A DNA stretch of 64,000 nt from Viridothelium virens (lineage: Eukaryota; Ascomycota; Dothideomycetes; Trypetheliales; Trypetheliaceae). Positions 1 to 64,000 of this stretch are shown one piece after another; the first letter of the stretch is position 1, and each line of letters opens with the position of its first letter. The position numbers and the translations under genes were made by a program. Below the pieces are notes generated by a model. The model was not told the origin of the DNA. It saw only the letters and a list, made by a program, of their open reading frames with translations, and did no database searches. The stretch lies in the NCBI GenBank assembly GCA_010094025.1, contig ML991803.1:124001-188000 (forward strand), written 5' to 3'.

Positions 1-401
1 CCACATGCGTGAGTCTACCAAGCGAACGTGAGAGGTGGGCAAGGCAAAGAGCGAATCAGAAGGTATGGTAAGGCCTGCATCGATATCGCGAGTGGTGGTG
101 ATCGCTCTTCAATGTTGGCCTACCCGGCTCCTACAACTCTTACCTTGATTGGTCAGACCTAAATGGATATCACGTGAATTCGCGTCGACGTTGATACCTG
201 TGGATGAGTGGCACGACTAGGTTTTACATCACCGCGAATCTCCAGGCTTCCACGGCTTCCTCTCACTACTACCTACCTAACCATGCTTCACCTTCGCTAC
301 GATAGCATAAATACCCTTTCCTCCACGCCTTTGGTCTGGCAGCTTCTGAGGATTTTTTGCCCGAACTCAGTCATACCACTGAATGTTACAAGGTTGCCAA
401 G
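1..401. other. Upstream region of RAD50, no gene seen
   Basis: No convincing coding sequence. The only open frame (208-423) is short, lacks recognisable motifs and runs into the splice donor of RAD50. The stretch probably carries the RAD50 promoter and 5' UTR. Confidence 0.5.
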
Positions 402-3400
402 ATGTAAGTATTACCTTAGATGAATACGTGACCTGACTTCGATGGCTGATATTGAATAGGTGTAAGTTCTGCTCGTCTACTTTCACTCAAAGTACGCGAC
501 ATCTGACTGATGCTACGTAGCGAAGATAGATAAGCTATCAATCAGAGGAGTCCGCTCGTTCGACCCCGAAGTCGAATCAATTATCCAGTTCTACAGTCCA
601 CTCACCCTCATTGTAGGATATAATGGGGCTGGTAAGACTACGATCATTGAGTGCCTCAAGTATGCAACCATAGGAGATTTGCCAGCCAAAAGCAAGACCG
701 GTGGCGCCTTCATTCATGACCCGGACCTCTGTCACCAGAGAGAAGTGCTTGCTCAGGTGAAGCTATCTTTTAGAGGGACCAATGGAGCTCGAATGGTAGT
801 GACACGAAGTCTCCAGCTCACCGTGAAAAAGACCGCACGGAACCAGAAAAAATTGGATGGCACTCTGCTTACGTCCAGAGATGGGGAGCGAACCGTCATC
901 TCTTCACGTGCTGTGGAGCTTGACGCCGTCATGCCGCGATACATTGGCGCCTCTAGAGCCATACTGGATTCAGTGATCTTCTGTCACCAAGACGACAGTC
1001 TGTGGCCCATGAGTGAGCCTATTCATCTCAAGCAACGCTTCGACGATATCTTCGAAGCGTCAAAGTACACCCTAGCAATCGATAATATCAAAGTCCTACG
1101 GAAGAACTACAATGAGGAACTTGCAAAATATAAGATTATTGAACAGCAAGCAAAAGAGGATAAAGTCAAGGGCGAACGGGCAGAGAAGCGTTCGGAAGAA
1201 TTAGACCAGGAAATGCAAGTGCTCCGCACTCAAGCTCACGATTTGGGCGATCGTGTCAAGGAGGCAACAGTCAAATCGGAGGGAGCATGGACCCGTGCTG
1301 CTCAATTTGAGAAGACTGTTGCGGAGCTTGAAGGCAAGCGCATCGAAGAGCGCGCTAAACGCGACAACGTGAATCGTTTGCAGCGCAACCTGAAGCAGCT
1401 TGACCATACGGATGAAGAACTACAAGACATGCTTGAGCAATACGAGGAGAGAGTGCGGACGCTGCAAGACGATCGCCAAACGAAGACCCAACATTACAGC
1501 GAGTTGCTAAAAGAGATCGAGACTCAGCGGAAGCACCAAGGCGAAAAGCAGAAGGAAATCGGGACCCACGAAGCACGGAAGCAGCAATTTGAACGCCAAG
1601 TCGAAAACCGAGAGAATCTGATCAAAGAAACTGCTCATCGTCACAATATTCGAGGTTTCGATCTCGATGTTACTGACAGCCAGATCAAAGACTTCATGGA
1701 GCGTATCAACAAAATGGCTCGCGACCAAAACGGGGCCCTCGAACGCGCTCGGCGAGAAACCCAAGAGGAACTTCAGAAAGCCCAGGCCACGCTTAGCCGA
1801 CATAACGAACAGAAGTCTGCTCTGAACCAGAGCAGAGAAAACGCCAGAATCCAGATTGCAGCCAACGATCGCAAGATCTCTGGCTTGCAATCTCAGCTAG
1901 ATAAAATCGAAGTCGATGAAGGCGGTAAGGTTGTTCTAGAGTCCAGCATCCAAGACGTAGAGAAACTTCTGAGAAAAGCCAAAGACGATTTTGCAGGGGC
2001 TGCGTGGGACGAGCAGATTGGCAGCAATGACGCGAAACTTCGATCTTTCGACGATGCCAAGGAAAGGCTCGATGCGGAACTCATCCAAGGCACAAAGCAG
2101 GCCAGCGAGTCTGCTCGACTGGATTACCTAAGCAAGGAGCTCAAAGACCGGCAGAAGAGCTTGGATACCATGGTAGCCGCTCACGGTAATCGTATTGCAG
2201 ATATTGTGGGTTCGAGTTGGCAGCCATCTCGCCTTGAACAAGAATTTCAAAATGTCGTACAGCAGAAATCTAATGATCTAAAAGACAGCGAATCTCAGCG
2301 GGACGGCACGTCCAAAGAGCTAGAACAGGTTGACTTCAGATTGACGGGTGCTCGTAATAGCCTGAAGAGAAAAGTTGAAGAGAAGAAGTCGAGTGAGCAG
2401 GTTATTCAAGACGCCACAGGAGAAGAACCCTCCGAATACTTGGAGTATGTTAGCAAGGTTGAGAGTGATCGTGAAGTCTTAAAGAGAGATGCCGATGGCT
2501 ATACATACATGCGAGAGTTCTACGAGAAGGCGCTGAATTACCAAGAGACACACAACGAATGCCGTCTTTGCTCGCGAAAATTCTCTGGCGCATCCAAGAC
2601 ATCTGATGTCGATAAATTTCGCAAGAATATCCAAGCGAAAATGACAGTCGCGGCTTTGCAAGGCATAAAGGAGGAGCTCGAAGGAACGGAGAATGACTTG
2701 AAAACTGCTCGAAACGCCTATCCAAACTACCAGACCTGGAAGCGACTCTGCGAGTCGGATATCCCGGAATTAGAGTCCGAGGTGCAACAACTGGACTCTC
2801 GCCGGAATGGCTTAGTCCGCAAAGTCGAGGAGCAGGATCAAACCGTCAGTGATCGGCAAGAAGCAAAGCGTGATGTAGAGTCTCTGTCTCGTACGGTCCA
2901 GAATATTGCCAAATACCTTGGCGAGATCACTCATTTTGAATCTCAGATGAAAGAGCTTGCTTCAAAACAGAAGGAGGCAGGTTTGTCCAGAGGGCTTGAG
3001 CAAATTAAAGATGAAATAACTCAGGTCAATGAGCAAGCGCGAACTGCAAGATCATCTGTAACCAAATTGAGTGCTGATAAAGAGCGAAGTCGCTCGCAAA
3101 TCACCAGTCTTGAGATTGAAGCGAGGGACGTTCGGGCAAAGATCAGCGATGCCGTGTATCAACTCAAGGAGAAGAGCAGCCTGGGTGGACAAATTGACGA
3201 GCTAAAATTGCTAAGTAGCCAGCAGCGCGAGTCTCGAAGCAATGCGGACGAGCAACTCCAACAGCTTGCTCCCCAGATTGAGCAGGCGCAGGCCAAGTAC
3301 GACGACATCAGTCAACGGGGTGACGAGCGGGAACGCGTCCTTCGCCAAGAGGCTTCACGCCTTTCTGACAGCGTCAACCAATTGCGCACCGCCAACTCAG

Positions 3401-4434
3401 AGATCGAGCAATACGTCAGCCGAGGTGGCCAACAACAATTATCTCGCGCAGTCCGCGAAATGGAGAGCATCACTGAAGAGCTTTCCCGCCAAGAACAAGA
3501 GCAACGAGACATCACCGTTCAGGTCAAGAGTCTTGACGACCAACTACGCAATACGGATGATACGAAGCGTGGGATCAACGACAACCTCACTTTCCGTCAG
3601 GACAAGCAGGCCCTCGAGAGCTTATGTGCACAGATTGAAGAGCTTGATAGCACGAATGCAGTTGCAGACAAGAAGCGTTACGAGCGTGAGGGCAGCGAAT
3701 GGCAGATGGAGCGCAACCGTCTCGCAGCAGAGCAAGCGACCATCGTTGGTCAACTCAAATCCAAAGATGACCAACTCAAGCAGCTTCTACAAGACTGGGA
3801 GACGGACTACCAAGACGCTGGGTATAAGTACAAAGAAGCTCATATCAAAGTGGAAACCACCAAAGCCGCGGTTGAAGACCTTGGTCGATATTCTTCTGCA
3901 CTCGATAAAGCCATCATGAAATATCACAGCCTGAAAATGGAAGAAATCAACCGAATCATTGAAGAGCTCTGGCGTCGAACCTACCAGGGCGACGATGTCG
4001 ACACTATCTTGATCCGCAGCGATAATGAGAGTGGCAGGGGTAACAAGAGCTACAATTACCGTGTCTGCATGGTCAAACAAGATGCCGAGATGGACATGCG
4101 GGGCCGTTGCTCAGCCGGACAAAAGGTACTCGCGTCCATCATCATTCGTCTGGCGCTAGCAGAATGCTTTGGTGTGAACTGCGGACTGATCGCACTTGAT
4201 GAGCCGACCACGAACTTGGACCGTAGTAACATCAGGGCGTTAGCTGGGAGTCTGGCTGAACTCATTCGCGTCCGGCGTCAGCAGAGCAATTTCCAGCTTA
4301 TTGTGATTACCCACGATGTGGAGTTCCTAAAAGAGATGCAGTGCCCCGACTTTACGGATTATTACTGGAGAGTTGGTGACGATCCAAACGAGAGGAACAG
4401 AATTAAAAGGCATAACATTTCTGAGGTCGCGTGA
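402..4434 (+). CDS. RAD50: RAD50 DNA double-strand break repair ATPase
   Basis: SMC-like ATPase of the Mre11-Rad50-Xrs2/Nbs1 complex, which tethers and processes DNA ends in the nucleus. Model: AT (402-403), a 2-nt exon GT (460-461), then 521-4434; the joined start reads MSKIDKL, the conserved Rad50 N-terminus, giving 1305 residues, the usual family length. Walker A (GYNGAGKT) is at residues 34-41; two long coiled coils flank the zinc hook C682-R-L-C685; the C-terminal lobe has the signature SAGQK near 1199 and Walker B ending D1228-E1229-P1230. Introns 404-459 and 462-520 both start GTAAGT, end in TAG and contain CTGAC. The long frame from 521 is certain; only the first two codons depend on the microexon model. 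No intron interrupts the remaining 3.9 kb. Confidence 0.96.
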
Positions 4435-6444
4435 GGCGAATAGTTACCTTTCCGCTGGTGTTGACGGTGCATAGCGCTAGGAGTGAGCTTTCAGACCGGA
4501 ATCGGCATTGTCTTGATGTAGCATTGCATGAGATATCCCAAAGTAGATAGATGATCAGTCATAGATCTACCTAGTACAGACCTGGTGAGCGTGTCTTTCC
4601 ATCCTGAATCTGGTGAATCGAACTCCTGTTGTGCAGCGTCCGTCCGATAAAGCTTTTGACGTTGTTCATGGTCTCAGGAGCGTTGCTTCCTCAATTCCAG
4701 CAACTGCTTTCTCTCCCTGCAAGAGGCTCAATCCTACTGAACATGAATATTACAGGTGACTATGAGATATGTCCGCTTGCTGCTGTTGAGGCGCTGTTTT
4801 GGATAGCTGGGCGCCGTTCTGTCCATTTTGTTGTGGGAAGCGGTCTCCGAGACCATATGGGGAGGTGCGTACCATGGGTATCTATTACCTTATTTGTACT
4901 AGTGTAGACCTACATAGTCCTTCTCTGAGGCTCCTCCTCCTCTTAGATTCTACACACTTCAATCTACAGATTTCACTTTCTACTCATTTGTCTAGTGATA
5001 AATTGGGTGTGTAGATAGGTGATGAGGTAAGTAGTGGCAGACCAATTTCCTAGTGTGTACGAAGTAATACCACAAATAGCACGCATTTTCTGCGCCACAG
5101 CCACCCTCCTGGAACGATAATGAGTGTTTCATACTACTGTCATCCAATTTCAAGCTACACAATTTCAAGTCGGGATTCAACGATCTTCCCACGCAATGGC
5201 CCCTTTACTGCTATCAACCGAGATTAGAGAGTACCTTTCAGCGATTCTAAGCAAGGAGAATAGTCGGTACAGCACAATTCCGTAGGACACCCTTGATCTT
5301 TCCATCGCGATATGCCGAGTGGTAAAATTAAGAGCCGGTTGACGTGCAGTTTGAGCCATTCGGGCAAGCGCCCAGCCACCCGCAAGCCAATCGCCTGCAG
5401 CTCATCATCCCCTGCATCGCCCCCCACACGACCAAAACTTGTTTACTAGTGCAGCGCCTGGACGGAGAAGCTCAGAAGGGCTAACAGGAGAAGGTCAAAT
5501 CCGAAGCCATCTATCGTTCACACAACTACGGAGTCTCCGCGTAGTGTCAATAAGACCTATCGGCACTGTGAGATCCTCCAGACACCACTTACGTCGTGAA
5601 TGAATGGAGAAGTCCGACTTTACTATTCGATAAAATCGGCAGGACCAGGTGATCCTATCCTATGCCCGATATCGTCAGCGGCGGAATGCCTTCATTGACT
5701 TCAAGGACATCCCCGACGTTGAGATGGGCAGACTTGGCGCGACGAACCAGGGTGTCGCTCGGCGAACTGCTCCCAAGTGCTTTGGATTGGACACCCTGCT
5801 CAGGCACATGCATGGAGAAATATGATGGCGAAACAATTGGACCAGGAAGCATGGACTTACCCTAGCAACCTTGAGTGCGTTTGCTGTGCTGGGCCCACAC
5901 GTCGCGGTCCACACCAAACACCGCCTTCATTAGAGCTAACCTGTATCTGCGAGTAAGGAGAGTCAGAGTCTTGCTGCTGAGAAGATGCCAACAAGGTTGG
6001 TCGGATCAATGTCTTATTTTTCTAAAAAGTTTTCGTGGTAGCTGAAAAAGACATTAAGTCGTGCTCGCGACTCCAAAAGCTGTGAAAACGGCTGTGACGC
6101 ACACCAGCATCCTGGAGATCGACAACGTCTATATTGTCCTATGAAGGCCTCGGAAGCTGGAGTAAGGCACGGCGCGCAGCTAGTATCCAGCCATTCCCGA
6201 TAACATAACGTCTCGTGCATAGGTACATACCTAGCTCTCGGTCCACGCACCATTCCAGTTGCCACACTCCCAAAACATTAAACGCTTCTCAACCTTACGC
6301 CTCCATCATTTACTCATCCCTATATCTTACCCTATACCCACTGCCAGATTCATTTGTTCATTCCGATTGACATTCGCTTGTCAATTCTACCGGCTTTAGC
6401 GCCGAAGTATTTTATATCTCCTGGGGGCTGGTAAATTTATCCAA
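4435..6444. other. 2-kb intergenic stretch, nothing recognised
   Basis: Short frames on both strands have no motif, no plausible splice chain and no repeat structure. The right end must contain the promoter of the GH5 gene. I see no tRNA or transposon here. Confidence 0.45.
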
Positions 6445-7843
6445 ATGATATCGAGGCCTGTCATAGCAGCCTTGTTGGCTGCGGGTTCTGCATTTGCTGC
6501 ACCGGCACCAGCGTATGTAACCTATTTTACTGTCTTTCCAGAATCGAGACTGACTTCATGCACAGAAGCAATTGGGCCAAAGGACTCGACTTTGGTAGTG
6601 TAGTCACACGCGGCGTCAACATTGGTGGCTGGCTTGTCCTGGAACCGTAAGTACCCAGCAAAGGTAAACACAGTACGCTTGAGAGACTTCGACTAACCTG
6701 ACATTTAGCTGGATCACCCCGTCCATATTCCAGCAGTTCCCTGAAAGCGACGGTATCGTTGATGAGTACACCTTGTCGAAGAAGCTTGGCAACCAGACTG
6801 CTCATGACCAAGTTCTCAAGCCTCACTGGGACAGCTGGGTTACTCAAGACGACTTCAACACCATCTCCAGCTACGGCTTCAACGTTGTCCGGATACCTAT
6901 AGGCTACTGGGCCTACGCCTCATACGGCGAGCCCTTCGCCAGTGGCGCTGCGCCCTATCTCGACAAGGCCATCACATGGGCGCGCAATGCGCAACCAAAA
7001 CCACTCAAGGTGATTGTCGACCTCCACGGCGCCCCACTATCGCAAAACGGCTTCGACAACTCCGGCCAAAGAATCGACAGTCCCGGCAAGCCCGGCTGGC
7101 AAGGCGGCGACTCAGTCAGCCAGACCCTAGAAGTATTGCAGACACTCTCCAGCAAGTACGCGACGCCAGCCATGCAGGACGTCGTCGTCGGGATCGAGCT
7201 GCTGAACGAGCCGCTCAGCTCAGACCTCGACCTCGACGAGCTGTACAACTTCTACCGGTCGGGCTTCGAGACGGTGCGCAACGTCAGCGACACGACGGTG
7301 GTGCTGCAAGACGGCTTCCGCAATGCCAACACGTGGAACGGCTTCCTGACGCCCAAGGACGGCGGCGCGCAGCACGTCGCCGTCGACCACCATGAGTATC
7401 AGGTCTTCAACAATTGGCAGGTTGCGCTGCAGCCGTGGGAGCACCGCCAGCACGTCTGCAATGACGCTGTCAACTACGGTGGCGCGGATAAGTGGACGCT
7501 TGTGGGCGAGTGGACTGCTGCCATGACGGACTGCGCGACTTGGCTGAATGGTTACGGCACCGAGTCGCGTTTCGAAGGCAAGTTCGATGGCAGCCCGGTG
7601 ATTGGTAGCTGTGGCACGGTTAACGATATCGCGACGTGGAATCAGACATTCAAGGATGACACGCGTGGATATATCGAGGCGCAGATGGAGGTGTTTGAGT
7701 CGACAACGCGGGGGTGGATCTTCTGGAACTTCAAGACGGAGAATGCGGCCGAGTGGGATATGTACAAGCTGGTGGACGCCGGCGTGTTTCCACAGCCTCT
7801 AACGGAGCGAAAATTTGGTGCGATTTGTACGACCATCTCGTAA
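6445..7843 (+). CDS. Secreted GH5 exo-1,3-beta-glucanase (EXG1-like)
   Basis: Retaining glycoside hydrolase of family 5 (subfamily of yeast Exg1) that trims beta-1,3-glucan in the cell wall. Exons 6445-6512, 6566-6646 and 6709-7843 give 427 residues, normal for the family. A signal peptide (MISRPVIAALLAAGSAFA) precedes an Ala-Pro stretch. The N-terminal RGVNIGGWLVLEPW motif spans the second intron. The acid/base glutamate is E217 in LLNEPL, and the nucleophile is E317 in VGEWTAAMTDCATWLNG. Introns start GTATGT and GTAAGT. GC content rises sharply from about 6950 to 7650. Substrate preference is inferred from the family. Confidence 0.93.
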
Positions 7844-8239
7844 GGTGGTGGAGTAAGAGCTGGAAAGGTCGAGGGAAAAGAATGTGTAATGATAACGCGT
7901 GGATAATTGGTGGTGAGGAATATCTGGCAACCAGGAAAACGGCAGAATTGTCCTGCTTTCGGCACACAGCGAACGACATACGATTCTTGACTTTCCTTAA
8001 TGTATTAGTGTTGGGTGGACGTCGGAAAGCAATCATTGGATTGGGATGTTAATGAGAGCCACGCGGGCCAATACTGGAAATTTGAATGGTGTATATGGTG
8101 GCTCTCCTTATCATAGGATACCCAAAGCCCTGAGTGGCTAGGATTTGGCAGATAGTAGGACAATATAAGGACCATCTGCAATCAAAGTAACAATACTCTA
8201 TATCGTCACTGTGATCCATTGCGAAGGAAGAAGAAAATA

Positions 8240-9010
8240 CATCCAGGGTGCTCCAAAGTGCCACCAAAGTCGCCTCGTTTTCGGTGAATGCGTCACTCGG
8301 TCACCATGAAGTAGCGGCTACATCTCTAGCTATTGAATGACACTTCAAGAGTGTGATCTGCTGGACATGTCTGTCAGGCCGATGCCGGACTTCAAGATTC
8401 TGCAGAACAGATTGTGTGCTCAACGCGGTTGGAAGTTTGGAGTAGAGACAATCAACTCTAATATATGCCATCTCCGCTCCGCCAACGCCAAAATTGCTGT
8501 GCACTCGACTGTAATTCGCCATTATTCGAGCCCCAAACCAGAAAGTTGCCAGAGTTGTAATATTAGAATATACGCTAGAACGAGCTAAGCGCACAGGCCA
8601 CTCGGTCATCCTCCACTGATGACCGAGAACAGAAACGCGACAGAAACGCGATGCTCATTCGACGAGTTCAGTACTGTACCATTCCAGCTTGGCTCCATAC
8701 AGACCTTGAGATTCCAGAATGGAGCGTATTCCTCACAGGAGCGACTAAGGGATTAAGAATGCCGTCCAGGAAAGCGATGTCGTACTGCTGGAAGTAGACG
8801 GCTAAAAGATTGCGCACTTAGACGCGTTTGGAAAGAATAACTATCTGCTCGCTCCCCATGTCGCTCCGCGAGCCTGGTCAGGGATAAATCTTCTTGCCGA
8901 GAGCATCGCCAAATTTCTACGCTCTGCAACTTTGGTACCATAGTCGACGTCATTCATACCCCTGATGATCTTGGGGAAATGAATTGCTCCACTACACCAT
9001 ATGCTCACAA
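8240..9010. repeat. Diverged tandem duplication, unit 1
   Basis: Two blocks recur in the same order downstream. Block A (about 8265-8508) matches 9005-9266, sharing words such as GCTCCGCCAAC and AAATTGCTGTGCA; block B (about 8618-9005) matches 9707-10060, sharing ATTGCGC, GAAAGAATA and CCGAGAGCATCG. Identity is visibly imperfect throughout, with many transitions, as expected of an old copy. No transposase was recognised, and no target-site duplication or terminal repeat is clear. Borders are approximate. Confidence 0.6.
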
Positions 9011-10085
9011 GTCACTTTGTCTTTCGTAGATGTGCACGTCGGTCGCCACAAGGCAGCGGCTATCCCTAATAAATCAGACTTCGAAGTGTGATCTTCTAGG
9101 AATACGAATTAGGCCGAAGACAGACTTTAAGATTCTGAGAAGCACTCGTCATATCGATGCGCTTGGAAATTTGGAGTAGTGTCTAGCGAAACAATCAAGT
9201 CCGAAAAATCCAAATTTGCCGGCCATTTCTGCTCCGCCAACACTAAAATTGCTGTGCAAGGGGCGACGCACCCCACGGGGTAAAACCGGGCGTACTAGCA
9301 TATCGTCAAAGCTTTCAAAATTATGATACGCGGTACGGAGGACGGAGTACACAGCCAACACGCGCTACTGCACTTCCTATCGGTGGACCCGAGTATGTAT
9401 GGCCTGGAATTAGGAGAGGAGCTGGGAGGACCCCTTTTAGTATCTAAGCCCCTGCAACTTCTCTTATTGGTCAGATACTGTGTACCTAACACCTCGCTGT
9501 TGCTGCCTCCCATCTCATCTAATTTATACCCCACCTATTTACTATAAGTGACAGATAAGTTATAGATAGCAAGAACCATACAGAGTAAGACAAAATTAAT
9601 GCGACACTAAGATTGGATGGGATGAGATAGGGGTTGAAGAGGTTTAGGTACTAAAAGGGGTGGGCAGATACTGTACATCTGCCCTGTAGGGTGGGCGGGT
9701 TCATTGTTGATGACCAGGAACCCCAATCAAGAAACGCGGTGCAAGGTTGACCCCGTCCAGACCTCTGTAGCATACCGTGGTGCCGTATTCTCCATTGGAG
9801 CGACCAGAGGATCATTCCACCGTTCCGTCTGGAAGTGAACGGGAGGATTGCGCGCTTATATGCGTTCGGAAAGAATATCTGCTCACTGCCCGTGCATAAA
9901 AACATTGTTCACGTAATAGCTCCGCCAGCCTTGTCAGTGACAATCTTCCTTACCGAGAGCATCGTCAAATGCGGTGCTTCCAAGTAAACTCTCTACTCTC
10001 TGCACGTTTGGTACAAAATCAGGAAAATGCACTCCTCCGCTGCACCACACCTTCAAAGGATACCATTGCTCTTTCGACTGTTGAC
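9005..10085. repeat. Diverged tandem duplication, unit 2 with extra segment
   Basis: Second copy of the 8240-9010 unit in direct orientation. Blocks matching unit 1 lie at about 9005-9266 and 9707-10085, separated by about 440 bp instead of about 110 bp, so either unit 2 gained an insertion or unit 1 lost sequence. A short word shared with block A, CTAAA-TTGCTGTGCAA, recurs at about 60800-60820. Confidence 0.55.
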
Positions 10086-10382
10086 TGGATCTTGTTGCCC
10101 AATCACAATGAACTCTGTCAATACCGTAACTATCACTGCACTGCTTACTGTCTCTGCAATCAGCTCCCATTGTTGGTGCGAAAAGGTAAGTCATTGTTCC
10201 GAGATGACTTTGAGATGTGGAATTTACGCACTCATTACCGCATGCGGCAATGATGCTTCGACACAAGATAAAGAAGTTCAAGGACAAAACCAGAGTCTAT
10301 GTCCATGGAAAGGATCTAGTTGTACTGCGCCTTTACGAATCGGATCATTGCTAATACGTCCAACAAAAATCTCTTCCACGAA

Positions 10383-13300
10383 ATGGCTTCTCAGGACAAA
10401 AAGAGAAAAGCTGACGCTGAGTCCGGTAGCCACGCCGATAAGGCTCTTAAAATTGATCTAGAGACAGAAGACCATCCGGCTACCGCCAAGTCAGCCAATA
10501 CAGCAATACCAACTCATCGAGAAGTTCTTGACAATTTTCTCCTAGTCAACCATGATACTCAGAATCCGGAACATCTTGTCCAGCTCGGGCAGAGTCGCGG
10601 ATTACGATTTCACGGTCTTCTCGAAAACTCAACACTAACCAGATCTTGCGGAGAATTCAGGACCAGTTTGCCAACTCGTACAACACGAGTGCCATATTGG
10701 ATGAGGTTCGGAGATGGAATCCTCAAGCTCCAAAAATTAGAGGGCGCTGGAACGCGATGAACGCACTGGCTCAGTGGGATCTAGGCGTGGAGCAAGATGT
10801 TGAGAGGGCAAGACGGTTGGGAGTCGAGGATCGTGGACCTCTGCCCGAAGACTCATCAAGGGAGGATATACAAGAGCGTTTAGGCAAGGAGCTGGAAGCC
10901 TTCCGCCACCTTTGTCAAAGCCGCGGTCTCGGAGAGCCCGACGTCCTCAGGCATGCCCTTGACCTCACAGAGATGCCGTTCCTCACCAGTTCCATTTTGG
11001 CTCTGGGTCTGCCTGTTCCAGCTCAAGTCGAGGACGCTCGTAACCTCCTCCAACAATGGGACATCCAAAGCGGAAAGGACCTTCAAACGCTTGGTCTGGA
11101 TCCAGAACTACTTGAACGCGAAGGCAGACCCCAGGTGTGGAGCCGTATTGTCGAAGCCTGTGGATCTGTGCTCGAGCAGGCAACTGCTCGGGGATACAAC
11201 GTTGACACCAGCACACGTGTGTATGAACTTGTTCGCATGCTGACGACCAGCATCATTGGAGATGGATATGAAGATTTGGTTGAAGCATGTCACCGGGTGG
11301 GGTTAAAAGCCGACGTCGAATCGTGCGATCTTAGGAAAAGATTGATAGATCACGAAAGGAGGATCCTTCTAGTGCGTTGTTCTCAAGGAACTGAGCAGGT
11401 GCATGCACTGGAGACTCTCAACGCTTTCGAGGGCACATCTGCGAGGTTTTCACCAAAACCAGCGTCTCCTAGAGTGCCAGCCCCTCAAATTGCACCCGTT
11501 TCCACCAAGGTTACTTCCGCCTACCCCGAATTAGGTATCGCTGCTGTTGATGAGGAGCCTTTCTCTCATTCTGCTTATCTCCAAGGCTTGGGCAACGAAC
11601 CAGCAAGCATCTACCAACAAAGTCGTCCAGAGTCTAGATCAGATAGCAACAACTCACTCTTCGACACTTTCGCCGCTGCATTCTTTCACGACCCGAATAA
11701 AGGGGCGTGGGTCCAGAAGGAAGCCCAGGAGATCTTTCACTTGGCTCTCTTCGGTCCGACTAGGTTCGTAGGAGGAGGCTGGAACTATGTGCGGCGCGTA
11801 CGACATGATTGGTACAGAGAATTCAATCAAAAGGCGGCCGCTTTTGGAGGTGTAAGTCTATGGGCTCAACTCTGGGATAAACAGCCCAGCACCATGGAAA
11901 TGGTTCAACTACTTGCCGACATATACCACATCCAGCTTGTCGTTCACTTCAGAACCAAGGATCATTACTGGGACATGGTAGCTCGAGGGCCGACGCAGCT
12001 TGAAGGCGCAAGAAAGCAGATCCATCTTATTCATTGGCGAGATGAAGACATCTGGACGGTTGCAAGACGAGTGACTCCTGGAGATACGTGGCTCGCAAAC
12101 TTCCCCAATCATCCACTTTCTCTAATGCCTCTGATCCCCGCGCCAAATTTCACAGACGGACTTCGTCCTGTACCACTAGCGAGGAACCCGAGCCGTGGTT
12201 GCGAGGAAGACTACCAGCTGGAAATGAATGATCCACCCCGTCTTCCTCCAGGTCCCACAGTTCAGGAAGGCCTCAGCGATGATGAGGATGGCGATGGCCG
12301 CAATGGTAGGGAAGAAGAAAAACTCGGTGATGCCGGTGAGGCCAATCGTCGCGCTATAGAGAGCTGGGCCGCCCATGTTTCTTCTAGAGAATCGGGCACG
12401 GATTCCAAACTGGACGAAGGGATTGAAGACAAACCCGCTGATAGAGCTACGATCAGTAAAGATCAGGGAGGGGAGAGTTTAAAGCCAGGTGATAACATGA
12501 GGGATACTAATCCCCAAGAACATATGGATTTGGGAACCTTGCGTAGTGGGATCGAGCCAACAGAAGCCTCTGAAATCGAAAAGTGGGATGATTCTGAGAG
12601 ACCCCCAGTGGAAAGGGAGATACAGGAGGAACAAGAGGCGCTGGGATTTCAAGCTGATACTGAGCATTTTGAAGAGAATACCGAAGTAAAAGACCAAGGA
12701 CGTGGTGGTAACGGCGATGAAGCACACCTGAACCAGCGCCATCATAGTGTAGTGGAAGAACAGGAATCTCCGCCGCAGGAAGAGCCGCGGGAATCGCAGT
12801 ATCCTCGCTCACTCTCAGACCCGCTGAGCTACTCAAGTACCAGTGGACCACGCATTCCAGGTCTCAGCTTGCTGAATGGCACTGACGAGGAGCCCTCCTC
12901 CAAAGCCGCTCCTCTCGAAGGTTCAGGACACACCTTCAAAGTTCCCTCCCCTTCGGAAGACGAACTGTTTCAAGAGATGAAGGAAGCCCCATCCTTGATT
13001 GAGCAAGCCTCGACCCAGGAATCCCACAACAGCAGATCCAGCGCGCCAAGCCCAGAGCCCGACCATCCCAGCCGGTACGAACGACAGCGCTATGCAGGCG
13101 AAGCCACCTTTGACGACGGAGCAATTCGCTTCCAAGGCCAGAGAGTGCCCCTCCACGACGAGGATAATCCATCTGAAAATGCCATCCAAAGAGACGGCCG
13201 TGTCGCAGAGGAAGACGAAGAAAATGGTGATGAGACACCTTGCACCTTGGCCGATTCCATTGAAGATGACGGTCGAACGGGCTATGCGGAGGACCTCGAG

Positions 13301-13492
13301 GATCCGCTGGACGACTGGCAAGATCGTACTCCGAGGACGCAGGAGCGTATGAATCTGGCCCGGTCACCGTTGCAGAGAGAGTTGCCTGTAGATGCATATG
13401 GCGACGATGGGTTTGGTGCACAAGAGTATGCGACGGGCCAGAGTGGAGAACATGAGAGCGAGGCGGGCTATGATAGTCTTTTTGGCGATTAG
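10383..13492 (+). CDS. Large uncharacterised protein with OTU-like domain and acidic tail
   Basis: A start at 10383 (MASQDKKRKADAESG) opens a frame that runs to about 10600; the long frame begins by about 10625 and continues without interruption to 13492 (over 940 codons). Between them three frames are partly open, so there is either an unrecognised intron or one or two single-base shifts. The first 650 residues look globular. Around 11625-12070 the pattern SDSNNSLFDTFAAAFF, followed about 120 residues later by IHLIHWRDEDIW, resembles the start and end of an OTU cysteine-protease fold, but the usual catalytic Cys (DxxxCLF) reads Ser. The C-terminal ~450 residues are acidic, Pro/Ser/Glu-rich and probably disordered. 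Function unknown; the OTU call is inference. Confidence 0.6.
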
Positions 13493-13994
13493 CTCAGACC
13501 AAAACCTAAAATCACGCGAGCCTTTCGCAATAGTGGGAAATTTAAAGAGGAAACAATGGTACGAGTGCAACGAGACTGTAGCCGAGTAGTTACGTAACTT
13601 TCAAGCTCCTATTAATCATGAATTTCTTTCCTCCTCTTCTTTCTTCGATTTGCGGAAAGAATTTTTCAGGGGCCGGATTTTTGGGTCGATCAATATGGTT
13701 CATGGAAGAGCCTACTGATCACTGAGCAAACACCAGCTGCTGCTATATCAGTCACAAAGGTCATACTTCTGATGACTTGTCACTGAAATACAAAGGATTG
13801 AGACTACCGCTCCATAGGTAATTCGTAGTCTTGAAAAAGTCATCAAAATGCGGAACCTGCCGGAAGAACCCGCCATCCAGCCAGGGTATATCAAGATACT
13901 CAATGCGCCAAACGCTAACCATTCCACAATGCGTCGAACGACTTGGCAATCGCCAGGGGCGCTTCCTTTCCAACGCCGAAGCAGTATGCAACGT
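13493..13994. other. Convergent 3' intergenic region
   Basis: Holds the 3' ends of the OTU-like gene (plus) and GCN5 (minus). Small frames here have no motif. Nothing else seen. Confidence 0.5.
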
Positions 13995-15409
<1,415 letters not shown>

Positions 15410-16940
15410 CTTTGCGAGGGTTGCGATTGCCGCATCGCTTTATCCGGGTGCGGCAGCGGAGTGAGGAAGCTGTAAGCTTTCTAATTCCGGTGAGGATCAT
15501 GGTATTGTCACATTCTGCTCAGCGACACCGCCCTGGAAACATCGTTAGCCGCAAGCGGACTGGTGAGGGTGAGAAGTGCACGTGCCTATCTCTCCTCTCA
15601 TACCCGCCCCGCCCCGCTCAGCTGGAGAGCTCAAGAATTCAAGGATGACACTCGATGCCAGATGCTTGAACTATCCAACTTTACTCATCTCCCATCATGA
15701 GTGTCATCTCATGGCACTCAAAGCATGTCCTCACATTGTACTGTTGGAGAAAGGAGATCGAACCCACGCCTAGGGTTATTTGACCTAGCTTTTCTCCAAT
15801 AGCTTGATCCTTGGTAGCTTTGCATTGCATCAAATGCTACGAACCCCATTCTAGGCAAAGTGAACGAGTCGGTCCGTACATATTCTTGTCTAGACCAAGG
15901 TGAGGTTCTGCTCTGGTAGACAGCAGACCTACTGGCGAGAAGTCCCAACCCCCAATTAGGAGCTCATCCTGGCATCGTTTCGATGCCATACATCTAATGG
16001 GGTATCATTGACCTCGATTTGAGAATCCAGGAACCGGGCGCACGTGGAGCACGAAACCAGCTCAAGCGCTCGGACTTTCTAATGAGGGTATGACTTGGGC
16101 TTTGATCATGTTCCAGGTAGTGAGGCGGAAGCTCTAAGAGCGCCTTCCATTGACGATTGCTGACAGGTCTCATGAAGAGGAGTCATGCCTAACAACACCG
16201 CCGCTGGCGTTGAAGTCTAGGGAGATATGAAAACCTACCCTACATTACCCATTGCATCACTGTGATTCTGGATCAAAGTTGCAAGTCCGCTAGGAACATC
16301 TGCCCAAAGCCAGAAACAAAGCAATACGTTGTGATGATATGCCTGCAATGCACGACTATGACTACTTGATCGCCACGCAGCTTGGCAATGGTGTAACGTA
16401 AATAGGGGTCCCGAAACGGGGGATCTGAGACTTTCGAGCGTGTTTCCAAACGTTTCGCGCAGTAGTCACTGCACACGACGAAGTCTTTCAACGAGCCGGC
16501 TTGCTGTAGTATTTTGTAAAGCCGGAAAAGGCAAGAGGTACTCCATGTGATGCATGCCACCTAAGAAGCCACGGTACGACAGGTGACAGGGGCCTAATTT
16601 TCGCCAAGAAGCGACATCACGGCTCAGCAATATCGAAAGATCCAAGACAGGAACCATCGATTGGGAAATGTTCTCTAGGAAATATTGGTTTGGACCAGAA
16701 GCTTTTTGTTGTGCAAAATCACAATTTATTTCTTACGACAAACTTCAACATGACAGAGTACCTGTAGAAGTCCGAAGGGATGTCATACTTGACGCGTCAC
16801 AGCGCGTAATCCTTGCAAATGACGTACATGTAAACAAGCGGAAAGTGTTCCTTGGGAACTCCCATCTCTCGTCTCTACTTATCATTGGCCATGTTCATTC
16901 GCATTCATTACAACTACTAGAGACGATTGTAGTAGAGACA
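15410..16940. other. 1.5-kb intergenic stretch upstream of GCN5
   Basis: Contains the GCN5 promoter on the left and the former promoter of the decaying gene on the right. A frame open from 16668 runs into that gene but has no coding character before 16941. The only structure noticed is the tRNA-like hairpin at 15744-15799. Confidence 0.45.
15744..15799 (-). other. tRNA-like hairpin lacking a D-arm
   Basis: Perfect 9-bp inverted arms (TTGGAGAAA at 15744-15752, TTTCTCCAA at 15791-15799) enclose, read on the minus strand, a CTAGG/CCTAG stem with a 9-nt loop and then a T-loop-like GGGTTCGATC. The acceptor-like and anticodon-like stems are placed as in a tRNA, but there is no D-arm and the T-stem pairs poorly. 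Could be a tRNA relic or chance; not called as a functional tRNA. Confidence 0.3.
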
Positions 16941-18316
16941 ATGCCGCGCGCAAAACGCACCATAGAAGACGCCGACGCCAACGCCAACGCCGCTGCGCCG
17001 GCTCCCAAATCGGCAAAGGGTACCAAGAAGCGAGCTGGCAAAGAGAAAGAAAATCTGCTAGAGAGCGATCGAGCTCAAGCTCCCTCTAATGAACCAGAGG
17101 TAGTCCAATTTCCATCTACTCACTCTGCCTTTCATCATCTGCGATATCAATCTAAACAAGACCAGCCAACAACGACAGAGGATCCGTTCGAATATATAAC
17201 GTTCTGCCGACCCTATTATGATTTTGAGAGAGAAAACAATCTCAAGATGGAAGAAGGTAAAGACGGGGTACTTGGTGAGGATGAACTCTGGAAGTATTAT
17301 ATCAAGAAGTCGAAATGCGGCGAAGACGACTGCATGTGTGGGAAACCTCTTAGGGAGAACCCCGACTGGACTTGGTTCACCACGCGCAAAGCGTGGCAAA
17401 TGCGGGATGACCTGAAGTGCGAAGCCGACTTTCGACATCCGGATTATTTTGATATGTATGTCTATAACGACTTCGCTGGTTATGGGATACAACAAGTGAT
17501 CGAAAACACGGTGAGTCTCATGTGATCTTCACTATGATCCGCCATGCGTCAACCCTGCCTCTTGGTCGGAATGCTTGCTAAGATAACGGATAGCTGGTTG
17601 CATTCAACACTGAGTACACGAAGAAAAATCCCTCGCTGAATGAGCTTTGGGCAATCATTGAGGCACTCGGTCACTGACTTGTCCGTTATCCGATATGGCC
17701 TTGGGCAAGTAAGATACTGCTATGTAAAAATCAAGCACATCTTAGCTGACATTATCGTAGACTTGGACGACGGTGACCGAATGTTCAAAACCTTGGACAT
17801 GATCGGATGTGCCGCCCTCTCTATGCTTAACCGCTTGGATCTGGCAGGCAAGCTCAAGCCTAACTCTGAATTCAAGGATATTGCCTTGGTCATATCAGTG
17901 TTCCTTCTTTTTGCCGAGAAATTTGAGGATAACCTTCTAGATTTTGACATTGATGAATTTTGGCACCAGCATCTTGCCTCGTATGTGAAGCGGAACAGCA
18001 TTGCCATGACCGGTGTTGCTGGCATTGAGAAAAAGGTAGCGGAGTTGGAAGAGACGATTGACGAAGATACACCATTTATCAAAGGCAACCCGGAGCCCGA
18101 CCAATGGAATTGGAAGAACAATGTATGTGCCTTGTTTCGAGCTTCTGTTCTCCCTCCCTCAGATAGCGGATGCTAATCAAACCGTCCTGTAATTCAAAAA
18201 AATGGGGCCAGGGCTTGGTGGACAGTCTTGCAACATCACCAAATGGACGTCAAAAAAAAAGAAAGGAGTACAACTTTGATAACAAAGACCCGGTAATATG
18301 GTGTTGCGGGACGTAA
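16941..18316 (+). pseudogene. Decaying copy of an uncharacterised fungal gene family
   Basis: Exons 16941-17510, 17594-17708, 17761-18122 and about 18194-18316 encode an acidic, Trp-rich protein beginning MPRAKRTIEDADANANAAAP. It resembles a family of hypothetical proteins I remember from Dothideomycetes, with the pieces FCRPYYDFERE, ENPDWTWF, DYFDMYVYNDF, LDDGDRM and GPGLGGQ. Three separate defects are visible. An in-frame TGA at 17675-17677 stands where HW would be expected. The last intron has a good branch site (TGCTAAT) but ends CTGTAA instead of CTGTAG before TTCAAAAAAATGGGG. A run of nine A at 18252-18260 puts the final exon out of the frame that would read KEYNFDNKDP. Two defects look like G-to-A changes. 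Assembly error could explain one, hardly all three. Function unknown. Confidence 0.65.
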
Positions 18317-19131
18317 TGCTTTAGCGCCAGTACATTTTGGGGATCGTCCGCTCATCCTTTGGGATGCTTATCACCCTTATACCAGTCTATCCTCCAAAGA
18401 CTACCATTATGATAAGATCTGCAAATGCATGTAGCGTCTGTGGAGTACATCGTCCATGCATGTGCAAGGGGGTTGCATAAGCGAAAGGGCCCCCCAACCC
18501 TCTTCTGCTCAAATTCCCCGCTAAACTTTGGTGTTTCTTCGGATGAGACTATTCTGTCGCTACTATTTGACTTATCTACTAGCTGCTATGGGCGTAGTAT
18601 TTTGGGGAGAGGGCAACTGGATCGACCGATGTACTTACCATTACAGTCAAAACCTCTATCGCTTGTAAATCCATAGCTCGTGAAGATGCCGCCACGATAA
18701 TGCAATACGATAATGGTCAGGAAGACTGACGTGAGCACACCCTCGGCAGCCGCACATCTGGGTCGAGGACCAGCTTGACAATTCGGCGATGCCGTTCCCT
18801 TGGACCATGAGGAATTCCTATCCTTAAGACAACGCCGAGGGTTGTGAAAATTCTTCATATGATTATCACTTCTTTGGACAACATTCTCTCAATTAGCTCG
18901 AGGTCACTTACCAATGCTGTCGCCCTCAGCGCGGACGTAGCATCCTTCGGCTCTGCCTTCCGCTCATGTGCGGCTCAGAATCAGCTGTAGCATCTGTAAA
19001 TAGGATAACCACTCCGTCGAAAGGAGGTAAGCCGAGTCTTGTGAGCTGAAAGGTCTTTTATCTATATAAGCTTGGGGTAGCCTAATTCTCCGCCTTGGAG
19101 TTTTTGCACCGGAAATTTTACATTTCTCATC
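18317..19131. other. Intergenic region, promoter of small secreted protein gene
   Basis: No gene recognised. Short frames lack motifs. A TATA element near the right end belongs to the gene starting at 19132. Confidence 0.5.
19073..19080 (+). promoter_or_regulatory. TATA box of the secreted DPBB gene
   Basis: TATATAAG lies about 52-59 bp before the ATG at 19132, followed by a pyrimidine-rich leader with CATTTCTCATC immediately before the ATG. Position and sequence fit a core TATA element of a strongly regulated fungal gene. Confidence 0.5.
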
Positions 19132-19977
19132 ATGCGTTTCATCAGCACCGCTGCCGTGGCATTGACCTTGACACAAGTCCGCGCCTGTACGCGATGCCCG
19201 CATCCGGGCAATTTTGAGGGTAATGGTAAGGGTTGATGAAGAATGTGTAAGGTTCACTAAGTGAAAAAGGGTGTGCTGATCTCCTTTGTTTACCTGTAGT
19301 GACTTTGTTCGCCAACCCAGCTGGAGGCCGTTGCGGACTCGAAGATACTCCAGCTGGTGCGAACTATGCGGCAGTCCCTGCGCAGTTCTTTGACCCTCCT
19401 GAGTAAGTTCGTCTTGGTGCTAGGCGATGACAATATGAGACTTTCGCTCGTATTTCTTCTAAGAGCAACCTTTAGTGAGGCACCCTGTGATGAGCCTCTG
19501 AATGTCACCAATCCCGGTAATTAATCCCTTTTCCGACGTTCATGTAAGCGTTGTTTTTGAAAAATTGGTCGAAATCTCAGAAACCGGCGAATTAATCACT
19601 GCCATCGTCGTCGGCCAATTCACAACAACCGATACGGAAGATCTTCAGTTGTCCGCCCAAGGCCTCGCTGCACTATCACCAGGTATGTGGGATCCGCATG
19701 AGAGTCGAAAGGATTTTTTTTGCTCCGTTTTTTGCTAAGACTTGAACTAAGATGGTGATGTCACTACCGTGATTTGGACTTTTCAGTAGAGCCGCGGCGG
19801 CAAGGAAGGTCAAACACTTTATTTCGCCACATGGAAAGGAGATCAAACAAGAAGATCCTCATTAGGAAATCAGGCTTACGGTTTGGTTATCTCGGGCGAT
19901 CTAAGAGAAAAGACCTTCCAGTATTTCACGAAGCTACAGCTACCATCGATGAGATAATGATCAGCATTTTAATTTAG
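19132..19977 (+). CDS. Small secreted double-psi beta-barrel (expansin/RlpA-like) protein
   Basis: Exons 19132-19225, 19300-19402, 19476-19516, 19581-19682 and 19787-19977 give about 176 residues. A signal peptide (MRFISTAAVALTLTQVRA) is followed by a Cys-bearing mature start. The pattern of GGRCGLEDTPAGANYAAVP, then APCDEPLNV and finally DLQLSAQGLAAL matches the double-psi beta-barrel found in expansin-like and RlpA proteins of fungi, many of which are wall-active or effectors. Three introns have clean GT-AG borders. The last exon is uncertain: in the predicted frame it is basic (EPRRQGRS), while another frame over the same DNA reads GGKEGQTLYFATWKGD, which looks more protein-like but does not splice in phase. 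No enzyme function should be assumed. Confidence 0.6.
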
Positions 19978-20881
19978 AATTGAAATGCATCACAAAAGCT
20001 TGGAGTTAGCGCATGAGTGAAACGGCTCGTACCGCTGCAGAGTGCCGTGCCACACGTGCGTAGGATGTACAGCAATGCGGACATACAGTACTCTGGTGCT
20101 CTAATGCATGGAGGAACTCGTTGAGTGGAAACAAAGCGCGGAGCAACTATCATCACCGATCAGAAGCATCACAAATCTTGCCAAGCGGCTGCTCAACACC
20201 CAATTCTGAGAATCTGGCATGCCATTGATTCGCACGTAAATAATCGCAGAGCAGGCCAAAGGGCGATACGGACGAATAGAAGAATCGGGGAGATTATTAG
20301 GCCGACTGGCAAGGGGCTGAGTCATCCTGCGCATCTTCAAGCTTGAAAAGTCTGGGTGTGATTCGTTCCTTCGCATAACGACCTCTGTGACTAGAGAAGC
20401 AGAGGCAAGGCCTCTGCGTCCCAACCGAAACTCATTAGGGCGGCGTTACACTACGACTCACTCAGCGCATCCAGCACCCCGAAACCCGGCCTGACTGTTG
20501 TGCCCGCGCGAATGCCATTGCAATTTTCTTCCGAGCAGGCAGAAAGTAGGGTGCGTGTGGCACCATGATTCGGTCACCTGGGACCGGAGACGTGATGACC
20601 ATGACATCTCCGTTTCTGTTTCCCCGTCTCAAATTCGTGGTTGGTATCTTGGATATATAGATGGCTGAGTGAGGAGTGGGGCGAATAGGCGATTGTCCTG
20701 TCACCATTGTTTACCTGGAGAATGCTCATCATACCAATGTTACGAAAGTGAAAACCACTTTGCAGCAGTGTACAGATCAGTCAAAGAGTTTAATTAGTTG
20801 GCAATTTCTTTTACCATCAATCACCGCGCACGTGAAAGGCTTCCGCAATTACTGCCGACAGAAAGTCTTCGACGATCGAAC
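19978..20881. other. 0.9-kb intergenic region upstream of MFS gene
   Basis: No gene recognised. It should contain the promoter of the transporter starting at 20882; a TATATAGATGG word occurs about 230 bp upstream of it. Nothing else seen. Confidence 0.45.
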
Positions 20882-22748
20882 ATGTCGTCGACTCCAGTAG
20901 CAGAGCCGGAACCAATGCAAAAAGAAACAGAGACACACACGAACTCAGAAAATGAAGCTGTGGCTGAAGGATCAGATGATGGGAATCGCTCGTCGTCGCC
21001 CTCTCCCTCGGCCTCGCCCTCGCCCTCAGAGAAGGAGCACCGGGAACAGGTCAGGGCAGCCGAAGATTTCAATCCAAACTGGAGATTCAAGATGGCCTTC
21101 GTCTCCCTGTGTATACTTACATTGATGGTTGCTCTTGATGCAACTTCCATCTCTGTCGCGTTACCCGTACGTTACACCCGTCCAGCGCCTCCTCCTTCTC
21201 CTCCTAAAGCTGGCTTCAGACCAATGCTAACAGTCACAGATTATGGCTGAAAAGCTCGGCGGATCCGCCATCGAGGCCTTCTGGGCGGGCACCTCCTTCC
21301 TGTTGACCTCGACTGTCTTCCAACCCGTCGTCGGCTCCTTCTCGCACATCTTTGGTCGCAAGCCGCTCGTCCTGATCTCTATGATCTTTTTCGGTGCGGG
21401 CGCAATTGTCGCCGCTGTCGCCAACGACTTCACCATTATCTTGATTGGTCGTAGCTTGCAAGGCATCGGTGGGGGGGGCATTATGGTCCTGACTGAGATA
21501 GTCGTCACTGATCTGGTACCGTTGCGACTACGAGGGAAGTGGTTCAGTTTCATCAGTTCCATGTGGAGCGTTGGCACTGTTACTGGTCCATTGCTCGGTG
21601 GTGGATTCGCCCAAAATGTGAGCTGGCGATGGATCTTCTGGATCAATTTGCCATTCCTAGGTGCTGGAGCCTTCTTCGTTATTGTGTTCCTCAGTCTTGC
21701 ATTCCGTGTGAGCAGCTTCAGAGAAAAATTGCGTCGCGTGGATTGGATCGGACTGGTTCTCTTCATTGGATCTACAACAGGTTTCCTGATACCCGTCACC
21801 TGGGGTGGCGTCATGTACCCTTGGAATTCCTGGAGGACGTTAGTGCCGCTCATCGTTTGTGCAGTGGGTCTAATTGTTTTCGTCATCCATGAGGAGTACT
21901 GGGCACCGGAACCACTGATTCGAACCTCTGTTTTCAAAAACCGCACCGCCGCAGCCACATATCTGCAAACTTTCTTGCACGGTATCATTCTCTGGTGCGT
22001 GCTGTACTATCTGCCGCTATATTACGAAGCCGTCAAAGGGTATTCACCCATTATCAGCGGAATTGCACTCTTTCCTGAATGCTTCACAACCGCGCCAGCT
22101 GCAGTCGTGGCGGGCACAGTCGTCGCAGTCACTGGTCGTTTCCGCTGGGCAACCTGGTCTGGCTGGACAATTCTGACTATCGGCAGCGGCCTGTTGATCC
22201 TCCTTCATGTTGACACTAGCATCCCAGCTTGGATCTTTTTGAACTTGTGCTCAGGCCTCGGCGCGGGCATTCTATTTCCCTCTATGGCAATGGGTGCCCA
22301 GGCTAGTGCCACGAGTGCAGACCAGGGATATGCAGCCACTATGTTTGCCTTCTTCCGCGCTTTCGGAAATGCAGTCGGTGTCGCTATTGGAGGGGTCATT
22401 TTCCAAAACCAAATTGAAAAGCGGTTGTTGACATATCCTCTTCTTGCAGCCAACGCGCAGACATACTCGCGAGACGCTAGCGGATTGGTCCAGATCATAA
22501 AAGCAATGCCAGATGGCTCGCCCGAGAAATATCAGCTCCGAGAGGCCTATACCTGGGCTTTGAAGTATGTCTGGATTGTATTGTGTGTCTTGTCGGGGAT
22601 TGCTTTGATCTCTACTCTTTTCGTCAAAGGTCTTCCACTTGATCGCGCCCTCGAGACGGAGCAGGGTTTTAAGGATAAGGAAAAAGCTGGCGATGAAGAG
22701 AAAACTATAGAGGAAGAGAAGACTATAAAAGAAGATACGCAGGTATAG
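20882..22748 (+). CDS. MFS drug:H+ antiporter, 14-TM (DHA2) type
   Basis: Plasma-membrane or vacuolar exporter driven by the proton gradient. Exons 20882-21166 and 21240-22748 give 597 residues. A ~75-residue acidic, Ser-Pro-rich cytosolic N-tail precedes TM1 with LMVALDATSISVALP (motif D1 of drug antiporters). Further motifs are FGRKPLVL in loop 2-3 (motif A, shortened), RSLQGIGGGGIM (motif B) and VGTVTGPLLGGGF (motif C of exporters). Hydrophobic segments continue to a charged Lys/Glu-rich C-tail. The intron (21167-21239) is GT-AG. Length and motifs fit the TRI12/azole-resistance type family. Substrate unknown; no adjacent biosynthetic core gene suggests one. It ends 264 bp from the convergent RMD5. 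Confidence 0.9.
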
Positions 22749-23012
22749 GAAATAGCGACAATTGGGAAGGCGCGAGCTACCTAAGCGTGTGTGCATGTCA
22801 CTGCATTTAAGGGAGTTGGACGAGATTTAATGCCACGAATGAAAATAATGTATATAGACATGAGAATATAAGCCTAGGCTGCATCTCCATTCACAAGCCG
22901 TAAACTTCACTAACTTCATCTGTCCTTTGAAGTGGTTAGAATGCTGCTTGAACGCCTTTCGATGCAAGATCACGGAACGGAACAGACGGTCTTGCGTCAC
23001 GAGCTGGGTATA

Positions 23013-24373
23013 TTACAAGTAAACTTGTTTGGCGTCTTGATAATGACTTTCGCTTGGGCAGTAAGGACACTTGAATCTAGAGTTCTTGCTAATGCGCTCG
23101 AGGGATTCCTTGCATATGACGTGTCCGCAGGGCATCATCATAGGTGGGTTGGTCTCTGTAGACTGTTCCTTGGATACGGGACACACAAAGATGGAGTGAA
23201 ACTGATAACCCGGTGGGAGCGGCGTGTCTACCGGTAGTTCATCCTCTGTCGTCCATTCCGTTCGCTTGTCTTTCATGATGGCCCGGAGTTTGACCAAGGT
23301 TGGTAATGCGATTGCGCCTGCAGTAGCTGCGATGTAAAGCGGCGAATCTGCAGATAGACCCAAAAGCGAGCAAAACTCACGGGTAAATGAGTTGGCAACA
23401 TCTTCCCAGGCGCTGTCATTGTAAAAGTACTGGCGATAAGGCGAAGCAGTCAAATTAGCCGAGTATACCAGGGAACCCATGAGTTGATTTGTCTCCTTGG
23501 TGTAACGCTGCTGAAACGAGGGGAACTCTTGTTTTGCATATTCCCAAGCTCGCACTGCACCCATGCTCGGCGAATTGTGCAATCCGTATCCCAGATACAA
23601 TGCTACGAATTGCAGCCTGCATAGTTCGAATTCGAGATTGCTCCCCCGTTGGTCAAGGTTTTTTGAATTGCTTCGGGCCCATCGAATGGCTGGATCTAGG
23701 TTCCTCTGCTGCTTCAATTCATGCAGTATGTGATACATCTCTGCGAATTGTTGCTGCAGGCCTTCGGAATGAAGTTTTACGTTGGCGATGTCCCTCTCCC
23801 ACATACCCCTCATTCTAACATCTTGCATCAAGCCGTCGGCAGCATCAGGTTGTGGCTCGGCTTCCTGGAGAAACGTGGAAGCAACGGAGAATTGACCCTC
23901 GCGAAGGAGATGCATGGCGATCGCTCGGTTGATAAGGCGTGACTGAGAACTTAGGACATCGTTCCCGATGTCAGGGAGAGTTTTATCTTTGAATTTCTGA
24001 ACCGACACCATGTCAGCGTATTGCAGCAACGAGACAAGACTAAAGCGCCGCCAACCTTGTCTAGAGCTTTTGTGTATTTGTTTTGAATAGAGTTTATGGC
24101 TTTCAAATCGTCATGAATTTTGTCGAAAGACTGTTTAACAGGATTGTTGAGCTTTGCGAGTGCTATCGAGGCCTTTTGGGGTTCTGCGTCCATAGTAATG
24201 ATTAGTATCTCGGAAGCAGGTCGAAAGCCTGGAGCCAGGCGGATAGTCGACTTACCTGCTGCAATGGTGTCCCGTGCTGAAACAAGAAGATCAATGGTCC
24301 TCTGGCAGTCGTTGACGGCGTGACCGAGATGTACGTTATCGTATCTACGGTGCTCCTCTAGCAAGGCCTCCAT
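23013..24373 (-). CDS. RMD5: RMD5, RING subunit of the GID/CTLH ubiquitin ligase
   Basis: E3 subunit of the GID complex that marks gluconeogenic enzymes for degradation when glucose returns. Minus-strand exons are 24256-24373, 24056-24183 and 23013-23996, giving 409 residues (yeast Rmd5 is similar). The N-terminus is helical; a LisH segment (LINRAIAMHLLREGQF) leads into the CTLH region (IRWARSN...LEFELCRLQFVALY). The C-terminal RING at about 354-396 is degenerate, CPVSKE then MPCGHVICKESL then FKCPYC, as is known for Rmd5. Intron donors are GTAAGT and GTTGGC. The start at 24373 is the first ATG and gives the conserved MEALLEEHRRY opening. It diverges from the STB6-like gene over 435 bp. Confidence 0.94.
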
Positions 24374-24808
24374 CTTCGAAGAAGCCGGATCTATAAGTCC
24401 TAGGTAGACTAACTCCCACTCTTTAAGTCAAAGTCCTCTCCGGAAAGAGAGCAATTGGGTACGCGTCGGATGGCCAAGTAAGGCAAGCGTACCTTAGGTT
24501 CCATGAGGTAGGTAGTCATCTGAGAAGCGTGACTGGTGGGGATGGTGAATGATGAGAAAGTTTGTGGCGAGCTCCGCTGACGGAAGCTTGACCTGCATGA
24601 GCTCTTCGCCCTCCCCTCCCCTCTGCCTCCGAACCCGCCCTCGTTTGCCCCACCATCACCTCCTTCAGACGAGTCCGCGCCTGTGATTTCTGGCGGCCTT
24701 GCTTGTATTCGTCGAGTCTGCGTCCCTGCCTCTTTCGTTGCGGACACGGACTGACAATGGCATTACCGACCATAGACCTGTCTCACGACCAAGCTTCAAG
24801 CTTAATTC
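24374..24808. promoter_or_regulatory. Shared divergent promoter of RMD5 and STB6-like gene
   Basis: Only 435 bp separate the two start codons, so both promoters must lie here. No TATA box is obvious on either side. The frames open across it show no motif. Confidence 0.55.
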
Positions 24809-27535
24809 ATGGCCGCCACTCAATATAACAACCAATCCAGCAAATTCCAGCGTCGTGAGACGTCTGGCACGGAAAGTCGTGCTGATGCATCCTCAGTAAA
24901 AATGACCAAGGACTCGCCGCTTGTTTCTTCCCCATCAGAGAGGACTGCGGGCTCTCCACAGCAACAACCGGGCCATCAGCGCCTTGTCCTTACGGACCCT
25001 GTTGCGTTTAGGTATGTAACCCTATTCGCCTGCCTTAGTCAGTCTGCTAGGGCATTCTGACAACGATATGTTACCAGATACCTGGAAGAGGACCCTTCAA
25101 CAACCGTTCTCGAAAGACGACGGCGATTGCAGGGCTACGAGCTCTACGTTGTGGAGCAATGGGCTTGCTCTCGCACTCAGCCAACCTTCGTCATCACAAC
25201 CTACACGGGGGATCCCTCACATTCCATCATTGTCGGAATTCTCAGTGTGCCCTCAGACGAAAGCAGCTGGTCGCGGAGATTGAAAGTCTACTTCAAGGCC
25301 CTTAATCAATTTCACGCTCGTCGAAAGGAAACGCCGCTTGGCTTCTTGTCAGTAACAAATCTGAGTGGCTTCCCTTCCTCTCTGACGGTAGTGTCTGTCC
25401 CCGACGGAGATCTCAAGGCACATCGAGATGACTTTTTCGTCAATGAGAACCTGAAAAGACTTGGCTGTTCTGGGAGAGTAGGTCTTACTCTGGCGTCTCC
25501 CAGCGGCGCTACTCAAGCCAAATTTCACCAACTCTACCGAACGAGCGAGAAGATTCCACTCTACAGTGCTGTGATTGAGCTTGTCAAACTATGTCAGGTC
25601 GCTCTGGTGCTTTTTGGAAAATTGGAACAAGAGTATGCGGATGGTTTGCTTTGCGATATTACAGAAAAAGCCATCAGTGACTGGTGGGTCGAGATGGGTA
25701 CAGAATTCTACAATATTGAGCCAACCGACGGCATACTTGGACCGACTACAGTATCTGCGTTGCTCGGGATGCTTTCGGGCGCGAGGAACCGACTACATGC
25801 TTACGGCGCACCTGTTGCCAAAGACGTCTTCGACACGGAGAGCACTAAGCGAGGAGTTGCGTACTTTCAGAAAAGCCAACGCTTGACCAAGACCAGGAGA
25901 CTGGACAGAAAGACATTGGATCGCCTCCACAAGGCCACAGTCAAAGCCGCAAACAGCGAAGGATGGACAGTGCCGAGAGCTGTCAAGTCTACTATGGCTG
26001 AAATTAGTGGAAAAGGTGGAGAAATGATGATGGAATTTGTTGGTGGTCGGGATAAGGCAGGTATTGCAGATGTTGAAACGGTCGATATTGAGCGATTCGT
26101 TCAACTGATCCACGGTGAAAGATTAAAATGGCTGTGGTATGGGAAACCTATGAAGAGCCATGGTGACATGTTCAGCAGACTGCCTGGGGAAGAAGGCTTG
26201 ATCTTCGAGCCCGATGACCAAGGGGGCTATTCATGGAAAGGGAGTAGAAAGGACTCCTCTACTGTAGATCTTCGACCCTTGAAACGGAACATGAGTAACG
26301 TCCACGGCAAAAGTCCAAGGGAACCAATCCCCGAGGGAACGAATGAAAAAGAACAGGACCTCAAGAAAGCTGTACTTAAGAGAGCTGGCGGACGACTTAA
26401 AGGTGCAGTTGGTCTTCGTAGTCATCATGGGAAGCATTCGCACGACGACACCGGGGATGAATTCCATGGCATTGGTCACAATGAATCGCAGCTTTCAGTC
26501 GCACCTCCCAGCCTTCGCCGGACAAATTCCGATCCTGCAAGCCCTACAAGTACAAAGTCTATCGACGACTCGCTGGAAAGAACATTCTCTCATCTCACAG
26601 ACCAGGGAGCTGTAACTCACCTTGAGGACTCCAAATTCTCACCGGCGTTTGCAAAAGCAATCACTGACACTCCGGATGACTCACAAACCACGCTGTTACC
26701 GGAAAAAGGTACAAATGGGGAACTGGAAAAACGTGATGTGCTTGGTCCACCGTTCCAATACGAGCCGAGCATGAGAGAGCCTTCGATTGCGGGATCAAAC
26801 TATGGAGGGGTGGATCTGGATGATCTGCTACCTACCGACACTTTTCCCGGCCAAGACATAGGCACACTTCTACGACGCACTCGCAGCATAGACGGTATTG
26901 ATCTGCGCGCACCTCCACCCAAGCACGAGAATTGGTGGCCACGCCATCTTTCTTTCAGTATTGCGGAACCCAGTGTCTTAGTCTGGGAAGACATTGGCTG
27001 GCGCGAGGAAGAAGATAGTCCCCTTGATTCTTCGGATCCCAAGTCCGCATTGTGGCGCGAGATAAACCTCGCTGATGGAGACAAGCTCATGCGCGAGCAG
27101 ATGACAATCGTCGGCGGAAAGGTTGCGCAATGGGTTGACCAAAAGATTACCCGCCTGCAGAAGCTGGAAGCTCAAGCGGACCATGACGGGCAGGAACTGC
27201 AAACGCTGTATCTACCCCGCCTCGAGTCTTACCGCACTCTTACGGAGCAGTCGAAAGGTGTCGTCGAGGTGGAGCAGGGTCAGCTGCAAGAGGCCATTAA
27301 GGAAGTCGAAACACTAAGCGCCAAGCTCGAATACGAAATCAACAACCTGCGGAGCAAGGTTGAAGACGTAGAAGCTGGGGTCGCGGAATTTAGCGATCAA
27401 GTAACTAACGTCGAAGATCGCGTCAAGGAGCTCGAAGGAGATCGGAAAGCCCGGGAGGGCTGGGCCGGCTGGATGTGGAGGCTGTCGACTGGGATGCAAC
27501 TGCGGGATAGGGGAGCGTTTGAGCGTAATTCGTAG
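24809..27535 (+). CDS. STB6/STB2-family Sin3-binding-like protein
   Basis: Exons 24809-25011 and 25078-27535 give 886 residues. After a disordered Ser/Gln-rich N-tail, residues about 65-340 form a conserved domain with FRYLEEDPSTTVLERRRRLQ, GYELYVVEQWACSR and a long globular part ending VQLIHGERLKWLWYGKP. I recognise this as the N-terminal domain of fungal STB6-like proteins, named after yeast Stb2/Stb6, which bind the Sin3 histone-deacetylase complex. The middle is Ser/Thr-rich and the last ~130 residues are a coiled coil (KLEAQADHDGQELQTLYLPR onwards). The intron is GT-AG, with the Arg codon split over the junction. A nuclear role is inferred from the family name only; filamentous-fungal members are poorly studied. 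Confidence 0.72.
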
Positions 27536-28453
27536 ATACCCCTTTGACGTCAGCAATGAACACAATGTCAGCGTTCGATCCATCATTAAACTTGCGATTC
27601 ATAGACAAAGGTCCAGACGCACATCAAAGTTAAATTCTTGGGAAGGCTGAACCCTGAACCCAGATGAAACCATTGAGGCGATTCGCACGGAAGGTGCCGA
27701 GCCAACTCCTGCCCACCGCCACTGCACTACTCCACCACTTCAATCACCACCTCGTATGACCATATGGCGATTATGGCCGCTCAATCCATGCAAAGCCCAA
27801 ACCAAATGCGTTGGTGCCCGCCTAATTCATGCCTACTATCAAAGGAGTTCGCCAATCTTATGACGTGCTTGCCTCGTGGCCATAAGACATAGGGCGACGA
27901 CTGGCCTGGGCATACACACAACCACATGGAACGGCCTTGTATAGTCGCGGGTCTTGCCGTGCTCTAATGCAAATGCGGTCTGCATTATCAGCTTGGGCAG
28001 CTTGCGATATAGAGGGCTATCACCGAAAAGGAAACTTGACATCCTGGCTTGGTGGTCCATCCTCTAACAAAGATAGAATGAGTTAACATGGATAGCCAGG
28101 CTGCGCCAATTCATTGATGGGGGGACTCTCGTTTCGTACCAAGCCATGGAATGTTGGACGTTGCTATAAGCCGTGTGGGGCCTCTTAAAGCTGTCCAATG
28201 TTGCGGCCTGCCAGAGGTGAGAAGGTTGGTTTACACTGCCTTTCCCATCTCCGCATTGTTCGCAGAAGTTCTCCTCAATTTTTGTATCCAGCCGATCTTC
28301 CAATGCTTTTTCTGTGTCAATAACCCAAAATAAACGTGCGTTACTCTTTGGCATAACGGTGACTCTTGGTGGAGCCATCACCATCATCCGAGAGTCATAA
28401 TCGAGCTTCCAGACACAGAGCATTCTTCTCAATATCGATCCGAAGAGACTACG
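27536..28453. other. 0.9-kb intergenic region upstream of aquaporin
   Basis: No gene recognised on either strand; the minus-strand frames (27839-28060, 28064-28552) have no motif or splice continuation. It should contain the aquaporin promoter. Confidence 0.45.
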
Positions 28454-30071
28454 ATGTCTCAAGGGCAGCCCACGGCGCTGCCATCGTTCTATGGCGAAAA
28501 GTCCAAAGACGGTACGATCGTTCCACGGCCTTCTGAAGATGATAACGAGCACCTCCTCCGTCCGAGCGAACCTCAGCCTCCTGATGAAGCACGTGTTAGT
28601 CGAGACCGTCGAGAGGTCAGTACTATAGCACCTCTTGCCCTAGACAACGGCTATGATGACGCCCAACCGCGCCGATCCGAGAGTCGTCGCCCTGGCAATG
28701 AAGTCACACGCTGGATGCCAGCCCGAGAGCCCGGTTGGAGATATTGGGACGAGCGGCGAAATTATGGTGGCAACTATAGGTCTCCGTATTCTCGCGACGA
28801 ATTTGATGATGTAGAGTATGAACCCCGATACAGGCATTCAACTCGCCGTTCTGCACCACCCGTTTCACTTCAACGCTATTCATCCGCGAGAGGTCCTCCG
28901 CCAGGAAGATACAGCAGGCAACCACCTCCGAAAGCCGATTACTACTCTGAGGATGATTACGCTGATGATGATTATGTGGACGGCTATGGAGCCGGTGGAC
29001 CGGGTAGAGGAGGAAGAGGTGGAGGTGGTGGTGGAAGACCGCCACACATGCTGAGTCACAAGGACTCAAGCGAGATTATGAGAATACCTTGGACTATGTG
29101 GATGAATAGTAATGCCAAAAATCGTAAGTATTCGTGAAGCGGTTCTCTGGATGCACATGATTCTGACGCCTTCGCAGACTTTATCGCGATAATTGGCGAA
29201 TTTGTCGGCACGACGATGTTTCTCTTTCTTTCCTTCGCCGGCACGAGTGCTGCAAAAACCGCAGTTGGAACGTCTACGGCCTTCAATCCAATGGTAATGC
29301 TTTATGTTGCTGTGATATTTGGGCTCTCGCTTATGGTCAACGTGTTCATTTTTTTCCGCGTATCGGGTGGCTTGTTCAATCCCGCGGTAGGCAGTTCCCT
29401 TCACCTTCACCCCCGAAATGGAGCGAGAAGTCATGACATTGCTGATCCAGTGACTCGGCGGACAGGTCAGTCTCGGAATGGCAGCTGTAGGAGCTATTAC
29501 CCCCCTGCGAGCGTTCCTTCTCCTCATCGCTCAACTTAGTGGGGCGATGCTTGCGTCGGAGCTGGTCAAGGTTCTCTTCCCCACGCCATTCGATGTCAAG
29601 ACGACCCTCTCAGCTGGTACTTCGCTCGCCCAGGGTGTCTTTATCGAGGCTATTCTGACGGCGGAACTGGTATTCACCATCTTCATGCTTGCCAAAGAGA
29701 AGCACAAGGCGACGTATCTAGCTCCGGTCGGGATTGGTTTCGCATTGTTTGTTGCCGAGCTCGTGGGGGTCTATTACACGGGAGGTAGCCTTAATCCAGC
29801 CAGGAGTTTCGGGCCCTGCGTTGTGACGGGCAAGTTTGATACAGAGCATTGGATATACTGTGAGTATCGTTCAGATCGATAGCCCAAAAGCTTGACCAAA
29901 CTAAGTTTTCGATGTTTAGGGGTTGGACCTGCGACTGGAGCTCTGATATCGGTATTTTTCTACAAGTTCGTCAAGATCTTGGAATACGAAACGGCGAACC
30001 CAGGACAGGACGATGACCATGACGAGGCGGAAGTGAGGGGATCTCCAGCAAAAGCAAAGTCAACGGTCTAG
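28454..30071 (+). CDS. Aquaporin/aquaglyceroporin with long N-terminal tail
   Basis: MIP-family water or glycerol channel. Exons 28454-29123, 29178-29386, 29466-29859 and 29920-30071 give 474 residues. The first ~225 are hydrophilic, rich in Arg, Tyr, Pro and Gly, with a Gly/Arg stretch before the membrane domain. Six TM segments follow, with the first pore motif in GGLFNPAVSLG (restored only when the exon-3 acceptor is placed at 29465) and the second in GGSLNPARSFGPCV; IIGEFVGTTMFLF is the typical TM1. The C-tail is short and acidic. All introns are GT-AG. Specificity for glycerol cannot be told from the sequence. The long N-tail suggests cytosolic regulation, as in fungal Fps1/Yfl054 relatives (inference). 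Confidence 0.93.
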
Positions 30072-32322
30072 ATCAACGATGGTCATTGCGTGCTCGATTG
30101 TCATATCGGCGAACAGGCTTTGTTATTTCACTGCTGGGACCATGAGCGTATCGAGTTGTATATCCGTCTGGTTCTAGGGAGTTTGTTATTAATGTCTCAT
30201 GGTACGCGTTCAACTTAGGATTCCACGAGAGTCCTGTGTCAAGCTTGGAGAAGCTGGCTCACTGTATGACTTTCTTTCAAGTATACTTGATGAATTCTCT
30301 CCCACGAATTTGCTATTGATATGGCGACATCTCAAGCACCTCGATGACGCCACTGTTGGCCATGCTGCGCCAGGTTTACCTGAATTTGAAAAGGAAAGGA
30401 ACCTGTCTTCCTCCGTGAGGGGAATAATGTTTATTTCGATTACTTTTCGAATACTTTCTGATTATCTGTAGCGTACAGCATGGGTGAAGGATCAGCGATG
30501 AGGTCAGAACTAAGGGTTATCATTTGATGTACTGAGCCACGCGACACCGCTTCCATGAGCAATTCCATCTTATCCCATCTTGGCCTTTGATCCACTATTT
30601 GCTTCTGTTTATTTACTACCTCCGAGTTCCAAACCAAGATGGACAAGCCCCCACGTCAGCACTATGCTCTACGGCGTCCGGTCGGTTCGCAACGGCCGAA
30701 CAGTGCCTCAGGTAAGGATTACCGCATTTAGTCTGGCTGATCAGTCTAAGTCCCGCCTTGCATAAGAAATCTGTACCTACTTATCCTTCAGCGAATCTTG
30801 ATTTTCCGGTCGACCCATACATAGTATAACGGAAGGGACCGGTGCAGGGCATCCTGCAACAATTTTGACTGTCCTTCGGCAGGGTTTGGTCCACGCTATT
30901 TCACAATTCAACATGTTTCATCGCAAGCACGTATTCAAGAAACGTAACATCAGCGGATGAGGCGTCGTCGGTCGATTTAACAACTACCGAAACGAGGCTC
31001 TCAGCTAATCGAACAGATGGTTCGTGACATCTAAGACTGAAAATTTCTACTCCGGCCAAGAAGTTTAAACTAAGAATGTATCTTGATCCTTGTCCCCGTC
31101 AGCTCCTAAGCATTGCGTTCTATACTGATCTCTTGTATCCAAGTCTGATTAATGAGACGAAAGATTGCGCTTTAGCTTCATCGTCGATGATACTGCTGTC
31201 ATCTCCGCTGCCCAATGTGTTGTGGGTTCTTCGCACCGCCGCAGGTTCCTTCGTCAGACCTATTACTCTAGGCTCTGCATGTCGTCGTGGTTTCTTCGTG
31301 CGCTATCGGTTCTTTCACCGGAGATGATGCTGTGAATGATTCACCATATTGTGGTGGCTTCTTTGTGCCGTAAGCAAGTCTTCACGCAAGAGCAGGAAAA
31401 CAAACTTGGCGGCATTAGATATGTGTCGGGCTTCCCGAAGGCTCCCCGGAACACCCGCCCAGGCTAGTCTGGTTTCGGAACACATCCTCCACACCCAAAG
31501 CCCGTGGCTTCCGTTAGGTACCTCAGAATCCAATTCTCTCCACCATGATTCCTTTTCTACCTCCTACACTGTGGCGCAGACCGCGTGGCTTCCCGCTAGC
31601 GGGCTGTGGGGTGTAAGTATATGTCCTATTACGCCAGGTATTCAACGACCTATCAATGCATTTCATATAAGGTAAATCTACCGCTACGATAAGCTTTTTA
31701 TCGACCAGACGCTATGTATCGATCTTATCTCTACCAGGAGTTTTATAGACGTGGATGCCGCGCTCGGATTGTATTCCCTACGAGATGGAATTACAGGAGC
31801 CCTCAATACGGCAGCTGCTAAGTGGGGTGCTTGTGATGCAGCTCGCCATCGTGATCGACGAACAACAAGATCAACTGCATCCTGGGGTAGCGTTGTGAGA
31901 CGGGCATACGGAATCTAATTCTGTTACCGGTATCTACTCACGACGCAATATCAGATTGTACCTTAATGAACGGCTGGACGAGTCACGAACCGTACCGTTG
32001 ACCCACAATAATCAAGGTCTCTTCATCCCCCTGCGCCGCTGAACGTTAATCAGCGCAAATCCATGAATTTCCTTTTTTTCTTTGGGCGTAAAATTACTTC
32101 ATAGTCATGCGTTACGCGTTTCAAGGGCAGGACCACACAGGAAGACGAGTATCGAGTGCATCGAGCTGCGCGCCTTACTGGGAAAGAGTGTATATAAATC
32201 GAATTCTGCACAGCTATATCCTTACACTATACTTGCCTTCTCTCGATACCCTTCCATCTTGATCTTCTCTAGCAGCATTTCGTGCTCCCTTTTTGTATCG
32301 TATAACCCAGGACAACGTGACG
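30072..32322. other. 2.2-kb gene-free interval
   Basis: No coding sequence, repeat or RNA gene recognised on either strand. Frames of 60-148 codons lack motifs and do not chain by splice sites. The right end contains the promoter of the O-methyltransferase. Confidence 0.45.
32191..32197 (+). promoter_or_regulatory. TATA box of the O-methyltransferase gene
   Basis: TATATAAATC occurs about 130 bp before the ATG at 32323, followed by a pyrimidine-rich leader (CCTTCTCTCG, CTTGATCTTCTCTAG). Consistent with a core promoter element. Confidence 0.45.
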
Positions 32323-33546
32323 ATGGCATCATTGGATCCAATGGAGCATGCCAAGGGCCTGATCGAAAAGGTAACCTGCAATTACACCCTTCAATCTTTG
32401 CTTTTCTATGGCCTGTCTTACAATTTTTCAAAGGTGATGGAAACAGCTACGATACGATCCATTCTCAAGTTCAATGTGCTTCAGGCGCTTCCCGTCAATG
32501 GCACCACGTCAATTCAGGACTTGTCTAAGAGCACCAATGTGCAAGCTTCTTTGCTTGGTAAACTCCAACAGGATTTCTAAAAGCAATGGCACTAACGCCT
32601 CTCAAGAAAGACTCCTTCGTTTGGCCGCTGGAGAAGGCTTTTTACTGCAAACAAATCAAAATGAGTTTGGCCATACAGCTATCTCGAAGGCCTATCTTAC
32701 TCCCATAGGGGATTTCTTTAGCATGAGGTAAGGAGCATCATGCAGGTTAGGCATCGCTAATATCCATCGAGTTATGATGAATCTATGAGCCCAATGTTCA
32801 AATTCCCCGAGTACATTGATGCTAGAAGCGTTCGAGAAGAACCGTCTTCTCCAACCCACAATCCCTACTCGTGGGCCTGGGGCCAAGAGGGGAAAACGTC
32901 ATTTGAAGTTGTGGCTGCACAACCTGAACGCCTGCAGGCATTCCAAAGAGGTCTCGGTGCGTTGGCAAGAGGAGACCCGATCACCGGGTTTTACGACTTC
33001 GACAAGCTGGATACCCCCGAAGACCGAGCGATTCTCATTGATGTCGGGGGTGGTCATGGCCAATTCATTGGCTCGATCGTCGCAGCCCACACAAAACTCG
33101 ATCCCTCAAAGATGATATTACAAGACCGTCCGGAGACTATCGAAATTGCGCGAAAGCGGGAGTTTCTACCGGCGCAAGTCAAGACCGTGGCGCACGACTT
33201 CTTCACAGAGCAACCAGTTAAAGCAGCAAGGGCATACTGCTTGCGCAAGGTTACGCATGATTGGTCGGACGAAGACGTGGTCAAGATACTCAAAAACCTC
33301 GCCGGCGCGATGGCAAAAGACTCGAAGTTACTGCTCGTGGATGTTCTTGTCCCAACTCGGGTAGACACACACGAGGGAAGGACAGCAGCATGGATGGACA
33401 TCGCTCTTATGCCCGTGGGCGGAAAAGAAAGGACGAAGGAGATGTTTGAAGACGTATTGGACAAGGCTGGACTGCAGTTGGACAAGATCTACCCCGCACC
33501 GCATTCTGAGCAGGCAATCGTAGAAGCGAGTTTGAAAGGTCGCTGA
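32323..33546 (+). CDS. SAM-dependent O-methyltransferase (COMT-like)
   Basis: Transfers methyl from SAM to a hydroxyl of a small molecule; this family (PF00891 type) is typical of fungal secondary metabolism. Exons 32323-32557, 32607-32727 and 32772-33546 give 376 residues. A helical dimerisation region (residues 1-115) precedes the Rossmann domain with DVGGGHGQF (209-217), the SAM-binding LQDRPETIEIA, and the catalytic His281 in KVTHDWSDEDVV, which matches the family HDWxD motif. Introns are short GT-AG with phases 1 and 2 that join cleanly (LLERLLRL, FFSMSYDES). No polyketide or peptide synthase is adjacent; the borosin-like gene lies 7 kb downstream. Substrate unknown. Confidence 0.9.
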
Positions 33547-33773
33547 TATATGTACTCACGAAGAAAGCCAGTAGATGACCTTTGGGACGAAGGCTTTTCT
33601 ACACCCCGGCTTCCTTTCGATATCCTCGTTGCGAAATAGGAAACGTGTAGACGCTGCTTCAACACAGCAGGCCTCACGACCTGCGAATCCTGTTCAACAC
33701 ACAGAGTTCTGTATGTATATGTATGTATATGTACCTCAATCCGAAAGAAAATTTTAAATCTGTTTCGTACTTC

Positions 33774-35229
33774 TCAATTAAAAGTAAGTCTAATAGCTTC
33801 GGTGTCTGCTGGATAATTCGTGTAGGAGATGGTCAGCGTCTTCCCCGTCGGATCGAGATAAGGATGCGAGACACCAGCATAAACCATCCCGCCAAATTCT
33901 TTAACAGTCGCAGTATACACAGTGACATCATTGGACCAAGGACCTTCTGGAGATGGGGCGGTACGAATCAAAATGTCGGTTCCACCAGGTGCTAGAGCAC
34001 GTCAGCTTCGATCCACTTGTATCCAGTGCGGCTGGGGAGGGAACGTTGAAACTCGGGAGGTGGGGGTTTGTCGAGCATGACGTAAGCACTCTACGTGGCT
34101 TTCGTGTGGAACGCGGGCAAGAAAAAAAAAGGAAATGAACGCGACCTAGGTAATCTTACCAGTGTGGACAAAAAAGTAACAATTGTAGTGGGGAGACCAC
34201 ATAATTGTGCCCTGCCCAGAATTCCACATGACTGCAGTGGTCGAATCGAAGTGAGTGGGCAACTCGCTAGACCAACCAGCTGCTCGTCCTTGCCAATACT
34301 CATACTGGCTGAGATTGAACGCGTCTTTGGCTTTCACCCGTGCCTGATATACGTAATCACTCATTGCATAGCCTACAGCGCTATTTGGAGCCCCACCGAG
34401 AGCGTAAATGTAATCGCTCTTTTCGTCTCGATAAGCGGCTACATCGCCGTATCGCGGAGTGGTGGAGGCATTCCACCAGTATCCACTATCGCCGAAACGT
34501 TGTATGACCGTGGGGACACCGTTCACGACCTTGACCTTTGCAACGCCGGCACCCTTGATGCCAGCAACGTTTTCATTCTATGAGGCGTCATTCGTCAGTA
34601 TCCGTATGAAGTCGCTGCAGGCCTTTCTTCAGTGCTGCTGCACACAAAGGGGGAAATCAGATCATTGAAATGAGGCCAGGTCACGAGAAATCTTGCCCCG
34701 TCCGATGCAAGTGGACAGTATGACTTACCACAGCGTAAAAGATAAGACCTTCGTCTGCGGTTGCATTGGTTTCGCACAAGCTTGTCCCACCGAACCCAGT
34801 ACTCTCGTCCTCGCCCCAAGAGCTATTGTAAGGGACAAATTGCAGAGGATAGGCAACTGGTGTGTCTGAATTTAGGTGAAGATCGTGCGTCTCGAGCACA
34901 TTATCAGTCATAGCAGAGATAGAGTCCCGGACCATGCCGTAGAAACCGCCAGCTGTGGCCAGCATAGATGTTGAATCTGTGACCCCTGGAGCACAATAGT
35001 TGGTATCGCCGAAGACAGCGTACCATTTCCCGGATATCTGGCCGGTGAAGCCCAGATCACGCTTGACACAGCTGTTGTTGCTTTTCTGAGGCCCCAAGTA
35101 CTCGGCACCGGACGCAAGGGACCCTGGGTTGCTGCCGGCGGGCTGTGTATTATCTACCGCACGATTGATGACCGGCATTGCGAAGGTAGAGACTCCCCCC
35201 ACCAGGGCAAGAGTGAATTTGGAGAACAT
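33774..35229 (-). CDS. Secreted DUF4185-like protein
   Basis: Minus-strand exons 34729-35229, 34160-34577 and 33774-33991 give about 378 residues. A signal peptide (MFSKFTLALVGGVSTFA) precedes a beta-propeller-like domain with LGFTGQISGKWYAVFGDTNY, which I recognise from DUF4185 proteins (uncharacterised, probably carbohydrate-related). Later blades show GYWWNASTTPRYGDVAAY, GTIMWSPHYNCYFFVHT and TAPSPEGPWSNDVTVYTAT, ending in TLTISYTNYP. The second intron (33992-34159, 168 bp) is longer than most here, but its acceptor has a CTGAC branch site and its removal restores the expected spacing; a small extra exon cannot be excluded. Tyr, Trp and N-glycosylation sites fit an extracellular protein. 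It lies tail-to-tail with the O-methyltransferase (227 bp apart). Confidence 0.72.
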
Positions 35230-36797
35230 GATGTCGCTCGCGACTTTGAATAGAAAGAGGGAAAAGAACGGACGGCCAATACTAGACCTTACTGGCACTG
35301 CGAGAAGGGTCCGAAAATACGGCCCAAAGCGAAAGACTTTATGGAAAGAGTGACTGCAAAGGACCAACTGTAAGGAATGGACAGATAGGAAGGAGGATCA
35401 TATAGGCTGATACAGTAGTAGAACACACTGCATATGTAGGTAGATACGATGGTCGAACAGGGACTGACTGCGGGGAATGCTGGGGCGAATCTCACCTTGC
35501 CGTTTGTATACGATAACCGAAGATAGAGTAGGAATTGGTGAATGCTCCGGTTGCTCCATTGGATTGCGCAAGAGACCAGACCGCCGGACCACCCTGGTCA
35601 GAGATTTAGTTCGCTGCATGAGCGCGCCAATCTGGAGTCTGATGTGCCGCTGAGAACATGTGAGGAAGGTCGTAGGGACTACCCGTACGATAGAGTGATG
35701 TTCACAAGATAGGGGCTCTAGCGACGATTAGCACCGTTAGCGGTGGCTACCTACCTAGGTTCATGCTCGTCGAATGAAAAAGGGCGAACATGTGATGAAA
35801 CATGAAACAGCTAAAAGATGGTGCCCGTTTCTACTCTAATCCTTAGCGGCCGTGACCCAGAGCTGATTAAGGATTCTCATCAGTTTTAAGGCAAGCACCG
35901 TGGTATATAAATAAGCGTTAGCTGCTAAATTCAAGCCTCCGCACGATCGCCGGATCGTTTTGGCGGTGCCAGCCATTTGATGGTGGTTCAACATGGAATT
36001 GAACAGTACTAAGTCTATTATAGGTTTGGTGACCGGATGTCCTTGGAGGAAAACTATCGGTCAAAGAATACGCTCTACCAACGTATTCTCAAGAACCAAA
36101 GTCCAGTAAAGCTGGCTGGGGATTGCCTCAATCTACTCGATCATCTCTATCATCAGCTCTCGCAACCGGCTATTCAGATTCAGGTAAGGGTATCGCTTAT
36201 CTCGAAGGAGGATTCCGTGTCGCAGTGACTCCAGACATTACCTTATGCTTCCCGATTTCTCTTTCTGCATTTCAAGACTACAAATTTTTGGACATCGAAG
36301 AGTCATGAAAGAGTGTGCGCTCTATCCAGACTACCCTACCTTGTGGTCGTGTACCTCTGAGATGCTGGTGGCTTTCTTTCCCGCCGGTCGATCGAGATTT
36401 CCCCGCAGCAGATTTTCAGGTACACCGCGCCATGACGTCGAAAAGCGGACTCTGTCTCTTCTTTAGTGGACGCTTGTCTTCAGAAGTTAAATCCCATTGG
36501 CTCTCAGTCGTAAATATTCTACTGCCAAGATCAAGTCAAATGGCTTGATGATGTACTGTGTGGACTTTGCTTCTTTCTGACAATCACGTCCCTAAGCGGC
36601 GTCTGGCCGCGAGAGGCCGTCAAGCTGCTAGAGGGATAATTACAAATAGCTAAAGACGGACAGACTGAGTAGCTCTGAAGCTTGAAGTCTTGAAGAGAAC
36701 GTCGCGCTCTTGCACTGAATACAAATAGACCGGTGAGTAGCGGCTAGTAAGCCTCCACACTGTCAGCTTGTTTGGATTCGGGGCCGCATCAAGGAAA
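35230..36797. other. 1.6-kb divergent intergenic region
   Basis: Separates the divergent DUF4185-like and GH31 genes and should contain both promoters. A TATATAA word at about 35904-35910 is far from both starts. Short frames have no motif; nothing else seen. Confidence 0.45.
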
Positions 36798-39700
36798 ATG
36801 AGTCTATATAGCATCCTACTCTGGATCCTGCCAACTCTTATTTCAGGTAAAGTCTTGCGGTCTTGAGGTATCGGACTGACCAATCCCTACTTCAGCGCAA
36901 CAACCGCAGTATCCACCAGCTTTTCCGCCAACACCGATTCTCCCTTCATCTATCAACTATGCACCAAGCGTCACTCCGAGCGTCCTTGACTCGTCGGCCC
37001 CGGATGCGCAAAAGCAATGCCCGGGATACCAAGCATCTAATGTCGTAGAGACTACCAACGGCCTGACTGCTGATCTTGCCATTGCCGGCAAACCATGCAA
37101 CGTCTACGGCAACGACATACAAGATTTGGCTCTTTCCGTTCAGTATCAGAGTAAAGACCGACTAGCTGTGCGCATTCATCCCAGATACTTGGCCCCAAAT
37201 AACCAATCACTCTACATTCTGTCAGAACATCTGACCCCGCTGCCTAAGGTCGAGAATGCCTCCAGCAAGGCAGACAGTGACCTTAGGTTCACCTGGACCA
37301 ACAACCCGAGCTTTCAGTTTCGAGTCTCTCGTGTAACTTCTGGAGAGATTCTATTTGATACCTATGGAAGTGTTGTTGTGTTCGAAGATCAATTTCTAGA
37401 GTTGGCGACTTCGATGGTACCGGATTATAATATTTACGGGTTAGCCGAGAACTTTCACTCCTTCCGACTGGGAAATAATTACACGCAGACATTCTGGAAC
37501 GCATATAACCTAGACAACGACCAGGAGTTCGACGTCAACGGCCACAGTACTCATCCCATGTACCTTGAAACTCGATATGGAAATGGTTCATCTTCATCTC
37601 ATGGCGTTTACGCTCGAAACGCACATGGTCAAGACTGGCTCCTGCGATCGGAACGCTTAACTTATCGAACAATTGGCGGTAGCTTTGATTTCTACTTCAT
37701 AAACGGACCTACTCCCAAGAATGTTATTAGCCAATACCAGACCGGAATCGTCCGCACACCCGTCATGCAGCCATACTGGGCCCTTGGGTTCCATCAGGTA
37801 AGATGGTCGTATCAAAATTGGACAAGGTATGTCTCAAGCTTTTCCCACACGGCTGTCTCGTACTAATGCTGCCGTAGTAAGCGCCTCCTATTCGTACAGA
37901 ACTAAGCGGGATACGCTGAAAACTAAAGAATACCTCTAGACCTCCAGGATGTTATTGACGCCTATGCCGCCGGCGGAATCCAGCTCGAGGGCATCTGGAA
38001 CGACCTTGATTACCTCAAAATGAATCGCGACTTTACTCTGAGTCCACATTATCCTGAGGATGAAGGCCAAGAGTTCCTCAGAAAGCTGCACGCAGCCGGT
38101 CAATATTATATGCCCATATTGGATCCAAATATCTACGTTCCGGATCCTACCAATGCCAGTGACGCCTATTCAACCTATGATCGGGGCGTTGAACTAAATG
38201 CTTTCATTCGTAATGGGAACAATAGCTACTATTATGGTGTTGAATGGCCAGGCTTTAGCGTTTGGCCAGATTTCAATGTCCCCGAAGGCCAGCAGTTCTG
38301 GACGGAACAGTTCATCGAATTCCAAAAAACAATACAGTTCGATGGTTTCTGGCTCGATGTCAGCGACCCGACTTCTTGGTGCACCGGAAGCTGTGGGCAA
38401 GGGCAACTACCTCTCAACCCGATCCATGTGCCATTCCCGCTGCCGGGTGATCCTAATACAGATCTGGCTGTGGATTATCGGTACCCAGAAGCCTTCAACG
38501 TCACAAATGCCACAGAAGCAGCTTCGGCGAGCGCTGCGATGGCGTCTCAAATGTCTATGTACCCTACGCCAACGGTGACACCAACACCTACTGCTGGGCG
38601 CACCCTACCAACGCCAGGTATTCGTAACCTTACTTTTCCGCCGTACGCTATCAATAATTTCCTTCCGGGCCACTCTTTATTGAGGCAGGTCATTGCTCCA
38701 AACGCTACGCATAATGATGGACCGTACAACTCCACCGAGTATGAGTTACATAACTTGTACGGTCATACAAGTGCAAACGCCACGTATAATGCTCTAGCGG
38801 CAACCTTCCCTGGAAAACGCCCATTCTTCATTGCCCGAAGTACCTTCGCCGGTAGTGGGAACTTTACTGGTCATTGGGGTAAGAAATTACTTCGCAAGCT
38901 CAAAATCAACATCAGCGCTAACCATCTCGTAGTCAGTAAATCCATGAAAGGTACCAAGAGACTGACCAAATACTGACCTCCGTACATGCAGGGCGGTGAT
39001 AGCAACTCGAAATGGGGAAATATGTACTACGGTATTACTCAAGCGCTACAGTTCTCAATTGCCGGCATTCCCTACTTTGGTGTCGAGACGTGTGGTTTTA
39101 ATGGAAACGCCGACATGGAGTTATGCACACGTTGGATGCAGCTGTCCGCATGGTATCCACTATATCGAAATCACAATAACCGAAATACCATTGCGCAAGA
39201 GGCCTATCGATGGGCAACGACCGCTGAAGCCACGCGTCGTGTCATGAATATTCGATATTCGTTGCTCCCGTACCAGTACACTCTATTCTACTATGCCAAT
39301 CAAGCTGGCTCCACAGTTTTGCGAGCACTGGCTTGGGAGTTTCCTGATGACCCACAGTTGAGAGGTGTTGAGACTCAATTCATGCTTGGACCATCTCTTC
39401 TTATCACGCCGGTGCTGGTACCGCTTGTAACAACTGTTCAAGGGGTCTTCCCAGGAGTAGCATCTGGGACTCGCTGGTATGACTGGTATTCACTACAGGA
39501 GATACAGGCTGCCCCTGGCGAAAACAAGACACTGTCAGCTCCTTTGGAACACATCAACATCCATGTCAAAGGAGGTAGCATCATTCCGATGCAGAAGGCC
39601 GGCAACACGACTTCGGCTTCGCGGAAGAATCCGTGGAGTTTGCTTGTTGCGCTCGATAAAAATGGTGCTGCTACAGGAAGTCTATACTTAGATGACGGCA

Positions 39701-40036
39701 TATCCTTAGTCCAAAACGCGACCAAGATTGTTCAGGTAACCATGCCTGGCGCCCCTACATTTTTCAAGATCTGATAATTTCTAGTTCAAATATTCGAATG
39801 GCACTCTTTCTGCCAAGGCATCAGGATCGTACAATGATGGTATCCCACTTGCTAACATTACCATTGCTGGCATCAAAACCAGACCCACATCGGTCACGAT
39901 CACGTCGAATGGTTCGAAACGCAACTCAAGAAACGTGACTTTGAATCGGAAAGACGACGCCCTCTATGCCTCAAATATCCAGGGTGCAACAAGTGGAGGA
40001 GCATGGCGCGGGAATTTGGTCGTACGGTTCAAGTGA
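36798..40036 (+). CDS. Secreted GH31 alpha-glucosidase-type hydrolase
   Basis: Retaining glycosidase of family 31. Exons: 36798-36846, 36896-37826, 37929-38878, 38992-39735, 39785-40036; about 975 residues. A signal peptide (MSLYSILLWILPTLISA) is followed by a Pro-rich start, the N-domain (YNIYGLAENFHSFRL), FHQVRWSYQNW, EGIWNDLDYLKMNRDFT, the nucleophile Asp near 470 in DGFWLDVSDP, and the acid/base Asp in GHWGGDSNSKW. A Thr/Pro-rich loop (PTPTVTPTPTAGRT) sits in the catalytic domain. The exon 3/4 junction is odd: the only donor (GTAAGA at 38879) and the acceptor with an ideal branch site (38991) join out of phase by one base, giving an early stop. A one-base error or a real frameshift is likely. 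The exon-2/3 acceptor is also weak. Confidence 0.85.
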
Positions 40037-40608
40037 TTTTGGCTCGGAGCTTGTGTCAATGATGGCTCGAATAGGCTTTTCTAAGGGGTTTTATGCTTTT
40101 AATGAATTCCCAAAGGCTTAAAAAGATGTACTGATATAATATGTAGGTTAGTAGAACGTATCGACCTGAAGGATGACTGTGATCTAATATTGTTGCTGAT
40201 GAGCTGCGGTACTCGCTGCATTCCACTTCACCCGCCGTCCTATGTGTGGCCACGTGCGTTCTTGATCTCCACTATGGATGCAATTAGAGCCCAACAAGGA
40301 CTCACTCGGATATCCTAGTGCTCAGGCTCTTTAGAGGCTCTGCTATGCGTGATAATCATTCGAATGGTGCTCAACGAGATATGAAGGGTTCGGAATTGTA
40401 TCGAAAAAGTTGTAAGGGCTCGTACAAACCCCACTTAACATCAAAAGCAGCTATGTGAATACTAAGAAAGGAATTGACTTTAGGCTCTGAATTTGTACGT
40501 GAACAGTAATGAAATTATATTCACTAAATAGTGTGGGTAGTCCTTCATCGTTCGTGTATGGGGAGAAAGCCATGAAGGCACGGCATACATCCAAATCTCA
40601 TCACTGCT
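40037..40608. other. Convergent intergenic region between GH31 and borosin genes
   Basis: Holds the 3' ends of both genes. No gene, repeat or RNA structure recognised. Confidence 0.5.
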
Positions 40609-43176
40609 CTAGAGAATTATGTCCACAACGTCAGCATCTATATCAATGTCAATGTCTGCATCAGCATCAGCCTCGGCGTCGGCATCGGCTTCTGCATCAG
40701 CATCGGCCTCTGCATCAGCGTCAGCTTCAGCATCAGCGTCGGCTTCAGCGTCAGCGTCTGCTTCGGCATCAGCATCGGCATCGGCATCAGCGTCTGCATC
40801 GGCATCGGCGTCGGCATCGGCATCAGCGTCTGCGTCTGCATTTGCGTTTGGCTCCCCTGCCTCATCCGGGTCGAGATCGTTTGGGTCGACTTCCTCGTTA
40901 CCACCCTGATCCGCCGCGTTGTCCTGAATGGCCTCCTGCTCATTTATGGCATCGTTCGCATCCTGCTCAGCTTGCTGCTCGGCTTGTTGGTTTTCTGGGC
41001 TAGGATTGGCAGCCTCGGCATTCCTTGCCTTGAAGAGGGACATAATAGCGTGGCAAATCAGCATGGCAGCGATTCCATTGACCAGATTCAATCCGAACTG
41101 GATCCAGGTATTGGCTTTGGTGAGAATATTGGCCGTGGTGTCCGGGTCGGCTGACTGTCCGATTTGCCCAAAGAAATTGGATTTGCTTGGCGGGTTCTGC
41201 CCTTGTGCCCATGTTGTACCGAGGAATTGGGGACCAAGGGTTGGATCACTACTGGTCGAAGATGTGTTGATGAAGAAGCGGATTGCAACATTTTGCGCAT
41301 TGCCGTCTGTTGCTAGCCAAGACAAAGACTCATTTGCATAAGTCCATTTCTTGATCACGATACCCTTGTAAGTGACTGTCGTATTGGGTTCGGGATTTGC
41401 AACCACAAGTTGGCTATCTGCTGCATATTTGCCCGTTGCACCCGCGATATATGTATTGTATGTAGCGGCGAATTTCGAGAGGGGCGTAGGTTGGACGGGA
41501 TCTGAGCCATTGCTTGGGGATGGCTGGCCAACCTTCCCATTTATGTTAGGCTTCGTTGGTTTCACGGAGTTGGGTGACCAGTAGTATCCATAGAGTTGTG
41601 GGCCAACGTAAGCATTCTGGGGAAGTGGTTTTCCGTCATCGTTCGTTAAGACGCGTAAAAAGAGTTGCGCATTATACTCGTTTCCATCCGTTGTACCCCA
41701 AGAGAGGATACTTTGTGAGTAGATGGGATTCTTGATCTCAACACCTGCGACAGTTACTTTACCGTTGAGGATGACGATTAGAGGTCCGGTGGACCCTCCC
41801 GAGAAGGAGGTAGCGTATGCTGAGTCATAAATATCCAGATCGACGTTCAGCGCCTGAAGATACGCGCTATCCACAGCTTCTGGAGTAGTGTCATATCCTT
41901 GTTGCTTGAGCCAAGCGATGATATTTTGCTCGCCATTAGGGTCGCTTTTGTTCTTTTTCAACGTGGATGCCCATTGAGTGGCGAAAGAAGGATCTCTAAA
42001 TAGACGCTGTACAACTTGGTTGGCAACATCGTCTGCACTGGGTTGAAGCGCCTGCCGGACAGGAAACGAGCGACGAGTCAGGAGAGCTGCGCGCTCTGTT
42101 TGAGTAAGATCGCTGTCGTATGGTATCAGGAATTTATCTGGGTTGGCTTTAAATTTTGCCGCTGCCCTTGGATCGCTACCAAGACGGTATAGTAGATCGA
42201 ACATTGGCTGAGAGGCTCGCACTCGCTTATACCATGCTGGGTCCTTATGCTTGTCTAACTCATCGATAGCCACTCGTTCCCGAGGACCATAGGGATCTTC
42301 TGGCATTGTAAGTCTGCCAAAGTTGCGGCTTTTAGCACCCTGTTGCACTTTAAGGCCAAGCTTCTTCGCGGCCGAAGGAGATGGCTGAACGTCATGTTTG
42401 GGAGGGATGTAGAAGGTCGAGATGCCAGTAACACGCCTTGCATTCCGTGATTTCTTGAGAGCTCCAAGTGTTAAGAAGTCGATGGTAGGTTCAACAGTGG
42501 CCATGCTTGGGGCTATATAATGAACGAGACGATGACCCGAGCCGTAAACTTCAGTCAATTTCTCGAGAAGAACATGTAGTTTAGTGTTCTTGAAGCCTTG
42601 GGGATGAAAACCGCTATCGCCAACGATTCCCACTTGGAAAATGATCAGGTGGCTTCCTGTGTTGATAGGTCGATTTCTCAAAAGAAGGTCTGTGGCCTCG
42701 ATTGTTTGGCAGCCAGAAGTCGAAGGATCAATGCCAACATCGGCAAATAGACAGGCTTCTGCAGAAATTCCTGGAAGCATGAAGGCTTGATGACCCTCTT
42801 GGCGAGCAATTGCGATTGCACGGTGGGACGGGTTGACAAAGATACCTGGGTGTCCGTAAAACACGCCAACGACATAAAACCCATTACGTACTTCGCGAAG
42901 CATTCTCTCCGCCATTTGGACGTAAGTATGGTATCTTGGCTTGCCAATATCGTACAAATTGTACATATCGACAGCGTTGGCATTTCGTGAATGGATGAAG
43001 GCAGCCGTAGTCATATCGGCTACCACAAAGAACACCTTATCGGCTTGTTCGATGTGTCCAATGGCTTCGAGAGTAAGATGTGCAATACTTTTGATCCCGG
43101 AACCCACCATTACCAGTCGGCCAGGACGGTATCCGGCGACAGGTAGTTTGGAACGGTCAGAAGTAGAAGGTGCCAT
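40609..43176 (-). CDS. Borosin-type peptide alpha-N-methyltransferase precursor, extended
   Basis: Uninterrupted 855-residue frame. Residues ~18-260 are a tetrapyrrole-methylase-fold SAM methyltransferase closely matching, from memory, OphMA of omphalotin, which methylates its own C-terminal backbone. Y72, Y75, R81 and Y85 show the spacing of OphMA Y63, Y66, R72 and Y76; [17 protein letters not shown] (104-120), [13 protein letters not shown] and STFYIPPK also agree. Residues ~295-378 match the OphMA clasp ([19 protein letters not shown]). After that it differs: 380-445 resembles a Nif11 leader ([16 protein letters not shown]); 450-555 and 570-676 are a duplicated domain ([28 protein letters not shown]); 691-715 is hydrophobic; 716-776 is acidic and Gln-rich; 777-848 is an Asp/Glu-Ala repeat; the end is ADVVDIIL. 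No OphMA-like core is obvious, so the modified segment, if any, is unknown. Activity is inferred. Confidence 0.85.
40630..40848 (-). repeat. Hexamer-based minisatellite encoding (Asp/Glu-Ala)n
   Basis: On the plus strand the block is variants of GCATCA, GCGTCG, GCTTCA and GCATCT in tandem, with an 18-bp higher-order unit in its left part. In the gene frame it encodes alternating Asp-Ala, then Asp-Ala-Asp-Ala-Glu-Ala units, then Asp-Ile. Synonymous variation between units shows selection on, or age of, the peptide. Several other frames stay open across it, including a Ser-Ala frame on the plus strand, which is a by-product of the repeat. Confidence 0.9.
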
Positions 43177-45966
43177 GATGCGTAGTCCTGCTGAGGGTAT
43201 GGGCAGTCTTTCCGACAGGACCTGTGAGACCGCCGTCCTGCTTGATCGAATGCTTGGCAGTAAATGAATAAGGCAATCAGGGGACGAACTGAATAATTCA
43301 GGAAGGAAATAAATGAATAGGATGAATACAGAAAATTTATACCCAAACTTGTGAGCGATATCGACACTGCTTGATTGACAAATGGAAAGTCAGAAGTCAA
43401 TGCGTCACGGATTGACGCCTCTACAAAGTAGCATCGTGCCATTCAAAAAGGCACATGTGACCTGAAGCATGCAACTAATAAATACGCTCGCTGCATCAAC
43501 AGAAGCGAACAGTCCTAAACAAATGTAAAAGCAAGACTGAGGGCAAAATCTGCAGCAATGGCTTTTCGTAGACCAGTCTGGAAGACGGGAAGTAGCATCC
43601 AGCGCCGAAATCGCTACAGTGTCCTGCATGGTCGGATCCCTTTCCTTGTAAAAGTAGAAAGCTTTGGTACCAAGTGCGGGGTGTCTTGCTAGTCAATTGA
43701 AACCAGTAGAGCAGGTCAGGCAGCCACACGAAGTTGAGATCCACGACTTCTTTAACAGGCGACAGGGGATCAAGCACCCAGAGCCGAGGCCAGATAGACA
43801 AATGTAGACTGCATAAGGTATAGTTCAGTAGAATGAGCTTGCGTGATTGAGCACATCCAAGGAACCATTTTGGAATGAATTGCTGAATGCGCGACAGTAT
43901 CAGGGGCCATGGAGAGTGGCGAAGGAATCGGTGGACTAAGAGAGTCAGTAGAGTTGAAAAGATGTCGTGTGATGATAGCTATGGGTTACATACCCTCTAC
44001 AGATGCGGCGCACATACTCGAGAGATGACTGGATACCCGGGGACTCCTCTAGGCCCCTTACCCAAGATATATCGCTCTCACTGTAGTCCGTGATTTAGTC
44101 AGTGCAGCACGACTTGAGTACACGAACGTACTCGATCACCAAGTATCACTAACTAGGGCCCGGAGCTCTCACGATAGGTTTTACCCGTAAGCGAACAACC
44201 AAGAGCAACCACATTGCAGAAGGTAGTCACCGTTTAAATCCAGGGGGAGAGATTTTCCCGCAACATTCTGCTGTTCAGTATGAAGGAGAAATCTTTGTAG
44301 TGACATCGAGTGAGAGATGATATCTGCTTTGATGCAATTATGGAATGGAAGGCGTGTGCTGCTCCCGAAGACAGTATTGTACTGTGCAAGCGAGGTAATG
44401 TCGGCGGCTGAAGAGTTTGCGCAGAGTAGCGATTGATGGATTCTGGGCCGAATCAGTATACGTGAGCAGACGGAATCTCGACGCCGCCACGGCAAAGGTG
44501 AGGAGCTGAAGTGACACTCGACAGGCTTGACAGTGGAAGATCTGCACTACACTAGGATGCGGGGGATCTAAGGCTTGATTGTTTTAGTCCACGACAACGT
44601 TGCAGCGGCGTAGTACATTACCTTTTCTGTTGCTGCAAGACCAGAAGTTCGGCTTTTGGCGGTCGCCCTAAGCCGCGCCAAAGTCAAACAATTCCAATTT
44701 GGTCTTCCTCTACGATAATTCAGGTTTAGCTTAGAGCTCAGAAGCGGCTTGGCCTGGGACTTTAGTCTTCGTCGTCAGTTTTTGATCCACGTCTCCGTTT
44801 CCTGTCATTAACCGAATAGTATCTAGTCTTAGTCCTTCTCAGAAAAAAAAGATCTACTTCCGATTTCTCAGCTCTTCTGTGGATGCCACCAGAGTCAAAT
44901 AGTAAGTCGGCCACGCCCAGTAAATAGTCAAGATTATTGCCTGCATACAGCATGAACCGAGGTATGGGAGGCCGAACGATTAGAATCAGCCACACGGGAG
45001 CTCTATTGTAGCCAAGACCGGCCGTGAACGCAGGAAATATGGTTCAGACTACATTGTCATTGCCAAAGGCAAGAGAGACATCCACACGATGCAGATTTTC
45101 TAGCTGCATCATGGATGTAGCAGACCTCGATAGAGCTGTCTTCCCTCCAGGACTCCTATCAAGAACTGTAGAAACGAGGAATGAATGCGTAAAGTGGAAT
45201 AAGTATGTTGGATGCGCACTTACCAGACATAGGACTCTCGAAGGCGCTAAACCTATCGTCGTCAACGTGAGTATTCAGAAGTATGACTATACGACGAGAG
45301 TATTTAATCACGCAAATCTACCTGCAGCTAAGTATTGCTGTATCTACAACTTTCAGGCGCGTGGGCTCATCGGCTCCCGCGGCGCAAACAACGGTCGTTG
45401 AGAGGTCGTGGGCGTAAAGCCATACGCCACGAAGTAAGTAGTCTGGTCACGTCTGCCAGGAGTAATGGTCGGATAGATTTCGTTGCAGTGGTGTAGCACG
45501 CCAAAAGATACTCGTTGATCAATGGAGTATAGGCCTATCTCGAGATTGATTGGTCCGACGACTATGTATTCCGTAGGAGTCCTCTGTACCGCAGATGACC
45601 TACGAGGAAGAAGAGACGGCAGAGAGGCGCAGGCAGAGGCTGAGCTTGGTAAGCGAAATCGATCAAAGACTAGGCTCTTTGACACACTTCCGTCACATCT
45701 GCTTCGCTGGCCGCTGCACAATGTACCGCGCTACTGAGGATAAAGTGACCGCACCCATGCCTTGACTTGGTTTTCCCATACAGCCACGTTAACTCAGCAA
45801 GATGCTCCCGGCCATTGTCACCTCAATTCGCTCACGCTTGCATTGCCTGAACTTGCGCTCGACTCGTGCTCGTTCGTGATCAGGTTAAGCTTGGTTGTGT
45901 CGCTCAAGCTTCAAATCAATCTTGAAGGCTGTGCTGGAGATACAATCCAGAAAATGTGTCTCTCGT
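43177..45966. other. 2.8-kb gene-free interval upstream of the borosin-like gene
   Basis: I searched here for tailoring enzymes (P450, peptidase, oxidase) and found none; frames of 60-156 codons on either strand lack motifs and splice continuity. The left part should contain the promoter of the borosin-like gene, and the right end the 3' UTR of the cysteinyl-tRNA synthetase. Confidence 0.45.
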
Positions 45967-48480
45967 CTATTCCCTCTCACATTTGTCCAACCATTCTCTG
46001 TGTACCTTCTGCTGCTTCTCATACATCTTGACAAGTTTTTTTCTCGAATTCTTTGTAATCTCATCTCCTTTCGCATCTCGAGTTGGAATACCCTGCTCGT
46101 CCCACTCGGAATACAGTTCATTCTTGAATAGCTCCGCCGGGTTGATCTTCGCTTGATTATCCCGAGCTGACTGTTTCGCTGCTTCTTCAGCTTTGCGTTT
46201 TGTCTTTGCTGCAACCTCAGCGGCGGCAGCGGCACGCTTCTCGGCCAATGCTCTTTTGAGAGGTGTATCAAGGGGTCGAACAAGGGCGGGTAAACCTTCG
46301 CGGTCTTCGAGATAGATATCGAGGGAATAAAGGTGTATATCGCGGAAGTCATCACAAAGACTGAGAATTTCCCCTGCGGACGCTTTTTCTGAAGCTACGT
46401 GTTGAATGTCGGTATGAAATCGGCTGGCCGTTGCTTGATAGGGGTCGGCATTTGCATTTGCCATTTGACGAAGGTCAGTGTCGATGTGTTCTGCTAGCTT
46501 CTCTAAAGCAGCGTAGTCGATGTCCCCCCTCGCCGACAGGACATACTGTCTCACGTCGTCTCGGAGCTTAGAGGCTGCGTAGACGGGTTGCTGTGCAGCA
46601 TGAGGTATTTCGGCGCCGTGCCAAGCGATGATTTGAGAATGGAGGGCAGAGGCTTGTAGTTGTCCGCTACCATCGTCATCTCCATTTTGTCCTAGTACAG
46701 CGTCCTCACCCTCCCGGTTAAGACCGAAGATAGTGACGATGCGCGTGATCCATCTGGAAGCAGACAACACTGCGACTCTGGAAAGTTGTGTTGTGTTGCA
46801 TTCACCCACGAAGTTCGCAATAATCCTCATGGCTGCTGGGGTATCGAAGGAATCACACAGTGCCTCGTGGAGGTCAGCTTTTGCCTTGTCAAGGGATGTA
46901 AAAGCCGGTGTCTCTTCGAGTGAGCTGCTTGATTCTGTTGTGAGGCCATCTGATGCTCTCATAATGTCAATGGCATTGATGAAGAAGTTGTTGATCCTGG
47001 ATTCCCATGCTGCTCCTGCTTTGAGAATATCTTGTGTCACCTCTATCTTTTCATGCCATCCGCCAAGAAGGAAACAGATTCTTAGGGATCGAGAAGTCCA
47101 CTCCGGACGTTCCAATGCTTCGCTTATAGTGACGAAATTCTTCAGGCTCTTGCTCATCTTTAAACCTTGAATTCCAAGATGACCTGTGTGAATGAAGTGG
47201 TTGACCCACGGCGCTGGTTTCTCCTTGGTAGACCAATATGCCGTGGATTGTGCGAGCTAGACTGTTAGGGTTTAATCTCTTGGTTTGCAAGGATATGGAC
47301 TAACCTCGTTGTCGTGATGAGGAAATCTTAGGTCCTCGCCTCCCGAGTGGATGTCAATCTCAGACCCCAATACCTCCGAGGCCATAACACTACATTCGAT
47401 GTGCCAACCTGGTCTCCCTCCAGCTTTGCTCCACGGGCTCGGCCATGTGGGTTCTCCCGGTCTACTTGCTTTCCAGAGTGCAAAGTCTACATCGTGGCGC
47501 TTGATGGCTGATTTATTCGCGAGGGACCCTTCTCCATCAGCACGAAGTGCCGAGTTGTTCCGGCTCCCAGGTTCCAGACGCGGGTATGGATGGCCTTCCG
47601 CTTCAAAAGCGGCAATGTCGAAGTAAACAGATCCGTCGGCAGTCGGATAGGCGAAGCCTTTGGCAATGATGCGTTCAATATACGTTACCATTTTGGGAAT
47701 AAATTCAGTGGCTCGAGTTGTGACATCAGGATCAAGAACGTTCAAAGCGTGCATATCGTCAAAATAGCGCTTCTCAAACTTTCGCGCGACGGCAGTGAAG
47801 ATACTATGATCCCGGGAGTCGACGGTAGAGCCGTAAAGATGGTCAAGATACGGGTAAAGAACGTCCTTAGCTCCGTAGAAGAAATCGGACAAAGGCGAGT
47901 CGTTCGGGACTTTTTCTAGTGCGTCTAGTGCCTGAGCTGCAGATTGACAAGTCTTGATGTGCATTTTGAGTTTAGCATTTTGATCTGTTGGCTCGCCTTC
48001 AACAACATCGGCGTAGGCTCTGTTCGCTTCCACTAAGTAAGCCTTTGCTGTCGTCTCCGAGGACAACAGCGGGAGATGATTCGACAGGTAATGCTTGAAT
48101 GCTGCCCTTCCTACAGAAATCGCCTCTCTTACAGCCTTATCCCTTTCCATACTCTCAATCTCTTTCTGCAGCCTTGTTCCGAGATATTGATATCTCCCCC
48201 GCAACACAATCTTATCATCTACGTCAGTGACGTTCATTACGAACCGTACTTTGAATCCGAAATAGTCGCGCATTACGCGCCGGAGAATGTCGAGTGAAAC
48301 AGCGCTTCTTGCATGCCCAAGGTGAGGTTCATCATATACGGTCGGCCCGCAGGTGTACCAAGTGACGGCTTTGCCATCCGGGTCAGCTTTCGAGAAAATG
48401 GTTTTCTCCTTGGTCAGGCTATCGAAGATTCGAAGGGAAGGTGGAGACGTTCTCGCCATCCTATCCCAGTTCGCATTCAT
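45967..48480 (-). CDS. Cysteinyl-tRNA synthetase
   Basis: Class I synthetase charging tRNA-Cys, essential. Exons 47305-48480 and 45967-47256 (minus) give 821 residues, slightly long as in eukaryotes. The catalytic domain shows WYTCGPTVYDEPHLGHARS, with the zinc Cys at 44 and the HIGH-type motif PHLGH at 52-56; NVTDVDDKI; GRPGWHIECSVM and HSGGEDLRFPHHDNE with zinc ligands; and KMSKS at 425-429. A eukaryote-type insertion separates HIGH from the second half. The C-terminus is rich in Lys/Ala/Glu and coiled (KRAAAAAEVAAKTKRKAEEA), as in fungal orthologs. The intron (47257-47304) is GT-AG. An alternative start at Met8 (MARTSPP) is possible; the first seven residues carry no clear targeting signal. 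Confidence 0.96.
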
Positions 48481-49593
48481 TAGTCTTCTAAAGAGCGGAT
48501 AGAAGTGACATACTTTGAATATTGTTTTGAAGAAATCAGACTTCTTCTCAGGATCCTCATTCCAGGTACCGTTTAAAGCATGGAGCCTGCACCTGTGCGT
48601 CCGCGGATCGATGGCGTGGAGGAGTCATAACAACCTGTGACTACACGCACATCGTGCACTGAGGGTGGAGCACAGGAGTGGAGGAATGCTTGATAAGGCA
48701 GGTAGGCAAGCACAGAGGAATTCAGGCATTAAAGGTCATGAGGCCGACACGGAAATAATTGGAATGAAGAAGGCCGGTGTTTTGCCGTGATCTGTCGACA
48801 CCTGTCCGTTACATGTAATTAAGTAGCCACGTCCACGATAGCTTAGAGCATGAGATAGCTTTTGCTCTTTAGCTCTCACCATCAACCTCGGACTTGTGCA
48901 CAGACCGCAGCACCGCAGCAAGAGAGGGCGCTACGCCGGTGACAGAATAACATACACCAGACCGAAGAAGCCACCCAAGTAAGGTGTTTCTATAAATCAG
49001 TTCAACTAAGGTATGCAGGTTCTACAGATTTTAACTCCAAGAAATTGGAATAGAAAAATATTCCAGGCTTGGCACTAATGGTACAAAATTTTTGAAACTT
49101 TAGAATATGGTGGGCGCTCTATAGAACACATAGGTCTTGGCTCAGGACTTGCTAGGATCTTGCTCTTGTAGGTCTCAACATAGAATACAAGTGATTCGAA
49201 TTCCCGCCTATAGCAGAATTAGGCTTTCTTGAAGCACCGGTACTCAGGAGGCCCTCTGGAGCCGCTAACTCGTTTAACATTACAGAGACAGATAAATCAG
49301 CAGCGAAAGCAGCGTCATTGTCATGACCTGACAGTGTCAATGATGACAAACAAAGATCCGCCCCTTTCCTCCGCTCCTACCCTAAGTCGTAAATCCCTCG
49401 AGCCCTCACTACCACGTAAAGAGATAGGTAGTAGCCGGTTACATTCCATTCAGCTCCGTCCGATCCCGACCTTGCCATAGCTCATAGTCCAATCCAAGAG
49501 AGAGATGAGGGGGGAAAGGGAAAAAAGTTCCCTCAGCATCTCTATTCTTTTGCCTGCTCCGAACGAACAGAAACATTGACAACTCCAAAGGCA
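48481..49593. other. 1.1-kb intergenic region upstream of CysRS
   Basis: Contains the CysRS promoter and the DSK2 3' region. No gene, repeat or RNA recognised. Confidence 0.5.
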
Positions 49594-51195
49594 TTACACC
49601 GTACCACTCAACAGCATCTCCACTGCCCCCTGCACACTCCCACCGGCCATCCGCAGTGCCCTCACATTCCGCTCAAACTCATGAAAGCCCATTTCATTCA
49701 ACTGCCGTAACTGTTCTACGTATTGCTCCTCCGGCGGCCGCGTATCCTGTGGCGTCTGTTGGGCTCCGCCAGCGCCTCCCATACCACCGAAGGCACCAAA
49801 ACGATTCCCAAGGCCAGCGAGACCTTCGAGGGCCGCAAAAGGGTTGGATGCGGGGTCGGAGGAGGACTCGTTGCCGCCTTGTCCTTCCCCTTGCCCTTGC
49901 CCATACATGGACCGTGTGAAGTTCATCATCTGTTGCATAGCTTCTGGGTTTTGCATCATTTGTTGCATGATGTTGTTGAAGGGGCTGGCGCCTCCTTGAC
50001 CGCCTGCTGCGCCGAAGAGGTTGCCGAAAGGGTTGGGAGTTTGTTGTTGCTGTTGGGTGTTTTGGCCTTCTTGGGTGGATGTGTCGTCGCGAGGTATGCC
50101 AGTGTTCGTTGTTGAGGTTGCAGTTGCTTCACCATCGGCAGAGGCCGGCGGAGGTGGAGAGGTTGCGGACGATGTGTTCGCGGACGGCTGAGTCTGATTC
50201 TGAGCTTGTTGGGGAAAGAGTTGAGCGAAGGGGTTGCCAGTAGCAAAGGGATTGCCGCCACCCATGCCACCCATGGCGAATGGATTCATGCCCATGCCCA
50301 TACCTAGTCCTGCGAGTGGATTTTGCTGGTTCTGAGCTTGTCTCCCTTGTTGCCCTTGTTCTCCTTGTTGTGTAGCTGCTGCTCCCTGTGGTGTCGTGTC
50401 TGTTACCCCTGGGGCTGGAAAAGCGTTTTGCTGTCCACCAGTCATAGCTTGCTGCATTCGAAGCTGTGCTCGAAGCATGTCTGGATTCGTCATCATACTT
50501 CGAAAGGCCGGTGTACCAATGAATTCTCGCATCATAGGGTTATCCCGGACCAGCGGAGATTCCCGCATCATCCGTAGAAAATCTGGATTATTCATGGCCT
50601 CGTTAATCTGAGATAGTACCATTGGGTTGTCCATTTGACGTAGCATTTCCTCTCCGAAATTACCACCACCGGCCATCTACATAAGATCAGCAACCCGCCT
50701 CTCTTAGAACAGGGTCGAAATTGTGTCACTTACCCCCCCATCAGGCCCAAACATGTCCATGCCAGGGAGTCCAGGCCCATATCCAGCAAATCTAGCACCA
50801 GTCAGATTGTTAAGCGGACTTGTTCCAGGCCCAGATGCGATGTTTGAAGGTGCGCCGCCAGTGTTCGTTGGAGAAGCTCTTGCCGACGAATTGGAGGGCT
50901 GATTTGCGGGATTTTGTCGCGCATTGCTCGCGGCGCTCTTGACCAGGTGTACAGTATTTCCATCTTTGACTTTGTAGGTGCTTAGAGTGTCGCCATCTTT
51001 CATGACTCTTCCGGAGTAAATGAGGCGCTGTCGATCAGGTGGTGTATCCGCATAATCGGAGGTGGCGAGCTTCTCCTTGACAGCGGAGATCTTGGTGGAC
51101 ACGGGCAGACTCAGGGTATATTTGGCTTCGCTAGAAGTCCTGACATTGAACGTGACCTGCACCTCATCTCCGGACGAGGTGCCCTCATCTGCCAT
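49594..51195 (-). CDS. DSK2: DSK2/ubiquilin proteasome shuttle
   Basis: Adaptor carrying ubiquitinated clients to the proteasome. Minus-strand exons 50734-51195 and 49594-50676 give 514 residues. An N-terminal ubiquitin-like domain (about 12-87; VQVTFNVRTSSEAKYTLSL, RLIYSGRVMKDGDTLSTYKV, NTVHLV) is followed by a linker, STI1 repeats (QMDNPMVLSQINEAMNNPDF, MREFIGTPAFRSMMTNPDM, and IMQQMMQNPEAMQQMM), Gly/Gln/Asn/Met-rich low-complexity segments, and a C-terminal UBA with QLRQLNEMGFHEFERNVRAL and GGSVQGAVEMLL. The order UBL-STI1-UBA and the length are standard. The intron donor GTAAGT follows a run of seven G. Confidence 0.96.
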
Positions 51196-52622
51196 GACAG
51201 GCGTTGTTTAAATTCAAGCCGAGATCAGAGGCCCCGCGTCTATTCTTGTTCTTTGGCTAGGTTGGAGGCAGCTACGAATAGCAGAAGTTGACTTAAGGCG
51301 ACAGGATCGGGAGAAGAATGGAATTATAACCTGATAGTATAGACACAGTGTAAGGATATCGAGGGAAGGGAGTTGATGTCCGTTGGCTTGAAGCAGTGGG
51401 TGTGGAAGCGACCAGAAACATGACGTCGCTTTAGCCCACCGCGGCAAGCACGACCACGACCACCTGCCTCACCCTGAAAGTCTACACAGCTACATCGCCT
51501 ATCGTGTCAGATCCGAATTTGTGATTCCTACTTTCCATCCTCCAGAGCGCACGATGTGAAATGACAGGAATGTGGGAAGCCAGCTTCTATTTACCACCAT
51601 AGGCGACCGCCCGGATCAACACACTGATATCCTTCCAGCGAGATGTCAACTAGAGTATCCCTTGGCATTAAGCCGGGTCTATCTTTTAACATCTTCTCTG
51701 CGCTGCTATTCCTCATTGCGATGGAGCTGCCAATCCAGATTTTCTTCCCTGGGACGTCCTTATTGACGAAGAGGTAAAAGTCCGGAGACGACCCAAAGTG
51801 ATCCCAGCGACCGATTAGATGTTGATTAGCTGGGGTTGGGAGGGCTCATCGACCGTATGGCTGGCGCGGAGGACAGACAGGCTTTCAACAAATATACTTC
51901 AATGTCAATGTATGAGACCTACTATGTAGCCCAGCTCCACAAGGAGTTGAAAATCAAGGCGGTTTGTCGCCATCAAAGTCAATGACTGCAGGCACGGAGA
52001 CAAAGAAGCCACTCTATGGGAGTGATATATGTACCTGCATTGCCATCACCGGCGCGAATTATAGAGGACATATTTCCCTGAGAACAGTCATCGACAAATG
52101 TAAGGTTACCTCTCCAACTGGCACATCTCTCTACTTGGGTCTTTGAATATGTGAGGAAACCACCAATGGCTGTTCCAACGCCAGTTCAAGGCAAATCGTG
52201 TCCCTATCAATAGAGTATTCTGTCTCCGCTCAAGACATTCCTGTCTGTTTTGCTAGAAGATCTTCATTGTCTGCATTGAGGGTACCGGATCGTTCAACCC
52301 GGTTGGCAACAGTCTCTGATGGCTTTCCATGCTGCGCCAAACTTCCCCAAGCCTCAGTAAGGAGCTGCTCATACGTGGAGGAGCAGGACTGGAGTTATGC
52401 AAAGATTATGCAGGATTTGTGCACTTCGCATCACTTAAGCGAACCGCTGTACTTCGCTACATTGCACCCTCAGAGAACATCAACGCGCATCAGTCAGCCT
52501 CGTAGATCCACCGGGAATGTCGTCGCCATCGCTCATAGTAGGCTTTAAATCCTCATCCTTCTCCTCAATCTTCCCTCTCTTATCTTTTCTATCTCTCAAG
52601 ATGCCTGTTCGCTGCCTTGGCC
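51196..52622. other. 1.4-kb divergent intergenic region
   Basis: Lies between divergent DSK2 and the homeobox regulator and should contain both promoters. No gene recognised; the 116-codon frame at 52198-52548 has no motif. A long pyrimidine-rich leader (CTCCTCAATCTTCCCTCTCT) precedes the regulator start. Confidence 0.45.
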
Positions 52623-55600
52623 ATGGAAGAGTCGATCGAAGACCCTTTTAATGCCCTTGCTACGCTGACTGATCCGTTCTGCGAATTTCCTACATCCGAC
52701 CTCTTTTGTCCTGAAACATCATGTCCAGATCTCCCCGAGATTGTCGAAGGAGGAGCTGTAGGAGACATGTCTACTGTAGACGACGCCGCAGCGATCGGCG
52801 GGCTTGGTCTAAATGACATTCTCGAGGGATGGAACAATAGAGTGCAAGCTGACCCGGCCAGCGCACTGCTTTGGGAGCAATCCATGGATGAGGCCGTCGA
52901 CGCCGGCGACGCAAATTTGAGCTACTTGGGATCCAATGAGCCAAGTCACACTACATTCGCAGTCTCAGGCCACTCGCAGCCGCGATGGGACGCTTTTGAA
53001 CCTATTGGAGACGCTCATTCCTTCAACGGATGTTTCAATGTTGATACTACGGTCCACGATAGCACACTGCTGGAGAATGCCAACTTTAACTTTCTATTAA
53101 TGGACGTTGATATCGGAGATGCAGCACCAGAAGTCAATGAGAAAGCTGCGTCGCCATCAGCAGTCCCTGACCCTGCCCAGGACTTTGATGAGATGGATCG
53201 GGAAGAGACCGATATTCATCCTTCGTTCTCGATAAGTACCGGCTGCGAACCTCCCTTGAAGGGCAGATCTATTCTCCGTGCATGGTTCGAGTCCCATGAT
53301 TACCCTTATCCGAATCCGCGCGAACTCGAGGAGTTAGTACAAGCTTCAGGCTTATCCCAAAAGCAGGTCCGAACGTTCTTTACAAACATTCGAGCGCGAA
53401 GTTGGAAGTCCAGTAAGCCCATGCTGATCCTAGCTGTGAGAAGTCGAAGCATTAATATGAACCCAGCCGATCAATCTCAGCGCAGCGGATTGTGTACGCA
53501 TGCGTTCAGTGATATGGAGAGATCAGCTGCAGAACCTGGGCTTGAGAGCCTGGCACTGTGGGACTTCGAGGCCCGACCGGCTTCGGGCATCTTCCACATG
53601 CAGTATCCAGAGGCTGATGACTATTCCGAGGGGGTAGCAGCAGGGGACGCGGAGGAGTCGCGGTCATTTAGCCAGGAGTCATCTTATAGAGTCGAAGCCG
53701 GGAGCAAGCAGAAACTGTCTCCAATGCCTAGCTCAGAGGCTCTCCCGTCCAGGACCGACTCCCATATCACCAGTGATGGTATGCCGCTGACGCGTCGCCG
53801 ATTACTGACCTTAACTCAAAAGCTCAAGAATGAGGCATCAGGTTTGCCAGCTTCAAAACATCTGTCCCTGCAACGCTTCCTTACGGAGCCTGGCTACGCT
53901 GCAGATACAGAAAGTATCAAGAGGGCGATCGATGAAACAAGTGTCCGCAAACGTATTTGTAAGGCTTGCGATCGTTGTCGATTGAAAAAGTCCAAGGTAC
54001 GCTTGCAGTCAATATCGTATCGTATCCTTGTCTGTGGCTGACTGACGAATCTCCAGTGCGATGGCGCCAGCCCATGCAAGAGGTGTTGCGCAGACAACGC
54101 TACATGTGTATATGGCGACAGAAATAACTCGCACGTTACGGCCTCCGTCTTAGAGGATCGCAAAGTTGCATTTTATCAAGGAAATAGGACGTCCGTTGTC
54201 CGGGGGTCCTCTCTAAACCTGGATTGGGGCACATCCTCATCTTCAGCACCATTGGCCAGCCCAACTGTCGCAACCCCACCTAAGAGACAACCAACATTCA
54301 GACTGGGTGGCTCCTCCGAGGGGTCATCCACGGGAGTCAGAAGCATTCTTTCCAGCGCCAGTAAAAGGTCAGATCGCGAAGCTCGCTACGGTAAAATGTT
54401 CAAGGCTACTACATTCGAAGAGGGAGAGGAAGTCATCGTAATGCGGCGCTCGAGCAAAGTAGTGAACGAGAGCGACTCAGACGAGGTTTTTTCAGACGAT
54501 GCCATCGAGAAAGATGACGACGATGATGACAACTGGGGAGATGAGGTCGATATTGATGACTGGGGGGATGAGATCGAACCCAGTGGTCCTTCGAGCGTCA
54601 ACGAGTACGAACTGTTCAAGCGTGTTGACTCAGAGCCGAACCTGACGTCCCGTCGTGCGCTCTTGACGCAGAGTATTAGCAAGCCAGACCTAGCTAACAT
54701 GGTCTCGAAAACTTCAGAGCCTGTTGCAATTCCCGGAGCTACCAGCCCCCGAACGACGAGAATGAAAATACCCTCCTCTCAGATGGTAGAGTCGCTAAGC
54801 AATCTTTGCCGGGAACGAGAGCAGAAGAACACAGAATGTGGGTTTCCAAAGCGGCGTTGGTCGTCCACTGACATCAAATGCCATGGACATAGACACAACA
54901 GCTTGCACCAACAACATAGCCTTGGCACCGTTGCCAAACCATGGGCATCACACCATGCAAATCACATGGAACTGCAGAAAGGCAAGGATGTACTGGCTCA
55001 GGAGTCATCAAGTCCTCCGGCAAAACGCCAGAAGTCTGCGACACATTTGGCCTCAGGCTACAGTTCATGGGCGAGGTAAGCAATTGATAACGAGAACAAG
55101 CATCCGACCAAGCACTGACTGGTGAAAAGCATTGCGTCGGCCTCAAGCTACGCAATCTCGGCAATGAGTGGTACATCAAGTACTCCCGGTCGGAAGGGCA
55201 AACGACGCTGGCCTCAGACTCTTCAGCGACGAGATTTTGACGAAGGCAAAGCTACACAAAGGGCTGAGAAGAGTAAGAAGACTGTCTATACATGCACATT
55301 CTGCTGGAGATCCTGTAAGGACCGGTATGCCTGGTCTCGGCACGAAAATACCCATGTGGAACCTGAATCATGGACATGTATGCCTGACGGCATTCCAGCC
55401 GTGCATGCTATATGCGTCTTTTGCTCGTATCAGTCTCAGCCCTCATATGGAGGAACTCTGGAACAGCCCCCCGGATCCCTTGGCAAGTGTCGTTGTCACC
55501 AACACGTTTCCAGTTGCCTTATGAAGCAAGTCAGCCAGAGGACCTTCAGTACGAAGGGCGGTTTAAAAGATCATATTCAGCGTATGCATGTCACTAAAAA

Positions 55601-55898
55601 CGCACTCGACAACCCTGCGGACAAAGCTCGCATTGATCCACTCATAGCTCATTGGTTTCGCAGAAAGGATCCGCGTGAACTCCCCTATAACGCACTCTGG
55701 TGTGGGTTCTGCGAGGAGTCTTTTGAGACTTGGAAAGCGAGGGTCAATCATGTCGCCGCTCACTTTCGTAAAGGGTATCAATCGGAGCCATGGTGGTACT
55801 GGAAGCCTTCACCTATATCGGACTTCACGCAGTATCTCAATGACAACAGATCAACGCGTGAAGTGTCTGAAAACGTGGAAGGCGAGACTGACATCTAA
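52623..55898 (+). CDS. Composite regulator: homeobox, Zn2Cys6, DUF3295 and C2H2 modules
   Basis: Exons 52623-53996, 54057-55075 and 55130-55898 join in frame to 1053 residues. From about 206 to 262 there is a KN/TALE-type homeodomain (ILRAWFESHDYPYPNPREL, SGLSQKQVRTFFTNIRARSW; Phe-Phe replaces the usual Trp-Phe). At about 444-475 the first intron splits a complete Zn2Cys6 cluster, C-x2-C-x6-C-x5-C-x2-C-x6-C (CDRCRLKKSK, CDGASPCKRC). The same exon continues through a DUF3295-like domain: FRLGGSSEGS, an Asp/Glu block, RVDSEPNLTSRRALLT and SPRTTR. Exon 3 carries C2H2-like fingers (YTCTFCWRSCKDRYAWSRHE, TFSTKGGLKDHIQRMH, WCGFCEESFETWKARVNHVA). Homeobox plus C2H2 is a known fungal combination; the DUF3295 insertion is unusual to me. 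It is a nuclear DNA-binding protein by inference; targets are unknown. Confidence 0.75.
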
Positions 55899-56252
55899 GC
55901 GAAGGCGAAAAGCTCAGCACAGAGCAGCGTATGTCTTGCTCGACCCAAGACCTTTGACCTGTAGGATTCTGACCTTCAGTACAGACAAAAAGCGTTTCAA
56001 GAGCGAAAGAAACAACATATCCGGGAAATCGAAGTCCAACTCGCGGTTCTCAAGTCTTCCGCCACGCCTCCAGCAGTGGACGGCGAGCATTTTAATAACC
56101 CCGCCTCGCCTCACATTTCAAATGAGCAGCATCTGGAGTCAACACACTCCAGCGGCCGCTATTTCGATGGTCATATTTTGGAATACCACACAAAGGGATG
56201 GATATATTCACATCATAGACCTAGACCGGTCAAAAACTACTTAATGCCATAG
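55840..56252 (+). CDS. Small bZIP (Yap/AP-1-like) protein overlapping the regulator
   Basis: Exons 55840-55928 and 55985-56252 give about 118 residues. The junction produces a textbook basic region, KRRRKAQHRAA joined to QKAFQERKKQHIREIE, followed by a short leucine-zipper start (VQLAVLKSS). The intron is GTATGT...TACAG. The first 59 bp overlap the end of the preceding gene in another frame. The protein is short for a Yap-type factor, and the tail (HFNNPASPHIS) is not recognised. It may be an independent gene, a truncated remnant, or the 3' part of a longer transcript; I could not find an in-phase splice from the upstream gene. Confidence 0.5.
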
Positions 56253-56324
56253 TTCTTCGCATTTGAGGACAAATATATTGCGTTTCGAAACCGAAGTACG
56301 ACTTCCATCCAAGGCTAGTTGGAA

Positions 56325-56777
56325 TTAATACATTGTGCGGGATGCGCAGGTCCCATTCTGTCTGGGGTACCTTAACACATAGGAGGCATTATACGCATTG
56401 CTTAAATGGAAGAACAAAAGGAAGGCTAAGAGCTCGAGGATCCCCCTTCCGCACCAGCTCAGACGAAACTGCCGGAACATCGCGCTGAAGAGCGCCGCGA
56501 AACAGAACGTGATCAAGACGCCGTTGACGTTCTGGCCTGTCACGTTGTTGAAATAGGCTTTTGCAATGCTGCTGTCCGTCCATGTCCCAGACGCTGTATT
56601 CCAGATCTGCGTGATGGCGATGTGATAGGCGAGGCAGATGGTGAACAGGACATAGATAAGGATGTCGCAGGGCGAGGCGATGAGCCCGATGGCTTTCAGC
56701 GTCGCTCCGTTTGTAGCCCTCGGAGCTGCAATTCTGGTCAGCAGCTTGCAACGCATGTACTGGTGGTGAACTTGCAT
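56325..56777 (-). CDS. Hypothetical small membrane protein
   Basis: A 150-residue frame with three hydrophobic segments that look membrane-spanning: around AIGLIASPCDILIYVLFTI, then VNGVLITFCFAALFSAMF, then GILELLAFLLFFHL. Asn-X-Thr/Ser sites and Tyr/Trp residues between them fit a real membrane protein. The N-terminus is basic. No family is recognised. Upstream exons may exist, because another frame (to 56829) is open there. It could be a remnant of a longer gene. Confidence 0.35.
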   Translation of the reverse strand: MQVHHQYMRCKLLTRIAAPRATNGATLKAIGLIASPCDILIYVLFTICLAYHIAITQIWNTASGTWTDSSIAKAYFNNVTGQNVNGVLITFCFAALFSAMFRQFRLSWCGRGILELLAFLLFFHLSNAYNASYVLRYPRQNGTCASRTMY

Positions 56778-58189
56778 TGGGACTCATCATCAGTAGAGTC
56801 GTGGGCATCTTGTGGTCTCTGCGCCTCAATATCTTCTGCTGGCAATCATCAGCTCAGATTGAATAGCAGAGGGTCATTGCTTGCTGCAACGATGGCGAGA
56901 TTGAGGTGTAAAACTCACCGCAGCTCTGTGCCATTGAGTCTCCAATCATTCGTGCTCTTTTAGGAGTCGTTGAGATCAAGGAGTCACTGACTCTAGTGAA
57001 TCATATTCAGAATGCACATCAGATTGAAATGGAGTTGGTGAAATGAGATGAATTCAACAGATCGCGAGAACATGGAGGCATATATCAGCATTGCAGATCA
57101 GACGAAATGCTGTCCATGATGTCCTCGGACGACTTCTTCCACGTCAGACGGCATTCGCGGAGGACAATGTCTTCGGTGGCAGATGTTCTACGCGACCTTT
57201 TCACACAGTGTCGTCGGCGTGGGAATCGAGTTTTGCAGGAAGACAATGTTCTCGGGGGATGGTGAAGCTTTGACATGATTTTTGCGGGGTGGGCTGATGT
57301 TCTTGGGGGGACATCGACATTCCCAGTGGACGAGGCACTGAGACCATCAACTGCCAGCATTGGATCATCAAAGCATTTCCCATGGTAGCGATGGCGCTAT
57401 GGTTGAGCTACGTAGGAGTCCCCTAAGAAGGGACTACGCAGGTGGTGATGGCATACAGGGCGAAGGCGAATCTGCCCGTCAGCTTATATCCTTTGCTAGT
57501 ATATAATCTCTCTGGTCCTAACAACTGTTTATCTTCGCTCAGTCGTAAGGTACAGTCGTTTGTGGAAGCAGACTGGACGACACTATAGTCGGATTTGAGT
57601 ATAGTCTTGTTGTTGACCACTTGGTAAACGCAAACAACCCTATGTCAAGAAAGGCTTGTGGATGCCCGAGCAGTATACCTATCTTTGCGATGACAATTTT
57701 GGAGAATTTGATGGCCTTCTGCTCTGAAGTGTTGAAGATCAACCTGAATCCATCCAAACTAGGCCTAGCGCACCTGTGAACCTCTACATAAAACCTTCAG
57801 ACCTAGCCCTAGATAGCTTCATAGAATAAAAGACAATACTTTCAACACGAAGAAGATTTATTTCAAGATCATGGACTTCGGTCTCGCGCAACCAGGGGAT
57901 GAACCAGAACCGCATATTCTCTATACCTATTCAGCGGGGCATTTGGCGTGGTCCCAATGTTCTACTGGTACAGTGTAGTCCTACAGTGCCGAGGTCCGGA
58001 AATTTGGCGTCCTCGGAAGTCGTCTGCCTTCATAGTCTCTAGTGGAAACTGATAATAATATAGCACAATTCCGTAACTAGCTTGAATAGTCGAAAATCTT
58101 CACATTGGCAATTGTAGCCCATCTATGAATTCCTAGAACTCCATCCCATCTCTTCTCTCATTTCGCAACTCCTCCAGTAATCCTCCATC
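56778..58189. other. 1.4-kb intergenic stretch
   Basis: No gene recognised; frames at 57085-57383, 57423-57620 and 57539-57757 lack motifs. The right end holds the promoter of the quinone oxidoreductase gene. Confidence 0.45.
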
Positions 58190-59278
58190 ATGAGGGGCAT
58201 CCAAGTTGCTCAATACGTCAAAGTAACCCGCCGCCCACCACCCCCTCCAATCTCCCACTCTTCAATCTAACCTCCAAACCCCCCCAACCAGGGCCCTGAC
58301 GACCTCCGCATCACCACCCTCCCCGACCCCATCCCCTCCCCAAACCAATACCTCATCGCCGTCCACGCCAGCGCCACCAACTTCTTCGACCTCCTCCAAA
58401 TCCGCGGCAAATACCAGCACCAGCCGCCCTTCCCCTGGGTCGCGGGCGCCGAATACTCCGGCACCGTCCTCGCCGTCCCCGCCACGTCGACCCTCTCCCA
58501 CCCAGCCAAATACCGCGTCGGCGACCGCGTCTTCGGCGCCTCGCAGGGCGGCTATGCGACGCGGGTGTGCGCGCTCGAGGCGCAGCTGCGGCCGGTGCCG
58601 CGCGGGTGGTCGTTCTTCGAGGCTGCGGGTCTGTTCGTCACCGCGCCGACGAGCTATGCGGGGCTGGTGGTGCGCGCGGGCGTGAAGGAGGGGGATTGGG
58701 TGCTCGTGCATGCGGGGGCTGGGGGGGTCGGATTGGCAGCGGTGCAGATTGCGAAGGCGATGGGGGCGAGGGTGGTGGCGACGGCGGGGACTCAGGAGAA
58801 GATGAGGGTGGCAAGGGAGTTTGGGGCGGAATTTGCGGTGGATTATCGGAAGGAGGGGTGGCCGGAGGAGGTGAAAAAGTTGACACCGAAAGGGAGGGGA
58901 GTGGATATCGTGTATGATCCGGTCGGGTTGGTCGCGCAAAGCATGAAGTGCACGGCGTGGAATGGACGGTTGCTGGTAATTGGGTTTGCGGCAGGTGAGA
59001 TTGAGAAGATGGCGACGAACCGGATATTGTTGAAGAACGTGAGTGTCATGGGTTTGCACTGGGGCATGTATGCGAAGGAAGAGCCGGAGACGGTGGAGAA
59101 GGTGTGGGACGGCTTATTTGAACTGATGGAAAGCGGGAAGTTCAAGGGCACATGTTTCACAGATGAAGAGTTCGTGGGATTAGAGCGAGTCCCGGCGGCG
59201 TTGAAAGCACTAGGTGGACGTGAGAGCTGGGGCAAGGTGGTGGTAAAAGTACCTCAAGAAGGTCAAAGTAAGATATAG
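58190..59278 (+). CDS. NADPH:quinone oxidoreductase (zeta-crystallin-like MDR)
   Basis: Zinc-free medium-chain dehydrogenase/reductase that reduces quinones or enones with NADPH. Exons 58190-58222 and 58292-59278 give 339 residues, the standard length. The start MRGIQVAQYVK joins GPDDLRI. The GroES-like N-domain has VHASATNFFDLLQIRGKYQ, WVAGAEYSGTV and RVFGASQGGYATRV. The Rossmann domain has WVLVHAGAGGVGLAAVQIA, with the NADP-binding AGxGGVG, followed by GARVVATAGTQEKMRVAREF and VDIVYDPVG. Zinc ligands of alcohol dehydrogenases are absent. Exon 2 changes from very C-rich to very G-rich around 58530 on the coding strand. A long minus-strand frame across it is a shadow. Substrate unknown. Confidence 0.93.
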
Positions 59279-61858
59279 ACGGTCTTAGATCTTCGTTCCA
59301 AGTCATCATCGCCAGGTTTTCGTAACAGGTGATTTGAAAGTAATTTGGGATATTGGCTGTTGTGCTTCAGCTGTGAGTAATTGCCTCTATCCTGCCATGT
59401 TAGCTACTCAACAGACTGCTGCGAAGAGCAAGGAATCTGGCATCGCAGCTGCTACGTCAGACTTCGGGCTTCAGAAGGTAAGCGGAATTTCTCTAGCTGG
59501 AGCATTCAATAGTCGCTCGCTTATCTGAGCAAACGGAAAGAAGACTCCTCGCCCTGGCGTTCAGTTCGCTCTTCGAAGACCTTGCTCGTTGGAAAACGAG
59601 GATTGGCAGAGTTAAGGGGTAAGCACCTAGCATTTCCGACTCGCTTTCTGAAAGGGGAGTCGTAAGGGCTTTCGTCTATGATACTAAGGTATGTAGAGAA
59701 TACCTTATCTTAGTATCCGGCCTGGTACCCAGTCATGTGCTGTCCAATATACAACAGAACCCTCTCTGTTTTCCGAAATAATTTCCGCATTAACCAATGA
59801 TTAGGCTGATTGCTATGCGAGTGCACATTTTTTGAACTGCCTCGTTCGACGGTTTTGCCTTCATTAGCGTGCAAGCTGTCTGGTCTTCCGAACAGCTCGT
59901 CATTTTCCCTGCCTGTGTAACCTCTTGCTCCAGTTTGACTCTGAAGCCACCTTTTCATTCAATCATTTCTCAGAAAAATACCTTCTTTGCCCTGACTGCT
60001 GGGTTTGGCGTCTTCTCTTGCTCTGAGAAAGCAAGCGGTAAGTGCCTATCGTCAAACTACCTTACCTTCATTTAGCATGAAAAAGGACTCTAGATGCTTT
60101 GCACAGCTCGCCCTATGAGAGCCGCCTTCCAGCTACAAGTGGGTCTGGTCGTGGGGGATACGTATACTTGGTACTATGCTCTTAACCTGTCCGCCCATGC
60201 TTTGAGGAAAGAGGTGAGAGACAAATACTCCTGGCACGCCTATAATCTCAAGCTACAGCTCGAAACGATAGTTACTCGGAATACCTGGCACACTCGGTTT
60301 GGTCTGCGGTAGCGACGCCAAGAAGAAGGTACTGTGGTTCGGCCTGTCAGATACCACTTTCCACAAATAGCAAAGCAGATTTTAGGCTCATCTTCATCCT
60401 AGAATACGGGCAGCAGGGCAAGGTTGATGCGATATGGTATTGCGGTCTCTGAGCAGGAGGTTGATACCACAGTTGTAGAGCAGTTTAACGAGCAGGGCGT
60501 CTGTTCGGCCGCTACAGTCCAAGCCTTCCAGAGACCAGTAGGCCGCTCCTACAGCGCCGACTCCGAAAAAAGAGGTTCAGGATTGTGCCGTACAAACGTT
60601 GGCTTCTGTAATGCATCAGTACTTAATCGCCTGGCCTCCTCCGACCAGATTCATGTATGATAGCGCGAGCCTTGGTGAAAAAGGTCATTTAGACACACGC
60701 TTCCAGACTCGTAGAGGAATGGAGGCATATCTTCCTTGGTTAAGGTAGGTAGGTACGTTATTGTCGAGCAGCTTAGTCAGAGCATTGCGCTTCGACGACA
60801 CTAAATTTGCTGTGCAACGTATACGGTGAAAGCCAACCGCGGACCGGCCCGTCAACTACCTCCTGGTGTCCTACTGTACTGTACCTAGTACTGTACTAGG
60901 CAACCCCTACCACCCCAACTTACCTTACTTACCTTCCTAAGGTAGGTACCTAGGACTAGGTACCTAGAAGGTATTGTCCTCTGACAAAGTTAAAGCACTC
61001 TATTCGTCCGACTAAGAAATGTCACGAACCGCCACACCGCAAACCCTCCTTTATTTCCGCACCTCCTGGACGTTCTGTACCTCTTATCTTGACCATACAA
61101 AAGCTACTACAGAAGGCTGTACAAACTTCGCAGAGCGAATAGCTGTATAAGCCAATATTAAGACGCCAAATTATTTGAGATGAGAGATTTTGGGGTGTGG
61201 TGGTCCTTCTCAAAATCGGTCATTTCTTAGTCGGATGAAAATTTAGGAGCCCCCAGTCTTTCGACACAATCATCATCGCCAGATAGGTGCTGAATACAAC
61301 GAACGCAAAATTAAGCTCCTATTCACAATACGAGGTTGGTTGTTAATTACGCTCATCGATGAAGACATTTCGGATACCGATGACTCGGTTCTCTGTACAA
61401 GGATCTCTGAACCTGCAGGTATCCAACTTAGGTAGTTACGGAGTACTCCGTACTAATGTCATATGTGTACCCGCTCCCTGACATCCCCCACAAGCTCATA
61501 GACACCGCGATGTAATGGCTCCCTTTGCAATTGAAATTCCGAAATCCAGATCACAGCGCGGCATAGTAAGGAGTCCGCAGTTGTGCACAACTTAGCCGGC
61601 TTTGGCCCAAGTCGACAAGGCTTTCCGAAACAACTTCCCTTTAAGCCTATTCTAAGTGTGACAGACCTGAGACCGCCTCGATCTGATCTTGATTTTTCGG
61701 GTTCTGATGAGCGTGATTGTAATCTTCGATCACTAGAGTAAAGTACCGGCTTTGGCCGAGGCACATTGGCATCTGACAGACCCTTCAGCTCTCCCGGCCC
61801 ACCTCGACGCTCAATGGTCTCCAGTTCAGATTGATGCCACCTTGGTAGGTGTCACACG
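59279..61858. other. 2.6-kb gene-free interval
   Basis: No coding sequence recognised. It contains short palindromic and TACCTA-rich sequence (60885-60980), an 8-bp inverted repeat ATACTAAG/CTTAGTAT at 59681-59688 and 59709-59716, and at about 60800-60820 a short word shared with the 8.2-10 kb duplication. The right end holds the SDR promoter. Confidence 0.45.
60885..60980. repeat. TACCTAGG-rich palindromic low-complexity block
   Basis: The self-complementary decamer TAGGTACCTA occurs twice within 25 bp (about 60944-60968), preceded by CTTACCTTACTTACC and by GTACTGTACC repeats. Such TACCTA-rich blocks are common between fungal genes and may form cruciforms. Confidence 0.6.
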
Positions 61859-62721
61859 ATGCACATACCTGGTCGTACCTTCGTCGTTTCGGGCGGCTGT
61901 TCAGGCCTTGGTCAGGCTTGTGTACGACTCCTTCACAACCTCGGAGGCTCGATCGCCATTCTCGATTTAGACGCGTCAAAAGGCGAGCAGCTTGCACAAG
62001 AACTGGAACAGAGTCAGCGCGAGTCGCAAGGCCGAGTCAAATTTTTCGAGGTCGATGTCTCTGAAACAGAAAGCATACAACACGCAGTACGAGGCATCAC
62101 GGAATGGGTCAAGAGCACGGGACATGAACTTGGAGGTGTAATACCGGCGGCAGGAGTGGGACTGCCAGGGAAGGCAAGCGACTTCCTCATTGCGAAATTG
62201 TAGGTCAAGGCACTAATTCAATGCAGGTGCTCGACCGCTCAGACGAGCCAATTTCTCTAGATTCTATAGACTACGTTCTCAACATAAACCTCCGAGGAAC
62301 CCTTGATCTAATCCGCCAACTGATACCTCATATCGCAAAGAACAAGCCGCTCAGTCCAGACCTCGAGCGTGGAGTCCTCGTGCTAGTCTCTTCCACCGCG
62401 GCGTTCGAAGGCCAGATAGGCCAACTCGCATACTCTGCGTCAAAAGGTGCTCTTGCGTCTGTGACATTAGTGTTGGCTCGAGACCTTGCCTCACATGGCA
62501 TTAGATGTGTGACTATAGCACCCTCGCTATTTGAGACCAATATGACAGCAATGATGGGTGACAAGGTGCGGAAAGGATTGGAAAGCGTATTGGAATTCCC
62601 AAAGAGAGGCGGTAATCCGGAGGAATTCGCATCGCTTGTGAGAGAAATCATCGAGAACAAGATGTTGAATGGAACCGTGATACGCCTGGACGGGGGAACG
62701 CGCATGCCGAGCAGGTTGTAG
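61859..62721 (+). CDS. Short-chain dehydrogenase/reductase (HSD10-like)
   Basis: NAD(P)-dependent oxidoreductase resembling type-2 3-hydroxyacyl-CoA dehydrogenase. Exons 61859-62173 and 62227-62721 give 269 residues. The cofactor motif is SGGCSGLG (11-18), ILDLDASKGEQL supports NAD preference (acidic residue after strand 2), and the catalytic Ser lies in VSSTAAFEG with Tyr174 and Lys178 in YSASK; the end reads VIRLDGGTRM. The intron must start GC (AAG then GCAAGC) and end GCAG, because this joins LPGK to VLDRSDEPISLD in frame and removes a stop; GC-AG introns are a known minor class. Substrate unknown. The gene converges on UTP11 with 75 bp between stops. Confidence 0.9.
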
Positions 62722-62796
62722 CATCATAGAATTATAGGTCCATAGCAATGACCGGGTTCTTCGCAGATTCTCTAATTGGTTATTCGATTCCAGGAC

Positions 62797-63709
62797 TCAT
62801 TTCTTCCGTTCTCGAATTTTGAATTTGTCCCCATTTTTGTTCACGCCGGTTGTAGCGGTGTTGTTCATCTTGGCTCGCTGAAGATCCAATTCCTGCTCCG
62901 CTATGATCAAATCCTGCTCTCTTTCCTTCAAAGCCTCGAGATACTTTCTTCGCGATTCCTTCGAACGTTGTATTCGCCGACGCCCTGTGCGGTCGAAAGC
63001 TTCTTCTCCATCCTCCACTTGCTCTCTTTGATCTCCACGTTCTCCATCTTCTCCATCTTCTTGACTGACCGCTACTTCCTCCCTCTTCCCCCGATTCCAC
63101 GACCTCTTCAAGCCCTTCTTATCCGTCCCAAACCACTCTTCGGCCCGAAAATCTAGCTGCTGGTCCTTACTCCCCACAAACACCGTATGTGTCCCCTTAC
63201 CCTTCCCTCCTGGTCCCCCAAGATTCCGTAAAACCCTCAACTCTTTGTCCCCCTCACCTCCCTCCAAAATTTGCACCTCCTGCTCCGCCCTCTCCCTTTC
63301 CTTCCTCGTCTTCTGTAGCATTGTCCGCACATACCCGATATCCTGCGTCTTGAGCAACTTCACAACGTCTTGACTCAGCGGCCGATTGCCGCGATCGGCG
63401 ATGCGCACACCGCGGCCGTCAGTGCGGCTCGAGAGCATGGCGAAGGAGAATTCGTCGGGATTCCTCATCGCGGCTTTTTGGCGGAGCGCGCGGAGGCGGC
63501 GTTTCTTGGAGGCGAAGTCCGCCGCCCGAAGGGAGTAGTCCTGTCATTCTGAATTAGATGTGGGAGGATCTTGGTGGAGATGGAGACAGAGGAGAGTAGG
63601 AGCGAACTTTGTGCTTTTCGAGAAGGCCATGTTTTTCGCGCTCGATTGGTTGTGCACGCTCTTTGTGGTTGCGTCTTTGGCCAGCGGAGTTGCGCCACAT
63701 GGAAGACAT
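62797..63709 (-). CDS. UTP11: UTP11, SSU processome protein
   Basis: Nucleolar U3 snoRNP protein needed for 18S rRNA maturation. Minus-strand exons 63608-63709 and 62797-63540 give 281 residues. The highly conserved N-terminus reads MSSMWRNSAGQRRNHKERAQ, then GLLEKHK joined over the intron to DYSLRAADFASKKRRLRALR and MRNPDEFSFAML. The middle has DIGYVRTMLQKTRKERERAE and HTVFVGS; the C-terminus is basic and coiled. Intron donor GTTCGC is unusual but the acceptor is normal. Start chosen at 63709 because it gives the conserved MSSMWRN. Confidence 0.96.
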
Positions 63710-64000
63710 GGTGGGCGTGGGCTGGGTGTCGGAAAGTTGCAAGTTCTGTTAAAGACGTTGTACAATAAACGAAAGTCAGAGTACGATATGGAACAGAAGG
63801 ACGGAAGACGGAGCACACAAACAGCCCCACCAATAACTTCAACCCCGATTTTAGTTCCTACAACTCATGGGTCTAAGAATGACTGTCTTGATGCTGAATG
63901 GTTGAAATTGCGAAAATCCCCCGAGAATTACTCATGGACCGAAATCTATCTCATCTAGCAATAGTGAGTTAAGGCAATATTTGACGCAGGAGAGCCCTCC
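63710..64000. other. Upstream region of UTP11 at window edge
   Basis: Contains the UTP11 promoter; no gene recognised before the window ends. Confidence 0.5.

Follow-up and report, generated by a model that had tools for sequence, protein, structure and literature searches.

The borosin gene found in the 64,000-nucleotide stretch of Viridothelium virens DNA analysed here (the window) appears to encode a fungal borosin of a known, little-studied kind common to fungi and bacteria, with a predicted core that is unusually long and regular. Our preferred reading, to which we assign a probability of about 0.8, is that the product is a type III fused borosin that would methylate its own alternating tail, judging from its sequence and by analogy with KchMA. 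In type III borosins, which were first reported from fungi, the core is fused to the enzyme and has acidic residues in alternation with others (PMC11395268). KchMA is a bacterial type III fused borosin from Kitasatospora cheerisanensis, described as self-methylating, with as many as 11 methyl groups placed in its residues 742-796 (PMC11395268). The V. virens protein has the KchMA-like layout, with the same order of parts, a conserved active site, and an alternating tail (Table 1). Its candidate core lies at the C-terminus, distant from the clasp, and alternates acidic and other residues in an unbroken run of 71. The type I arrangement is absent: after residue 380, the modeled chain continues with folded parts and no short hydrophobic core follows.

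Table 1. Features of the V. virens borosin gene, in window positions
Feature	Residues	Position	Strand	Basis
Whole coding frame, 855 codons + stop		40609..43176	minus	ORF reading
SAM-dependent peptide alpha-N-methyltransferase domain (PF00590, OphMA-like)	17-275	42352..43128	minus	Domain and PDB-chain matches
Clasp region as in OphMA/dbOphMA	276-380	42037..42351	minus	Aligned to dbOphMA to residue 381
Helical bundle	381-446	41839..42036	minus	Structure model of residues 381-744
8-stranded module 1 (barrel-like)	452-549	41530..41823	minus	Structure model; duplicate of module 2
8-stranded module 2 (barrel-like)	571-672	41161..41466	minus	Duplicate of module 1
Long helix, hydrophobic around 694-716	678-723	41008..41145	minus	Structure model and hydropathy
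Acidic linker	744-779	40840..40947	minus	Composition
Predicted core	780-855	40612..40839	minus	Alternation; same position as KchMA 742-796

Coding frame

The frame described in an earlier note on this DNA was borne out, as it is open from ATG to TAG as a single frame of 855 codons (40609-43176, minus strand), and its lack of introns, also claimed there, finds support in matches that run colinearly as far as residue 768 in relatives, including bacteria. The excess over OphMA needs correction: the figure of ~475 residues holds for the part after the clasp, whereas the whole protein, of 92 kDa, exceeds OphMA (416 residues, entry P0065) by ~440. For residues 1-744, the sole match in the V. virens genome (E<=0.01) is the gene's own place. 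Codon usage resembles that of the neighbouring genes (correlation 0.93), which makes a very recent acquisition unlikely but says nothing of older ones. The protein-database model of this gene, P0048 (295 aa), spans residues 92-386 only, so that the modules and the core are missing from it.

Methyltransferase domain and active site

Residues 17-381 aligned to PDB chains of dbOphMA and OphMA with a best E value of 1.4e-104 (dbOphMA ~1e-104, OphMA ~1e-99; range ~1e-104 to 1e-98), confirming the OphMA-type methyltransferase and clasp that had been proposed. The four residues assigned to the catalytic set, Y72, Y75, R81, and Y85, were all present and were invariant across a 33-sequence alignment. 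In PMC11395268, nine residues of KchMA are named as pivotal; when the start of the KchMA frame was chosen so as to put Thr at 747, all nine fitted. Eight of them are identical in V. virens (Y72, Y75, R81, Y85, Y107, S138, Q181, and F190), and the single departure is C49 of KchMA, which is V51 here; the active site is retained. In KchMA, which was expressed in E. coli, the exchanges R79A, Y83F, and S136A lowered activity (PMC11395268); the V. virens counterparts of these residues are R81, Y85, and S138. The OphMA/dbOphMA match, the clasp, and the active-site residues together support the earlier proposal of a catalytically plausible, borosin-type backbone N-methyltransferase.

The earlier note had also raised an ordinary small-molecule tetrapyrrole methylase, which here would carry unrelated C-terminal domains. 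PF00590 is indeed present, but we consider this explanation extremely improbable: siroheme and cobalamin models scored far under their cut-offs (e.g., cobA_cysG_Cterm, 12.3 vs 185 bits), the borosin active-site residues and clasp are in place, and the V. virens genome holds two other PF00590 loci that could do housekeeping.

Middle part

The predicted structure of residues 381-744 had a mean pLDDT of 90.9. The two barrel-like modules (452-549 and 571-672) might have a lipocalin/calycin-like fold. Likeness between the clasp and the helical bundle was no greater than that of shuffled sequences. No free-standing family of modules was found at E<=0.001 (query residues 446-712, 372 candidates), nor did the model of residues 381-744 match any viral structure at E<=0.001. 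Hydropathy of the long helix averaged 1.75 over 19 residues at 696, and the same stretch reached 1.9-2.0 in the Erwinia (L005) and Spirochaetaceae (L006) relatives and in P0001 and P0002. Membrane anchoring by this helix is a guess, because the hydrophobic stretch is weaker in KchMA (1.53) and is absent from the top hydropathy windows of the Halothermothrix relative (L009).

The earlier note took the C-terminal modules as a possible pointer to a new kind of substrate. This view is not supported, as the same order of parts occurs in KchMA, and it is further countered by the presence of the layout in three other bacterial genomes and in P0001 and P0002. The C-terminal half is therefore not a new design, given that a characterised type III enzyme has the same layout.

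Alternating tail

Acidic and non-acidic residues alternate without a break over the 71 residues 780-850, first as (Ala-Asp/Glu)n and then as Ile/Ala/Val with Asp, the chain ending in DVVDIIL; residues 780-840 comprise 31 Ala, 24 Asp, and 6 Glu. The genome scan returned a K. cheerisanensis locus (L007) that contains KchMA as an ORF, and KchMA residues 742-796 are an Asp/Val/Ile stretch in the position equivalent to this tail. Owing to the unbroken alternation and to its sharing the position of the methylated KchMA stretch, the tail is the probable core, which the earlier note did not identify. The last Lys or Arg is residue 718, so the tryptic mass spectrometry suggested in that note would not open the core.

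The 30 six-base units of residues 780-840 carry 33 departures from consensus, every one at a third codon position, although the lack of departures at first and second positions follows from the way the stretch was picked, by its protein pattern. Judging by these counts, the repeat is of sufficient age for many third-position changes to have built up beneath its protein pattern. Among 107 rows compared (the V. virens protein, other proteins, and locus frames of at least 470 residues, some rows overlapping), the V. virens protein has the longest strict every-second-residue acid stretch. A strict periodicity rule identified a periodic acid stretch in 11 of the 107 rows, with KchMA outside the 11.

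Relatives in fungi and bacteria

Along almost its full length, the V. virens protein is 52% and 49% identical to P0001 and P0002, the closest relatives that are themselves full-length; their tails are Thr/Asp-rich and less regular. Among 45 bacterial loci in the genome scan, six had rows past query residue 650 (L005-L009 and L014); for L014 (Niveispirillum), the best segment of a 526-residue frame covers residues 3-368, and the far piece is presumably a repeat match. The layout is common to the V. virens protein and those of Erwinia phyllosphaerae (L005; 45% identity over residues 14-768; tail (AAE)n to (VAE)n), a Spirochaetaceae MAG (L006; 42% identity; (EAA)n to (EVA)n), and a Halothermothrix MAG (L009; 36% identity; (QQE)n to (AEQ)n to (EAV)n). 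These three tails are long and V/I-rich at the end, with acids at every third residue versus every second in V. virens. By eye, the Desulforamulus protein (L008) has more module copies, and it lacks a periodic acid tail. Halothermothrix carries tandem copies (6311-10429 and 10882-14979) whose bodies are identical at 1203 of 1242 aligned residues and whose tails differ in repeat number. In the bacterial tails, third-position counts were made on stretches selected for their constant residues and indicate no more than a build-up of silent changes.

Of 39 relatives in which a module was matched, 24 end fewer than 80 residues beyond it, among them P0015 (169-kb contig) and P0023 (103-kb contig). 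Not every module-bearing relative therefore has a fused core. Module enzymes that lack one seem to exist, and acidic residues went unmethylated in the engineered KchMA-TEV (PMC11395268), in which they are poor substrates. Both points would suit an enzyme acting in trans on another protein, like split borosins, with the acidic tail serving for charge or solubility. We nevertheless judge this quite unlikely, since KchMA, with the same layout, is reported to methylate its own alternating tail (PMC11395268), and because the alternation here is unbroken over 71 residues and bacterial relatives have periodic tails that differ in letters and spacing.

In a tree built from 57 rows of the methyltransferase domain, the V. 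virens protein grouped with P0062 (91/96) and then with P0001 and P0002 (83/85); the basidiomycete type I proteins stood apart, joined to a protein from Dactylella (92/88). The tree leaves the order at its base open and so neither demonstrates nor rules out a transfer between bacteria and fungi. As for viral relatives, 20 pattern matches in viral_contigs yielded 0 confirmed cases.

Several relatives carry additional parts. N-terminal domains vary, with Fic in the Spirochaetaceae frame L006:946-4152 (26.5 bits, cut-off 24) and beta/gamma crystallin in the Halothermothrix frame L009:6311-10429 (59.8 bits, cut-off 25); P0003 has a propeller-like N-terminal repeat, for which PF24067 (beta-propeller; 23.5 vs cut-off 27 bits) is a lead only, and by eye the N-terminal domains of P0004-P0006 differ too. 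A second, shorter, acid-rich alternating stretch, seen by eye ahead of the methyltransferase in the L005 frame 6410-9433, the L006 frame 946-4152, and P0006, could be another core or a linker. The Erwinia copy adjoins a primase-helicase gene (L005:9610-11928; Zn_Ribbon_Prim, D5-type, Toprim_3), as in mobile elements. Two Xenorhabdus proteins (L010 and L011) have neither modules nor a long tail, and their clasp runs straight into a short Erwinia-like linker. Fused enzymes of Azospirillaceae/Rhodospirillaceae type (L013, L014, L015, L017, L018, L021, L025, L027, L038, and L048) also lack modules and end in other tandem repeats (e.g., EQHDAT-, EEHVAT-, and VQDQNVSTED-like units), which are probably further core types. 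A marine eukaryote transcript (P0133, MMETSP) encodes a related methyltransferase whose C-terminal half has repeated Val-rich patches, suggesting that fused borosins occur in protists.

Genomic surroundings

The gene sits between one for a GH31 alpha-glucosidase (~37-40 kb) and one for a cysteinyl-tRNA synthetase (~46-48.5 kb); at a greater distance, the window contains genes of transporter, O-methyltransferase, Dsk2-like, and homeobox type. This gene content looks fungal (TRI12-type transporter, GH31, homeobox KN, CTLH/RING), as determined by a Pfam scan of 20 of the 40 ORFs of at least 150 residues, borosin frame aside. The prolyl-oligopeptidase propeller PF02897 had no match in the V. virens genome, while the control search matched in 5 of 14 genomes. 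All 11 genome places listed for PF00326 (S9) fell outside C33:124001-188000, and so did all of the at least 110 places listed for P450, a lower bound with 92 of 197 candidates scored; one of the P450 places lay elsewhere on the same contig (C33). These peptidase and P450 searches covered six frames without introns and can miss intron-split genes. The gene thus seems to stand alone, without a peptidase partner. Ten neighbour ORFs at three bacterial loci shared no family except the tandem copy itself.

That neither a release enzyme nor a conserved partner gene was seen, and that the automatic model P0048 covers so little of the protein (residues 92-386 only), could point to an inactive or decaying borosin relic. 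We regard decay as very unlikely, however, in view of the 855 open codons, the retained active site, the neighbour-like codon usage, and a repeat, albeit one picked by its pattern, that combines many third-position changes with an intact protein pattern.

Proposed mechanism and significance

In the self-methylation that we favor, a SAM-dependent enzyme with its clasp, probably a head-to-tail dimer as in OphMA, would methylate backbone amides of its own C-terminal tail (~780-855). Methylation would fall mainly on the non-acidic Ala and on the Ile/Val close to the end, perhaps reaching one amide in two. The parts between clasp and linker (helical bundle, both modules, and long helix) would act as an enzyme scaffold that holds, orients, or anchors the tail. 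The three bacterial relatives that keep both the layout and periodic acid tails argue for this reading. Several observations count against it: the tested methyltransferases have primarily hydrophobic cores (PMC11285071), whereas this one is less hydrophobic and far richer in acid; the acidic residues of KchMA-TEV were unmethylated (PMC11395268); the P0001 and P0002 tails are less regular; the KchMA tail fails the strict periodicity rule; 24 of 39 module-bearing relatives lack a long extension; no release enzyme was found; and the hydrophobic stretch of the helix is weaker in KchMA and missing from the highest-scoring windows of L009.

Possibly, though this is unlikely, the tail is never released and forms a self-made polymer held on the membrane or surface. 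A poly(Asp-N-methyl-Ala) strand would then sit on the long hydrophobic helix and the two barrel-like modules. In designed N-methyl peptides, methylation of every second amide caps one strand edge, giving protease-resistant strands that pair but do not stack into sheets. Rather than giving rise to a small molecule, the protein would modify itself for a structural or adhesive role, and its lineage would decide whether the acids recur at a spacing of 2 or of 3. The Fic and beta/gamma-crystallin extras of bacterial relatives, together with the lack of a visible peptidase partner, would fit such retention.

Because the V. virens protein combines the longest strict alternating core with no matching peptidase found, it offers a direct way to test if methylation keeps to a constant spacing of residues and if the core is set free or retained. 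The comparison further sets the core apart from enzyme-associated parts, namely the modules, which 24 of 39 relatives have with no long C-terminal extension behind them. If the enzyme N-methylates poly(Ala-Asp), it would be useful for making protease-resistant peptides.

Comparison with known borosins

With OphMA and dbOphMA (type I; omphalotin and dendrothelin), the V. virens protein shares the methyltransferase and clasp. It differs in that their short hydrophobic core lies right behind the clasp, whereas ~400 further residues and an acidic core follow here, in its separate place in the tree, and in a genome without a PF02897 peptidase match. An omphalotin-type cluster was rejected on the basis of this tree place and of the lack of a PF02897 match in the genome and of PF00326 or P450 matches in the window among those listed. 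SonM-type split borosins (type IV) have the same methyltransferase fold (PDB 7ltc family, E ~1e-39); their precursor is a separate protein (PMC11285071), whereas the candidate core is fused here. AboMA, named in PMC11395268 as the typical fungal type III borosin, likewise has a fused core. In the literature surveyed, KchMA is the one bacterial type III borosin characterised and AboMA the fungal reference, with a natural product reported for neither. The closest parallel in layout is KchMA, which has the same order of methyltransferase, clasp, helical part, two modules, linker, and acid-alternating tail and shares eight of the nine named active-site and SAM-site residues; it is bacterial and not fungal, is 37% identical over residues 12-662, and has an irregular Asp/Val/Ile-based tail in contrast to the (Ala-Asp/Glu)n tail of V. 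virens.
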